50,293 bases of DNA, taken from positions 1 through 50,293 of the forward strand of contig CAKKSC010000041.1 of NCBI GenBank assembly GCA_919902985.1, in the 5' to 3' direction. Numbering within the stretch: position 1 is the stretch's first letter; every line of letters begins with the position of its first letter. The translations under genes were made by a program, and so were the position numbers. The notes beneath the pieces were generated by a model. It was not told the origin of the DNA and made no database searches. It saw only the letters and a program-made list of their open reading frames with translations. The DNA is from Desulfuromonadales bacterium. GTDB lineage: Bacteria > Desulfobacterota > JAENJC01. Below, piece by piece: positions 1-50,293 of the stretch.

Positions 1-137
1 AGGGTAACTCTGCAGTGGTTTAAAGTGAAAGTGCTTGGAGTTTTGCAAGAGGCTCCCATATCTTTCAGTTCTTTTTCCAACTCTTTCCGGAGCTTTTCAG
101 GTTCAAGTCCTTTTGCTTCTGCCCAGAAGGAAAGCAC
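1..137 (-). CDS. Unidentified partial ORF at the window edge
   Basis: An open frame on the minus strand runs off the left edge. The first possible start is a GTG at 137, just after an in-frame stop at 144-146. The visible part is charged and probably helical (FWAEAKGLEPEKLRKELEKE). I do not recognise a family. It could be a genuine small gene or a remnant, since the adjoining 138-264 also shows a short open frame ending in a stop without a credible start. No ribosome binding site was identified. Confidence 0.2.
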   Translation of the reverse strand, partial: MLSFWAEAKGLEPEKLRKELEKELKDMGASCKTPSTFTLNHCRVT

Positions 138-264
138 ACTTCTTCACATCCCACCAGCCAGAGGTCTTCATACCATATTAGTTCTCTACGATCTGCTCTA
201 ACTGATCGTCTTCAGCTTTGTATAGGAGGGGTCCTACGACAAATCGTCAATGTGGAGCGGCTTG

Positions 265-561
265 TTAGGCCGTCTTTTCCCTGTTTTTCCAGTATCCGGG
301 TTCTCTATTAAGCTGCATTACAGCGATTATAAATATCTCGTTAGCCGTGATCTGATAAATAACCCCATAGGGAAAACGATTGGTCATGCATCTTCTGGTA
401 TTTTGTGAAAGCGGAGCCCATGCATGAGGAAATAAAAGGATATTCTGGATTGAGGAGACTTCTTCTACAAATTCATAACCGAGGCCATTTTGGCACTCGT
501 TATAGTAATCTATTGCATCGTTCAGTTCTTTTTCGGCTTCATCATGGAAAGAATATTTCAA
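265..561 (-). CDS. RelE/ParE-family toxin of a type II toxin-antitoxin pair
   Basis: This 98-residue protein has the size and pattern of RelE/ParE toxins: an N-terminal helical part (residues 5-30, with the family-like AEKELNDAIDYYNE), a central FPHAWAPL stretch, an arginine-containing RRCMTNRFPYGVIYQI core strand, and a final IFIIAVMQLNREPGYWK strand. Known members are mRNA interferases (RelE) or gyrase poisons (ParE). The sequence does not decide between them. Its start overlaps the end of the upstream antitoxin gene by 4 bases, the usual antitoxin-toxin coupling. The C-terminal tail is short but the fold looks complete. Confidence 0.85.
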   Translation of the reverse strand: MKYSFHDEAEKELNDAIDYYNECQNGLGYEFVEEVSSIQNILLFPHAWAPLSQNTRRCMTNRFPYGVIYQITANEIFIIAVMQLNREPGYWKNREKTA

Positions 562-785
562 GAACCTAACCTTTGACGAATTTTTTTGAATACTTCTTCA
601 CCTGGTATAGTCGTAGCCTTGCCGCTTCTTATTTCTTCAACCCTTCTTTCCGCCTCTGCTGCCCACAATTCATCAATTTCTTTTTGAGTCGGATGCAGGC
701 TTTGTAGGAGCTTGTCGACAAGCTGCGTCCTGATATCCAAAGGCAGCGAAACCGCTTCGGCAAATAGGTCATCAGTTTTTATCAT
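558..785 (-). CDS. Addiction-module antitoxin component
   Basis: This 75-residue protein matches the small helical addiction-module component family that pairs with RelE/ParE toxins. It has an N-terminal LFAEAVSLPLDIRTQLVDKLLQSL helix pair, a W-containing AAEAERRVEEIRSGKATTIPGEEVF segment, and a basic C-terminus. The open frame extends upstream to 971, but the ATG at 785 is preceded by an AGG-type ribosome binding site (gtgaggtta), and the first 62 codons of the longer frame look non-coding. It would neutralise the toxin encoded at 265-561 and probably represses the pair. Its promoter should lie within 786-900; no clear hexamers were identified. Confidence 0.8.
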   Translation of the reverse strand: MIKTDDLFAEAVSLPLDIRTQLVDKLLQSLHPTQKEIDELWAAEAERRVEEIRSGKATTIPGEEVFKKIRQRLGS

Positions 786-1145
786 ATTTAACCTCACTGA
801 AGATGGATTACAAATAATGATATACCATATTTTTCTGTTTTGCAAATATGACTTAAGCCAAAATACCCCAAGCCGGGAGGGCCTATCGCCGCCAAAGCCA
901 AACATTAAACAACTGTATCCTCTGGAATCTTCAGGATACTCTTCAATAACCTCTCCATGCAGTATTACCATTTTTATGCTCTCATAAAAAGTATTTTCTG
1001 TGGTTCGACAGGCTCACCACGGACGGAATAAAGTCTATGATTTTAACCAGACCACCGTTCGCACTGAGCTTGTCGAAGGGTAATTTGGGGCTTTTTACGG
1101 GTGCATCACACTTTGAAGTATAGATATATCGGCCCAGTCACTGAC
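786..1145. other. Gene-free interval with one dispersed palindrome
   Basis: No convincing gene lies here. Open frames on both strands lack ribosome binding sites and protein-like composition. The interval holds the presumed toxin-antitoxin promoter near its left end and an imperfect palindromic repeat at 1003-1080. Confidence 0.6.
1003..1080. repeat. Dispersed palindromic repeat (TTCGACAGGCTCA family)
   Basis: The left arm begins TTCGACAGGCTCACCACGG and the right arm reads CCGTTCGCACTGAGCTTGTC followed by GAAGGG, forming an imperfect inverted repeat of about 20 bp arms around a central AT-rich segment. The same arm sequences recur inside mfd at 13663-13720. This is a mobile or dispersed palindromic element rather than a gene-specific structure. 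Confidence 0.8.
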
Positions 1146-2153
1146 CTATACTCCCTCCAGCACTGGCCAGTCCGGTATCCCGTTCATATCAAGGCCGGAC
1201 CTCTTACCCTTCTCAAGGTAACTGTACCCGAGATGGGCGATCATGGCTGCGTTATCTGTGCATAGAGGTATTGACGGATACAAAACCTTTATGCCAAATT
1301 CCCCGCCGGCCTCTTTCATCTTCTGCCGGAGTCTTGAGTTTGCGGCCACTCCTCCGGCCATTACAATGGTATTTAACATATTTTCCCTGGCTGCCTTCAC
1401 AGTCTTGTCCACCAGCATGTCAACCACTGCTTCCAGATAGCCTGCAGCTATCTGATTAAGGTTTTTTTCTGCAAATCCCTTTCCTTCTTTATGTACAAGG
1501 TTTACAAGGAAGGTCTTGAGGCCGCTGAAGCTGAAGTCGTACGGTAGATCATGAATTTGAGCCCGCGGGAATTTTATGGCCTTTGGGTCTGCCTCTTTTG
1601 CCAGCCTGTCTATAATTGCCCCTGCTGGATAACCTAGCCCCAAGAGTTTTCCCGCCTTGTCCAGGGCCTCTCCTGCGGCATCGTCCCTTGTAGAGCCAAG
1701 GTGCCGGTAACTTCCAATGCCATTGACTATATAAAGAGAGGTGTGGCCGCCGGAGACTATCAGGCCAAGGTATGGAAAGGTCACCTCTTCTTCGAGGAGA
1801 ACAGCGGTTATGTGTCCTTCGATATGGTTTACGCCAACCATAGGGATTTTTTTTACATATGCCAGGGCCTTGGCGAATGATACTCCGACGAGGAGGGCGC
1901 CTATCAGTCCGGGCCCTTGGGTGACTGCCACCCCTTCAATGCCGCTTATAGAGACTCCTGCCACTTGCAGGGCCTCATGGACAACGGGAAGGACCATCTC
2001 CAGATGCCTTCTTGCTGCAAGTTCAGGGACAATCCCCCCGTATTTGTTATGGATGTCGATCTGGGATGAGACTATATCTGAAAGGACCTTTTTACCGTCA
2101 AATACAGCGGCGGCAGTTTCGTCACAAGATGTCTCTATGCCGAGAACTATCAT
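1146..2153 (-). CDS. tsaD: tRNA N6-threonylcarbamoyladenosine transferase TsaD
   Basis: TsaD (Kae1/Gcp) transfers the threonylcarbamoyl group from TC-AMP to A37 of ANN-decoding tRNAs, with TsaB and TsaE in bacteria. The 335-residue length is typical. The N-terminus has the ASKHA signature VLGIETSCDETA. The metal-binding pair is H110/H114 in NHIEGH. The glycine-rich nucleotide loop VSGGHTSLY and the C-terminal VMAGGVAANSRLR and CTDNAAMIA motifs are all present. The start is an ATG with AGG a few bases upstream. It begins 4 bases after the tldD stop, so the two genes are probably co-transcribed. TsaB and TsaE are not in this window. Confidence 0.97.
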   Translation of the reverse strand: MIVLGIETSCDETAAAVFDGKKVLSDIVSSQIDIHNKYGGIVPELAARRHLEMVLPVVHEALQVAGVSISGIEGVAVTQGPGLIGALLVGVSFAKALAYVKKIPMVGVNHIEGHITAVLLEEEVTFPYLGLIVSGGHTSLYIVNGIGSYRHLGSTRDDAAGEALDKAGKLLGLGYPAGAIIDRLAKEADPKAIKFPRAQIHDLPYDFSFSGLKTFLVNLVHKEGKGFAEKNLNQIAAGYLEAVVDMLVDKTVKAARENMLNTIVMAGGVAANSRLRQKMKEAGGEFGIKVLYPSIPLCTDNAAMIAHLGYSYLEKGKRSGLDMNGIPDWPVLEGV

Positions 2154-2157
2154 CTGC

Positions 2158-3540
2158 CTAAATATGTCCCCCGACTATTATCTCCGGTATCCTCAAGGTC
2201 GGCTGGGCATCTGAGACCGGAGCGCCCTGACCGTCCTTGCCGCACGTGCCTATGGAAAAGCCCTGATCATTGCCAACCATGTCTATCATCCTGAGGACGT
2301 CGGGGCCGTTTCCTGTAAGGGTCGCGCCCCGTACAGGCTCCCCAATGCTCCCCTTTTCTATGAGATAACCCTCTGTCACCTCAAAGACGAAATCGCCGTT
2401 TACCGTGTTTACCTGTCCTCCACCCATCTTCTTGACAAACAACCCTTTTTCTACCGATTTAACAATCTCTTCAGGGCTTCCAAGGCCTGGCGCTATCAGG
2501 GTATTGGTCATCCTTGGTATCGGCTGATGCTGAAATGACTGCCTTCTCCCGTTGCCTGTAGAGGTCACGCCGTCCTTCATTGCGGTCAGCCTGTCGTACA
2601 TATAACCCTTGAGGACACCGCTATCTATCAGCACCCTTTTTCTGGATTCGGTCCCTTCATCATCGAAGGCAAAGGAGCCGCGTCTTCCAGGGAGGGTAGA
2701 ATCGTCAACAACAGTTATCAGTTTCGATGCTATCTGCTCCCCGATCTTACCTGTATATACCGAAAGCCCCTGCTGGGCCAGGTCTGCCTCAAGGCCATGC
2801 CCTACAGCCTCATGGACCATCGTCCCGCCGGCATCCGATGAGAGCACCACCGGCATCTTTCCTGCGGGCGCCTTTCTTGCGGAGAGCATCATGATACCTC
2901 TCCTGCATGCGGCAGATGCCACCTCCTCAGGAGAAACTACATCAAATATCTCGAAGCCTGCATGGCCGCCTACGGGCTCGTATCCGGTCTGGACAACATC
3001 TCCATCCGCAGCCACCACCTGGACCAGAAACACAGTCCCGACCCTACGGTCTTCGCATAAGAGTCCTTCGGAGTTGGCAATGGTCACCTCCTGAAGAGAG
3101 TCTCTGTATATAACGGCTGCCTGCCTTATCCTATTGTCATACCCTCGCGCCGTCCTGTTGGCCCTTTCCACGAGTCCTGCTTTTTCTGTTACAGGTATAT
3201 CCCACGGCGCTTTTTTAATATCAAACCTTATAGACGCCTCTTTTTTTCTAAGGTCCATCACTGTAGCGTGGATGTCGCCTCTTGCCGCCTTGGCAGCAAA
3301 TTCGGCCAGCGAAAGGAGGGACCCTTCAGAGAGGTCGTTGGAAAAGGCATAAGCAGACCTCTTGTTGAATATCACCCGTATGCCGGCGCCGCTGTCTATC
3401 CCCGATATCACCTTTTCAATCCTGTTGTCCTCGCAAGTTATAGAGGTGGTTATAGACCTCTCCACGAAGATATCAGCGAACTCTCCACCCTCTTTAAGGG
3501 CAGCCTTCAGAATCTTTTTAAAGTCTATATTTACAGACAT
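2158..3540 (-). CDS. tldD: TldD-type metalloprotease
   Basis: TldD and TldE form a heterodimeric zinc protease known from microcin B17 maturation and CcdA degradation. TldD carries the active site. The 460-residue length is usual. The metal motif HEAVGH is at 243-248, followed by GLEADLAQQGLSVYTGKIGEQI and the conserved DDEGTESRKRVLIDSGVLKG segment. A cysteine sits in GTCGKDGQ near the C-terminus. The start is an ATG preceded closely by a purine-rich GAGGGGAC. It lies immediately upstream of tsaD and diverges from yraN. No TldE partner is seen locally, so if the heterodimer applies its partner is elsewhere in the genome. Confidence 0.93.
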   Translation of the reverse strand: MSVNIDFKKILKAALKEGGEFADIFVERSITTSITCEDNRIEKVISGIDSGAGIRVIFNKRSAYAFSNDLSEGSLLSLAEFAAKAARGDIHATVMDLRKKEASIRFDIKKAPWDIPVTEKAGLVERANRTARGYDNRIRQAAVIYRDSLQEVTIANSEGLLCEDRRVGTVFLVQVVAADGDVVQTGYEPVGGHAGFEIFDVVSPEEVASAACRRGIMMLSARKAPAGKMPVVLSSDAGGTMVHEAVGHGLEADLAQQGLSVYTGKIGEQIASKLITVVDDSTLPGRRGSFAFDDEGTESRKRVLIDSGVLKGYMYDRLTAMKDGVTSTGNGRRQSFQHQPIPRMTNTLIAPGLGSPEEIVKSVEKGLFVKKMGGGQVNTVNGDFVFEVTEGYLIEKGSIGEPVRGATLTGNGPDVLRMIDMVGNDQGFSIGTCGKDGQGAPVSDAQPTLRIPEIIVGGHI

Positions 3541-3674
3541 GTCCCCTCTGCTTGCCTATTAAGCGTCTTGATATAATGGGTTTGAGCAAACTTTTTTCTC
3601 ACAAAGGATAGCATGATGCAGACAAAATGGAAAGGGGTATTGATTTTTCCATCTAAATCGTCTCTAATGCCGAT

Positions 3675-4040
3675 ATGACAATGGAGCGGATATCCAAAGG
3701 TAAACAGGGGGAAGATGCGGCTGCCTCCTTTCTTGCCAAAGAGGGTTACAAGATAGTTGAACGCAATTTTCGATGCCCTCTTGGCGAGATAGACATTGTA
3801 GCCGTAGACAAAGGTATCCTGGTATTTGTGGAGGTCAAGACCCGAAGCTCCAATAAATTCGGGCTTCCCGAAGAGGCCGTGAATCGGAGGAAACAACACC
3901 AGATAATAAAAGCCGCCCAGTTCTATATCTCAAGGAAAAAGCTGTTTAACTCCCCTGCAAGGTTTGATGTAGTGGCTGTGATTCTGTCAGGTGAACAAAT
4001 TGATGTGAGGGTGATCAGGAATGCGTTTGAGATTGGTTAA
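3675..4040 (+). CDS. UPF0102/YraN family predicted nuclease-fold protein
   Basis: This 121-residue protein carries the YraN pattern: GKQGEDAAASFLAKEGYKIVERNFRC, then GEIDIVAVDKGILVFVEVKTR. The E-(x)-D and V-E-V-K residues correspond to the PD-(D/E)XK nuclease-like core of the family. The cellular role of YraN is not firmly established. Starts at 3675 and 3681 are both possible (M-T-M-E); neither has a strong ribosome binding site. It is divergent from tldD. Confidence 0.9.
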   Translation: MTMERISKGKQGEDAAASFLAKEGYKIVERNFRCPLGEIDIVAVDKGILVFVEVKTRSSNKFGLPEEAVNRRKQHQIIKAAQFYISRKKLFNSPARFDVVAVILSGEQIDVRVIRNAFEIG

Positions 4041-4108
4041 AGACCATGAGAAAAATATATTTAAATTTTCCTTGATTTAAAGAAGATTTTTGATTGATTG
4101 TCTTTGCA

Positions 4109-4360
4109 ATGAAGAAAGATTTACCAAAACAGATGAGGCTGGGGACATCGGTTACTGAAGCCATCCAGGTTTCTCTATCACTCTCCGACACAAAGGCCAG
4201 AAAGAGCGGAATACGGGGCCTTCTGGAATGATGCAAGGCCTTTGGGTTAAAAGAAGGGTTGATTATAAGAGGCGCTACAGCCGAAGAATTAGAGTACGAT
4301 GGAGTTGCCATTAACGCTGTACAGGTGTTTGCTGAAATAGCAAGGCGGGATGGGGCATAA
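4109..4360 (+). pseudogene. C-terminal relic of an ATPase (DUF4143-type), interrupted by a stop
   Basis: One reading frame encodes VTEAIQVSLSLSDTKARKSG then IRGLLE, a TGA at 4229, and continues as CKAFGLKEGLII before ending at 4360. The pattern resembles the C-terminal end of AAA+ ATPases with a DUF4143 domain, where a helix reading RGLLEACKAFGLKEG precedes a short acidic strand and a final DGI segment. The in-frame TGA falls where an alanine codon is expected, and the N-terminal ATPase domain is absent. It is therefore a decayed fragment at the edge of the defence island. Confidence 0.55.
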
Positions 4361-4499
4361 CACTTCCAAAACCTTGTCCAAGGCTGCCAGCATTTCGGAT
4401 TGTTTTGTTGGATGAAAATGTGTTATCTTCAAGCATCATGAAACAAGCAGGACGTGCGGTAGATGATTTTTCAAGCCCCAATTTTCTATAGGAGATGAT

Positions 4500-6269
4500 A
4501 TGGCAAAATCTCAACTGACTTTTCCAGACTACCTAAGCCAGGACACTGAATTTAAAAAATATGGAAGAAATGACGTAGCTATCTTCGCACTATCAATGTA
4601 TTTAGGTATTGATGAAGTAGATGAATTTGTTTCAAGCTCCTTGACCGAACATCCTAGTGATAAAGATATAGATATATTTTATATTGACCTGAGTAAGGGG
4701 CGTGCCGCTATCGTGCAGATGTATATATCAAATAAATTCGGAAATTCCGCTGCCCCATCCAAAAAGGCAAGCGATTTAAATACCGCATGCGCTTGGACTT
4801 TCTCAGCAGACGAAACGACTATTCCAAATAAAATTCGTCCTAAGGCAATAGAGCTGAGAAATGCAATTATTAACGATGAAATTGAAAGAATTGATTTTCT
4901 ATATGTACACAATTGCAAAGAATCAGTAAATGTTGAAAACGAACTCAAAACAGTCACTGATGGCGCAAGAGACAAAATCATTGCACTCACAGGAAGAAAA
5001 CCACATAAGATACAGCTCGTTTACAAGGAGATTGGAATCAAGGCAATTGAAGATTTATATAGAGCTACAGATAAAGAAATCTTAGTAGAAGATGTATTGT
5101 CTTTGCCTAAAGGTGATTTTATCAAGGAAAAAGGTGACGATTGGCAAGCAATCCAATTAACAATAGAGGGTAACTGGATAAGAGAGCTTTATTTGAATAA
5201 TGGAGATAATTTATTTAGCGCGAACTATAGAGATTACTTAGGTTCTTTTAAAAGAAAAGGCAATATAAATTATGAAATAGCGAAAACAGCCGAGAAAGAA
5301 CCTCAAAGTTTTTGGGTATATAATAATGGAATAACCGCATTAACCAATAAGATAATAACAAATAAAAAGATTCAATTTCATGGCTTGTCCATCATTAATG
5401 GAGCACAAACAACCGGTGCACTTGCCGAAGCGTCAGAAGAAAAAGCAAAATCAATAAAGGTTTCATTAAGAGTTGTAGAATGTAAGAATAAGGAAAAAGT
5501 CAATAAAATAATAAAATACAATAACACGCAAAACGAAATAAAAGCATTCGATAAACGTTCTGGCGACAAAACGCAAAAAAGGCTTGCTAAAGATTTTTTT
5601 GAGAAGTACTCCATTAATTACGTCCATAGAAGAAAACAAACAAGGGCACCTAAAAACGCCATTACAGCCCACTCCGTTGCCCCTATTTTATGTTCATTTC
5701 ACGGAGAGCCTAACATAGCACATAGACATGCAACAGAAATCTTTTTACAAGACGATATTTACAAGAAAGTTTTCAACGACATCATTAAAGTAGAACATAT
5801 ATTTTTATTAAAGAAATTGAGTACAGCCATCGATGAATACAAGAAATATTTAAATGATAGAGTAAAAGAAGGTGAGGCAACGGAAGATGACAAAGATCAA
5901 CAAGAACTTCTAAAATACTCAGCTTCTAAAACCTTTATATTTTATATAATTGGTCGGCTTGCAGAAGTTATATTGAATAGAAGAGTTACAAATCTTTATA
6001 ACTGGATGGCAAAGACTGACCTAATTTCACAAGATAATACTTCGATCGCAAAAGGATGGCGCGAAGTAATACAAACAATATTACCCCATATAGTGTTTGT
6101 CCTTAAGCAAAAAAAGGATAAGGATAATATTACTAACCCATTTTACGAAGTACCAAGAAGTTTTGAACACTCAAAAAAAGTTGGCGATGAATTAAAAGCC
6201 TTATTATCGTCCCTGTTGCCAACAATAGGAAAGCAATTTGATAATATAAGGAAACGAACAATAATTTAA
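4500..6269 (+). CDS. AIPR-domain protein (abortive infection phage resistance family)
   Basis: This 589-residue protein has the AIPR core: FWVYNNGITALTNKI (about 271-285), SIINGAQTTGALAEA (297-311), and downstream VVECKNKEKVNKIIKYNNTQ then IKAFDKRSGD. An N-terminal region (55-80, DIDIFYIDLSKGRAAIVQMY) resembles the nuclease-like D...Q pattern seen N-terminal to other AIPR domains, but the usual lysine after the glutamine appears to be methionine. Known family members are implicated in abortive infection; the biochemical activity is unclear. The ATG has a good AGGAG ribosome binding site. It lies 25 bp upstream of a methyltransferase and endonuclease pair in the same direction, suggesting one defence operon. 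The gene is distinctly more AT-rich than the housekeeping genes, consistent with horizontal transfer. Confidence 0.85.
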   Translation: MAKSQLTFPDYLSQDTEFKKYGRNDVAIFALSMYLGIDEVDEFVSSSLTEHPSDKDIDIFYIDLSKGRAAIVQMYISNKFGNSAAPSKKASDLNTACAWTFSADETTIPNKIRPKAIELRNAIINDEIERIDFLYVHNCKESVNVENELKTVTDGARDKIIALTGRKPHKIQLVYKEIGIKAIEDLYRATDKEILVEDVLSLPKGDFIKEKGDDWQAIQLTIEGNWIRELYLNNGDNLFSANYRDYLGSFKRKGNINYEIAKTAEKEPQSFWVYNNGITALTNKIITNKKIQFHGLSIINGAQTTGALAEASEEKAKSIKVSLRVVECKNKEKVNKIIKYNNTQNEIKAFDKRSGDKTQKRLAKDFFEKYSINYVHRRKQTRAPKNAITAHSVAPILCSFHGEPNIAHRHATEIFLQDDIYKKVFNDIIKVEHIFLLKKLSTAIDEYKKYLNDRVKEGEATEDDKDQQELLKYSASKTFIFYIIGRLAEVILNRRVTNLYNWMAKTDLISQDNTSIAKGWREVIQTILPHIVFVLKQKKDKDNITNPFYEVPRSFEHSKKVGDELKALLSSLLPTIGKQFDNIRKRTII

Positions 6270-6294
6270 TGTCGATTTATAAGGGGAAGGCAAT

Positions 6295-7236
6295 ATGGAA
6301 GTGTTTCAGGCATACGGTAGAACAGATGTAGCTTATAAAATGGATATACAACCGATAAAGGAAATCACAGCAAAAATCTTGTTGGGGGACTGCAAGAAAG
6401 TCTTGAAAACATTGGAGGACAACTCCGTTGATCTTATCGTAACATCCCCACCCTATGCCGACAGCAGGTCAGGCACTTACGGCGGAATAAAGCCGGATAA
6501 GTATGTCGAATGGTTCTTGCCCATAACTGCTGAACTTTTGCGCGTCTTAAAACCTTCTGGGACTTTTATACTTAACATCAAAGAAAAAGTCGTTGACGGC
6601 GAAAGACACACCTACGTAATAGAACTCATTCTGGAAATGAGGAAACAAGGGTGGTTGTGGACAGAGGAGTTTATCTGGCACAAGAAAAATTGCTATCCCG
6701 GCAAATGGCCTAATCGGTTCAGAGATTCTTGGGAAAGGCTTCTACAATTCAACAAAAGCAAGCAATTCAATATGTATCAAGAAGAGGTAATGGTTCCAGT
6801 AGGTGATTGGGCCAAAACAAGGCTTAAAAACCTAAGCGAAACCGATTTGAGACGAGATAATTCAAAGGTTGGAAGCGGTTTCGGGAAAAAGATAGCGAAC
6901 TGGATTGGCAGGGACAAGGCGTATCCGACCAACGTTCTTCGCTTGGCAACAGAGTGTGCAAATAAGAATCATAGTGCAGTGTTTCCTGAAGCCCTTCCTG
7001 AGTGGTTTGTGAAACTATTTACAAAAGAAGGTGATTGGATTTTAGATCCATTTATGGGGTCAGGGACAAGTATTAAAGTGGCTCAAAGAATGATGAGAAA
7101 CTCAATTGGCATCGAAATATTGAAAGAATATTATGATATGGCAAAGGCTGACGTTAACGAAAAAGAATATCTACTTTTAGAGGAGCAAGCCGAATATGAA
7201 CCCAATCGGAATAAACGAAGTCGTAAAGTATGTTGA
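6295..7236 (+). CDS. Beta-class amino-DNA methyltransferase (modification subunit)
   Basis: This 313-residue DNA methyltransferase has catalytic motif IV TSPPYAD (SPPY at 51-54) before the AdoMet motif I DPFMGSGT (251-258), the beta-class order. SPPY rather than DPPY favours N4-cytosine methylation but does not exclude N6-adenine. A central variable region (about 130-215) is the likely target-recognition part. The first ATG follows a GGGGAAGG ribosome binding site; an alternative start is at 6343. The 3' end overlaps the endonuclease gene by 41 bp, so expression is coupled. The protein should protect host DNA at the sites cut by the neighbouring enzyme. Confidence 0.93.
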   Translation: MEVFQAYGRTDVAYKMDIQPIKEITAKILLGDCKKVLKTLEDNSVDLIVTSPPYADSRSGTYGGIKPDKYVEWFLPITAELLRVLKPSGTFILNIKEKVVDGERHTYVIELILEMRKQGWLWTEEFIWHKKNCYPGKWPNRFRDSWERLLQFNKSKQFNMYQEEVMVPVGDWAKTRLKNLSETDLRRDNSKVGSGFGKKIANWIGRDKAYPTNVLRLATECANKNHSAVFPEALPEWFVKLFTKEGDWILDPFMGSGTSIKVAQRMMRNSIGIEILKEYYDMAKADVNEKEYLLLEEQAEYEPNRNKRSRKVC

Positions 7237-7924
7237 AGAAAATATCGGCAGTTTCCATACAAAAAGGCTGCAAAACCTTGAGCTGCTTCAGTTAAACAAG
7301 ATACTAAAAAGAAAAAATCCTTACCTATTCAAGGCCAAGAACATCTTGACTGCGCAGGATTTGGTCAAGGTACTTTTGGATGCCCATCTATCATCTCAGG
7401 AAGAAACCATCTTTGGAGAATTCCTTGAGGGACTTGCGAGGTTCATATGCGGAACAGTTTATAGCGGTAAAAAATCCTCTGCAGAGGGAATTGATTTAGA
7501 GTTCAGCAATGAGGGCATTCATTACCTTGTTTCCATAAAATCAGGACCAAACTGGGGAAACAGTGGTCAAATCAATGATATGAAAAAAGCCTTTAACAAG
7601 GCAATAAAAATTCTGAAAACCAATAATCCAAGAATTCATATAATTGCTGTCAATGGTTGTTGTTACGGAAAAACAAAAAAGATAGAAAAAGACGGTTATC
7701 AAAAACTGTGCGGACAGAGATTCTGGGAGTTTGTTTCAGGCAGTGAAAATCTATACACTGACATTGTAGAACCCTTGGGACATAAGGCGAAAGAAAAAAA
7801 TGATAAATTCTTCGAGTCATACGCTCAGATAATCAACAAGTTTACTCACCAGTTCATGAACGATTTCTGCGTTGATGGAAAGATCAACTGGGAAAAATTG
7901 GTCAAATTCAATTCCGGCAAGTAA
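7196..7924 (+). CDS. PmeII-family type II restriction endonuclease
   Basis: This 242-residue protein matches the PmeII-family endonuclease pattern as I recall it: an N-terminal VVKYVEENIGSFHTKRLQ, then RKNPYLFKAKN, AQDLVKVLLDAHLSSQEET, and the core GIDLEFSNEGIHYLVSIKSG (about 99-118), followed by PNWGNSGQI, VNGCCYG and CGQRFWEFVSG. D in GIDLEF and K in SIK are the likely metal-site residues of a PD-(D/E)XK fold. The recognition site cannot be read from sequence. The start overlaps the methyltransferase. Both genes and the AIPR gene share AT-rich composition. The protein looks full length. Confidence 0.88.
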   Translation: MNPIGINEVVKYVEENIGSFHTKRLQNLELLQLNKILKRKNPYLFKAKNILTAQDLVKVLLDAHLSSQEETIFGEFLEGLARFICGTVYSGKKSSAEGIDLEFSNEGIHYLVSIKSGPNWGNSGQINDMKKAFNKAIKILKTNNPRIHIIAVNGCCYGKTKKIEKDGYQKLCGQRFWEFVSGSENLYTDIVEPLGHKAKEKNDKFFESYAQIINKFTHQFMNDFCVDGKINWEKLVKFNSGK

Positions 7925-7998
7925 TCAAAATACAAAAACTATGGTTCTTTCGTAATCAAGTTGAAATCTTAGGGTCAAGTAGTCCGCGGGGGAATATG

Positions 7999-8020
7999 GG
8001 TGTCGCGTCTACTCTTTTTA
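7999..8020. repeat. 22-bp direct repeat, copy 1 (left of fic)
   Basis: The core TGTCGCGTCTAC followed by CTTTTTA after one variable base recurs at 9202-9223 with one mismatch over 22 bp. Both copies follow a GGGAAT stretch. The pair brackets the Fic gene. Confidence 0.8.
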
Positions 8021-8035
8021 AGAATCGGCCATATT

Positions 8036-8092
8036 AGCCTGACGCCGGAGGAGAGTGGGGTTGCGGCGGGGAGGAGTCTAAACTATGTTTAA
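8036..8092 (+). pseudogene. Relic of a restriction-modification enzyme C-terminus
   Basis: A short frame reads SLTPEESGVAAG and matches, with degeneration, the C-terminal YGLTPEEIGVVEG end seen in many large methyltransferase/restriction enzymes (Eco57I-type). The 37-bp segment at 8038-8074 is nearly identical to 43775-43811, where the more complete version is found. No upstream coding region of such an enzyme remains. The relic supplies the GGAGGAG ribosome binding site for the Fic gene that starts at 8085. Confidence 0.5.
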
Positions 8093-9122
8093 ACCAAAAT
8101 ATTCTATTACAAATCATATCCTGAATAATCTCATCAAGACGGCAGAGGCAAAGGCTGTGCTTGATAACGCCTATCTTGTCCCAAAGTGGGAAGTGGCTTT
8201 GCGGAGAGAGGCCTTGATTAAAAATGCCCATGCCTCCACTGCCATAGAAGGCAATCCCCTTTCACTTGAGCAGGTCTCCGAGCTGGCGATGGGCAGGGAT
8301 ATAATGGCCACAAGAAAGGCAAAGGCGGAGGTTTTGAATTATCTGAAACTGCTTGAAGACCTGCCAAAGCTGACTGAAGATAAAAAGATAACAGAAAAAG
8401 TAATATTGAAAATCCATAAGCTTATTACAAAAGATGTCCTTGAAAGTCCAACGGATAGTGGGGTTTATAGGAAGCGTCAGGTGATTATCGGAAACAGATT
8501 GACAGGCGCTGTCACGTTCCGTCCGCCTGATACTGAAAAAGTCCCTGTTTTAATGAGAGGATTTGTTGCATGGTTGAACAGCAGGGATGCATCGGAGACA
8601 AACCCTGTGCTGGCCGCAGGTATAGGCCATTATGAGTTTGTAAGGATTCATCCTTTTATAGATGGGAACGGACGAACAGCAAGGTCATTGGCGAGCCTTA
8701 TCCTATACCTGAGAGGGTTTGACACAAAGAGGTTTTTTGCTCTTGATGATTATTATGACAGCGATAGACAGTCATATTACAAGGCGCTCCAAAGCGTGGA
8801 CTCAAAAACAGTGGATATAACGGAATGGCTGGAATATTTTACCTATGGCGTGGCTTTGCAGATAGAGAAGGTAAAGGAAAGGGTTTTATCTCTGAGCAGT
8901 GATCTCAAACGGAAGCAATTGAAGGGTCAGGTAGCCCTGACCGAGCGACAGATGAAGATTGTGGAGAGAATAAATAATCATGGATACATCACTAATAAAG
9001 AAATCCGAGAGATGTTTGAGCTTTCCGATGAGGGAGCGCTGAAAGAAATTAAAAAGCTATTATCTCTTGAGGTGATAAAGTCAGAGGGCAAGGGACGTAA
9101 TGTCAGATATCTCCTTGCCTGA
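8085..9122 (+). CDS. Fic-domain AMPylase-type protein with C-terminal HTH
   Basis: The Fic active-site motif HPFIDGNGRTAR (189-200) is complete, so the protein is predicted to transfer AMP or another nucleotide moiety from an NTP to a target hydroxyl. An N-terminal inhibitory helix motif STAIEGN (51-57) precedes it in the same chain, the class II arrangement in which a glutamate blocks the nucleotide gamma-phosphate. GNRLTGAVTFRPPDTEKVP is the characteristic flap region. Residues about 285-345 look like a winged helix (TERQMKIVERINNHGYITNK). The length of 345 is usual. The ATG follows GGAGGAG. The gene sits alone between two 22-bp direct repeats, which suggests it arrived as a cassette. Confidence 0.93.
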   Translation: MFKPKYSITNHILNNLIKTAEAKAVLDNAYLVPKWEVALRREALIKNAHASTAIEGNPLSLEQVSELAMGRDIMATRKAKAEVLNYLKLLEDLPKLTEDKKITEKVILKIHKLITKDVLESPTDSGVYRKRQVIIGNRLTGAVTFRPPDTEKVPVLMRGFVAWLNSRDASETNPVLAAGIGHYEFVRIHPFIDGNGRTARSLASLILYLRGFDTKRFFALDDYYDSDRQSYYKALQSVDSKTVDITEWLEYFTYGVALQIEKVKERVLSLSSDLKRKQLKGQVALTERQMKIVERINNHGYITNKEIREMFELSDEGALKEIKKLLSLEVIKSEGKGRNVRYLLA

Positions 9123-9408
9123 GTTGGCGATTAGGTTGGCTATTGAGTTGGCGATTAAGATAATTTGAAGGCGGCCTCAACCCCTTAAGTGGGAATTCAT
9201 AGGTGTCGCGTCTACACTTTTTACAAGCTCAAATCTAATTTTCCCTCTCTCCCCCTCCAAACCCTCTCCAATCGCCCCTTCGCAAATCCGCCATCGTCTT
9301 TAACCACGGAGAACTCAGAGGAAGCCTACTGATATAAAAGATATTAAAAAAAGATGCAAATCGGGAGAGATAAGGGATAAGCTGCTTGGGTGGGAATCAG
9401 GCAGTGAA
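9123..9408. other. Gene-free interval with short tandem motifs
   Basis: Directly after the Fic stop are three imperfect copies of GAGTTGGCGATTA-like sequence, then the second 22-bp direct repeat at 9202-9223, a pyrimidine-rich stretch, and an AACCACGGAGAACTCAGAGG segment of a type scattered elsewhere in the window. A short open frame reads KDIKKRCKSGEIRDKLLGWE; it has no credible start and I cannot identify it. Confidence 0.5.
9202..9223. repeat. 22-bp direct repeat, copy 2 (right of fic)
   Basis: It matches 7999-8020 with a single mismatch (A for T after TGTCGCGTCTAC). The two copies are about 1.2 kb apart in the same orientation. Confidence 0.8.
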
Positions 9409-9810
9409 CTAAGGCCTGACTTTCAACTCTTCCAGCAACTTCTTATACAACACCAATATCCTTGGAAGCGCATCGTATATCTCTTCTGCCGTGGATTCAT
9501 TATAGGTATGAGTCGTCAGAGTCATCAGATTCCTCAGATTCCTCAGTTCTATCATTTCCAGCCATGTTGTTTCTTCATCTATCAACCCTAGTTGAAAAGC
9601 CCCTTTAAAGCTGTCCCTTGGGGAATAAACCGTTATCCCCTGCTCCTCAAGAAAGGCCTTGAGGGTCTTCCATGCAAGTTCAAAGGTAAACTCAAAACGT
9701 TGAATGGCAGAATCCCGCATGTATTCGTTTTTCTCCTGTTCCAAGACATCGGAAAACTTGCCTACGGCACGTTCGAACTGCTGGAGAAGCGCCTGAAATT
9801 TATTGCTCAT
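9409..9810 (-). CDS. HepT-like HEPN protein (HI0074 family) with altered active motif
   Basis: This 133-residue helical protein is of the nucleotidyltransferase-substrate/HEPN type. FEFTFELAWKTLKAFLEEQG and SPRDSFKGAFQLGLI are family hallmarks. In HepT proteins the RNase site is an R-x(4-6)-H motif, usually read as DRNLTxHTYN in this subfamily. Here the segment reads LRNLRNLMTLTTHTYNES: the acidic residue before R is lost and a 9-bp repeat expansion separates the nearest R from H by seven residues. The protein may therefore be altered or inactive as a toxin. It overlaps the upstream MntA-like gene by 11 bp, the standard order for this toxin-antitoxin type. Confidence 0.88.
   Translation of the reverse strand: MSNKFQALLQQFERAVGKFSDVLEQEKNEYMRDSAIQRFEFTFELAWKTLKAFLEEQGITVYSPRDSFKGAFQLGLIDEETTWLEMIELRNLRNLMTLTTHTYNESTAEEIYDALPRILVLYKKLLEELKVRP
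9517..9552. repeat. 9-bp degenerate tandem repeat inside the HepT-like gene
   Basis: Four consecutive 9-bp units, CAGAGTCAT, CAGATTCCT, CAGATTCCT, CAGTTCTAT on the plus strand, encode the stretched RNL-RNL-MTL segment. Units are a multiple of three, so the frame is kept while residues are inserted into the HEPN catalytic motif. Confidence 0.75.
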
Positions 9811-10105
9811 ATATGGTCTCCATATTCTTCCGTGCCTCTATCGCGAAATCCTTTGGAACCCTGGAGAAGTCGACTATATCCAACTTTTGCAGTATCGGAA
9901 TCTCTTCCAGTTCCCCCCTTATCCTCGCCATGACCCCGAAAGGGACACTGCCATCAGCCTCTATTCCGATATCTAAATCCGATCTGGATGTAGCCTTGCC
10001 GCTTACCCTGGAGCCAAAATAAAATACCCTGAAATGTTCATAAGACAGGTTGCGCTTAACTGAACCGATTATCCGATTTGTCAGGTCTTCGTTGTTTATC
10101 AACAT
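9800..10105 (-). CDS. MntA-like minimal nucleotidyltransferase antitoxin
   Basis: This 101-residue protein is a minimal nucleotidyltransferase. It has the motif GSRVSGKATSRSDLDIGIE, giving the GS...D-x-D active site (DLD), and a later LDIVDF that provides the third acidic residue. In characterised pairs MntA adds AMP residues to HepT and neutralises its RNase. It lies upstream of and overlaps the HEPN gene, so the two form one transcription unit. All catalytic residues look intact, in contrast to its partner. Confidence 0.88.
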   Translation of the reverse strand: MLINNEDLTNRIIGSVKRNLSYEHFRVFYFGSRVSGKATSRSDLDIGIEADGSVPFGVMARIRGELEEIPILQKLDIVDFSRVPKDFAIEARKNMETIYEQ

Positions 10106-10198
10106 AAGTTCCTCAATATCTTGATAGACTTAGCACAGTGATATTTACAAGTCAACCGGGAGGGTTTACTTGCCACCCCAATTATTAGACAATGGGCG

Positions 10199-11158
10199 TT
10201 ACCTCCCCAAAATATCCGTCAACTCAATCATCTCCAGATCCACCATCTTGCATGTCCCCAACACCTCATCCAGGTCGGTCAGGACTATCCTGTTCTTGAC
10301 CTGCCCTACCATCTTTCCGCTTTCCCCTCTAAGAAGGGCCTCGACAGCGCTTCTACCAAGCCGGCTTGCCAGTATCCTGTCAAAGACGGTCGGAGAGCCG
10401 CCCCTCTGGAGGTGACCCAACACCGTTATCCTGATATCGTACCCGATCCTGTCCTTTAACTGGTTTTCAACCTCATAAGCAGACATGGCCCCTTCAGCAA
10501 CCATTATGATGCTGTTCGTCCTTCCCTCTTTGAAACGCGCGTAAAGCCTCTCAGCTATTTTCCCAAGGTCAAACCCGATCTCAGGGATAATGGCGACCTC
10601 AGCCCCGCATGCTATGGCGGACATGGCGGCGAGATACCCGCAGTTCCTTCCCATAACCTCAATGATGAAGGCCCTGTCATGGGACGATGCCGTGTCCTTT
10701 ATCATGTCAACTGCGCCAACTATCACATTCAATGCGGTATCTGCGCCTATAGAGATATCGGTCCCGAATATATCGTTGTCTATGCTGGCTGGTATCCCTA
10801 TAACCGGCATTCCCATTCCGGCAAGGACGTTTGCGCCCCGCAGAGATCCATCGCCGCCGATTACAACCATCCCTTCTACTCCAAGCCCAAATAAGTTGCT
10901 TACAGCCTTAAGCTGTCCTGCTTCAGTCTTAAACTCCTCGCACCTCGCACTTTGCAGGATGGTTCCTCCCCGTTGTATCACGCCGCTCACAGCCCTGGAG
11001 TCCATGATACTGTATTTTCCGTTTAGGACCCCCGTATATCCACGCAGAAAACCGTAAACCTCACACCCCTGGTCCAGGGCGGTTTTCACTACCGCCCTGA
11101 CTGCCGCATTCATCCCGGAGGAGTCTCCCCCGCTTGTTATAACCCCGATGCGTTTCAT
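10199..11158 (-). CDS. pfkA: ATP-dependent 6-phosphofructokinase
   Basis: PfkA phosphorylates fructose 6-phosphate to fructose 1,6-bisphosphate. The 319-residue length fits. Motifs: ITSGGDSSGMNAAVRA at the N-terminus (ATP loop), IGGDGSLRGA (GGDGS favours ATP as donor rather than pyrophosphate), GIPASIDNDIFGTD with the catalytic aspartate region, VMGRNCGYLA, and GHLQRGGSPTVFDR for substrate binding. The frame is open to 11200, but the ATG at 11158 has GGAGGTT immediately upstream and gives the canonical MKRIGVITSGGD start. It is divergent from nadE across about 108 bp. Confidence 0.96.
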   Translation of the reverse strand: MKRIGVITSGGDSSGMNAAVRAVVKTALDQGCEVYGFLRGYTGVLNGKYSIMDSRAVSGVIQRGGTILQSARCEEFKTEAGQLKAVSNLFGLGVEGMVVIGGDGSLRGANVLAGMGMPVIGIPASIDNDIFGTDISIGADTALNVIVGAVDMIKDTASSHDRAFIIEVMGRNCGYLAAMSAIACGAEVAIIPEIGFDLGKIAERLYARFKEGRTNSIIMVAEGAMSAYEVENQLKDRIGYDIRITVLGHLQRGGSPTVFDRILASRLGRSAVEALLRGESGKMVGQVKNRIVLTDLDEVLGTCKMVDLEMIELTDILGR

Positions 11159-11266
11159 AGAACCTCCGGCCTCACCCAAATAACTAACAGAGATTAACAA
11201 GGCGGCCCCCCCTTGTCAACGGTATTTACCCTTTACATGCCCCGCCTTTTTTGTTAATTTTAAGGC

Positions 11267-12976
11267 ATGGAGAAGCTCAGAGTATCTCTTGCCCAGATAA
11301 ACCCCACAGTCGGCGACCTGGCCGGTAATACAAAAAAGATCATCGAATATATACATAAGGGAAGAGAGCAGGGGGCTGACATAGTTGCCTTCCCTGAGAT
11401 GGCGGTAACAGGGTATCCGCCGGAAGACCTCCTTTTAAAGCCCGGCTTCATCAGGGATAATCTGGAGGCGCTCAAAGCCATTCAGAAAGAGACCAGGGGA
11501 ATAACCGCCGTTGTCGGGTTTGTGGATGGTGAAAAAGAGATATACAACGCTGCCGCTGTCCTTCACGATGGTGCGCTCTCCGCAGTTTACAGGAAGATGT
11601 ACCTGCCGAACTACTCAGTATTCGACGAGGAGAGGTACTTTAAGAAAGGGAAAGAACCACTTATCGTGACATTAAAGGGTATAGATATCGGGATAAGCAT
11701 CTGTGAGGATATATGGTACCCTGAAGGGCCTGTCATGATCGAGGCCATGGCTGGGGCGGAGGTAATAATAAATATAAACGCCTCTCCCTTCTATTATAAA
11801 AAGTGGAAAGTAAGGGAGGAGATGGTATCATCGAGGGCCGCTGATAGTTCAGTGGCAATAGCCTATGTCAATGCAGTCGGCGGGCAGGATGAGCTGATAT
11901 TCGACGGGCACAGCATGGTCTTCGACAGACAGGGAAATATCATGGCAAGGGGAAGGTCCTTTGAAGAGGAGATGATAACGGTAGATATAGCCAAGGGGTC
12001 AGGGGTAAGGGGTAAGGGGCCAGGAGATAAAACAATAACTACCGTCAGAAGGATTGCTCTGCCGGAGATTGATATTAGATCTGCATATCCAATCCTCTCT
12101 GCTACCGGGGAAGTTACCCCTCCGTCTTTGATAGAGGAGGTTTACAATGCCCTTGTACTCGGGACAAGGGACTATATGTCAAAGAACGGGTTTAAAAAGG
12201 CGATTATTGCCCTGAGCGGCGGAATTGATTCGGCGCTGGTAGCCGCCATTGCGGTTGAAGCCATTGGGGCTGATAACGTCACCACAGCCTTCCTTCCATC
12301 ATACTGCACCTCAAGGGAAAGCAGGGAGGATGCGGAAATGGTTGCCCGGAACCTTGGGATTAAACTCCTTACCATCCATATCCGGGACACCTTTGAATCC
12401 TACCTTAACGACCTGAAGGAGGTGTTCAGTGGGGTCAACCCTGACACCACTGAGGAAAACCTTCAGGCAAGGACAAGGGGAAACATAATCATGGCCCTTT
12501 CCAACAAGTTCGGCTGGCTCGTGCTGACCACAGGGAATAAGAGCGAGATGAGCGTCGGTTATGCAACCCTGTACGGGGACATGGCAGGAGGGTTTGCGGT
12601 CATAAAGGATGTTCCAAAAACCATGGTCTACGAGCTTTGCCGGTACATAAACTCCATCAAGGAGAGGGAGATAATCCCTGAAACTGTCCTGACAAAGGCG
12701 CCTACCGCAGAACTGAAACCGAACCAGAGAGACCAGGACACCCTCCCCCCTTATGACGTACTGGATTCAATACTAAAGGGCTATATAGAGGAGAACAAAG
12801 GGATCGAAGAGTTAGTCTCCCTTGGTTTCCAGGTTGAGACGGTCAGAAAGGTGATCCGCATGGTAGACTCCTCTGAATACAAGAGAAGACAGGCTGCTCC
12901 TGGAATAAAGATAACTCCAAGGGCCCTTGGAAAGGACTGGAGAATGCCGATAACCAACAGGTATGAGAGTTCTTAG
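11267..12976 (+). CDS. nadE: Glutamine-dependent NAD+ synthetase
   Basis: NadE amidates deamido-NAD+ to NAD+ using ammonia from glutamine. The N-terminal nitrilase domain has the Glu-Lys-Cys triad in FPEMAVTGYP, YRKMYLPNYSVFDE and GISICEDIWYP. The C-terminal synthetase domain has the ATP P-loop LSGGIDSALVAAIA (about 315) and GNKSEMSVGYATLYGD, QRDQDTLPPYDVLD. Between the domains a glycine-rich GSGVRGKGPGDK (about 243-255) is encoded by GGGGTCAGGGGTAAGG-type repeats and looks like an in-frame insertion. It is 569 residues long. The ribosome binding site is weak (AAGG). mfd follows after 6 bp, so the two are probably co-transcribed. Confidence 0.96.
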   Translation: MEKLRVSLAQINPTVGDLAGNTKKIIEYIHKGREQGADIVAFPEMAVTGYPPEDLLLKPGFIRDNLEALKAIQKETRGITAVVGFVDGEKEIYNAAAVLHDGALSAVYRKMYLPNYSVFDEERYFKKGKEPLIVTLKGIDIGISICEDIWYPEGPVMIEAMAGAEVIININASPFYYKKWKVREEMVSSRAADSSVAIAYVNAVGGQDELIFDGHSMVFDRQGNIMARGRSFEEEMITVDIAKGSGVRGKGPGDKTITTVRRIALPEIDIRSAYPILSATGEVTPPSLIEEVYNALVLGTRDYMSKNGFKKAIIALSGGIDSALVAAIAVEAIGADNVTTAFLPSYCTSRESREDAEMVARNLGIKLLTIHIRDTFESYLNDLKEVFSGVNPDTTEENLQARTRGNIIMALSNKFGWLVLTTGNKSEMSVGYATLYGDMAGGFAVIKDVPKTMVYELCRYINSIKEREIIPETVLTKAPTAELKPNQRDQDTLPPYDVLDSILKGYIEENKGIEELVSLGFQVETVRKVIRMVDSSEYKRRQAAPGIKITPRALGKDWRMPITNRYESS

Positions 12977-12982
12977 GAGCAT

Positions 12983-15900
12983 ATGGCGGATATCACATCT
13001 AATAAAACCCCATTTTACCAGTCTCTTCTTGAGTCAATAAAAAAAGGTGTAAAAAAAACTGCGGTGACAGGCGCAGCCGGTTCATTCCCGTCAGCCCTTA
13101 TAGCAAAACTTAAAAGAGATACGGACGGCCCATTTCTCATTGTAACGCCTCTGCCCGAAGAGGCGGAAAGGGTTGCAGAAGACATCTCCTTCTTTTTGCC
13201 TGGTTCTGTCCATCTATTCCCATCATGGGAAACCCTCCCCTTTGACAGGGTTTCGCCATCACTGGAAACCATGGGAGACCGGGTTTCCGCCATATATGCC
13301 CTCATGACAGGATCTCCGATAATTGTGGCGCCTGTTTCTGCCCTTATGCAGATGGTACCCCCAAGGGATTTTCTCAACTCCTCTATGGACTACCTGGAGT
13401 CGGGTGAAGAGACAGACCTTGAATCCCTTGTTGAGAAGCTTTCAAATGGAGGGTATTCGAGGGTCAGTATGGTGCAGGAAATGGGGGAGTGGAGCAGAAG
13501 GGGCGGGATCATAGACATATTCCCCCCTTCCACAGAAAACCCTGTCAGGGTTGAGTTCGTGGGGGATTTGGTAGAGTCTATAAGGGAGTTTGAGCCTGCA
13601 TCCCAGAGGTCTGTAAAGAACCTGAACTCCGTCATTATATTGCCGGTTGGCGATCAGCCCATGCTTCGACAGGCTCAGCATGAACGGGAAATAAACGTTC
13701 GCCCTGAGCTTGTCGAAGGGCAGATGCACAGTGATGTCAACCTCTTCAATTACCTTCCGAAATCGGCCCCTGTCTTCCTTCTGGAGCGTGCCGGCATTGA
13801 GGATGAACTGAAGAGGATCGAAAAGGAGACAGAGGAGAGAAGGACAAGTCTGGAAGAAGACGGGGGATTACAAGGGTTGCCCCTACGCACCGATGAGCTG
13901 CTGTCTATCCTTAATGGATATCTAAATGTAGATATGTCGAGGCTTGCCGTAGGGGCAGTTGGCGAGACCCCGCTGCATTTCGATGTAAAGAGCAACGAGG
14001 ACATACGGCTTGGCCTTACAAAGAAGGATGGGGCCTTCGACAGATTCGTGGAGCTAAGCCGGGGGTGGCTCAGGGAGGGGATGAGGGTGGTCATAACATC
14101 CCACACTCCCGGGCAGGCCGAGAGGGTCGAAGAGCTTCTAAAGGGGAAGGACATGGGAGCCAGGAGGGTCTGGAGCTATGACATCTTCTCCCTTCCTGAT
14201 ACTCCTGGCCTTTTTGCAGCTACAGGGCTGCTGAACCAGGGCTTCAGGGTTTCATCAGAACGGCTTGTCATCGTCACAGAAGAGGAGATATTTGGCCAGA
14301 GGGTGAGGCTCAGGCAGGTGAAAGCCAAGACCTCCGCCTTTATAACATCCCTCTCGGACCTCAAGGTAAACGACCCAATAGTACACATAGACCATGGGAT
14401 AGGGATACACCGTGGGCTTCAGAAACTGAATATAGGAGGGGTGGACGGAGACTTCCTCCTTATCGAATATGCTGGGAAGGATAAGCTCTACCTGCCGATA
14501 TACCGGATGGACCAGGTCCAGAAGTACACTGGTGGAGAGGGGCCGACACTTGACAAGCTGGGCGGGACCTCCTGGGACAAGGTAAAGAAGAGGGTCAAGG
14601 AAAAGATAAAGGAGATGGCAGCGGAGCTCCTGGATATATATGCTGCAAGAAAGGTGATGGAGGGTTTCTCCTACTCCCCTCCTGATCACTACTTTGATGA
14701 GTTTGAGGCGGCCTTTGAGTACGAGGAGACCCCCGACCAGATGGAGGCGATCAAAGACGTCATAGGCGACATGACCGAGCCGAAGCCTATGGACAGGCTT
14801 GTATGCGGAGACGTGGGGTACGGGAAGACCGAGGTGGCCATCAGGGCCGCATTCAAGGCGGTGCTGGACGGAAAGCAGGTTGCCGTCCTCGTCCCGACTA
14901 CGGTCCTTGCATCCCAGCACCTCCAGACCTTCCAGGGGAGGATGTCGTCCTTCCCGGTAAAGATAGAGATGCTGTCACGGTTCAAGTCTCCAAAGGAACA
15001 GAAGGAGATCGTAAAAAGGCTTCGGGAAGGCGGGATAGATATAGTAATAGGCACCCACAAGCTTTTACAGAAAGACATAGTATTTAAAGATTTAGGGCTG
15101 ATAGTTGTGGACGAGGAGCAGAGGTTCGGCGTCACCCACAAGGAGAAACTGAAGAAGCTGAGGAAGCAGGTGGATGTCCTTACCCTCACTGCAACACCAA
15201 TCCCCCGCACCCTTCATATGTCGCTGATGGGGATCCGCGACCTCTCCGTGATAAACACCCCTCCTGAGGACAGGCTCGCGATAAAGACATTTGTGAACAA
15301 GTTCAGCGATGATATCATTAAAGAGGCGGTAGAGAGGGAACTTAGGCGGGGAGGGCAGGTCTTCTTCGTCCATAACAGGGTTGAGAGCATCGGCACCATG
15401 GCAGACCACCTGCACGCCTTGGTTCCTGATGCGAAGATCGCCGTGGGCCACGGCCAGATGGATGAGCATGAACTGGAGAAGGTCATGCTCTCATTCATGA
15501 ACGGTGAAAAAAACATCCTCCTCTGCACCACCATAATAGAGTCAGGCCTGGACATCCCTGCTGCCAACACCATCATTATTAACAGGGCTGACACCTTCGG
15601 CCTCTCCCAGCTCTATCAGCTTAGGGGGCGTGTGGGAAGGTCAAAGCACAGGGCGTATGCATACCTCCTTGTCCCTGCCGAAGAGACCATAACAGGGGAT
15701 GCCAGGAAGAGGCTTGAGGTTATTCAGGAGCTTACTGAACTTGGTTCAGGTTTCAAGATAGCGGCCCATGACCTGGAGATAAGGGGGGCCGGAAACCTCC
15801 TTGGTGGAGAGCAGTCCGGTCAGATCGAGGCGGTAGGGTTTGACCTGTATACCCAACTCCTTGAAGAGGCTGTGGCGGAGCTGAAAGGTGAGGAGAACAT

Positions 15901-16342
15901 ACCGGATGTGGAGCCGAATATAAACCTATGCGTTGCGGCATACATCCCTGATGACTATATAGATGACGTAAATGAAAGGCTTGTCATATACAAGAGGCTT
16001 GCCTCTGTCAAGGAAGATTTCGATGTGGCGGAGATAGCTGATGAACTTAGGGACCGCTACGGCCCACTTCCTCAGCTTGTTGAAAACCTTCTCACTATGA
16101 TGGAGATAAAGAGGGTCATCAGAAAGGCCTTGGTCACGTCAATAGATGCTGCCAAGGGGCGTGTTTCCATAACCTTCGATCCGCGTACTCCTGTAAAGCC
16201 TGAAAAGGTCATAGAGCTTTTAAAGGAGAAGAAGGACAGGATCAAGTTCACCCCCAGCAACCAGCTAATCATCTTCCTCAAGGACGAGACCCTGGAAGGG
16301 GTATATAAAGAGGTCAGGAATACGCTGGAGAGGCTGGTTTGA
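12983..16342 (+). CDS. mfd: Transcription-repair coupling factor Mfd
   Basis: Mfd releases RNA polymerase stalled at DNA lesions and recruits UvrA. The 1119-residue protein contains the N-terminal UvrB-homology region (with WSRRGGIIDIFPPS), the RNA polymerase-interaction domain (NDPIVHIDHGIGIHRGLQKL), the translocase with Walker A GDVGYGKTE (about 609), DEEQRFG (about 709), TATPIPRTLHMSL, the RecG-like IRGAGNLLGGEQSG, and the C-terminal TRCF domain. Residues about 227-246 (MLRQAQHEREINVRPELVEG) are encoded by a palindromic repeat inserted in frame between the UvrB-homology region and the next domain. The ATG follows TAGGAG. Confidence 0.98.
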   Translation: MADITSNKTPFYQSLLESIKKGVKKTAVTGAAGSFPSALIAKLKRDTDGPFLIVTPLPEEAERVAEDISFFLPGSVHLFPSWETLPFDRVSPSLETMGDRVSAIYALMTGSPIIVAPVSALMQMVPPRDFLNSSMDYLESGEETDLESLVEKLSNGGYSRVSMVQEMGEWSRRGGIIDIFPPSTENPVRVEFVGDLVESIREFEPASQRSVKNLNSVIILPVGDQPMLRQAQHEREINVRPELVEGQMHSDVNLFNYLPKSAPVFLLERAGIEDELKRIEKETEERRTSLEEDGGLQGLPLRTDELLSILNGYLNVDMSRLAVGAVGETPLHFDVKSNEDIRLGLTKKDGAFDRFVELSRGWLREGMRVVITSHTPGQAERVEELLKGKDMGARRVWSYDIFSLPDTPGLFAATGLLNQGFRVSSERLVIVTEEEIFGQRVRLRQVKAKTSAFITSLSDLKVNDPIVHIDHGIGIHRGLQKLNIGGVDGDFLLIEYAGKDKLYLPIYRMDQVQKYTGGEGPTLDKLGGTSWDKVKKRVKEKIKEMAAELLDIYAARKVMEGFSYSPPDHYFDEFEAAFEYEETPDQMEAIKDVIGDMTEPKPMDRLVCGDVGYGKTEVAIRAAFKAVLDGKQVAVLVPTTVLASQHLQTFQGRMSSFPVKIEMLSRFKSPKEQKEIVKRLREGGIDIVIGTHKLLQKDIVFKDLGLIVVDEEQRFGVTHKEKLKKLRKQVDVLTLTATPIPRTLHMSLMGIRDLSVINTPPEDRLAIKTFVNKFSDDIIKEAVERELRRGGQVFFVHNRVESIGTMADHLHALVPDAKIAVGHGQMDEHELEKVMLSFMNGEKNILLCTTIIESGLDIPAANTIIINRADTFGLSQLYQLRGRVGRSKHRAYAYLLVPAEETITGDARKRLEVIQELTELGSGFKIAAHDLEIRGAGNLLGGEQSGQIEAVGFDLYTQLLEEAVAELKGEENIPDVEPNINLCVAAYIPDDYIDDVNERLVIYKRLASVKEDFDVAEIADELRDRYGPLPQLVENLLTMMEIKRVIRKALVTSIDAAKGRVSITFDPRTPVKPEKVIELLKEKKDRIKFTPSNQLIIFLKDETLEGVYKEVRNTLERLV
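13663..13720. repeat. Palindromic element embedded in the mfd coding sequence
   Basis: Arms GCTTCGACAGGCTCAGC and GCCCTGAGCTTGTCGAAGGG are the same as those of the intergenic element at 1003-1080. Here the element keeps the reading frame and encodes about 20 residues ending PELVEG. It lies in an inter-domain region, where an insertion may be tolerated. Confidence 0.85.
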
Positions 16343-16348
16343 CAGTCC

Positions 16349-16651
16349 CTAATGATGTGTTGCTTCGAGTTTTTCAACCCTTGTTTTGAGTTTTGATACA
16401 TCCGTTTCCATTGCCTGGTCTTTTTTATCAAGTTCCCGATATGTAAGCTTAAGCATTTCTTTGACCTCTTTAATATCGGATTTGACTTCTTCTCTAAGAT
16501 CATCAATCTTTTTATTCAGGACCTGATGGCCTTCGACAACCACGTCAAGTTTATGTTGAAAATCCTCTGAAAGGACCCCTATATATCTTTGGGTTTCCTG
16601 TGAGAACTCCTCCTTGAGCTCCTTCATATACTTTTTGATTTCGTCACTCAT
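16349..16651 (-). CDS. Small coiled-coil protein of unknown function
   Basis: This 100-residue, highly charged, almost entirely helical protein has heptad-like spacing throughout (KKIDDLREEVKSDIKEVKEM, then DVSKLKTRVEKLEATHH). It has no signal peptide and no cysteine. The ATG at 16651 has GAGGAGG seven bases upstream, preferred to the frame's first start at 16666. It converges on mfd with a 6-bp gap. I recognise no specific family; small proteins of this type are common and often structural or accessory. Confidence 0.75.
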   Translation of the reverse strand: MSDEIKKYMKELKEEFSQETQRYIGVLSEDFQHKLDVVVEGHQVLNKKIDDLREEVKSDIKEVKEMLKLTYRELDKKDQAMETDVSKLKTRVEKLEATHH

Positions 16652-16726
16652 CGAAGACCTCCTCAAACCATTTGGACAAGGCCAACTATACTCAAAGCAT
16701 TCTCTTCAGTCAACCATAAAAACAAA

Positions 16727-16754
16727 ACCCCCGAAGGATCGCTCCTCCGGGGGT
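16727..16754 (-). terminator. Intrinsic terminator downstream of the porin gene
   Basis: A 12-bp stem with one mismatch (ACCCCCGAAGGA with TCCTCCGGGGGT, loop TCGC) is followed on the minus strand by TTTTGTTTTTA. It lies about 30 bp past the porin stop. Confidence 0.8.
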
Positions 16755-16784
16755 CTGTAGGGAAATCAGATCAAACCTGTAAAA

Positions 16785-18059
16785 TTAGAACGCAACCTGA
16801 AGCTGAAGAACTAAATCTGTTGCTGCATCCTGCTTAGCAGCAAAGTCGCTGCTTGGTGTAAACATTGCATAGTAAGCATGAACTCCGGTGCTCTTGGTGA
16901 CCGCATACCATGCCTGAAGGTTCATCTCGCTGCCAATCGCTGTCTTTCCATTTGCCATGTCTTCTGCTGAGGAGAAGTTCCAGTACTCTGCAAGGAACTT
17001 CAACCCTTCAACCGGCTCTGCGCTCGCATTTATAGAAAAAGCCTTGAGACCGGATCCTAAGCTTCCTTCTACGATATCTGTTATACCGTAATTTGAATGC
17101 TGGTTTGAGCTTGCATGCTTGGAATAAAAGAGGTGATCAAATGCAGTGTCATCAGTGCTTGTGTCCTGTCCGCTGAGTTGGTCATATTCTGCGCCGATCC
17201 TGAGCTTTGCTACATCAGGAAGGGAGTAACCTGCAACAACCCAGATTGCGCTGGCCTTCTTCTTCGCAGTTGAAGTAGAATCTCCGCTCTGGAGGGCGAA
17301 CTCTGCATCCCAGTCGATATTCATTGCAGCTCCGTTTGCACGTACGCCGTAGGTAAAGAAGTTCTGACCTGTAGTTGCTGCAGCGGCCAACTCTTTCTTC
17401 TGCATTGCATAAACATCAATACCAGTTACAGGGATGCTCTTTATTGTTGCATAGATACCGTTTAACGTGCCGTTTACATCGGTTGCAGCGCTGTTTCTGT
17501 CTACACCTGTTACAGAAAAGCCGTTAACAGAAACAGCATCGATATTGTAACCCAGTATCCAGCCGTCAAATGTCTGGCCTGCCCCCCAGTCGTTTGCGGC
17601 AACCAGTCTCTGGTTTCCAAGTACTATCTTCTGACGTCCAGCCTTGAACAGCAAAGGCTGATCAAAGAGTTTGTCTACAACAACATATCCCTGATAGAGT
17701 CCAACTAAATCGCTATCTGCGGTTACGGAATTAACAGTTGTAACACCTGCAGTAGTGGTTGATGTTGTTGATACTCCGTTAGTGAAAGTCGGTCCGCTGG
17801 AACCCCAGTTCCTGTTGTTCTCGATAGATACATACGCCTTGACCCTCTCATCTACCTTTGCGTCTACATTTACCCTGGTCCTCTGGGTGATTGCATTTTT
17901 CACATCACCAGCATCAGCGTTGTAATCCTTGTTGTTTGTCCACTGATCCCTGAGCCTGATCTCTCCGCTGATCTTCAAGTCTGTCCCTTCGGCAAATGCT
18001 GTTCCAGCAAGGGATGCTACAAATACGCCTGCTACTGCTAAAGCTGAAATCTTTTTCAT
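16785..18059 (-). CDS. Outer-membrane porin
   Basis: This 424-residue protein has a clear signal peptide (MKKISALAVAGVFVASLAGT, cleavage after AFA) and alternating amphipathic strands with glycine and aromatic residues. It ends LVLQLQVAF, a C-terminal phenylalanine as expected for BAM-assembled barrels. Strand-like segments include DLKISGEIRLRDQW at the N-terminus, VDAKVDERVKAYVSIENNRN, and KAGRQKIVLGNQRLVAANDW, the last typical of alginate-export/general porin families. Substrate unknown. The ATG at 18059 has GGAGGGA just upstream. The gene is flanked by a long leader and a strong terminator, suggesting abundant expression. Confidence 0.9.
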   Translation of the reverse strand: MKKISALAVAGVFVASLAGTAFAEGTDLKISGEIRLRDQWTNNKDYNADAGDVKNAITQRTRVNVDAKVDERVKAYVSIENNRNWGSSGPTFTNGVSTTSTTTAGVTTVNSVTADSDLVGLYQGYVVVDKLFDQPLLFKAGRQKIVLGNQRLVAANDWGAGQTFDGWILGYNIDAVSVNGFSVTGVDRNSAATDVNGTLNGIYATIKSIPVTGIDVYAMQKKELAAAATTGQNFFTYGVRANGAAMNIDWDAEFALQSGDSTSTAKKKASAIWVVAGYSLPDVAKLRIGAEYDQLSGQDTSTDDTAFDHLFYSKHASSNQHSNYGITDIVEGSLGSGLKAFSINASAEPVEGLKFLAEYWNFSSAEDMANGKTAIGSEMNLQAWYAVTKSTGVHAYYAMFTPSSDFAAKQDAATDLVLQLQVAF

Positions 18060-18421
18060 TCCTTCCCTCCGTTTTTTAATTTTGATCCGATGGCTTGACA
18101 CCACCCATACTCTGATCCTCTACCTCTCCGGGTAAAATCCCTGATGGGAAGGGGATGTTCGTTAGGCGCATCGTGTTACGCCACTACATACTCAACATAA
18201 TCAACAAAAACAAGTTTGCCGCCTGTCCATCACCACCTTTCTGTACAGAGTTAACTATCTTTACAAGCTGGATACTGGTAGAATTGACGCAAGGGTAACA
18301 ACGATTATTGCTGTTGTCAAGCTTTTTTTACAGCTTTTTTACCTGTCAAGTTACTCCCCAAAAATGCTATTGTTCTACTCTACCTCTGGCCTTATGTTGT
18401 CTTAAGTTTCTTCTTTTGTGT
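18060..18421. other. Leader and promoter region of the porin gene
   Basis: No gene seen. The segment holds the porin 5' leader on the minus strand and a possible promoter at 18292-18320. T-rich stretches near 18320-18345 follow the porin promoter region. Confidence 0.5.
18292..18320 (-). promoter_or_regulatory. Possible sigma-70-type promoter for the porin gene
   Basis: TTGACA (18315-18320, minus strand) is followed by a 17-bp spacer and TACCCT (18292-18297). The -35 is perfect; the -10 matches only three of six positions. A start here would give a leader of about 225 nt. Confidence 0.3.
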
Positions 18422-19141
18422 TTAGAACCCGACTCCAAGCTTGAGCGAGTAAGCAGGAACCTCTGCAAAGTCGGCCTCTGCAACCATGTTTATCAATCCA
18501 AGACTGACCTTCATCCCTGCAAAGTATTTGGTCTCAGTGATGCTCTCCTTTTTTAGAAGATTGAGCGGTATGTTCTTAGGGTCACTCTCAATCTTCACCT
18601 GGCCGACACCTGCGTAAGGAGTCAGGATGGCAAACCCCTTGCTTATCGAAATATCGTACCCCATGGTATTGAGGTCGAGGTTTTCAACACCGTTCAGCTT
18701 GGTATATGTTCCTCTGACTGCCACAGCCGGCATTGTAATTCCGCCCTTTAAAAAGGCCCATTTCAACTCGCCGCCCCACAGGGAGATGTTGGTGCTTGGG
18801 ATAGAGGAGTAGATGGCGCCAAGGTCTATTCCAAAAGGAAGCCCCTTCTGGACGTGCAGTCTTGGGATAGGAAGGATGCCTGGAAAGTCGCCCATCTGTT
18901 TCCAGTAGCTCTTGTCCTCATTGATGTCCAGCGCCGTTGCCTCAACGCCAATGTCAAATCCGAGAATGCCAAGAGGCTCTGCCGGGGCCATCGGAAAGTA
19001 GGAAAGACCGAAACCTATTTCCTTGCTCAGGTCTTTGAAATCCTGCTGAACACCGCCGAGTTTTGACGGATCCAGATCTACGGCCCATGCGGACACGGAA
19101 ACAATCAGCATTGCCGCCATTAACAATAAAATCTTTTTCAT
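18422..19141 (-). CDS. Exported outer-membrane beta-barrel protein, unknown role
   Basis: This 239-residue protein has a signal peptide (MKKILLLMAAMLIVSVSAWA) and repeated beta-hairpin strands such as EIGFGLSYFPM, GILGFDIGVEATAL, GIDLGAIYSSIP, AVRGTYTKLNG and PYAGVGQVKIES. It ends AYSLKLGVGF with C-terminal phenylalanine, typical of barrels. The size suggests 8-12 strands. I recognise no specific family; it resembles small outer-membrane proteins of unknown function. A strong AAGGAGGG precedes the ATG. It is adjacent to the porin in the same direction, with a gap of about 360 bp, so it is not clearly in the same operon. Confidence 0.8.
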   Translation of the reverse strand: MKKILLLMAAMLIVSVSAWAVDLDPSKLGGVQQDFKDLSKEIGFGLSYFPMAPAEPLGILGFDIGVEATALDINEDKSYWKQMGDFPGILPIPRLHVQKGLPFGIDLGAIYSSIPSTNISLWGGELKWAFLKGGITMPAVAVRGTYTKLNGVENLDLNTMGYDISISKGFAILTPYAGVGQVKIESDPKNIPLNLLKKESITETKYFAGMKVSLGLINMVAEADFAEVPAYSLKLGVGF

Positions 19142-19196
19142 TTAACCCTCCTTATTAGTATAGGTCGGTAGACTTTATCTCAGGCCTTTTGAAATG

Positions 19197-19871
19197 TCAA
19201 TCCCGTTTACTCAGGCGGATTGTGGCGTAAATGACGCTCAGGGAGAGGATGGTCAGGATGATGACGAGATAATTCGCAAGGGAATATTCTCCTGACTGGG
19301 TAGCAGAATATATGGCAATCGGCATGGTTGCCGTCTTCCCGGGTATATTTCCGGCCAGCATCAGGGTTGCGCCGAACTCCCCAATCCCCCTTGCAAAGGA
19401 CAGGACAATCCCTGCGAGGAGCCCCCTCCATGCCAGCGGCAGGGTCACTTTTAAGACTGTTTCAATCTCCCCCTTGCCGAGGAGAAGGGACGCCTTTTCG
19501 AGTTCTGAGTTTACTGAATCTACCGCCGCCCTGGCGGTCTTGGCCATCAGAGGGAAGGAAACCACGAAAGAGGCAACAGCCGCTGCCTGCCAGGTAAATG
19601 CAACGGCCCATCCAGTCCAGTTATAAATAATCTTCCCTAATAAACCGTGCCTCCCCAATATAAGGATCAGGTAATAGCCTGTTACCGTAGGCGGCAGGAC
19701 CATAGGGAGTGTTATTATTGCATCAATAACGTCCTTTGCAAAAAAATCCTTCCTTGACAGCATGTAACCCAATACAGTACCTGTAAGCGCCACAAGGATG
19801 GTAGATATTAGTGACACCTGGATCGAGAGTCTTAAAGGCTGCCAGACCGTTTCCAGGATAGTTGTTGTCAT
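19197..19871 (-). CDS. modB: Molybdate/tungstate-type ABC transporter permease (ModB-like)
   Basis: This 224-residue membrane protein has five or six predicted spans. It carries the ModB/CysT signature LPMVLPPTVTGYYLI, and the EAA loop EKASLLLGKGEIETVLKVTLPLAWRGLLAG that contacts the ATPase, then GEFGATLMLAGNIPGKT and MPIAIY. These match molybdate permeases closely. It follows the ATPase gene with a 13-bp gap, so they probably form one transporter. No ModA-type binding protein or ModC-type ATPase (with its C-terminal TOBE/MOP domain) is encoded nearby, so the oxyanion specificity is inferred only from the permease. Confidence 0.88.
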   Translation of the reverse strand: MTTTILETVWQPLRLSIQVSLISTILVALTGTVLGYMLSRKDFFAKDVIDAIITLPMVLPPTVTGYYLILILGRHGLLGKIIYNWTGWAVAFTWQAAAVASFVVSFPLMAKTARAAVDSVNSELEKASLLLGKGEIETVLKVTLPLAWRGLLAGIVLSFARGIGEFGATLMLAGNIPGKTATMPIAIYSATQSGEYSLANYLVIILTILSLSVIYATIRLSKRD

Positions 19872-19884
19872 GTCTGCAAGGCCC

Positions 19885-20637
19885 TCACCTCAGTATCCTG
19901 CTCAGGAAGCTCTTAGTCCTATCGTTCTTGGGACTGGTAAATATATCCTCAGGCGCAGATGTCTCTATTATATCTCCGTCGGCGAAGACCACCACCCTGT
20001 CTGCCGCCTCTCTTGCAAATCCCATCTCATGGGTCGATATAATGGTTGTCATCCCCTCATTGACCATATCCTTTATGACAGAGAGTACCTCCCCTACCAT
20101 CTCGGGGTCAAGGGAAGCGGTAGGTTCGTCAAAGAGCATGGCCTCCGGTTTCATTGCCAGCGCCCTTGCAATGGCCACCCTCTGCTGCTGCCCGCCGGAG
20201 AGGTTCTCAGGGTGGGCGTCCGCCTTGTTTGCCATGTTTATCCTCGAAAGGAATGATATGGCATCTTCCATAGCCTTGTCTCTGGACACACCAAGAACCT
20301 TTACAGGGGCCTCTATGATGTTTTCTATAACGGTCATGTGGGGAAAGAGGTTGAACTGCTGGAACACCATCCCCACTTTCAGCCTTACCTGCCTTATCGC
20401 CTCCATATCGGAGCTGGATGGCTTTGGTCGGCTTATGGAATGGAGGGCAATCCCGTCCACCTCAATCTCCCCGCCCTGGAAGGTCTCCAGCCCGTTGATG
20501 CATCGAAGGAGCGAGCTTTTCCCGCTCCCGGACGGGCCGATAAGGACTACCACCTCCCCTTTTTTAACGTCAAGGGATATCCCCTTGAAGAGGTGATGAT
20601 CACCGTAATATTTATGCAGGTTCCTAACTTTAATCAT
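19885..20637 (-). CDS. ABC transporter ATPase of the polar amino acid (GlnQ) type
   Basis: This 250-residue ATPase has Walker A GPSGSGKSS, Q-loop VFQQFNLFPHMTVIENI, signature LSGGQQQRVAIARAL, Walker B AMLFDEPTASLDPE and switch histidine STHEMGFA. The FNLFPHMTVIEN and CINGLE motifs place it with GlnQ/HisP amino acid transport ATPases. It lacks the C-terminal extension of ModC. It directly precedes a ModB-like permease, a mixed pairing. Either the ATPase has been recruited to an oxyanion importer, or the permease substrate differs from molybdate. The start is an ATG without a strong ribosome binding site. No substrate-binding protein is local. Confidence 0.92.
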   Translation of the reverse strand: MIKVRNLHKYYGDHHLFKGISLDVKKGEVVVLIGPSGSGKSSLLRCINGLETFQGGEIEVDGIALHSISRPKPSSSDMEAIRQVRLKVGMVFQQFNLFPHMTVIENIIEAPVKVLGVSRDKAMEDAISFLSRINMANKADAHPENLSGGQQQRVAIARALAMKPEAMLFDEPTASLDPEMVGEVLSVIKDMVNEGMTTIISTHEMGFAREAADRVVVFADGDIIETSAPEDIFTSPKNDRTKSFLSRILR

Positions 20638-21047
20638 AATAAAATCAGCAGTAAGCCTCAGTGAACATTGAATTTTTGCAGCCCATCGATGTTTTCAAAG
20701 TCTATAATAATAAGACCGCTGTGTCAATTAATCCAGTTGGGGACCCTCTCTCGTTTCACTCCACCTGGTTCGTGGGGGGATGGTTTTCAGGTGGGTTAAA
20801 CTGAAAAAACTTGCCATCTGATAGTGCGTAGCTATCATTTTGCCATGAAGAAAGCTGGCGTGGTGAAGTGCTTCTGATTGCGGCGCGGGGTGACGTAAAT
20901 GATATTAATCTGTTAGGGATACGGAATAACATCATACCCCCCTTTAGATTTTTGGTCGAGTTTTTTCAGGAGAATTTCATGCCTAATCCCTATCCTGCCT
21001 TTCCTTGCCAGTTGCAAATGCCCTATCCTGAATTTTTCTTAAAAGCT
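20638..21047. other. Gene-free interval upstream of the ABC operon
   Basis: No credible gene is seen on either strand. The minus strand near 20638-20700 should hold the promoter of the ATPase-permease operon. No riboswitch consensus was recognised; a molybdenum-cofactor-type element was considered because of modB but could not be supported. Confidence 0.5.
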
Positions 21048-21069
21048 CCCCTCCTTAGCTAAGGAGGGG
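21048..21069. repeat. 22-bp perfect palindrome, GC-rich dispersed family
   Basis: CCCCTCCTTAGCTAAGGAGG plus GG is a perfect inverted repeat. On the minus strand it is followed by AGCTTTTAAG and may terminate transcription of the oxidase-like gene ending at 21084. Related palindromes occur at 35444-35490 and 38687-38757. Confidence 0.7.
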
Positions 21070-21083
21070 CAGGGGTGGTTGAT

Positions 21084-22478
21084 TTACTTCCACTTCTTCC
21101 CAAGCAGTGAAGCCAGCACATTCAATACAAAGACAGCCCCAGCAATTGCTGCAAGCATACTGCCGAGACCCTGAAGCGCCATGCCCATGGTCTTGGCTGC
21201 TGAGTCAAGGTTCTGGGCAGTTCCATAGGTCTTTCTTGGGACTCCGTGTGCTCCTGCCCAGAACATGCCCAGGACAAACAAGGCCTGGCCCGTGGTATAA
21301 ATGTAGGGTTGGTACTTGGCCATCTTTTGGCTCCAGACCTTTCTGCCGAGGAGCGGGATTATGTAATACGCAAGCCCCATGAATGCTGTTGTAACAGCCC
21401 CGATGACGCCGTGATAGTGGGATGGGACCTTCAGGTTGCTGCCACGAATAAATAAAGATACGATTCCACCAAGGGCAAACAGTACCATTGAAAGGACAAG
21501 TGATGAAAATGCGGGGTCAGCCCAGTTAAGTTTGCCCTCTTTTTTCTGCTGCATTATCCCCCTGATGATACCTATGGCAAAGAATGCGGTGGACGGGCCA
21601 AGGCCGTATTTCATAAGGTGTGTAAAGCTGTCCTTGTAAAGCTGACTGTTTATGTCAGCATGAAAGAAGATGAACGGGGCTGGAATCATGAATAGAATAT
21701 AGTAGGCAAAGGCCAATGTTGCAATCCTGTCGCTCCCGACAGGTACATTTTTTAGCGTAAGGGACGCCAGGAGCAGCCACGCAGAGACCATCCCTATGGT
21801 ATTTGCGAACTGGAGTATATGCCCACCACCCCAGAACAGACGCTCGAAGTATAGACCCGGTTCCATGGCGACCCCTGGCATAACCTCCGTTGGTATGAGT
21901 GGGTAGGCAATCCCAAAACAGATCAGCCCTATAATAACGGCAAGCCCGGCTGCCAGCATCCCAAAGGTGAGGACTGGAAGGCCCGATGACTTGTCAGCTT
22001 TAATTACGGTAAGAAAGGTATTTACTACCGTAACTCCTATGCCAACACCGACAAGGAGAAGTGCGACGTAAAATACCGGGTGGGTGAGGACAGGGACATA
22101 GTTGGCGTGTATTGGTTCACCAAGGGCAAGTAACGTGGAGACTGTCAGAAGGATCATTCCACTCACGGTAGCCGAGAACCCGGTCCAGCCAAGGATTGGG
22201 CAGAACAGCTTAGCTTTAAGATACGATACACTGCTCAACAACCACAAGACCGCCATGAATGCTAAAAACCATATGACCACTGAGAGATCTACGTGGCCTA
22301 CGAGGGCGACATAGAGAAAATCCTTACCAGGATAAAGCCCCTGAATTACCGGTGTGCGGCCTAGTGCCAGCAAGACTGCGAATATTCCAGCAAATACAAG
22401 GGTCGAGGCAGCGAATAAAAGCCAAGCATATACCAGCTTTCCTGTTTCATCATCCACTATCATATCTCTTAAATCCAT
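21084..22478 (-). CDS. Heme-copper-oxidase subunit I-like membrane protein, incomplete CuB site
   Basis: This 464-residue protein has about 12 predicted spans, the length of a catalytic heme-copper oxidase subunit. Candidate ligands: H62 in GHVDLSVVIWFLAF (low-spin heme, helix II), H220 in WGGGHILQF (CuB-type, helix VI), and H354/H356 in PSHYHGVIGA (helix X pair, high-spin and low-spin hemes). The paired CuB histidines expected in helix VII are reduced to one (FFHADIN, H273). No subunit II or cytochrome c subunit is adjacent. It resembles widespread cbb3/NOR-like orphan subunits whose reaction is unclear. Its start overlaps the CRP/FNR-type gene by one base (TGATG), so they are translationally coupled. 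Oxygen or NO reduction is possible but not assured. Confidence 0.8.
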   Translation of the reverse strand: MDLRDMIVDDETGKLVYAWLLFAASTLVFAGIFAVLLALGRTPVIQGLYPGKDFLYVALVGHVDLSVVIWFLAFMAVLWLLSSVSYLKAKLFCPILGWTGFSATVSGMILLTVSTLLALGEPIHANYVPVLTHPVFYVALLLVGVGIGVTVVNTFLTVIKADKSSGLPVLTFGMLAAGLAVIIGLICFGIAYPLIPTEVMPGVAMEPGLYFERLFWGGGHILQFANTIGMVSAWLLLASLTLKNVPVGSDRIATLAFAYYILFMIPAPFIFFHADINSQLYKDSFTHLMKYGLGPSTAFFAIGIIRGIMQQKKEGKLNWADPAFSSLVLSMVLFALGGIVSLFIRGSNLKVPSHYHGVIGAVTTAFMGLAYYIIPLLGRKVWSQKMAKYQPYIYTTGQALFVLGMFWAGAHGVPRKTYGTAQNLDSAAKTMGMALQGLGSMLAAIAGAVFVLNVLASLLGKKWK

Positions 22479-23167
22479 CAGATCTCAATCTCCTTAAGTA
22501 TGCTCTCAAGTCTCTTGACATCGAGGGTCATCTTCCCTTTGCTGTCTCTTACTATCCCTTCCTTCTTGAACCTGCTTATGACCCTTATGGTTGTCTCTAT
22601 TGTACTCCCGACCATATCCGCAATGTCCTGTCTTGTAAAATGTATGCTCAGATCCACCCCCCCGTCTACTGGAGTTCCCAGCTTCCTGGCAAGTTTAAGG
22701 AGCACCATGGCTATCCTGCCCTCCACCCTTTCTCCCCGGAGTTCCCTGGCCACATTCATGGCGCCCCTCAACTTTCTACCCAGGTCCCCTATGATCTCCA
22801 GCGCCACCGAGGGATACTTCTTCAACAGAGAGATAAAGTCCCTCCTTGATATCTTCAGGATGGTCCCATTTCCCATTCCCTGGGCAGTAGCAGGATACGG
22901 CCCACCGTCAAAGACCGCCACCTCTCCGATTACGTCGCCTGCAGACATCACTGCCATGATCATATCTCTCCCTGACGGGGAATGTTTTACCATTTTAATA
23001 TTCCCTTCTTTGACTATGCAAAGCCAGTTCGGAGGATCTCCTTCAGTCAATATGAACTCTTCCTTTTCAAATCCTTCCTCTATAAAAAGGGAGGATACTA
23101 CCGACAGGTCAGGGGGGGTTAACGATGAAAAGATGGTGGTGTTTTTTAGGAGCTGTAATTTATCCAT
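22478..23167 (-). CDS. CRP/FNR-family transcription regulator
   Basis: This 229-residue regulator has an N-terminal cyclic-nucleotide-binding-type beta roll (NWLCIVKEGNIKMVKHSPSG, GDVIGEVAVFDGGPYPATAQ) and a C-terminal winged helix (FTRQDIADMVGSTIETTIRV, recognition helix about 171-195). Only one cysteine is present, so an FNR-type [4Fe-4S] sensor is excluded; the ligand may be a heme gas sensor, nucleotide or other effector. The ETTIRVISR recognition helix fits the TGAT-N4-ATCA operator found upstream at 23237-23250. It is the first gene of an operon with the oxidase-like gene and diverges from the cytochrome b fusion gene, so it probably controls both and itself. Confidence 0.93.
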   Translation of the reverse strand: MDKLQLLKNTTIFSSLTPPDLSVVSSLFIEEGFEKEEFILTEGDPPNWLCIVKEGNIKMVKHSPSGRDMIMAVMSAGDVIGEVAVFDGGPYPATAQGMGNGTILKISRRDFISLLKKYPSVALEIIGDLGRKLRGAMNVARELRGERVEGRIAMVLLKLARKLGTPVDGGVDLSIHFTRQDIADMVGSTIETTIRVISRFKKEGIVRDSKGKMTLDVKRLESILKEIEI

Positions 23168-23190
23168 AGCGTTATTATTTAATGAAGGGC

Positions 23191-23219
23191 ATCTTAAACT
23201 TAAGAATAATCATTGTCAA
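23191..23219 (-). promoter_or_regulatory. Sigma-70-type promoter of the regulator-oxidase operon
   Basis: On the minus strand TTGACA (23214-23219) and TAAGAT (23191-23196) are separated by exactly 17 bp. The predicted start near 23184 gives a short leader before the ATG at 23167. Confidence 0.65.
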
Positions 23220-23236
23220 TGTTATGATGTATATCT

Positions 23237-23250
23237 ATGATGCTTATCAT
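23237..23250. promoter_or_regulatory. CRP/FNR-type operator in the divergent promoter region
   Basis: ATGATGCTTATCAT is a perfect inverted repeat ATGAT-N4-ATCAT, one base off per half-site from the FNR consensus TTGAT-N4-ATCAA. Its centre (23243.5) is about 41.5 bp upstream of the predicted start of the rightward promoter and about 60 bp upstream of the leftward one. These are the usual class II and class I activator positions. Confidence 0.65.
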
Positions 23251-23272
23251 ACTCAACCTTTTTTGTCGGGTA

Positions 23273-23278
23273 TAGCAT
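23273..23278 (+). promoter_or_regulatory. -10 element of the rightward, activator-dependent promoter
   Basis: TAGCAT matches TATAAT at four of six positions and lies where the -10 of a class II promoter is expected if the operator at 23237-23250 is centred at -41.5. No good -35 hexamer exists, consistent with activator dependence. Confidence 0.45.
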
Positions 23279-23337
23279 AGTTTTATTCATATATCTAATA
23301 TGTCTCTTCATAAATTTGGACCATTATAAGGAGGATT

Positions 23338-25371
23338 ATGTATCGTAGTTCGCTGGCCTTGGGCCACAAGGGTTTTCTGATCTTTGAAGACTGGCTGAAC
23401 AAGGTTTTTTCTCCGCGTTTAAATCCGATGTATTACCTTGGGGCAATTGCTTTTCTCTTTACATGGATAGTTTTTATATCAGGCCTGTACCTGATGTTCG
23501 TTTACAGTATCAGCGTGGAAAAGGCGTATGACTCACTGCAAGAGATGAACTGGTTCAATCAGCTCATGAGGAGCCTTCACCGCTATGCCTCAGACGGGGC
23601 CATGATCGCTCTTTTGGTCCATTTGGTCAGGGAATACTTTAACGACAGGTACCGCCGCTGGCGCTGGGTTGCATGGGTAACAGGGGTGGCCCTTATCCTT
23701 ATTTACTGGGGATTGGGTGTAACCGGTTACTGGATGGTGTGGGACCAGAGGGGGCAGCTCATAGCCAGGCTGTCCGCAGAACTCCTGGACTTCATCCCTA
23801 TATGGGGAGAGCCCCTTACCAGGGCATTTATAAGCAATGATGCAGTTACAAACCTACTCTTCATTGGAGTTATATTTGTTCATATCGCAGTTCCCACCAT
23901 AGCCCTGTTCCTGCTTTGGCTGCATGTCATAAGGATATCCAGGCCAGTTATAAACCCTCCAAAGGAACTGCTGATTACAATCACTGGGCTTACCGTGGTT
24001 TTATGTTTTGCCTATCCAGCTACAAGCGTTGGCAGGGCGGATTTGAATCTGTTCGCAGCCAGGTTTGGTATAGACTGGTGGTACCTTGTCCTCTACCCAT
24101 TTCTGGCCTCTTATCCCGCCTGGGGCGCCTGGGCCCTTACAATTGCGGGGACAGGCATATTGACAGCCCTCCCATGGTTCATCAAACCGGGAAACCCCGG
24201 CAAGGCGAAGGTGGTTCTTCCTAAATGTGTGGGGTGCGAACTCTGCTTCAAAGACTGCCCATACGAGGCAATAATGATGAGGAAGAGGACCGACGGCCTT
24301 CCGTACAAGGAAGAGGCCATCGTCGTTGAAACGCGATGCGCCTCCTGCGGACTTTGCGTAGGGGCCTGCGACTTCCATGCAATAGACCTCCCTGACCTGA
24401 CCGAGGAGATGATCTACAAGGAGATCCAACAACTCATGTCCTTCAAAACCACCGAAGAACCGAATATCCTGAATGTTGCATGCGGCTATGGTGTAAACAT
24501 GAAAGGTCTTATGGCCCCTGACACAAAGGCCCTTAAGGAGATGCCGAACGTCAAGGTACTGAGGCTCCCATGCGTGTCCATGCTTCAGCCTGTTATGATA
24601 GAAATAGCCATGAAATCCGGCGCTGATGGTGTATTTATCTCAGGTTGCCAGGCAAAGGACTGCCATTTCAGGGAGGGAGACAATTTCATAGAGGGGAGGC
24701 TACTTAACTCGAGACCTCCGGTTCTCAGGAAGAAGGCTGTAGATCCGACGAGGATAAGGGCTGGTTGGTTCTCTGCCATCCATTCCAGGAAATTTCTTGA
24801 AGACCTGAGAAGGTTTGCTAATGATATAAAGGAAGACAAGAAAGAGGTAAAGGTCTCCGTCCACAGGTACATCAGGGAGAGAATGACAGTAGCTGGGATC
24901 ATCTTCCTTGCCATACCAGCGGCCCTTACCCTTGTATTTTCTGATTATCCATATTCATTCTACAGACAGAAGGACTCGATGCTGATGTTCAGCTTTAAGC
25001 ACAGCGGCAAGCATATAGCGGAAGAAAAGAAGTTGACACCTGAAGAGCTTATGAAACTTCCACCCCATATGAGGGGGAGGTCAGCAAAGTCTGGAAAGAG
25101 GTACCCGGTATATGCAGAGGTGGAGATTGATGGGGAAAAAATCATATCCAACAGCTATACGGCCGGTGGATTGAAGGCCGAAGGATCGGCTTACGCATAT
25201 GAGAAGATTATTGTGACGCCAGGGATTCACAAGGTAAAGATACAAATGAGTGACACTGACTCCCGCGATCAGTTTGACTATACATATGAACAGGAGCTTG
25301 AATTCAAACCAAGCCGCCAGATATGCATTGACTTTAGTAATGCGACCAAGTCCTTCTTTATAAGGAACTGA
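23338..25371 (+). CDS. Cytochrome b / 2[4Fe-4S] ferredoxin / MvhD-like fusion protein
   Basis: This 677-residue protein is a multi-domain membrane redox protein. Residues 1-205 form a cytochrome b/b6-like four-helix unit with two H-x13-H pairs (H81/H95 and H182/H196), so two b hemes, plus VTGYWMVWDQ as in quinone-reactive cytochrome b. About 215-285 add further membrane spans. Two ferredoxin clusters follow: cysteines 297, 300, 303, 307 and 334, 337, 340, 344. Residues 376-455 resemble MvhD/FlpD, the hydrogenase/heterodisulfide reductase delta domain (cysteines 382, 412, 437, 442; GADGVFISGCQAKDCHFREG). A last membrane span (516-536) leads to a beta-rich tail. It could link cytoplasmic Hdr- or Mvh-type electron carriers to the quinone pool. 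The ATG follows AAGGAGGATT. It is divergent from a CRP/FNR-type regulator. Confidence 0.88.
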   Translation: MYRSSLALGHKGFLIFEDWLNKVFSPRLNPMYYLGAIAFLFTWIVFISGLYLMFVYSISVEKAYDSLQEMNWFNQLMRSLHRYASDGAMIALLVHLVREYFNDRYRRWRWVAWVTGVALILIYWGLGVTGYWMVWDQRGQLIARLSAELLDFIPIWGEPLTRAFISNDAVTNLLFIGVIFVHIAVPTIALFLLWLHVIRISRPVINPPKELLITITGLTVVLCFAYPATSVGRADLNLFAARFGIDWWYLVLYPFLASYPAWGAWALTIAGTGILTALPWFIKPGNPGKAKVVLPKCVGCELCFKDCPYEAIMMRKRTDGLPYKEEAIVVETRCASCGLCVGACDFHAIDLPDLTEEMIYKEIQQLMSFKTTEEPNILNVACGYGVNMKGLMAPDTKALKEMPNVKVLRLPCVSMLQPVMIEIAMKSGADGVFISGCQAKDCHFREGDNFIEGRLLNSRPPVLRKKAVDPTRIRAGWFSAIHSRKFLEDLRRFANDIKEDKKEVKVSVHRYIRERMTVAGIIFLAIPAALTLVFSDYPYSFYRQKDSMLMFSFKHSGKHIAEEKKLTPEELMKLPPHMRGRSAKSGKRYPVYAEVEIDGEKIISNSYTAGGLKAEGSAYAYEKIIVTPGIHKVKIQMSDTDSRDQFDYTYEQELEFKPSRQICIDFSNATKSFFIRN

Positions 25372-25396
25372 GGCATGCTGCAACACCTTTCAGATA

Positions 25397-25432
25397 ATGT
25401 CCGGCTTGTTTGTTTTTGGACAAGCCGGACAT
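25397..25432 (+). terminator. Hairpin downstream of the cytochrome b fusion gene
   Basis: A perfect 13-bp stem (ATGTCCGGCTTGT with ACAAGCCGGACAT) has a 10-nt T-rich loop and lies 26 bp after the stop. The following TTTAGG is only a weak U-tract, so it may terminate or simply protect the transcript. Confidence 0.5.
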
Positions 25433-25471
25433 TTAGGACAATAACTTACCTGATACGGTCCTGTTTTAGCT

Positions 25472-25672
25472 TTATGCTAACCCGTTGTCCTCGCAAGCAG
25501 CTTCCCATGCGTCTAAAGGGCAGCGAAAGTCCTCTCCATATATTACCGTTGCCCCGGTATCATCTATCTTGTAATAGTACCAAAGCTCAGGGTTATCCTC
25601 ATAATCACTGATTCTAAACCCTGCCTTTTCTGCTATTGCCTGATAATCAGGCCCGTCGCGTAGATCCTCCAT
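25472..25672 (-). CDS. Small acidic protein of unknown function
   Basis: This 66-residue acidic protein is rich in aromatic residues (ELWYYYKIDD, GEDFRCPLDAWEAACEDNG). It has a strong AAAGGAGG ribosome binding site seven bases before the ATG at 25672, which supports a real gene. It lies alone on the minus strand between the fusion gene and rubrerythrin. I recognise no family. Two cysteines near the C-terminus are spaced too far apart for a classical metal motif. Confidence 0.65.
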   Translation of the reverse strand: MEDLRDGPDYQAIAEKAGFRISDYEDNPELWYYYKIDDTGATVIYGEDFRCPLDAWEAACEDNGLA

Positions 25673-25816
25673 AGCATCCTCCTTTGTGACTTTATATCAT
25701 CTTAGTTAGATACTGTCAATATCTTGCCCTGATGCCAAACCCCTCCCTGCATGTTGCTGTCCGTGAAATTATCTGGTATGTTTGCGGTAGTAAATAAAAC
25801 CTTGGGGAGGTACAAA

Positions 25817-26410
25817 ATGAAAAGTCTTAAAGGAACAAAGACCCTGGATAACCTGATGAAGGCCTTTGCCGGAGAGTCACAGGCAAGGAACCGCTACACC
25901 TATTATGCATCAATTGCGAAGAAGGAAGAACTGATGCAGATAGAGTCCATATTCACAGAGACCGCTGACAACGAAAAAGAGCACGCCAAGCGGTTCTTTA
26001 AGCTTATTGTAGAGGGGATGCAGGGGAACCTCCCCGCTAACGTAAGGGTTGATGCTGAATACCCAGTGGCATACTCCACTACGGCCGAAAATCTCAGGGC
26101 AGCTGCAGCCGGAGAGAGGGAGGAGTGGGGCAAGCTTTACCCTGATTTTGCTGAGGCAGCAGATTCTGAGGGATTCCCGGAGGTTGCCGCTGCCTTTAGA
26201 AATATAGCTAAGGTTGAAATAAGACATGAGGCCCGTTATCTGAAGCTCCTGGAAAATTTAGAAAAGGGAAAGGTCTTCAAAAAAGATTCTTCTGTAAAAT
26301 GGAAGTGCAGGAACTGCGGGCTTATCCATGAAGGTACTGAGGCCCCGAAAGAATGCCCGGCCTGTCTGCATCCGCAGGGTTATTATGAGGTGTTTGTAGA
26401 GACATATTGA
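25817..26410 (+). CDS. Rubrerythrin
   Basis: Rubrerythrin reduces hydrogen peroxide in anaerobes using a di-iron site and a rubredoxin-type centre. This 197-residue protein has the ferritin-like domain with ESQARNRYTYYAS, ETADNEKEHAKRFF (E-x-x-H) and VEIRHEARYLKLL (E-x-x-H), and a C-terminal rubredoxin-like KCRNCGLIHEG...CPACLHPQGYY with two C-x2-C pairs. The ATG at 25817 follows GGGGAGGTAC; the frame is open further upstream to 25751 without a good start. It stands alone and is probably driven by its own promoter. Its presence points to an anaerobic or microaerobic lifestyle. Confidence 0.96.
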   Translation: MKSLKGTKTLDNLMKAFAGESQARNRYTYYASIAKKEELMQIESIFTETADNEKEHAKRFFKLIVEGMQGNLPANVRVDAEYPVAYSTTAENLRAAAAGEREEWGKLYPDFAEAADSEGFPEVAAAFRNIAKVEIRHEARYLKLLENLEKGKVFKKDSSVKWKCRNCGLIHEGTEAPKECPACLHPQGYYEVFVETY

Positions 26411-26541
26411 AAGACCTTTCTATAAAAATACTGCTTTACCGCAGAGGCGCAGAGAAAGGCATTTTTGCGATATTAATTTTGCGTGCTTTGCGGTAACTGA
26501 TTTTACTTTAAAAGCCCCCTTTTTTACGCTATATTCAGGCA

Positions 26542-29142
26542 ATGTCGAGAAAAAAACTTTATCTGATTGACGGGAATTCTTATATCTACAGGGCGTTCTT
26601 CGCGATTCCACATCTTTCCAACTCCAAAGGGATTCCTACCAACGCCGTATACGGCTTCACTAACATGCTTATGAAGGTGATAAAGGAGGAGGCGCCCGAT
26701 TACCTCGCCATTGCCTTTGACTCCAAAGGCCCAACCAGAAGGCACATTGAATACGAGGACTACAAGGCCCACAGGCCTGCCATGCCGGACCCCCTGGCAA
26801 GGCAGATACCTTACATCCATAGGATGGTTGAGGCCTTCAACATCCCTGTCCTTATCATGGAAGGCGTTGAAGCCGACGACATAATAGGGACCATAGCCAA
26901 AAAGGCGGAGAAAGACGGACTGGAGGTCGTCATCATCACTGGCGACAAGGACATATTCCAGATAATATCGCCCCATATAAGGATCTATGACACCCTTAAG
27001 AACAGCTACTTTGGTGTGGATGATGTTAAGAAACGCTTCGGAACCGAGCCGGAAAGGGTTGTAGAGGTAATGGGGCTCATGGGTGACTCATCCGATAACA
27101 TTCCGGGAGTGCCTGGTATTGGGGAGAAGACAGCGAAGGCCCTTATAGAGGAGCATGGTACTATAGAAAATCTCCTTGCCAATATCGAGAAGATAACAAA
27201 GCCGAAACTTAAACAGAGCCTGAAGGAGAATGCTGAACTGGCAAGGCTGAGCCGATCTCTTGCCACCATCCAGACAGATATACCTATTGAAACTGAATAC
27301 AAGGACCTTTCCAGACCGGAACCGGACAATGAGAGGCTTCTTCCCCTCCTTAAGGAGCTGGAGTTCAGCTCAATGCTGAAGATGGCCGCCCCTGAAGTAG
27401 CTGTGAAGGAGCATAAGGTGGCCGAGTCGGAAGAGGCTATTAGCAGTCTTGTAACAGAGCTGGCTGGAGAGAAGGAAGTCGCGCTGAAGCTGATATCTGA
27501 CAATAAAGATCCGATCCTTGGAAGGATCACAGGGATTGCCCTTGCAAGGGAAGGAGAGGCGTTTTATGTTCCTGGGGTCAGGGATCAGGGGTCAGGGGTC
27601 AGCAAAATCTTTGAAGGCAATCTTGTCAAGATCGGCCATGACCTGAAAAAAGAAATGATACTGTTAAAAAAGCAGGGTGTTGAGCTGGCTGAGCCGATGT
27701 TCGACACTATGGTTGCCTCTTATCTTATAAACCCCGTGAGGTCTGAGCAGACCCTTGAGGCCATTGCGCTGGAGTTCCTGGGAAAGAATGTTATAGAGCA
27801 GTTGTCAGGGGTCGGGGGTCAGGGGTCAGATGAAAAGAGCAGGATTGACTACGCCTGCCATGCGGCTGAGGCCATATTCGAGCTTAAAGATATTCTGTTA
27901 GAAAAGCTAAGAAATGAAGGGCTTGAGGAACTTTTTTATGATGTGGAGATGCCCCTTGTGCGGGTACTTTCAGATGTGGAGACGAACGGAGTAAGGATTG
28001 ACAGGAATTTCCTTAACGAAATGTCAAAGGAAGTCGATTCAGACCTCCAAGAGCTTATGAGTAAGATTTACTCCCTTGCAGGGCAGGAGTTCAACATAAA
28101 CTCCCCGAAGCAGCTTTCTGAAATCCTTTTTGAGAAGTTGAAACTTCCAGCTACAAAGAAGACAAAGACCGGGTATTCCACTGATGTTGAGGTATTGCAG
28201 CAGTTATCAGCAATACACGAACTCCCTGCCGAGATACTGACGTACAGGACTCTTTCCAAGCTCAAGTCCACATATATAGACTCCCTCCCTTCAATGATAA
28301 ATCCTGAGACAGGGCGAGTCCATACATCCCTCAATCAGACAGTTACAGCCACAGGGAGGCTCTCCTCCAGCGAGCCTAATCTGCAAAATATCCCTATAAG
28401 GACCGAACTCGGAAGGAGGATAAGGGAGGCCTTCACTGCTGAGCCGGGGAATCTCATCCTTTCTGCGGACTACTCCCAGATAGAGCTCAGGGTCATGGCG
28501 CATATGTCTGGAGACCCCATACTAATCGAGGCCTTCAAAAGGGGTGAGGACATCCATGCAAGGACTGCGGCAGAGGTCTTCGGGATCATGTCGGGCCTTG
28601 TAACGTCAGAGATGAGGAGGATGGCGAAGGTGGTGAACTTCGGGATCATCTACGGGATGTCCCCCTTCGGCCTTTCAAAAGACCTGGGGATATCACAGAA
28701 GGATGCCAAGAGGTACATAGACTCCTACTTTGAGCATTACAGGGGGGTAAGTACCTTTATAGAAAAGACCCTGCACGATGCCAGGGAAAAGGGTTACGTG
28801 AGGACGCTCCTTGGAAGAAAGCGGCCTATCCCTGAACTTTCCGGCAAGGATGCGGCGGCGCGCCAGTTCGGTGAAAGGATGGCTGTAAACACCCCCATAC
28901 AGGGAACAGCGGCAGATATCATAAAGCTGGCCATGATTAATATCTCCAAAAGACTCAAAAAAGAAGATCTAAAGAGCCTCATGATCCTCCAGGTGCATGA
29001 CGAACTTGTATTCGAGGTGCCTGAAGGAGAGCTGGAGATTATGAAGAAACTGGTTTGCGAAGAGATGGAAGGGGTAATGGAGCTGAAGGTCCCACTGAAG
29101 GTTGATATAGGTGTAGGAAAGAATTGGAGTGAGGCGCACTGA
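26542..29142 (+). CDS. polA: DNA polymerase I
   Basis: This 866-residue enzyme has the 5'-3' exonuclease (YRAFFAIPHLSNSKGIPTNA, VEADDIIGTIA, GDKDIFQII, LMGDSSDNIPGVPGIGEKTA), then a 3'-5' exonuclease-like region, then the polymerase domain (SADYSQIELRVMAHMSGD, RRMAKVVNFGIIYGMSPFGL, LQVHDELVFEV). The proofreading domain appears inactive: the expected D-x-E is replaced by KLISDNKD, and the last acidic motif by YACHAAEAIF. Two in-frame insertions of GGGGTCAG-type sequence (about residues 344-354, GVRDQGSGVSK, and 424-430, SGVGGQGSDE) lie in loops of that domain. The start is an ATG without an obvious Shine-Dalgarno. Confidence 0.97.
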   Translation: MSRKKLYLIDGNSYIYRAFFAIPHLSNSKGIPTNAVYGFTNMLMKVIKEEAPDYLAIAFDSKGPTRRHIEYEDYKAHRPAMPDPLARQIPYIHRMVEAFNIPVLIMEGVEADDIIGTIAKKAEKDGLEVVIITGDKDIFQIISPHIRIYDTLKNSYFGVDDVKKRFGTEPERVVEVMGLMGDSSDNIPGVPGIGEKTAKALIEEHGTIENLLANIEKITKPKLKQSLKENAELARLSRSLATIQTDIPIETEYKDLSRPEPDNERLLPLLKELEFSSMLKMAAPEVAVKEHKVAESEEAISSLVTELAGEKEVALKLISDNKDPILGRITGIALAREGEAFYVPGVRDQGSGVSKIFEGNLVKIGHDLKKEMILLKKQGVELAEPMFDTMVASYLINPVRSEQTLEAIALEFLGKNVIEQLSGVGGQGSDEKSRIDYACHAAEAIFELKDILLEKLRNEGLEELFYDVEMPLVRVLSDVETNGVRIDRNFLNEMSKEVDSDLQELMSKIYSLAGQEFNINSPKQLSEILFEKLKLPATKKTKTGYSTDVEVLQQLSAIHELPAEILTYRTLSKLKSTYIDSLPSMINPETGRVHTSLNQTVTATGRLSSSEPNLQNIPIRTELGRRIREAFTAEPGNLILSADYSQIELRVMAHMSGDPILIEAFKRGEDIHARTAAEVFGIMSGLVTSEMRRMAKVVNFGIIYGMSPFGLSKDLGISQKDAKRYIDSYFEHYRGVSTFIEKTLHDAREKGYVRTLLGRKRPIPELSGKDAAARQFGERMAVNTPIQGTAADIIKLAMINISKRLKKEDLKSLMILQVHDELVFEVPEGELEIMKKLVCEEMEGVMELKVPLKVDIGVGKNWSEAH

Positions 29143-29286
29143 TAGCTGATGGCCTTTCTTTCATCTTCTTTCGCTCAAACTTCAATTCACTTGACAATTA
29201 TATTAGACGAGATACAGAAACCGTTAACAAATGTTGTTCGTGATTCCTATCATACAGGCTGTAAGGGTGGGAGGTGAGACACCGCC

Positions 29287-30561
29287 ATGCGACGCGAAAT
29301 CAAGATTCTCTTGAGTGTGATGGTACTGCTGCTGATCAGCAGTGCGTGCTTTGCCGAGGTTCTTGAGCGGCGAAAGGACCAGTTCGGCAGGGATTTTGGC
29401 TACTACATTTATCCGATAGTAGGTGAAATCCCCGGTATGGGCAGAGCTGCCGGGGTCGGGGCGAGCGTGCTGAATATGGGCGTTGGAGATACTGACTTTA
29501 CCGGCTACTATGTTCGAGGCGATTTTGATGCGACCGGCGCAGCCTTGCTGGATTATCATCTCTTGACGCAACGCCTGATATTTGATGTGGGCTATAACGA
29601 CTTTCTGGTCGCTTCTAAATCTTACAATCGCGGCATCGACTCCGATCCGGTCAATGTTATCTATCCGAAGGCAGAGGGTGCATATCTACTGGGACAGTTG
29701 ACGCTTACCTTTGATGAGCGCCGCTATGAAATGTTTGCTCGTGCAATGAGCGGGAGGAATCGTCTGCTTGCAGTACTGGATAAGGATGGCCAGTCGTTTG
29801 AAGGTGTGGATACTGACTGGAAAAGCAGCGACTCGGTAACCCTTGGCGGCTCTATTGATATTACCGATGACCGACTGGATCCTAGACGTGGCATACGTTT
29901 CGAGTTCGCAAGCCATCTGCCCAAAAGCAATGGCTCGGATGCGAGCGAGTATTTCGTGAATGATTATAATCTTACCGGCTATTTGCCGACGCGCAAATGG
30001 GATACGCTGGTATTTAATCTGTTCCATTCCCGCGCCCATGTCACACGCGAGGGTCTTACCGATTATGCCGAGCTGCAACAGCGCTATGGCCTGAACTGCA
30101 GTCAATACCCCGTCGGGCCGGATAGAAATGCCTGCCAGTCTGCCGAAGCAAAACTGCTGGCTGGCGCGCTGGCAAACAACCAATATGGCACCGCCTCAGC
30201 ATTAGGGGGGACCCAGCGATTGCGGTCCTTTGATAATTGGCGTTACTATGCTGGACAGGCGTTGTTCTACGGGGCTGAGTACCGCTGGAATCTGACTGAT
30301 GAACGCACCCCGTTCAATATCTATATTGCCAAGGGAGTGCGCACCGGCATCCAACTGGCTGCTTTCTGCGAGCGGGGCATGGTGGCAGATGAATTCGGCG
30401 ATCTGCTCAAAGATGGCCGTACCAGTTATGGGGTAGGGGCACGCCTCGTGCTGTCCGGGGTGATCATCCGCTTGGATCTGGCCCATGGTGATGAGGGCGC
30501 CAAGAGCCAGTTGTTTATTACTTATCCGTGGAGCATGTTCTCGGTAGATAACCCCTCCTGA
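29287..30561 (+). CDS. Omp85/surface-antigen-type outer-membrane barrel protein without POTRA domains
   Basis: This 424-residue protein has a signal peptide (MRREIKILLSVMVLLLISSA, cleavage near CFA) and a long beta-rich region with the loop motif LGGTQRLRSFDNW, which resembles the conserved (V/L)RGF loop of the Omp85/BamA barrel, then GAEYRWNL. No POTRA domains precede the barrel, so it is a short surface-antigen-like member of uncertain role. The ATG follows GGGAGGTGAG. Codon use differs from the neighbours: arginine is mostly CGC/CGT/CGA, whereas polA and cstA mainly use AGG. This suggests transfer, perhaps from a proteobacterium. Four to five cysteines occur, unusual for a barrel. Confidence 0.7.
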   Translation: MRREIKILLSVMVLLLISSACFAEVLERRKDQFGRDFGYYIYPIVGEIPGMGRAAGVGASVLNMGVGDTDFTGYYVRGDFDATGAALLDYHLLTQRLIFDVGYNDFLVASKSYNRGIDSDPVNVIYPKAEGAYLLGQLTLTFDERRYEMFARAMSGRNRLLAVLDKDGQSFEGVDTDWKSSDSVTLGGSIDITDDRLDPRRGIRFEFASHLPKSNGSDASEYFVNDYNLTGYLPTRKWDTLVFNLFHSRAHVTREGLTDYAELQQRYGLNCSQYPVGPDRNACQSAEAKLLAGALANNQYGTASALGGTQRLRSFDNWRYYAGQALFYGAEYRWNLTDERTPFNIYIAKGVRTGIQLAAFCERGMVADEFGDLLKDGRTSYGVGARLVLSGVIIRLDLAHGDEGAKSQLFITYPWSMFSVDNPS

Positions 30562-30752
30562 AAGCCAGCGATGAAATCGATCAGTTTGAAAATTACTATA
30601 GTACCTGAATTGAAGGCCGCTTAAATTGTCTCTCAAATTCGAGTTTGGACTGTCAATGACTTAATCCCTGATGTGTATATCACATTCAGCCAGATCCCGT
30701 CATTTGTCCTGCCTCTTTATTTGATGCTGAAAATGTGATATAAAAACAGTTC

Positions 30753-32693
30753 ATGAAGACGTCAAACATCATCCTTGCCATTATCGCCGCCGTGGGCGCA
30801 TTTGCCCTTGGCGTTGTCACGCAGGTCATAAACCCTGATGAGAAGGTCAACGCCCTCTGGCTTGTCGTAGCTGCCGCCTGTTTTTTCATAATCTCTTACC
30901 GCCTCTACGGCACCTTCATTTGCGCAAAGGTATTGAGCCTCAACGACAGGATAGTCACTCCATCAAAGAGGCTTACAGACGGGAGGGACTACCACCCTAC
31001 CCACAAATGGGTACTCTTCGGGCACCACTTTGCAGCCATTGCAGGGGCAGGGCCTCTGATAGGGCCAGTCCTTGCCGCCCAATTCGGGTATCTTCCAGGT
31101 TTTTTGTGGATACTTATCGGAGCCTCAATTGGCGGGGCAGTCCACGATACAGTTATCCTTTCGGCTTCCGTCAGGAGGAATGGAAGGTCACTGGCCCAGA
31201 TCGCAAAGGATGAGGTCGGCCCAGTTGCAGGGGTTACAGCGGCGATAGCCATCCTCTTTATAATCATAGTCGCCCTCGGAGGGCTTGGGCTTGCCGTTGT
31301 CAATGCCCTGTCCCACAGCGCTTGGGGGACATTCACTATTGCAGCTACAATCCCGATTGCCCTTTTCATGGGTCTTTACCTATACAAGATAAGACCTGGA
31401 CAAGTCGGAGAGGTAACTGTCATAGGTGTTGCAGCCCTGATCCTGGCCGTCTTCCTGGGCGGATATATTCCGGGCTCTTCCCTTGAGCCTTATTTCAACC
31501 TCGATAAGAACCTCCTCGTGTTTCTTATGGCTGTTTATGGATTTGTGGCATCGGTTCTTCCGGTCTGGATGCTCCTCTGTCCAAGGGACTACCTTTCAAC
31601 GTATATGAAGATTGGGACTGTTCTGATTCTTGCAGTTGGGGTCATAGCCCTTGCCCCTGACATTCAGATGTCTGCGGTTACTAAGTTTGTTCACGGCGGC
31701 GGGCCCATAATACCTGGGACATTGTTCCCGTTCATGTTCATAACCATTGCATGCGGAGCCATATCGGGGTTTCACTCCCTTGTCTCTTCAGGGACTACGC
31801 CAAAGATGATAGAGAGCGAGTCAGAGATTAAGATGATTGGCTTTGGGGCCATGCTGACAGAGGGTTTTGTGGCAGTGATCGCTGTTATTGCCGCATCCAT
31901 CCTCCTCCCTGGAGACTATTTCGCCATAAACACCAAGCTCCCCTTTGACAAACTGGCAGAGATGGGTTTCCCTGTCGGAATGATTGCTGAACTCTCCCAG
32001 GCGGTGGGCACCGACGTGGCAGGGAGGCCGGGAGGTGCAGTCTCCCTTGCTGTAGGAATGGCATCCATATTTTCATCCCTTCCGGGTATGAAGGGACTCA
32101 TGCCATACTGGTACAACTTCGCCCTCATGTTCGAGGCCCTTTTTATCCTCACCACCGTTGACACAGGGACCAGGGTGGCAAGGTTCATACTTCAGGAGCT
32201 TGGGAGTTACGCTTACAAGCCCCTTGGCAGGACAGACTGGATTCCCGGAACTATTTTCACCAGCTTTCTTGTGGTCGGCTCATGGGGCTTCCTGATATAT
32301 TCAGGGAGCATCTCGACCATTTGGCCCATGTTCGGGGTGGCGAACCAGCTCCTTGCGGCCATCGCCTTTTGCGTGGGCACTACCATCATCATTAAGATGA
32401 ACAAGCTGAAATATGCATGGGTGACCTTTGTCCCCATGCTCTTCATGTTCGCGACGACCCTTGTCGCATCTTATCAGCTCTTTTACATGTTCATGGGGAA
32501 GGCCTCTGCTGCCGCAAATCCTTCTGAAGCCTTTACATTCAAGCTCGATGCTTTTCTGGTTTTGGTTATGGCGACCCTGGCAGTTATTGCCCTTGTAGAT
32601 TCGGTATATAAATGGTACGGCTATCTGGCCGGTAAGCGCGAGATTATAACCAGCGAGGTGGTGGAATGGGCAACGGAGATGGAAGTTCACTGA
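30753..32693 (+). CDS. cstA: CstA family carbon starvation / peptide or pyruvate transporter
   Basis: CstA-family proteins are inner-membrane transporters linked to peptide or pyruvate uptake. This 646-residue protein has about 16 predicted spans and the family motifs: YHPTHKWVLFGHHFAAIAGA, GPLIGPVLAAQFGYLPG, GAVHDTVILSASVRRNGRSL, GFHSLVSSGTTPKMI and FGVANQLLAAIAF. The start is an ATG with little Shine-Dalgarno. It stands alone; no regulator is adjacent. No local feature sets substrate choice. Confidence 0.95.
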   Translation: MKTSNIILAIIAAVGAFALGVVTQVINPDEKVNALWLVVAAACFFIISYRLYGTFICAKVLSLNDRIVTPSKRLTDGRDYHPTHKWVLFGHHFAAIAGAGPLIGPVLAAQFGYLPGFLWILIGASIGGAVHDTVILSASVRRNGRSLAQIAKDEVGPVAGVTAAIAILFIIIVALGGLGLAVVNALSHSAWGTFTIAATIPIALFMGLYLYKIRPGQVGEVTVIGVAALILAVFLGGYIPGSSLEPYFNLDKNLLVFLMAVYGFVASVLPVWMLLCPRDYLSTYMKIGTVLILAVGVIALAPDIQMSAVTKFVHGGGPIIPGTLFPFMFITIACGAISGFHSLVSSGTTPKMIESESEIKMIGFGAMLTEGFVAVIAVIAASILLPGDYFAINTKLPFDKLAEMGFPVGMIAELSQAVGTDVAGRPGGAVSLAVGMASIFSSLPGMKGLMPYWYNFALMFEALFILTTVDTGTRVARFILQELGSYAYKPLGRTDWIPGTIFTSFLVVGSWGFLIYSGSISTIWPMFGVANQLLAAIAFCVGTTIIIKMNKLKYAWVTFVPMLFMFATTLVASYQLFYMFMGKASAAANPSEAFTFKLDAFLVLVMATLAVIALVDSVYKWYGYLAGKREIITSEVVEWATEMEVH

Positions 32694-32715
32694 ATCCGGT
32701 TAAGTCACAAGTGTG

Positions 32716-33492
32716 TTATGGTTGAGCATCTTCTTGGTCTTGTATAAATTTAGGCTCTTTTTTTATGAATTTTACTATATATGCGAGACCACGGTGAGTA
32801 ACTTTAAATACGATCTTATTTAATTCATTGCTAAATTCTCTTGAAATACAATTTGTCCTTTCTAATTCCCCTATATCGAATTCAGTTCTAATTCGATCTC
32901 CTTTAGTGAATTCAATAATGTCATCTATTGTTATGCCTTTTGGGGCATCTGCGATTTTATTTAATATTTTTAATTGACTTCTCTCTATTACATTTTGCAA
33001 GCCAAGGTCATCTATGGATTTTTGATTTTCTAATTCCGTAATTAATTCTTTTAGCTTTGAGATTTCTAATGATTTCTTTTCTATCTCCTTCTCAAAATCA
33101 AGTGTAGCTTTTAGGATTTCTTGTCTTATCTGTCGGGCTTCTTGTTTAGTTAATGGCGTTTCCTCGTCAATGTGTTGTTGAATTTGTTTAAGTTTGCGTT
33201 GTTGCTCTTTCCAATGGGAGAATACGTACCTTGCAGGAATTGGATAAACAAATATTAACAATAGCGTGGTGATTAGCGGATAGAGTGTTCCACGTAAGAG
33301 CATTGCCTCATATGAAGGAAAGATGTAATTGTCAATGTAAGTTATTTTTTCTGTAGCTGGCATAGATGAAACTATTAGCATAATAAACCGATAGTTCCAT
33401 GCTATCCATGAAAGAATGAATGACCCTAATAATGGACTGGTCGCTCTGTCATAGAGTTGAGCTTTTATTGTTTTAAATACATCGTCGTACAC
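32716..33492 (-). CDS. Membrane protein with coiled coil and C-terminal winged helix, unknown function
   Basis: This 258-residue protein has two predicted membrane spans (about 20-42 and 66-90), a basic loop, then a long coiled coil (about 95-165, QQRKLKQIQQHIDEETPLTK onwards), and a C-terminal region that looks like a winged helix (LKILNKIADAPKGITIDDII, FKVTHRGLAYIVKFI). The start is a GTG with GGAG seven bases upstream. The gene is AT-rich compared with cstA and yebC, and lies beside DUF5131 and a truncated TcmP gene, so it appears to be an accessory gene. A conserved-looking N-terminus (YDRATSPLLGSFILSWIAWN) is shared with uncharacterised proteins I cannot name. A sensing or defence role is possible but not shown. 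Confidence 0.75.
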   Translation of the reverse strand: MYDDVFKTIKAQLYDRATSPLLGSFILSWIAWNYRFIMLIVSSMPATEKITYIDNYIFPSYEAMLLRGTLYPLITTLLLIFVYPIPARYVFSHWKEQQRKLKQIQQHIDEETPLTKQEARQIRQEILKATLDFEKEIEKKSLEISKLKELITELENQKSIDDLGLQNVIERSQLKILNKIADAPKGITIDDIIEFTKGDRIRTEFDIGELERTNCISREFSNELNKIVFKVTHRGLAYIVKFIKKEPKFIQDQEDAQP

Positions 33493-33567
33493 TCGATGCT
33501 CCGATTTTATGTTTTTGAATTGAAAGGATATCTATTCCGAGAATGGGGCCAGCAAACATTATACCTC

Positions 33568-34308
33568 TTACAACCCCATCTCCGGCATTCCGTCCCACAA
33601 CTTCCCCTCTAACAGCCTGCCGTTGCTCTTCTTGTATCTCTTTACGCCATCCGAACCCCAGGTTCCCCACTGCTTAAAGAAGAAGGAGACATCCTGTCTT
33701 TCGCACTGCTCCTTGACATTAAGCACCCACTCTTGTTGCATCGGCCTTGCCTTTGGGCCGGATTCGCCGCCGACTATTACCCAATGAATATCTCGCAGAT
33801 CAACCTCGTTCAGGCATTCAAGGAGCGGTTCTACAGAGAGGAACCGAACCTTTGCATTGACGGTACGGAGCTTATCTATCCTTGGAAGGCCGTTCTTCCT
33901 GTTTTCAACAGTTACGCCAATCCAGGCGTTTTCAGGCGGGTCGTAGCTTTCAAAGAATTTTGCCATCCTGTTATGCCGTTTGGTCAGCACTTGATAGACA
34001 TGCTGCGGGGTATTCTTCATCACTTCAAAGACCTGTTTTACGTATGAATCCGGTATAGCTGCATGGAAAAGGTCGCTCATTGAATTGACGAAGTATATGG
34101 TTGGTTTCTTTCTCTTTAAGGGTTCGGCAAGTCTTGACGGATGTAGTGTTACTTCAAAACCGTTTTTATATCCCGGCGCTCCCATAGCTGTCAGACGGCG
34201 CGCCATCACCTCTGCATAACAGTGATAACAGCCTGGCGATATCTTGCTGCATCCGGTTACCGGGTTCCAGGTCTGCTCTGTCCATTCAATTGTAGTTTGA
34301 GTGCTCAT
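33568..34308 (-). CDS. DUF5131 (phage Gp37/Gp68-like) three-cysteine protein
   Basis: This 246-residue protein matches DUF5131: TIEWTEQTWNPVTGCSKISP, then GCYHCYAE, giving the C-x5-C-x2-C three-cysteine motif, followed by VNSMSDLFHAAIPD, VLTKRHNRMAKF, WIGVTVENRK, RFLSVEPLLE and VIVGGESGPKARPM. The cysteine spacing and TIM-barrel-like pattern suggest a metal-cluster or radical-SAM-like fold, but the activity is not established. Such genes usually neighbour a three-Cys-motif partner (TcmP) gene, and a truncated TcmP lies 24 bp upstream here. The pair is common on phages and mobile islands. Confidence 0.85.
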   Translation of the reverse strand: MSTQTTIEWTEQTWNPVTGCSKISPGCYHCYAEVMARRLTAMGAPGYKNGFEVTLHPSRLAEPLKRKKPTIYFVNSMSDLFHAAIPDSYVKQVFEVMKNTPQHVYQVLTKRHNRMAKFFESYDPPENAWIGVTVENRKNGLPRIDKLRTVNAKVRFLSVEPLLECLNEVDLRDIHWVIVGGESGPKARPMQQEWVLNVKEQCERQDVSFFFKQWGTWGSDGVKRYKKSNGRLLEGKLWDGMPEMGL

Positions 34309-34332
34309 ATGGGTTAGATTATAAATTGTCCT

Positions 34333-34890
34333 TTAACGGAAAACAACAATATCTTCACCGCTAAGACCGCTTCTTTTAGATGTAATAGGAATTACCTCAA
34401 GCATACCTTCGGCTTTAAGCTTTTTCAATGCATCTCTATAATGCTTTTCAAGGTAATACCATGACCAATTATCTTCCACGATTTTCCGAAAAGCAATTTG
34501 CTCGCCAGTTCGTTGATACTTGGATAAAAGTTTCCCTCTGAGATCATCTACGCTTTTTAAAGGGAAAAGTATCGGTTGCCCATCGGCAACCACCAATGGC
34601 CTATGAGCATCGCTGTGTTTCCACATAATATGCAACATTACATCAAAGGCTTTGAAGTTATTTGAGTAATGAATAAGGTAGTATTTTGGTCGATCAGAAT
34701 ACACTCGTTCATCGGGACCATAATTAACCCTGAAAGGTATAAAATATTTGGCTCCTATCCGCTTATGCAGGTAAGAAAGCATCTTTTCAGTGTCATACTT
34801 GCCGCCCGTCTTGAAATCCAATTGTGTAGGATCATCGGGAGCAAAGAGTTTATTGCAGCGCTCCCTTTCTTGAGGATTTTCAATGTCCCC
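34333..34890 (-). pseudogene. Three-Cys-motif partner protein TcmP, 5'-truncated
   Basis: From 34821 (162 residues) the protein reads FIPFRVNYGPDERVYSDRPK, then YYLIHYSNN and FDVMLHIMWKHSDAHRP, which matches the C-terminal half of TcmP. The N-terminal methyltransferase-like half is missing. The frame stays open up to 34890 (GDIENPQERERCNKLF) and then meets a stop at 34891-34893. The break coincides with the point where the sfsA reading frame ends its homology, so this is the product of a recombination or deletion joining two genes. The downstream DUF5131 partner is intact. A protein starting at 34821 might still be made. Confidence 0.7.
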
Positions 34891-34892
34891 TC

Positions 34893-35303
34893 AAGGAAGC
34901 ATACTCTGCCGTTTCCCTCTAAGATGCGGAAATCAAACCTGCTCCCCTTGTAAACTGCCTCCCGCCGCAACTCCTTTATCTTGCCGAATTGAGGCAGTCT
35001 GCCATTCTTAAGGGCATCTTCTATGATATCGTTTACGGCGGTTGAGTCTATGGATATCCATATTCCTTCGTGCCTAACGGCCTTCAGAGTGTATCGGGTC
35101 TTTCTGCCCTGATTTGTCGCAGGAAAGAGCAATACAGAGTTCCCGGGAATAAGAATCTCCTTGAGCCTTCCTGAGTTCGGGACATGGGCCGTTTCAGCCT
35201 TGCCGTCAATATTCACCAATGCGGCGAAGCGGTTCAGCCTTTTTATGAATATGCCTCCGATATGTTTCATGTGTGGCTGCAAGATACCTTCATTAATCTG
35301 CAT
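34893..35303 (-). pseudogene. sfsA: Sugar fermentation stimulation protein A, 3'-truncated
   Basis: The frame encodes GGIFIKRLNRFAALVNIDGK, AHVPNSGRLKEILIPGNSVL and KGSRFDFRILEGNGRVCFLE, the N-terminal and central parts of SfsA (OB-like and nuclease-like regions). Homology stops at the residues preceding the expected E-V-K catalytic strand. Past about 34893 the frame continues out of phase into the TcmP fragment until 34755. About 100 C-terminal residues are lost, including most of the putative nuclease site. Starts at 35303 and 35270 are both plausible; the longer frame would begin with TTG at 35336. Confidence 0.7.
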
Positions 35304-35443
35304 AGTCAATGACTTTGCAATGGGTTGTCCTGTCAAATAACAAATGCAATCTCATTTACTTCTTGAAATAAAACCGTTTTATTTGCTATACTTATCCCTG
35401 CTGTCAATAAGGAAGCACATTAAATAAACGCAGAGCAGAAGCT

Positions 35444-35490
35444 AACTCCCCCCCACCCCCTCTTAAATTAAGAGGGGGTGGGGGGGAGTT
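35444..35490. repeat. 47-bp GC-rich perfect hairpin, dispersed family
   Basis: Two 23-bp arms (AACTCCCCCCCACCCCCTCT, then TAA, and its complement) flank a single A. The right end is followed by ATCC. The right arm end GGGGAGTTATCC is shared with the palindrome at 38687-38757. It lies upstream of yebC and could act as an mRNA structure or a miniature mobile element. Confidence 0.8.
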
Positions 35491-35545
35491 ATCCTGTGTT
35501 CTCCGTGGCAAATTATATTCCAATCATTATTTCAGGAGGTTTTAG

Positions 35546-36292
35546 ATGTCAGGTCATTCAAAATGGGCGACCACCAAGCACAAGAAGGGTGCTGCGGACG
35601 CGAAGAGGGGGAAGGCGTTTACAAAGCTAACTAAGGAGATTATGGTTGCTGCAAAGATGGGCGGCGGAGATCCGTCAGGGAATCCCCGGCTTAGGACCGC
35701 TATTGAAGCTGCTAAGTCGATAAGCATGCCAAAGGATAATATAGAAAGGGCCATAAAGAAGGGTATCGGCGAGCTAGAGGGTGTGAGTTACGAGGAGATA
35801 AATTATGAGGGTTACGGCCCTGGCGGCGTTGCTATCCTTATTGACGCTATGACAGACAACAGGAACAGGACTGTAGCTGAGATCAGGCACATATTCGGCA
35901 AGAACAATGGAAATATGGGCGAGTCCGGGAGTGTGGGGTGGATATTTGAAATAAAGGGATACTTTGTGTTTGAGAAGGGTTCTATCACTGAGGACAAGCT
36001 CATGGAGGTAGGCCTTGAGGCGGGAGCAGAGGATATCAGGGAAGATGACGGCTCTTTTGAGGTCATAACTGCTACCTCGGACTTTGAAAAGATAAAGGCG
36101 GTCTTTGACGAAAAAGGGTTCAAATACACAATGGCGGAGATAACCAAACTCCCGCAGAACTATATCGAGCTTGCATCCAAGGAGGCGGAGCAGATGCTGA
36201 GGCTTGTGGACGCACTTGAGGATAACGACGATGTACAGAAGGTATATGCGAACTTCAGTCTTTCAGCAGAAGCTGAGGCGGCATTAGGTTAA
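35546..36292 (+). CDS. yebC: YebC/PmpR-family protein
   Basis: This 248-residue protein matches YebC/TACO1: [77 protein letters not shown]. The family has been described as transcription regulators and, more recently, as factors that help ribosomes through difficult sequences; the local sequence does not choose. The ATG has a strong CAGGAGG. ruvC follows after 2 bp, the common bacterial arrangement. Confidence 0.96.
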
Positions 36293-36294
36293 TC

Positions 36295-36786
36295 ATGCGA
36301 GTTTTAGGGATTGATCCCGGCAGCAATATTACCGGATATGGGATTGTTGAACAGCAGGGGAACAGACTTATTCATGTAGACAACGGCTGTATCGTAACCA
36401 CCTCTAAAACTCCACTACATCTGAGATTAAAAGAGATATACTCAGGGCTTCAGGAGGTTATACTGAAGTATGAACCTGAGGCGGTATCCATAGAAAATAT
36501 CTTCTTTTCCGTGAACGCCGGCAGCGCCTTTAAACTCGGGCAGGCAAGAGGGGCCGCGATACTGTCCGCAGTGAATGCAGGCAAAGAGGTCTTTGAATAT
36601 ACCCCGATGCAGGTCAAGAGCGCGGTAGTGGGGTACGGAAAGGCCTCAAAGGACCAGGTACAGAAGATGACAAAGGTGCTGCTCAACCTCCATGAGGTGG
36701 CCCAGGCCGATGCAGCAGACGCTTTGGCTGTGGCTATATGTCATTTGAATAGTTATAAATTCAAGGCTCAAAGTTCTAAGGCATAG
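36295..36786 (+). CDS. ruvC: Holliday junction resolvase RuvC
   Basis: RuvC cleaves Holliday junctions within the RuvABC complex. This 163-residue protein has the RNase H-fold acidic residues: D7 in LGIDPGS, E in [10 protein letters not shown] (about 67), and the C-terminal [12 protein letters not shown] pair of aspartates. It starts two bases after yebC. RuvA and RuvB do not follow here as they often do, so they lie elsewhere in the genome. Confidence 0.96.
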
Positions 36787-36885
36787 AGGGTATAAATTTT
36801 GAATTAGATAAACTGGCCTCGGACATCCCTAAAGAAAGCGAAGGAGGTCAGTGTTCTTATATTTCAAGACTGTGGTAAAAAGTTC

Positions 36886-36914
36886 TTGACAAAAAAAACC
36901 CTGTACTATATAGT
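36886..36914 (+). promoter_or_regulatory. Strong sigma-70 promoter for rplU-rpmA
   Basis: A perfect TTGACA (36886-36891), 17-bp spacer and TATAGT (36909-36914) lie 27 bp before rplU. This is the best promoter match in the window and fits a ribosomal protein operon. Confidence 0.88.
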
Positions 36915-36941
36915 TTCTCTTTTCAAAATCAGGAGGCTTTT

Positions 36942-37256
36942 ATGTACGCTATAGTGAAGACGGGCGGAAAACAGTACAAGGTTGCCGCAGGAGATACTCT
37001 CAGGGTCGAGAAGATAGCTGGGGATAAGGGATCCATGGTTGAGTTGAAGGATGTCCTTATGGTTACAACCGATACTGATGTCAAGGTCGGAAAGCCCACT
37101 GTTGCCGGCGCCAAGGTTGTAGGCGAGATCGTTGAGCAGGACAGGGCCAAGAAGATACTGGTCTTCAAGTCCAAGAGAAGAAAGAGCTCTAAGAAGATGA
37201 TAGGTCACAGGCAGGATTACACTGCACTCAAGATAAAAGAGATCGTAGCAGCTTAA
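36942..37256 (+). CDS. rplU: 50S ribosomal protein L21
   Basis: This 104-residue protein has the L21 pattern MYAIVKTGGKQYKVAAGDTL, VEKIAGDKGSM, VLMVTTDTDVKVGKPTVAGA and KRRKSSKKMIGHRQDYTALK. It binds 23S rRNA in the large subunit. The ATG follows CAGGAGGC. It is the first gene of the rplU-rpmA-obgE cluster, 14 bp before rpmA, and is driven by the promoter at 36886-36914. Confidence 0.98.
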   Translation: MYAIVKTGGKQYKVAAGDTLRVEKIAGDKGSMVELKDVLMVTTDTDVKVGKPTVAGAKVVGEIVEQDRAKKILVFKSKRRKSSKKMIGHRQDYTALKIKEIVAA

Positions 37257-37270
37257 GGTAGGAGGGTTCC

Positions 37271-38631
<1,361 letters not shown>

Positions 38632-38686
38632 ACCAGCCCCCGTATCCACACACATGGACCATACCTTTTCACCTGAAAATAATCTC

Positions 38687-38757
38687 ATAACGCCCCCTAA
38701 CCCCCTCTTGCCTAAGAGGGGGGACTTTATTAGCAAGAGGGGGTTGAGGGGAGTTAT
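38687..38757. repeat. 71-bp GC-rich imperfect palindrome, dispersed family
   Basis: An outer inverted repeat (ATAACGCCCCCTAACCCCCT against AGGGGGTTGAGGGGAGTTAT) encloses a second small hairpin around CCTAAGAGGG. It shares the GGGGAGTTATCC end with 35444-35490. It lies between obgE and corA. Confidence 0.8.
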
Positions 38758-38897
38758 CCAAATAAATTTTCATCCTCCTTTGTGACCGAAAGTCATGGAT
38801 GTTTCATTATCCAGTTGACGCCCCCTTATCCGCTATGTATTAATAAACCAGAACCCGAAAACAATTCCACTTATAAAAACGATTATGAGAGGTGGCT

Positions 38898-39962
38898 ATG
38901 AGCAGACATGGCAAGAAGAGATCGGTAAAGAGCGGCCTTCCACCAGGGACATTAGTGCATATCGGAGAAAAGATCGATGAGGAAGTCGACGTCAAAGTCA
39001 TTGATTATGACGAAGGCTCTTTCATCGAAAAGACGCTGGGATCTGTAGATGAGTGCCTTTTCTTCAAAAACAAACCAACCGTTACCTGGATCAATATGGA
39101 CGGCATACATCAGGTAGACCTTATAAGGAAATTTGGAGACTGTTACGGCTTTCATCCCCTTGTCCTTGAGGATATACTTAACACAAACCAGCGCCCTAAG
39201 CTGGAGGACTACGGGGAGTATCTTTATATAGTCCTTAAGATGCTTCACCATGAGAAGGGTTCGGCGATCATACCTGAGCAGATAAGCCTTATTGTGGGCA
39301 CAAATTTTGTGTTTTCCTTTCAGGAGGGGATTAAGGGGGATGTATTTGATCCGATCAGGGAACGGATAAGGACAGGGAAGGGGCGGATAAGGAATATGGG
39401 GGCAGATTACCTTGCTTACTCTCTCATTGACGCCATAGTGGACAATTACTTTGTTGTCCTTGAGGATGTAGGGGAAAGGATAGAGGAACTGGAAGAAGAG
39501 GTTGCATTAAACCCTGCCCCGCCGACACTGAGCGGTATCCATAAGCTGAAAAGGGAGATGATCTTCCTCAGGAAGGCAGTCTGGCCATTACGGGAGGTTG
39601 CAGCTGCGCTGGAGAGAGGGGACACTCCTCTTGTTGGACAATCCACACGGGTTTATGTAAGGGATGTCTATGACCACACCATCCAGGTCATGGATATGAT
39701 CGAGACTTACCGGGACATGCTCACAGGGATGTTCGACATATACCTGTCGAGCCTAAGCAACAGGATGAACGAGGTCATGAAGTTCCTCACCGTAATAGGC
39801 ACCATCTTCATGCCACTCACCTTCATAGTTGGGGTTTACGGGATGAACTTCCAATTCATGCCTGAACTGGGATGGAGATGGGGGTATTTCTCAGTGATGT
39901 TAATCATGACAGGTATAGCCGCGGGGATGGTACTCTATTTTAAAAGAAGAAAATGGTTTTAG
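38898..39962 (+). CDS. corA: CorA-type magnesium/cobalt transporter
   Basis: CorA forms a pentameric divalent-cation channel. This 354-residue protein has a large cytoplasmic N-terminal domain with FHPLVLEDILNTNQRPKLED, long helices (VGERIEELEEEV...), and two C-terminal membrane spans; the first ends in the pore motif YGMNF (about 313). It ends with the basic tail FKRRKWF. The ATG at 38898 has AGAGGTGG before it; the GTG six bases upstream is less likely. Confidence 0.95.
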   Translation: MSRHGKKRSVKSGLPPGTLVHIGEKIDEEVDVKVIDYDEGSFIEKTLGSVDECLFFKNKPTVTWINMDGIHQVDLIRKFGDCYGFHPLVLEDILNTNQRPKLEDYGEYLYIVLKMLHHEKGSAIIPEQISLIVGTNFVFSFQEGIKGDVFDPIRERIRTGKGRIRNMGADYLAYSLIDAIVDNYFVVLEDVGERIEELEEEVALNPAPPTLSGIHKLKREMIFLRKAVWPLREVAAALERGDTPLVGQSTRVYVRDVYDHTIQVMDMIETYRDMLTGMFDIYLSSLSNRMNEVMKFLTVIGTIFMPLTFIVGVYGMNFQFMPELGWRWGYFSVMLIMTGIAAGMVLYFKRRKWF

Positions 39963-40080
39963 GGGCCGTTAAGGAATAACCTGTGCTTTTCTGGTTAAGC
40001 CTTTACGGTCCCTTATGCCGTTCCAGCCATTCTGGTGTCCAGGTTAATTTTTAACGACGGCTTGAGGCGGAGCCTGACAG

Positions 40081-41181
40081 ATGTATATCTTTCTTATCAC
40101 TTTTTTTCTTCTTTACGCGAGCATGCACTTCTACCTCTTCCTGAAGGCAAAGGCTGTATTTGCCTTTGGGCCTTTGGTTAGTATACCCCTTATCCTTTTC
40201 ATGGCAGGGATGGTATTTTCGCCTTTAACTGTTTACAGCCTTGAAAGACAGGGACTGGACTCTGCTGCACGGCTGACGGCCTATATCGGCTACACATGGA
40301 TGGGGGTCCTCTTCCTCTTCGTCTCCTCTTCCATCTTAATAGATCTTTGCCGACAAACAGACCTTCTGAGAATTTCCCCACGCATATCATTTTTTATACC
40401 GCTTCTTATTTCTATGTCCATTGCAACTTATGGCTATTTCGAGGCGCTTGATATTCGCACAGAGATGGTGATAGTCAAAACCCCGAAGATACCTAAGAGT
40501 ATTGGGAGGCTGAGGGTCGTCCAGATTTCAGATGTCCATCTGGGGCTTATTGTAAGAGAAGAAAGGCTGAAGAGTATCCTGAATGAAGTGAAAAGGTCGG
40601 AGCCGGACCTCCTGGTGTCAACCGGAGATATGGTGGATGGGCAGATCAACAGCATGACAGGGCTTGCGGAACTCCTGCGTGAAATAAATCCGAGATATGG
40701 AAAGTTCGCAGTAACAGGGAACCATGAGTTTTATGCAGGGCTCGAAAACAGCCTGGATTTCTTGAAAAAGGCCGGGTTCAAGGTCTTGAGGGGTGAAACT
40801 ATTTCCGTAGCAGGGATTCTCAATATCGCAGGCGTTGACGACCCTGCGGGAAAACAGTTCGGCCTCTTCGCAGAAGTGCCGGAAAAGAGACTGCTCTCAA
40901 CGCTTCCGAAGGGGACATTTACACTCCTGCTCAAACACAGGCCTGTAGTGGATAAAGATGCGCGCGGTCTTTTTGATTTACAGCTCTCCGGGCATGTCCA
41001 TAAAGGACAGATATTCCCATTCAGCATTATTACAAGGCTTTTTTACCCTGTCCGTGCAGGAGAGATGAATATCATTGACGGCGCCTCTTTATACGTAAGC
41101 AGAGGGTCAGGAACCTGGGGCCCTCCTGTCCGCTTTCTCTCACCACCAGAGGTTACAGTGATTGATCTTGTGAGCGATTAG
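40081..41181 (+). CDS. Membrane-anchored metallophosphoesterase (YkuE/YaeI-like)
   Basis: This 366-residue protein has four predicted N-terminal membrane spans (about 1-130) and then a calcineurin-type phosphoesterase domain: QISDVHLG, VSTGDMVDGQ, VTGNHEFYAG, LLLKHRP and LSGHVHKGQIFP give the usual dimetal ligands. Related enzymes (YkuE, YaeI, LpxH-like relatives) act on phospholipid or UDP-lipid substrates; the substrate here is not decided. A GGAG lies 8-10 bases before the ATG. No operon partner. Confidence 0.92.
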   Translation: MYIFLITFFLLYASMHFYLFLKAKAVFAFGPLVSIPLILFMAGMVFSPLTVYSLERQGLDSAARLTAYIGYTWMGVLFLFVSSSILIDLCRQTDLLRISPRISFFIPLLISMSIATYGYFEALDIRTEMVIVKTPKIPKSIGRLRVVQISDVHLGLIVREERLKSILNEVKRSEPDLLVSTGDMVDGQINSMTGLAELLREINPRYGKFAVTGNHEFYAGLENSLDFLKKAGFKVLRGETISVAGILNIAGVDDPAGKQFGLFAEVPEKRLLSTLPKGTFTLLLKHRPVVDKDARGLFDLQLSGHVHKGQIFPFSIITRLFYPVRAGEMNIIDGASLYVSRGSGTWGPPVRFLSPPEVTVIDLVSD

Positions 41182-41674
41182 AGTTGATTTGATTTGGCTT
41201 ATCAAAGCATTCCAATAAGCCTTGCAGGCTATCCAGAAGTTGTTCTAGTTGCTTAACCCCCTTGAACCTTCGATGTTTTAGATTGTTTAATTGCGTCAAA
41301 ATGTGCTATTTTCTGCATATCTTCTATGCAAACCGACCTGACATTTTTTACAAACGAACCCGGGGCCACGCTGCTTGACAGGTTCCGCAAGACACTGAAG
41401 GATGTCAGGTATTTCGACATCCTTGTCGGATACTTCCGCACCAGCGGGAGGGGAGGACTGCCACAAGGCTTGTCTACAGGCATTTCGGGATAGATTACCG
41501 GCGGCTTAAGCAGGAGAGACTTTTTTAGCATTTACGCATGCTTTAAATTCTGAAATTGGCTACTGCATGTATTCAAAAACCTGCATAAAGTTGCTTTAGC
41601 CGGGTTTAAAACGGGTTATACGGCACTGTTTTTATAACTTATGGATTACATTCTTATATGTAAAAAGCTGCATA
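41182..41674. other. Interval with no intact gene
   Basis: The stretch after the phosphoesterase gene contains a helicase relic at 41326-41493 and otherwise no credible coding region. The bases after 41500 are AT-rich and show no ribosome binding site. Confidence 0.5.
41326..41493 (+). pseudogene. N-terminal relic of a SNF2-type helicase with PLD-like domain
   Basis: The 55-codon frame reads MQTDLTFFTNEPGATLLDRF then RKTLKDVRYFDILVGYFRTSG, the N-terminus of large helicases that carry a phospholipase-D-like nuclease domain and are commonly found with restriction or defence systems. It then loses homology (GRGGLPQGLSTGISG) and stops. The remaining thousand or so residues expected are absent. 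It is a deletion scar next to the AlbA_2 gene. Confidence 0.55.
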
Positions 41675-42049
41675 ATGTCGTATAAAAAGCACTGCTATGT
41701 TCATATGATTGAGAAGCGTCAAAAACAAATCGCTTTATTCATTGCAGCGTTATTGGCAATAGGGGGACTTTTCTTTTCCCTCATTATGCCTGCACAAACT
41801 TTATATACATACTGGTCAGGCACACAAAATGAACTTCGTCATGAATACTTTTTGGTTATATTTTACTGTCTCCTTATTTCAGATGTTTTTTGGTGCATAG
41901 TAGCTTTATGTCTCGGTTTTGCCAAGAGTCTTATATCAAAAAAAATCTTGTGGGCCGGCACTGCACCGTCGCTTGTTCTAACTTCAGGTTTTGCATTAAT
42001 GGGGCTTTTCACCATAGCAATGATAATTATTCAAAAACTAAAAACATAA
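41675..42049 (+). CDS. Small membrane protein of unknown function
   Basis: This 124-residue protein has three strongly hydrophobic segments (about 19-38, 58-82 and 95-118), a basic N-terminus and a short basic tail (IIQKLKT). No family recognised. The ATG at 41675 has no good ribosome binding site; an alternative is 41705. It is AT-rich and lies among relics, so it may be a recent acquisition or not translated efficiently. Confidence 0.5.
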   Translation: MSYKKHCYVHMIEKRQKQIALFIAALLAIGGLFFSLIMPAQTLYTYWSGTQNELRHEYFLVIFYCLLISDVFWCIVALCLGFAKSLISKKILWAGTAPSLVLTSGFALMGLFTIAMIIIQKLKT

Positions 42050-42316
42050 CACGCTGCTCGGAGGAAACCCAGAGGAAACCCCCGGTTTAAATTTCAATCC
42101 CCAAAGCTGACAAAGCCGCTTCTGCAACTGTATTCAGGGTTCTGTGATTTTGGGAGAGAAAACGGGACCATTTAATTAGGCGAAACTTAGAGGATTTGAA
42201 GTTGTAGCGATCTTGAAAAAATTGGTACCTAAAAACTGCAAACCACAAACCACAGAGAAAAAAGATTTAATGATGTTGCCTGAATACCAGATTACAGGTT
42301 TAAAAGGAAGCGTCGG

Positions 42317-43750
42317 ATGACGGAAAAAGAAAAGCTTAATCTCCTGATCCGGGAAGGTGAAGGTCTTACCGTTGAATTCAAGGAACGCTTTACCGCCCGC
42401 ATAGATGAGGATATGGTTGCCTTTGCCAATACAAAGGGCGGGATTATTCTTCTTGGCGTGAGAGATAACCGCACCATTGCCGGAGAGGAACTGACCAACG
42501 ACCTTAAGGCCCGCATCAATTCAGTCGCAAGAAACTGCACCCCGCCTGTTAAGGTAAAGCTGAAGCAGATACAGAACATAATTGCTGTAGAAGTGCCGCA
42601 AGGCGATGAGAAACCCTATGCTTGCGGTTCAGGCTATTTCAGAAGGCTCGACGGCGCAACGCAGAAGATGAGCAACCATGAACTGAGGACCATGTTCCAG
42701 GAGCATGAAACTACCCCCTTTGAAGAGAAGGTCAATAAGGATGTTTCATGGGATTACATATCAAAAGATAAAATCCAGGACTTCCTTAAAGAGGCAGATG
42801 TCGGAATAAAGAGAATAGCGCCGCGAGACCTGTTGACAAGCCTGAGTCTGGCCCACAACGACAAGATTACCAACGCAGGCGTTTTATTCTTTGCCAAAGA
42901 GCCGCGCAAATTCATTCTACAGTCGCAGATGACCCTCATTGCGTTCAAGGGCAAAGACCGTGTCCATATCTATGACAGGCAAGACGTACAGGATGACCTT
43001 CTTACACAGTTCAATTCAGCCGTGATGTTCCTGATGAAGCATCTGAACCGTAGGAGCGAGATAAAAGGTGTGAACCGCAAAGATATCTATGAGATACCTT
43101 TCGAGGCCCTGCGTGAGGCTGTGGCAAATGCGATAATCCACCGTGATTACAGCATCAGGGGGACAAGCCTGATGGTGGAGGTTTATGACGACAGGGTCGA
43201 GATAGTAAACCCAGGCATATTCCCCGGCGCAAAAAAGAGCGACTTCGGCAAGATTTCCGTCAGGAGGAATGAGCGGATTGCGGATATGTTCTTCAGGATG
43301 GACAAGGTGGAGCGTGCAGGGACAGGAATCAGGAGGATGAAAGAGGCAATGTCATCGGCTGGGCTTCCTGCACCGGGCATCAGGCAGAGCGGTTTTTATA
43401 CGATTATATTTAAAAGGCCTGTTGAAGAGAGGGTAGAAGAGGCTACCCAGAAAACTGTCGGGAAAACTACACAGAAAAGGTTGGTAGAAAAGGGGGTAGA
43501 AAGTACGGAGAAAGTACGGAGAAAGTACGGAGAAAGTACGGAGAAAATTGTTTTGGCAATAGCAGGGAATCGGTTCATTAAAACCCATGAAATAGCAAAT
43601 AAAACTAATTTATCGCAAAGCACAGTTGAGAAAATTATTGCTAAACTTAAAAAAGATGGAATGCTAAAGCGCATCGGCCCAGACAAAGGAGGACATTGGG
43701 AGATAGTTCCAGGCGAGCAAGATAATGAACAGGAGCTTAACGCTGATTGA
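42317..43750 (+). CDS. AlbA_2/Schlafen domain, HATPase-like and winged-helix protein
   Basis: This 477-residue protein begins with the AlbA_2 (Schlafen-type) domain: EGLTVEFKERFT, EDMVAFANTKGGIILLGVRD. A HATPase_c_4-like region follows (FEALREAVANAIIHRDYS, VYDDRVEIVNPG), as in transcription regulators once annotated as RecG-like. The C-terminus has a winged helix (IAGNRFIKTHEIANKTNLSQ). Between them, at 43503-43546, is an exact 4 x 11-bp tandem repeat encoding STEK-VRR-KYGE-STEK. Because 11 is not a multiple of three, a change in copy number would shift frame and remove the winged helix. The ATG follows GGAAG. A restriction-enzyme relic overlaps its 3' end, and a helicase relic lies upstream. 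Confidence 0.88.
   Translation: MTEKEKLNLLIREGEGLTVEFKERFTARIDEDMVAFANTKGGIILLGVRDNRTIAGEELTNDLKARINSVARNCTPPVKVKLKQIQNIIAVEVPQGDEKPYACGSGYFRRLDGATQKMSNHELRTMFQEHETTPFEEKVNKDVSWDYISKDKIQDFLKEADVGIKRIAPRDLLTSLSLAHNDKITNAGVLFFAKEPRKFILQSQMTLIAFKGKDRVHIYDRQDVQDDLLTQFNSAVMFLMKHLNRRSEIKGVNRKDIYEIPFEALREAVANAIIHRDYSIRGTSLMVEVYDDRVEIVNPGIFPGAKKSDFGKISVRRNERIADMFFRMDKVERAGTGIRRMKEAMSSAGLPAPGIRQSGFYTIIFKRPVEERVEEATQKTVGKTTQKRLVEKGVESTEKVRRKYGESTEKIVLAIAGNRFIKTHEIANKTNLSQSTVEKIIAKLKKDGMLKRIGPDKGGHWEIVPGEQDNEQELNAD
43503..43546. repeat. Four perfect 11-bp tandem repeats (GTACGGAGAAA) in coding sequence
   Basis: Four uninterrupted identical copies lie within the AlbA_2 gene; a degraded half copy (GTAGAA) precedes them. 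The unit length puts the repeat through all three frames. Confidence 0.95.
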
Positions 43751-43817
43751 TCGGCTGGTCTATGTTCTTTACGGCCTGACGCCGGAGGAGATTGGGGTTG
43801 TGGAGGGGAAGGGATGA
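43743..43817 (+). pseudogene. C-terminal relic of an Eco57I-type restriction-modification enzyme
   Basis: In a frame different from the AlbA_2 gene, the sequence reads LIDRLVYVLYGLTPEEIG then VVEGKG and stops. This is the characteristic C-terminal end of large methyltransferase-endonuclease proteins. It begins at the tail of the AlbA_2 gene. The last 37 bp (43775-43811) recur at 8038-8074. Confidence 0.65.
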
Positions 43818-43874
43818 AATCGAACAATTCTTGGTATTGGTTTCTACTTCAGAGTGTGTAATAATTAGTTATCT

Positions 43875-44879
43875 ATGAAGATAACGCTTGTAAAGAAGAT
43901 AAAGGAAGATGGCAAGGAGTGCAAAAAGTGTCTGCAGGTCACAGAGCGTTTAAGGGCTGGGGACGAGCTCAGGTTCATTGACAAAATCGTTTATGCAGAC
44001 ATGAGAGATCCGGACTCGGTCGGACTTAGGCTGGCAAAAGAGCATAATATCGACATTGCGCCCTTCTTTATAGTTGAGAATGAGGGTACTGCGTCTATCT
44101 ACAAGACATATATGGAGCTTAAGAGAAAGGTGTTGAATAAGGGAAAGGAACCTGAAAAGAAAAAAACCTCAAAAGATTTCGATATTGAAAGACTGAATAA
44201 TGAGTTTGAGGCCAAAACGCCGCAGGAGCTTCTGGAATGGGGGCTTAAGGAGTTTCATCCTTGCATAGCACTTGCATGGAGCGGCGCTGAAGACGTGGCC
44301 GTTGTTGATATGCTGGTAAAGATCAACCCTAAGGCGCGCATCTTCACCCTTGATACGGGAAGGCTCAACCCTGAAACATATGACTTGATTGACAGGGTGC
44401 GTGAAAGATATGGCATTGATATCGAAGTCATCTTCCCTGATGCGGCAGAGGTTGAAAAGATGGTGCGCGAGCATGGGGTAAACCTATTCTATCAGAGCGT
44501 TGAGAACCGAAAGTTATGCTGCAATATAAGAAAGGTGCAGCCCCTTAAGAGAATGCTCTCTACTCTTGATGCCTGGATAACAGGTCTACGCAGGGACCAG
44601 GCTGTAACTCGGACTGTCTTGAAAAAGATAGAGGTAGACGAAAACTTTGGCGGAATCATAAAGTTGAATCCCCTTGCCGACTGGAGCCACAAAGACGTCT
44701 GGGACTATATTCACAAAAATAATGTCCCATATAACGAGCTTCACGACAGGGGTTATCCGTCCATAGGTTGCGCGCCCTGCAGCCGCTCCGTCAAACCTGG
44801 TGAAGATATCCGCGCAGGCCGCTGGTGGTGGGAGTTTCCTGAAGGCAGAGAGTGCGGCCTCCATGTCAAGTCCAAGTAG
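43875..44879 (+). CDS. APS/PAPS reductase with N-terminal thioredoxin-like domain
   Basis: This 334-residue protein has two parts. Residues 1-88 look like a thioredoxin/glutaredoxin fold (C-x2-C in KECKKCLQV, cis-proline region IAPFFIVE). Residues 110-334 are a CysH-type reductase: ALAWSGAEDVAVVDM P-loop, FTLDTGRLNPETYDL, the double cysteine KLCCNIRKV (about 215-216), GLRRDQAVTR, and a second pair GCAPCSRS (about 299-302) with RAGRWWWE and ECGLH. The CC...CxxC ligands indicate a [4Fe-4S] APS-type reductase, reducing adenylyl sulfate to sulfite. The N-terminal redox domain may supply electrons, the reverse order of plant APS reductases. The ribosome binding site is weak. Confidence 0.9.
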   Translation: MKITLVKKIKEDGKECKKCLQVTERLRAGDELRFIDKIVYADMRDPDSVGLRLAKEHNIDIAPFFIVENEGTASIYKTYMELKRKVLNKGKEPEKKKTSKDFDIERLNNEFEAKTPQELLEWGLKEFHPCIALAWSGAEDVAVVDMLVKINPKARIFTLDTGRLNPETYDLIDRVRERYGIDIEVIFPDAAEVEKMVREHGVNLFYQSVENRKLCCNIRKVQPLKRMLSTLDAWITGLRRDQAVTRTVLKKIEVDENFGGIIKLNPLADWSHKDVWDYIHKNNVPYNELHDRGYPSIGCAPCSRSVKPGEDIRAGRWWWEFPEGRECGLHVKSK

Positions 44880-44912
44880 CCTATCTATTTAGTTACATCT
44901 GGGAAAGTGTCC

Positions 44913-46031
44913 ATGTACATTAATATTGCGGAAAGAGAACTGATAGACAAGACCCTGGACAGGAAAGACAACAAAACGCTTTTCATGAATGAGATATACC
45001 TTGGAGAGATGCTAAGGGAGATCCTTTTCAGTGCGAATGAGTTTGTCCCATCGGAATCCGGTGCAGTTTTTCTCGATGACCCTTTGCTTAAACGAACACC
45101 GAAGGAGAGGGGAAGGCTTTACTTTATGGCCTGTTTTGGCGAGGGTTCAGAAAAACTCACTGGAACTTTCCTTCCGGACGATGTGGGTATAATTGGAGAA
45201 ACATACAGAAACGGATCACCATATTTGAGCCGGGATGTGAGTAAAGACAGGAGTTTTTATCCCGGAGTTGACAAACAGACCAGCTATCAATCAAGGTCTA
45301 TCATTGCCGTTCCTATCAAGATTAATGATTCTGTTATCGGCGTCATCGAGATGATCAACAGAAAAGATAAGATAAATTTCGACGAGAAAGACCTTGCTAT
45401 CCTGGATATCTTTGCGCGCTATACATCTACTCTTATAACAAACGCTCTTGACGCCCTGAGGTTTGAGGAACTATCAAAAAAAGATAACCTTACCGGCCTT
45501 TATAATGACAGGTATTTTTATGAAAGACTTTCAGTAGAGGTCAAACATTCCATAGAAAATAGCAAACCCCTTTCCGTGATATTTTTCGATCTTGATCGTT
45601 TCAAGGAGGTTAACGATATACATGGACATCTCGCGGGAAGCAGGGTGCTCAAGGAGGTAGCGCAATTGGTAGAAGATGTGCTGGTTGGCAGCGGGGCCGT
45701 TCCTGTCAGGTATGGCGGTGATGAGTTTGTGATTGTTTTACCGGCAACCCTCCTTGACAAAGCCGCGGAATACGCAAAAAAGATATGCGACGTAGTCGCT
45801 GGAAGTACATTTATTAAGGAAAAAAGCTTAGCAGGAGCCCCTCCACTCAGTATCAAAGGATTAATCACCTGTAGTATTGGTGTTGCTGCCTTTGTCCCTC
45901 CCATTGGTCAAGAGATTGGCCCCAGAGAAATCGAAGAAGGTCTTATCAAGGCCGCAGATTCAGCTATGTATGAATCAAAACGCAACGGAAAGAACAGGGT
46001 CACGTGTATATCCGAGACAATTTTTAAATAA
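44913..46031 (+). CDS. GAF-GGDEF diguanylate cyclase
   Basis: This 372-residue protein has an N-terminal GAF domain (about 25-180, with GIIGETYRNGSPYLSRDV, SIIAVPIKINDSVIGVIEMI) and a GGDEF domain (about 190-370: DNLTGLYNDRYFYERL, VIFFDLDRFKEVNDIHGH, RYGGDEFVIVL). The catalytic motif is intact, so it should make cyclic di-GMP. The RxxD inhibitory site expected five residues before GGDEF is not present. The ATG at 44913 is preferred over GTG at 44907 because GGGAAAG is better spaced. It converges on the large exported repeat protein with a 15-bp gap. Confidence 0.93.
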   Translation: MYINIAERELIDKTLDRKDNKTLFMNEIYLGEMLREILFSANEFVPSESGAVFLDDPLLKRTPKERGRLYFMACFGEGSEKLTGTFLPDDVGIIGETYRNGSPYLSRDVSKDRSFYPGVDKQTSYQSRSIIAVPIKINDSVIGVIEMINRKDKINFDEKDLAILDIFARYTSTLITNALDALRFEELSKKDNLTGLYNDRYFYERLSVEVKHSIENSKPLSVIFFDLDRFKEVNDIHGHLAGSRVLKEVAQLVEDVLVGSGAVPVRYGGDEFVIVLPATLLDKAAEYAKKICDVVAGSTFIKEKSLAGAPPLSIKGLITCSIGVAAFVPPIGQEIGPREIEEGLIKAADSAMYESKRNGKNRVTCISETIFK

Positions 46032-46046
46032 TCTCAGCTTTATTAA

Positions 46047-49000
46047 TTAATCACGCCCAATTGTTTTTATCGTTATACTCTTTTCATTTTCACTGTTATC
46101 AACGTTATCCACAGTCTTATAATATATGGTATGGATGCCATTGGACAGTTCACTAAGCTCGAAGAGCCCTGAGTATGTGTGCCAGTCTTTCAGATTATCA
46201 AAGCGATAGTATGTTGCCTTGACGCCTGAAAGACCGTCAGAGGCATTCAGAGTGACCTGCGAGTTCCTGGATACCAGTAAGTTGCTGCCGTCATTGTATT
46301 TCATGCTGAAATCTATCGTAGTGTAGGGAGGGATGTTGTCTATTATGACGGTGAGGGTCTTTTCTGTCTCAAGGTGTCCAATGTTATCTCTGCTCCTGTA
46401 ACCTATGGTGTGGGTCCCATCGATGGGAAGTGTAAGGGTACTGCCTGTTATCCAGGCTGAGCTGTCAGCCTTGTACTCAGTTACTTTTACTTCAGGATTT
46501 TTATCAGTGGTACTCAAGGTGTATTTAGTAGTACCGGTAACCCAGGCTGAAATATCTATCCTGTAATCGGTTTCTTTTACACCGGAAAGGTTGTCCATGG
46601 CGCTCAAATAGAACTCCGTCTTGCTTGTGGCATATATAGTCCCCCCAGCCTTATATTTGAGATCTTTACTGGCGATTCCGGTCACAGGGGGAGTATTATC
46701 AACTGTCATTGAGATGATTTTCTCAGTCTCAACATTACCTACATTATCGACACTTCTGTAGGCTATTTTATGGTTTCCTTCGCTGTTTATCCTGAAGGTG
46801 GATGCAGGTAGCCACTGGCCGTTATCAACCCGGTATTCTGTAATCTTAACACCGGAGAGGTTGTCTTCCGCGCTAAGGGAAAAGGTGGTTTCACTGGTAA
46901 TGTAACTGATATTTTTAACTGAGTTGTATATGGGATCACTAATATTTATGCTGCTTGATGGTGTCGTATTGTCAACAATTATTGACAGGGTTTTCTCAAT
47001 CTCCAGATTCCCGAGGTTGTCAACGGACCTGTATCCGATTGTCTGTTTCCCGTCAGGAAGCGATTTTAAGTTGAAGGCAGCTTCGTATACCGTCCATACG
47101 CCACCATTGATGCGGTATTGAGTCTGTTTTATCCCAGAAAGATTATCAGAGACATTTAAGATGAACTCCGTCTTTCCTGGAACGAATATAGCTCCCGCTA
47201 CATCATGTCTGGGTGATCCGGGCGCTATGGTGGTGACAGGGGGGGAATTGTCGACTGTTACTGATAATATCCTGGTAATCTCAAAATTCCCAAGATTGTC
47301 GCTGTTGCCAGACTCTATCAGATAGCTCCCCCCAGAAGATATTTTGAATGGGGCGTTGTGCAGCCATTTGCCGCTATCCAGGCGGTATTCAGATTTCTTC
47401 ACCCCGCAAAGGTCGTCCGTGACATTCAAGGTAAGGCTGGATTGGCTGGTTATATAGTTTACACCATCGGCAGATTTGTAAAAAGGCATACCAATATTGA
47501 TTTTGGCCAGTGGTGGGGTATTGTCAATCACTATCATCATCAACTTCTCATTCTCCAGATTTCCCAGGTTATCTGAAGATCTGTATCCGATAGAATGCTT
47601 GCCGTCGGTCAGAGACGCAAGGTCAATTAAGGCATTGAAAGCTGTCCACTCTCCATTGTCGATACGATACTCGGACTTTTGCACCCCGGCTAAGTTGTCA
47701 GTGGAGTTCAGGCTGACTGCTGTAATTCCGGTGATGAATACGGCGCTCCCAGCCTCATATCTGGGTTTTTCAGCATTTATTGCAGTTACCGGCGGCGTAT
47801 TGTCAATAACTATAGACAATGATTGCGCTGATTCCAGGTTCCCTGTGTTGTCTGTGCTCCTATAAGCGATGACGTGCTTCCCCTCCGTGGGGATACTGAA
47901 AGGCACGGTGTAATTTCTCCAGGCGCCGCCATCTATCCGGTATTCCGTCTCTGCCGCTCCCGAGAGATTATCCGAGGCAGAAATAGCAAAAGAGGTCTTG
48001 CCTGTTGCCAGCAGAATCTCATCCTGGTTCTTAAAATTAGGGCTTCCAATGGAAATCCTGCTCACCGGAGGAGAGTTGTCTACGATCAAGGTTGTCGACC
48101 TGCCTTTTTCCAGATTCCCCATTTGATCCCTGCTTCTGTATTCGACCAGATGTTCCCCTTCAGCCTGGATCTTTAAAGGCGCATAATGCGTCCAGGGGCC
48201 GCTGTCTATTCTGTATTCGCTTGCCGCCACTTCTGATAAAGCATCCATTGCAGCAAGGGTTATTGCAGTGCCCCCGGTAATGAAGATTTTATTTTCAGAA
48301 CTGGAAAACCTAGGGCTTCCCATGGAAATGGCAGTTACCGGCGCCGTATTGTCTACAACTACATCAAGAGACCTTGCTGTCTCAGTATTTCCAAGCCTGT
48401 CAATACTCCTATACTCTATAATCTGGCGCCCTTCATTGGCGATATTGAAGGATGGTCCAGGATGCCACTGACCTTTGTTCACTCTATATTCAGTCTTCGA
48501 TACCCCTGAAATATTATCGGATGCGTCCATGGTAAACTCAGTATCCCGACTTACTAACAAAGAGACTCCCTTAAGACTTGATTTAGGCTCTCCAGCATGG
48601 ATCTGTGTGACCGGTGCGATGTTGTCAACGGTCACATCCGCCTCTTTTGCAGCCTCTATGTTGCCGGCATTGTCTACGCTTCTGTAATGGATTTTATGCG
48701 GTCCCTCTCTGCTGCCAAGGGAGATGCTTTTCTTATAAATGTTCCATGAAGAAATATCATCCAGCCCGTATTCGATTCTATTTATACCTGATGGAGCCGT
48801 GCCTGAATCTGATGCAGCCAAAACGACCTGAGTAGAACCGGTGATTGATAGCTTTCCATTATCTGTAATCATTGGCAGGCCTATTTGCAGAGTGGTCACC
48901 GGAAATGTCTTATCTATATAAAAGTGACGTCTCAATGACGACTTGTTACCCGCCATGTCAACCGCATCAACTTTCAACTCCATACGTCCTTCTTCAGTTA

Positions 49001-50090
49001 TATCAGAGCCGGTATAGATGCTGCCGTTCAGGGTAACATTCTTTTCCTTAGGATTTGCGTCCTTAACCGTAATCACAGGGAGGATATCCGAGTTGTAAAA
49101 CCTGCCCTCTTCAACTCCTGCGAATGACATGACAGGAGAGGTCTTATCCACCACAAAACTCAAGCTCTTTGAAGACCGATTCCCGGAAAGGTCAGAAGCG
49201 TCAACTTTTAGGGTATAGCTCCCATCTATGGAGATTGGGATGGCGGAGTAAGAGGAGCCGTTAAGGGTAATCCTCTTTTCCTTAAGGTTTGCGTCCTTAA
49301 CCGTAATCACAGGGAGGATATCCGAGTTGTAAAACCTGCCCTCTTCAACTCCTGCGAATGACATGACAGGAGAGGTCTTATCCACCACAAAACTCAAGCT
49401 CTTTGAAGACCGATTCCCGGAAAGGTCAGAAGCGTCAACTTTTAGGGTATAGCTCCCATCTATGGAGATTGGGATGGCGGAGTAAGAGGAGCCGTTAAGG
49501 GTAATCCTCTTTTCCTTAAGGTTTGCGTCCTTAACCGTAATCACAGGGAGGATATCCGAGTTGTAAAACCTGCCCTCTTCAACTCCTGTGAATGATATGA
49601 CAGGAGAGGTCTTATCCACCACAAAACTCAAACTCTTTGAAGACCGATTACCGGAAAGGTCAACAGCGTCGACTTTTAGGGTATAGTTCCCATCTCTGGT
49701 TACAGGAGCTCCGAGATAGGCGGAACCATTTAGCATGACCTCCTTGCTTGAAAGTTGCTCATCAAACACTTTTACGACAGGATTGATATCTGTGGCATAG
49801 TAAGCTCTATCATGGACCCCGCTTACCGTTATTTCAGGAGGAACCTTGTCTGGAGGACCTGCCTCTACTGTTGCACCCTTTCCAGCATCATTGGCTGCCA
49901 TTGCATCATGTGAGGCTGAGATCAGAAGGCAAGAAACAGCCAGGATAATTGCAAGCCCTATTTTTGGAGTTTCTTGCAAAAGTCTCAAATTACCCTTCAA
50001 CACGCTCAGGGTAAACGGGATGTGAGAAGTGGTCATTGATTTTTTCACGAACCTCTTTATCATGCTGTTGATATTAGTAATATTAAACAT
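46047..50090 (-). CDS. Large exported protein with Ig-like and OmpL47-type repeats
   Basis: This 1347-residue protein has a long N-terminal extension and a signal-peptide-like segment (IGLAIILAVSCLLISASHDA, cleavage near AMA). Four Ig-like repeats of about 78 residues follow (VDKTSPVISFTGVEEGRFYN, ITVKDANLKEKRITLNGSSY, VDASDLSGNRSSKSLSFVVD). Then come ten OmpL47-type repeats of about 90 residues with a recurrent SGVKxTEYRxDxGxW ... YRSxDNxGNxE ... VDNTPPVT pattern. It is probably a cell-surface adhesin-like or matrix protein; no C-terminal anchor was identified. The long N-terminus could mean the true start is a later ATG (for example 50033); no clear ribosome binding site decides this. Convergent with the GGDEF gene. 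Confidence 0.82.
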   Translation of the reverse strand: MFNITNINSMIKRFVKKSMTTSHIPFTLSVLKGNLRLLQETPKIGLAIILAVSCLLISASHDAMAANDAGKGATVEAGPPDKVPPEITVSGVHDRAYYATDINPVVKVFDEQLSSKEVMLNGSAYLGAPVTRDGNYTLKVDAVDLSGNRSSKSLSFVVDKTSPVISFTGVEEGRFYNSDILPVITVKDANLKEKRITLNGSSYSAIPISIDGSYTLKVDASDLSGNRSSKSLSFVVDKTSPVMSFAGVEEGRFYNSDILPVITVKDANLKEKRITLNGSSYSAIPISIDGSYTLKVDASDLSGNRSSKSLSFVVDKTSPVMSFAGVEEGRFYNSDILPVITVKDANPKEKNVTLNGSIYTGSDITEEGRMELKVDAVDMAGNKSSLRRHFYIDKTFPVTTLQIGLPMITDNGKLSITGSTQVVLAASDSGTAPSGINRIEYGLDDISSWNIYKKSISLGSREGPHKIHYRSVDNAGNIEAAKEADVTVDNIAPVTQIHAGEPKSSLKGVSLLVSRDTEFTMDASDNISGVSKTEYRVNKGQWHPGPSFNIANEGRQIIEYRSIDRLGNTETARSLDVVVDNTAPVTAISMGSPRFSSSENKIFITGGTAITLAAMDALSEVAASEYRIDSGPWTHYAPLKIQAEGEHLVEYRSRDQMGNLEKGRSTTLIVDNSPPVSRISIGSPNFKNQDEILLATGKTSFAISASDNLSGAAETEYRIDGGAWRNYTVPFSIPTEGKHVIAYRSTDNTGNLESAQSLSIVIDNTPPVTAINAEKPRYEAGSAVFITGITAVSLNSTDNLAGVQKSEYRIDNGEWTAFNALIDLASLTDGKHSIGYRSSDNLGNLENEKLMMIVIDNTPPLAKINIGMPFYKSADGVNYITSQSSLTLNVTDDLCGVKKSEYRLDSGKWLHNAPFKISSGGSYLIESGNSDNLGNFEITRILSVTVDNSPPVTTIAPGSPRHDVAGAIFVPGKTEFILNVSDNLSGIKQTQYRINGGVWTVYEAAFNLKSLPDGKQTIGYRSVDNLGNLEIEKTLSIIVDNTTPSSSINISDPIYNSVKNISYITSETTFSLSAEDNLSGVKITEYRVDNGQWLPASTFRINSEGNHKIAYRSVDNVGNVETEKIISMTVDNTPPVTGIASKDLKYKAGGTIYATSKTEFYLSAMDNLSGVKETDYRIDISAWVTGTTKYTLSTTDKNPEVKVTEYKADSSAWITGSTLTLPIDGTHTIGYRSRDNIGHLETEKTLTVIIDNIPPYTTIDFSMKYNDGSNLLVSRNSQVTLNASDGLSGVKATYYRFDNLKDWHTYSGLFELSELSNGIHTIYYKTVDNVDNSENEKSITIKTIGRD
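49057..49758. repeat. Three 234-bp near-identical tandem repeats in the exported protein gene
   Basis: The period is 234 bp (78 codons) with units starting at 49057, 49291 and 49525. The first two copies are almost identical and the third diverges after about 49680. They encode the Ig-like repeats. Such identity implies recent duplication or gene conversion, and makes the true copy number sensitive to assembly. Confidence 0.9.
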
Positions 50091-50293
50091 TACATATAAT
50101 CCCGGGTTGGGATATTTAGCATATATATAAGAAAAATGAAATTATTTCCATAAAATAATCAAATTTGGGTAGCGTACCCGTTTAGTGGGTCTGTTATGCT
50201 TCACAAACAAGCTTAGATCTTCTCCGTAAATAAATAGCTTTTAGAGCGAAAAGAATGTGTTATAGATACCTCTATCAAGTCCTTACTTGATGG
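50091..50293. other. AT-rich upstream region of the exported protein gene
   Basis: No gene is seen. The segment contains GGGTAGCGTACCC overlapping ACCCGTTTAGTGGGT, two small inverted repeats that share the ACCC arm and could form alternative hairpins in the leader of the large exported protein. No riboswitch family was recognised. Hexamers of a sigma-70 promoter were not clear. Confidence 0.4.

Follow-up and report, generated by a model that had tools for sequence, protein, structure and literature searches.

A membrane cytochrome b fused to an HdrA2-type ferredoxin-FlpD unit is a probable dedicated partner of the nitric oxide reductase eNOR

Introduction

The cytochrome b of the bc1 complex and the cytochrome b6/subunit IV pair of the b6f complex carry two bis-His hemes in helices A to D, followed by an E/F region with the PEWY motif. 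A tandem of a 2[4Fe-4S] ferredoxin and an FlpD domain relates the C-terminus of HdrA2 (Methanosarcina acetivorans type) and MvhD/FlpD proteins. CcoG/FixG and NosR are membrane proteins in which cytosolic 2[4Fe-4S] clusters serve a copper enzyme on the outside.

Among heme-copper enzymes, a ba3-a1 operon lacking the cross-linked tyrosine and including an SCO gene has been reported (PMC6431628); NO reductase activity was later reported for its product, which received the new name eNOR (PMC8879329); a further paper also bears on this activity (PMC11388526). Glutamine at the position of the cross-linked tyrosine in subunit I is the mark of this enzyme (PMC8756737). Published descriptions of eNOR cover two subunits, I and II, and mention SCO a single time.

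Here we analyse a reading frame in a window of 50,293 nucleotides from a Desulfuromonadales bacterium (contig CAKKSC010000041.1), which joins such modules in a single chain (hereafter, the fusion). The fusion resembles b6f and bc1 cytochromes in its two bis-His hemes, its E/F region with a putative PEWY-like motif and its fold; unlike them, it has Asp for Glu in that motif, carries an additional C-terminal ferredoxin-FlpD unit and a putative periplasmic tail, and belongs to a gene cluster without a Rieske or c1/f partner. It shares the tandem ferredoxin-FlpD arrangement of HdrA2 and MvhD, but is anchored by cytochrome b and lacks the FAD part and any HdrBC or hydrogenase partner. CcoG and NosR offer a parallel in their layout, but have neither a diheme cytochrome b nor an FlpD domain. 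In eNOR operons whose subunit I bears the glutamine mark, the fusion gene is a regular cluster member, whereas thermophile eNOR loci lack it.

Domain architecture of the fusion protein

The fusion is a protein of 677 amino acids, with known full-length relatives, encoded on the forward strand (23338-25371) by a reading frame free of internal stops; the domain coordinates that follow lie on the same strand. Its N-terminal part (residues 22-200, 23401-23937) matches Pfam Cytochrome_B (PF00033) above the cut-off (1.6e-18), and a sequence comparison with the PDB aligned residues 15-206 with cytochrome b6. The heme-ligand pairs H81/H95 and H182/H196 each enclose 13 residues. Helices E and F and their intervening loop follow (residues 209-281, 23962-24180), and next to them a ferredoxin domain with two [4Fe-4S] motifs (residues 296-347, 24223-24378; Fer4_7, 6.4e-8, above the cut-off). 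The FlpD/MvhD domain spans residues 374-499 (24457-24834): Pfam FlpD (PF02662) matches residues 395-499 with 7.8e-20 and 71.6 bits (cut-off 22.3), the PDB comparison matched residues 374-498 to MvhD, and residues 374-499 align with the solved MvhD structure 5odc_D (2.1e-15). In this alignment C382, C412, C437 and C442 coincide with the MvhD cysteines, as putative ligands of a [2Fe-2S] cluster. The NCBIfam HdrA2 profile (NF040770) matches residues 288-499 with 4.9e-36, and by profile comparison the nearest match to the tandem ferredoxin-FlpD unit is the C-terminus of HdrA2.

The structure model and loop charges place a last transmembrane helix at residues 517-535 (24886-24942), followed by a beta-sandwich tail (residues 536-677, 24943-25368) that is probably periplasmic. 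The AlphaFold2 model, built from an alignment of 60 sequences, has a mean pLDDT of 91.4 and a pTM of 0.88; it contains helices E and F, and a helix at 518-535 that leads into a beta domain. In separate Foldseek matches, the model aligned with bc1 cytochrome b (about 285-313 columns) and with MvhD (TMt 0.73). Loop charges and homology to cytochrome b point to a cytoplasmic N-terminus and ferredoxin-FlpD unit and a periplasmic tail. For the tail, neither a fold search nor a known-domain search gave a significant match. The Pfam, PDB and AlphaFold2/Foldseek results hence bear out the domain identities and order proposed in the first-pass annotation, which had read from the sequence the two H-x13-H pairs of a diheme cytochrome b, two [4Fe-4S] clusters, an MvhD/FlpD-like domain with four cysteines, a further membrane span and a beta-rich tail.

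Profile matches were also obtained with two b-type cytochromes of a selenite/tellurite operon, ExtP (fusion residues 31-202, 1.5e-30) and ExtQ (residues 217-296 of the Thioalkalivibrio relative), but these scores fall far below the equivalog cut-offs and the gene context is different.

Distribution of the fusion

Full-length relatives occur in the same genus (83% identity) and in another family of the phylum (54% identity), and the core formed by cytochrome b, ferredoxin and FlpD is uninterrupted in all 60 aligned relatives, drawn from several phyla, each of which matches PF02662. A tblastn search over genome contigs located a relative in 546 candidate stretches. For the best 80 of these 546 loci, the source records bear the names Deltaproteobacteria, Nitrospinae/Nitrospirae, Gamma- and Alphaproteobacteria, Verrucomicrobia, Myxococcota and others; a Roseomonas strain and Thioalkalivibrio denitrificans are among them. 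Core and tail are adjacent genes on a finished Defluviimonas plasmid, where the core is annotated merely as a "cytochrome b N-terminal domain-containing protein". The fusion is a real, widespread membrane protein.

The first-pass annotation had allowed that the putative FlpD segment might fail to match FlpD profiles and that the fusion might be an assembly artefact of this genome. The segment scores 71.6 bits, as given above, and the full-length relatives, the 546 tblastn stretches and the finished plasmid rule out an artefact. A viral origin was rejected, since no viral relatives were found. Two nearby copies of the fusion or its core were observed in L038, L044, L047, L049, L062, L087 and L115; in L044, L047 and L049 the second copy adjoins a GGGH-type heme-copper homologue (see below) and another SCO gene.

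Conserved residues and the C-terminal tail

The four heme histidines, the eight ferredoxin cysteines and the FlpD cysteines C382, C412 and C437 are invariant in the 60 aligned sequences. The remaining FlpD cysteine, C442, is conserved in 52 of them and lost in the other 8 (Verrucomicrobiota sequences and L113), which suggests that the FlpD cluster may be dispensable, whereas the hemes and ferredoxin clusters would not be. Asp246 (codon 24073-24075) is likewise invariant (60/60), in the context [ILFM]-D-W-[FWY]-Y. This motif aligned opposite the PEWY of canonical cytochrome b in 52 of the 60 rows. The scores of this match were weak (mean z about 3 in a shuffle test, used instead of an uninformative hhalign comparison of the E/F segment with one canonical cytochrome b). 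With this PEWY-like site retained in the E/F part and Asp246 unvarying, a link between the fusion and the quinone pool is plausible.

The tail presents a cysteine pair that is complete in 33 of 46 tails and absent from the other 13, with no tail keeping a single cysteine. This joint retention or loss suggests a disulfide; the pair is absent from the lineage of the window. In many relatives the tail is a separate gene, and its state requires 4 changes on the tree, at least 3 of them on well-supported branches. That joining or splitting has recurred independently suggests a joint action of tail and core. The three split tails that were compared with FixG_C gave no match at E up to 1.

Gene neighbourhood of the fusion

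The neighbourhoods of 80 related loci, selected solely by similarity to the fusion, were analysed by ORF clustering and six-frame HMM search; 53 of these loci have at least 4 kb upstream. The analysis outlined a co-directional cluster of constant order, encoding a CuA subunit II, a heme-copper subunit I, in some cases CyoE, SCO, the fusion and, where present, a separate tail and a hemerythrin; the order is rearranged in a few loci (e.g. L034 and L082). Among the 53 loci, eNOR subunit I was identified in 51, SCO in 51 and the CuA-type subunit II in 49. SCO lies immediately upstream of the fusion in most loci, and CyoE is a frequent neighbour.

Subunit I at these loci resembles B-type oxidases, with the cross-linked Tyr replaced by Gln (HPVVY opposite HASQQ), and subunit II carries the CuA motif C-x3-C-x3-H-x2-M. 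The Gln mark and the CuA partner assign these heme-copper genes to the eNOR type, with predicted NO reductase activity. In some loci the fusion is also accompanied by NirS (PF02239, 3.7e-122 for L063) or by NnrS-like genes. No Rieske gene, no conserved cytosolic electron-donor gene and no recognisable hdr, mvh or flx gene was found among the recurrent neighbours in the 80 loci. A protein of 60-76 amino acids encoded directly before eNOR subunit II (L120 6851-7081, L133 7771-7953) is perhaps a single-span small subunit, like subunit IIa of ba3 oxidase.

Genomic context in the window organism

In the window, the fusion is preceded on the reverse strand by a divergent gene for a Crp/Fnr-type regulator (22478-23167; PF00027, PF13545) and by a single-subunit heme-copper oxidase homologue (21084-22478, reverse strand; PF00115, 4.2e-25), a type present in 25 of the 53 loci. 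This homologue reads GGGHILQ where the Tyr or Gln motif would stand. In a MAFFT alignment with 26 relatives, the heme histidines and the His of helix VI are conserved, but residues other than His stand at the HH pair of CuB ligands, one relative excepted. It has no adjoining CuA partner and recurs next to eNOR loci; it is possibly a heme-only or altered NO-active enzyme. A rubrerythrin gene (25751-26410, forward strand; NF045767, above the cut-off) follows the fusion, as it does in the genome of the same genus. Elsewhere, the window encodes a probably exported protein of 1347 amino acids made of repeated Ig-like units (46047-50090, reverse strand) and three successive genes that by eye resemble a restriction-modification set, comprising an AIPR-like protein, a DNA methyltransferase and a possible endonuclease (4500-7924, forward strand).

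The eNOR subunits and SCO of this genome are encoded on another contig, C11, where subunit II is missed by the PF00116 profile and was recognised by reading the operon. Just upstream of that operon lies a gene fusing a protoglobin domain to a PsiE membrane domain (L120 5585-6478), a possible NO or O2 sensor. A PF00355 search of the genome returned no Rieske match, and its other cytochrome b is of the PEWY type with a c-heme-like motif. The genome search found neither a second FlpD protein nor a NiFe hydrogenase large subunit, and the only CCG-domain protein is a single frame of 458 amino acids with two CCG domains; stand-alone HdrB proteins are smaller.

Co-occurrence of the fusion and eNOR

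Across 297 genomes surveyed in the phylum, 10 encode the fusion (E up to 1e-50) and 8 encode eNOR subunit I (E up to 1e-70); every one of these 8 is among the 10 (hypergeometric 3e-14, the genomes not being independent). The fusion was detected without eNOR in G001 (86% complete) and G172 (99% complete); in the latter the sole match to COX1 is partial and lies at the start of a contig. Conversely, the eNOR genes of Thermus thermophilus and Thermomicrobium plasmids present the Gln and also the CuA motif, but no SCO gene and no fusion was found near them; on one Thermus plasmid the eNOR genes lie near a nitrite reductase. These loci indicate that eNOR can work without the fusion, which is an accessory of one large eNOR subfamily and not an obligatory subunit.

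Discussion

The almost constant presence of the fusion in the eNOR gene cluster argues that it is probably a dedicated partner of eNOR, acting in electron transfer or assembly, rather than a connection to the metabolism of hydrogen or heterodisulfide. That it is more specifically a transmembrane redox partner dedicated to a large subfamily of eNOR enzymes, with electron input to eNOR as the favoured role, we consider about an even proposition. We count towards it the 51 of 53 loci, the 8 of 8 genomes, the eNOR operon on C11, the lack of a Rieske protein, the Gln mark, the invariant ligands and Asp246, the repeated fusion and splitting of the tail and the NirS and NnrS-like neighbours. Against it we count the Thermus and Thermomicrobium loci without the fusion, SCO and CyoE, which fit assembly equally well, the lack of a conserved cytosolic donor, the loss of C442 in one clade, genome G172 and the weak PEWY likeness.

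Under electron input, the two-heme cytochrome b would offer a Qo-like quinol pocket on the periplasmic side and hold the HdrA2-type ferredoxin-FlpD unit at its cytoplasmic end, and the beta domain that ends the protein would lie on the periplasmic side, where SCO and the CuA subunit act. Electrons from quinol, from a cytosolic Fe-S donor or from both would reach the periplasmic side by way of hemes bH and bL and go on to eNOR, by a route that would replace the one through Rieske and cytochrome c1. If the cytosolic arm is used, the lack of a recurring donor gene in the cluster makes a general carrier, such as ferredoxin, the likely donor. A bifurcating version, in which quinol oxidised at Asp246 would send one electron to the high-potential copper centres of eNOR in the periplasm and the second, via bL and bH, to the low-potential ferredoxin-FlpD unit, a Rieske-less complex thereby using NO reduction to drive the reduction of a cytosolic carrier, seems to us very unlikely.

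The main rival arises because SCO and CyoE are recurrent neighbours: the fusion could be an assembly reductase that carries electrons from the cytoplasm or from quinol to the periplasm, reducing copper or SCO thiols while CuA and CuB are built, as CcoG does for cbb3 oxidase. SCO directly upstream in most loci, CyoE often nearby, the joint absence of SCO and fusion from the Thermus eNOR loci and a likeness to CcoG, with its cytosolic 2[4Fe-4S] clusters and C-terminal periplasmic beta domain, make this a possible role, yet a doubtful one, since a cytochrome b with two hemes and a conserved quinol-type site exceeds the known needs of an assembly reductase and the split tails share no sequence match with FixG_C. 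Service to the GGGH-type homologue in place of eNOR would accord with the position of that gene, which directly adjoins the fusion region in the window and stands beside the second fusion copy in L044, L047 and L049; its presence in 25 of 53 loci, against 51 for eNOR, renders this very unlikely. The first-pass annotation had proposed that tethering an MvhD-type domain to cytochrome b could couple Hdr/Mvh-type flow, from H2 or heterodisulfide, to the quinone pool. The tethering itself stands and the quinone link is plausible, and the ferredoxin-FlpD unit is indeed homologous to HdrA2 and MvhD; the coupling, however, is rejected on genome content and neighbourhoods, as highly improbable, given a genome without NiFe hydrogenase or a second FlpD protein and with a single CCG protein, and given that the expected co-occurrence with hdrABC or mvh genes did not appear among the recurrent neighbours in the 80 loci.

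The fusion is a combination of known modules and is associated with a known enzyme, eNOR; a search of the eNOR literature other than Murali et al. 2024 found no description of the gene or of this combination. eNOR is a recently recognised and widespread NO reductase that yields N2O, a greenhouse gas, and published descriptions treat it as a two-subunit enzyme. A regular additional partner, shared by many bacterial lineages and equipped with its own complete transmembrane redox chain, would revise the view of how electrons are delivered, or copper loaded, to eNOR, and the fusion gene would serve as a marker for one branch of this enzyme. Furthermore, the union of cytochrome b with an HdrA2-type ferredoxin-FlpD unit represents a way to join cytosolic Fe-S chemistry to cytochrome b.

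Follow-up and report, generated by a model that had tools for sequence, protein, structure and literature searches.

In type III plasmid partition, the winged-helix protein TubR binds several cis-encoded direct repeats (TubR-tubC) and is also a repressor (PMC5016525). We describe here a locus of similar make-up, in which direct repeats about one helical turn apart lie in cis with the gene of a winged-helix (wHTH) protein predicted to bind them, within a 50,293-nt stretch of DNA from a Desulfuromonadales bacterium (contig CAKKSC010000041.1; hereafter the window). The two differ in that tubC, with its 12-bp spacing, precedes its operon and acts together with the TubZ filament, whereas the repeats described here lie inside the gene or at its end; in the window the array is intragenic, and a test for its motif at promoters, given below, is weak. 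Replication iterons and parC repeats are likewise short direct-repeat rows adjacent to the gene for the protein that binds them, but the arrays considered here track wHTH classes across unrelated enzymes. Contingency loci share with this locus an in-frame tandem repeat whose unit is not divisible by three, yet no 11-bp allele found here (0 of 16) is out of frame. The HsdS subunits of type I systems carry tetrapeptide (12-bp) linker repeats whose copy number shifts by whole units, both of which are also seen among our loci; in contrast to HsdS, our loci further include 11-bp and non-coding forms and show conservation at the DNA level. Finally, defence operons are known to encode autorepressors, among them the restriction controller proteins and the Aca proteins (cf. 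AcrIF24). These resemble the present case as helix-turn-helix proteins that act on the operon they belong to, in a restriction or anti-defence context, an action only predicted here, and differ from it in that our proposed operator is a direct-repeat row within the gene or at its end rather than a promoter site.

The array lies in a plus-strand gene (42317-43750) for a 477-aa protein, which by its Pfam matches belongs to the SLFN AlbA_2/HATPase_c_4 (COG2865-like) family. An SLFN_AlbA_2 domain (residues 15-118, 42359-42670; PF04326, 66.5 bits, cut-off 25.3) is followed by a HATPase_c_4 domain (residues 282-359, 43160-43393; PF13749, 69.4 bits, cut-off 26) and a C-terminal wHTH (residues 406-463, 43532-43705), within which HTH_24 matches residues 408-451 (PF13412, 25.7 bits, cut-off 21.9). 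The preliminary description reported four perfect tandem 11-bp copies at 43503-43546; we find these in a slightly longer array at 43498-43546 on the plus strand, AGAAAGTACGG x4.45, which spans 49 bp with 100% matches and a TRF score of 98. Its placement inside the coding frame and directly before the C-terminal winged helix is borne out by Pfam and by a structure model built from ten sequences (mean pLDDT 64, pTM 0.48), which we use solely for linker and wHTH confidence. In this model the array encodes the end of a low-confidence linker (residues 371-403, 43427-43525, pLDDT <50), directly before a well-folded wHTH (406-463, pLDDT mostly 81-86). Just 5' of the array, a degenerate repeat of about 12 bp (43473-43502, plus strand, TRF) resembles the 12-bp arrays of relatives.

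The array is not a chance feature of the window: with up to three mismatches allowed, the expectation for the 16-mer AGAAAGTACGGAGAAA is 0.54 matches per window, yet it occurs four times, every one of them inside the array. Elsewhere in the host genome, an 18-mer with three mismatches has 5 forward and 4 reverse matches, against 9 and 5 for the reversed pattern; the host genome thus has no second array of this kind, the remaining matches being at control level. The doubled 11-bp unit occurs in 1 of 395 genomes of the phylum, namely its own, and the array is absent from the viral contigs searched. A 2.65-kb stretch that holds the gene (41181-43828, plus strand) is missing in the sister genome G001, where about 22 bp take its place between flanks 90-91% identical; the gene is therefore accessory, and relatives offer no allele of the array. 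As a separate observation, CCTGACGCCGGAGGAGANTGGGGTTG is found both at 43775-43800, after the AlbA_2 gene, and at 8038-8063, before a Fic gene in the same window; we take it to resemble the end of a methylase gene, of which it may be a remnant.

Relatives carry comparable arrays at the corresponding place, with close relatives having perfect 12-bp arrays (ACTACCCAGAAA x4, AGTAAGGAGAAA x4 and GAAAGGTTGGGT x11.4). Of 138 distinct loci whose core can be traced right through, an array is present within 400 nt in 100 at a TRF score of at least 40, with periods of 12 bp (65 loci), 11 bp (23), 24 bp (5), 20 bp (4), 13 bp (2) and 21 bp (1), so that nearly all consist of 10-13 bp units or their doublets, clustering at 10-13 and 20-24 bp. 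Units of 6, 9, 15 or 18 bp are not found among the best arrays, either here or at scores of at least 50, and the period thus approximates a helical turn, not a multiple of three. At the higher score, arrays are found in 83 of 133 ORF tails and within 300 nt past the stop codon in 14 of 136 (two of these with longer units of 31 and 41 bp), in contrast to 1 of 138 cores and 0 of 92 5' flanks. With tail and 150 nt after the stop taken together, 87 of 123 family genes have an array at this score and 36 have none, compared with 3 of 147 control ORFs in a masked control that omits some wHTH-only loci and every locus from L168 on; the three control arrays have periods of 46, 7 and 23 bp, none of them 10-13 bp. 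The masked control replaces an earlier one (22 of 395 ORF tails and, past the stop, 9 of 369 segments), in which most hits came from antisense or other-frame ORFs lying over the same arrays.

A further sample gives the same picture. Two wHTH queries returned 17 and 15 plasmid records, 20 of which have a C-terminal part new to the analysis; in a scan that began 150 nt ahead of the match and ended 120 nt past the stop, these carry an array of 10-13 or 20-24 bp in 17 cases at a score of at least 50 and in 19 at 40 or more, with none in 20 for the control of two 400-nt segments. They span Pseudomonadota, Bacteroidota, Campylobacterota, Bacillota, Deinococcota and Mycoplasmatota. Among the earlier records on the two wHTH lists, L218, L222 and L223 have arrays scoring at least 50, L220 and L221 have weaker ones, and L217 and L219 have no such array by TRF, as is also the case for L215, L216 and L277. 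Several of the genes directly adjoin an hsdR, hsdS or DNA methyltransferase gene. The L222 gene (77-1534) is annotated as a Fic family protein; Pfam finds AlbA_2, HATPase_c_4 and Fic-like_C in it, without a Fic domain. Our literature search, which covered neither subscription papers nor preprints, returned no paper describing such arrays.

The sequence of an array follows that of the adjacent wHTH. Over 83 arrays, array similarity is associated with wHTH similarity once the core is controlled for (partial Mantel 0.356, 0 of 500 permutations), whereas its association with the core, controlling for the wHTH, is -0.07 (490 of 500). Because array and wHTH are neighbours, this result by itself could reflect co-inheritance. 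The 11-bp arrays match the 12-bp arrays of loci with a similar wHTH despite their differing reading frames (rank correlation 0.25; 25 of 2000 permutations), examples being L128-L043, L058-L032, L062-L145 and L127-L117. In addition, where the amino acid is the same, codons are identical in 182 of 224 positions in the arrays (81%), whereas the neighbouring wHTH in these pairs gives 588 of 1601 (37%), a comparison of 62 non-independent pairs from 33 loci with dissimilar cores and nearly equal peptide units; the wHTH is the appropriate baseline here because it moves with the array, and the cores also give 37% (70 pairs there).

By alignment, array and wHTH are exchanged together in two Arcobacter-type plasmids, which carry the same AlbA_2-type gene before hsdR. 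Identity is 97.5% (615/631) in the left flank and 97.1% (712/733) in the right, but 54% (105/194) in the 199-column segment between them, which differs in both array and wHTH, the array units being ACTAGGGTAAAA in L273 and GTTGGGTGAAAA in L274. Each of the two has counterparts elsewhere: a solo wHTH of Treponema (L223, ISQKGVEWQL) carries ACTAGGGAGAAA, close to L273 (LTVKGIEWQI), and L004 and L075 (ISITAVEKQI, ISTTAVENNI) carry GGTTGGGTGAAA-like units, close to L274 (ISTTAIEKHI). The proposed target thus changes with the DNA-binding domain in the Mantel and codon tests, in the match of 11-bp to 12-bp arrays and in this swap. In four loci (L041, L146, L023 and L145) a further wHTH, of a different class, has been kept downstream, and in L027 two share a single frame; in all five the second wHTH has its own array. 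L002 and L004 have 586 bp in common (87%), most of it downstream DNA, and their AlbA_2 proteins differ strongly.

The window holds a second example, in which most of the array is non-coding. A SoFic-like Fic gene ending in a wHTH (8085-9122, plus strand, domain search) is followed by a 12-bp array, AGTTGGCGATTA x3.2 (9120-9159, plus strand, TRF), which overlaps the Fic stop codon and extends into non-coding DNA. Its wHTH belongs to a separate class (..ITNKEIREMFELSDEGA..), in which the array lies at or past the stop codon, and TTGGCGATT is common to the Fic and AlbA_2 examples. Besides this Fic gene, four relatives (L169-L172) each have about three 12-bp units there, and arrays in this position are also seen in AlbA_2 or HATPase proteins (L173, by eye, and L175), in DUF4062/HATPase proteins (L179, L182 and L183) and in L176, an NtrC-like response regulator with a sigma-54 activation domain and the same wHTH class, where TCCGGATTATG (11 bp x4.7) lies right behind the stop. 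Seventeen loci were tested in this way, of which L174, L177 and L178 are without such an array and L180, L181 and L184 are unscored. We had expected the arrays to extend to canonical SoFic-type Fic proteins, which have another wHTH class; none of 30 such ORFs has a 10-13 bp array (two have other arrays, of 7 bp and of 24 bp x1.9, and L248 is cut short), and they serve as a specificity control instead. Since Fic with one wHTH class has an array and with the other has none of 10-13 bp, the array tracks the wHTH class and not the enzyme. Over the block 7993-9157, G001 shows 94% identity, with similarity stopping at the array, and for this reason Fic and array may form a mobile unit. Direct repeats GTGTCGCGTCTACNCTTTTTA at 8000-8020 and 9203-9223, of which none is expected by chance, enclose this gene together with the array. 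Shortly before the Fic gene, an N6/N4 methylase gene (6295-7236) overlaps that of an EcoO109I-type restriction endonuclease (7196-7924).

The array of the AlbA_2 gene was at first proposed to be a phase-variation switch, in which slippage of 11-bp units turns the wHTH end on and off, and the arithmetic behind this proposal is correct. The unit is not a multiple of three and lies within the frame; the wHTH is in frame with 1, 4 or 7 units, and 0, 2, 3, 5, 6 or 8 units give predicted truncated products of 406-429 aa, so that gain or loss of one unit would remove the wHTH. The units are perfect, and copy number does change in such arrays, those of relatives differing in number: stretches 94% identical on plasmids of Legionella anisa and L. 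hackeliae have about four and about three 12-bp units, and a single base differs in concerted fashion. It is the switch itself that finds no support. Freely slipping 11-bp arrays would be out of frame in about two thirds of cases, but the wHTH shares the frame of the core at every one of the 16 loci with 11-bp arrays, in a sample of one genome per species in which rare copy-number variants would escape notice; among 100 loci with a wHTH downstream in any frame, the first wHTH is in the core's frame in 97, and the three broken loci carry 12-bp arrays. One wHTH class keeps 11-bp arrays in 8 of 8 loci, and its period is thus stable; 12-bp units, moreover, outnumber 11-bp units, and in other members the array is non-coding, where frame switching is impossible. 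The Fic array and its G001 relative both have three units (94% DNA identity, no gaps). A search for near-identical strains for copy number gave no match in E. coli, two records at 99.9-100% for a Klebsiella Fic gene, and no array in the 2 examined of 33 records for Pseudosulfitobacter plasmids. We consider a phase switch unlikely.

The other alternatives each account for part of the data. Tetrapeptide units might simply lengthen a flexible linker, with the 11-bp form an accident; the commonest form is indeed a 12-bp in-frame array, and the array encodes part of the modelled low-confidence linker. Such a linker motif would be expected to have a unit that is a multiple of three and to be conserved as peptide and not as DNA. 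What we find are an 11-bp unit in the window and 11-bp arrays in 23 of the 138 loci, arrays behind stop codons, best arrays without 6, 9, 15 or 18 bp units, and codon identity far higher in arrays than in the wHTH, all of which make this account improbable. We would give a similarly small chance to the array being a recombination or break site for the exchange of C-terminal modules, with wHTH binding irrelevant. The array does lie within the exchanged segment and close to the upstream joint, left-over modules remain downstream in four loci with a tandem pair in the fifth, and L002 and L004 share downstream DNA behind different alleles; yet the arrays of exchanged modules differ in sequence and so offer no homology, and in the Fic class the arrays follow the stop, which is the wrong side for a joint of this kind. 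Neutral slippage, in a linker that tolerates it, would explain perfect units, which imply recent turnover, and would suit the low confidence modelled for the linker, but it is very hard to reconcile with a period confined to about 10-13 bp, the link to the wHTH and similar units in distant phyla, and we regard it as highly improbable.

The position and period of the arrays, their link to the wHTH, the constraint on their DNA and their joint swapping with the wHTH are established by computation. We think it likely, from these sequence comparisons, that the array is a row of target sites for the wHTH, spaced by about one helical turn and exchanged with it as a cassette, rather than a switch or a linker motif. 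The candidate sites, 11 bp apart here and 10-13 bp apart in relatives, would be read by the wHTH encoded immediately downstream, and the cassette would pass among AlbA_2/HATPase, Fic, DUF4062/HATPase and response-regulator proteins. It probably counts as a novel form of cis direct-repeat operator or iteron. One way to read the 11-bp period of the window is as a 12-bp unit (e.g., AGTAAGGAGAAA of L034) minus one base, a loss that would be tolerable because four units, 33 bp beyond one unit, restore the frame. For a broader reading, in which bacteria possess exchangeable self-addressed DNA-binding cassettes, each a wHTH with its own target array in the linker or after the stop, passed on as C-terminal modules between AlbA_2, Fic, DUF4062 and response-regulator proteins and often found in restriction or defence operons, we put the chances at about even; linker-borne arrays would on this reading be of 12 bp, or of 11 bp read in three frames.

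As to function, the purpose of the cassette is probably self-regulation. Several copies of the protein most likely line up through their wHTH on the repeats of their own gene, as TubR does on tubC (PMC5016525), and may thereby limit transcription through it, whether as autorepression or as an intragenic roadblock or feedback site. Since the sole array of the host genome lies in its own gene, any effect most probably falls on that gene or its operon, and a number of cassette genes sit in restriction-modification operons. Upstream of the genes the array motif does not stand out clearly (mean best match 8.62, compared with 8.47 permuted, the observed value being reached in 39 of 1000 permutations), which lends little support to promoter autoregulation. 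If the target does lie beside its reader in each genome, many natural pairs could yield a recognition code for this wHTH family, and the targets of a large uncharacterised group of DNA-binding domains, several of them linked to Fic or restriction, would be readable from adjacent DNA. A coding repeat that resembles a slippage hotspot would then be an operator, explaining why its period stays near the helical turn regardless of reading frame and cautioning against naming coding repeats of this period phase-variation switches.

The window contains other repeats as well. A 234-bp repeat in 2.9 copies (49023-49699) lies in a minus-strand gene for a large Ig-like-domain protein, and two short 7-bp arrays, GGGGTCA and GTCAGGG (27574-27602 and 27804-27829), lie about 200 bp apart.
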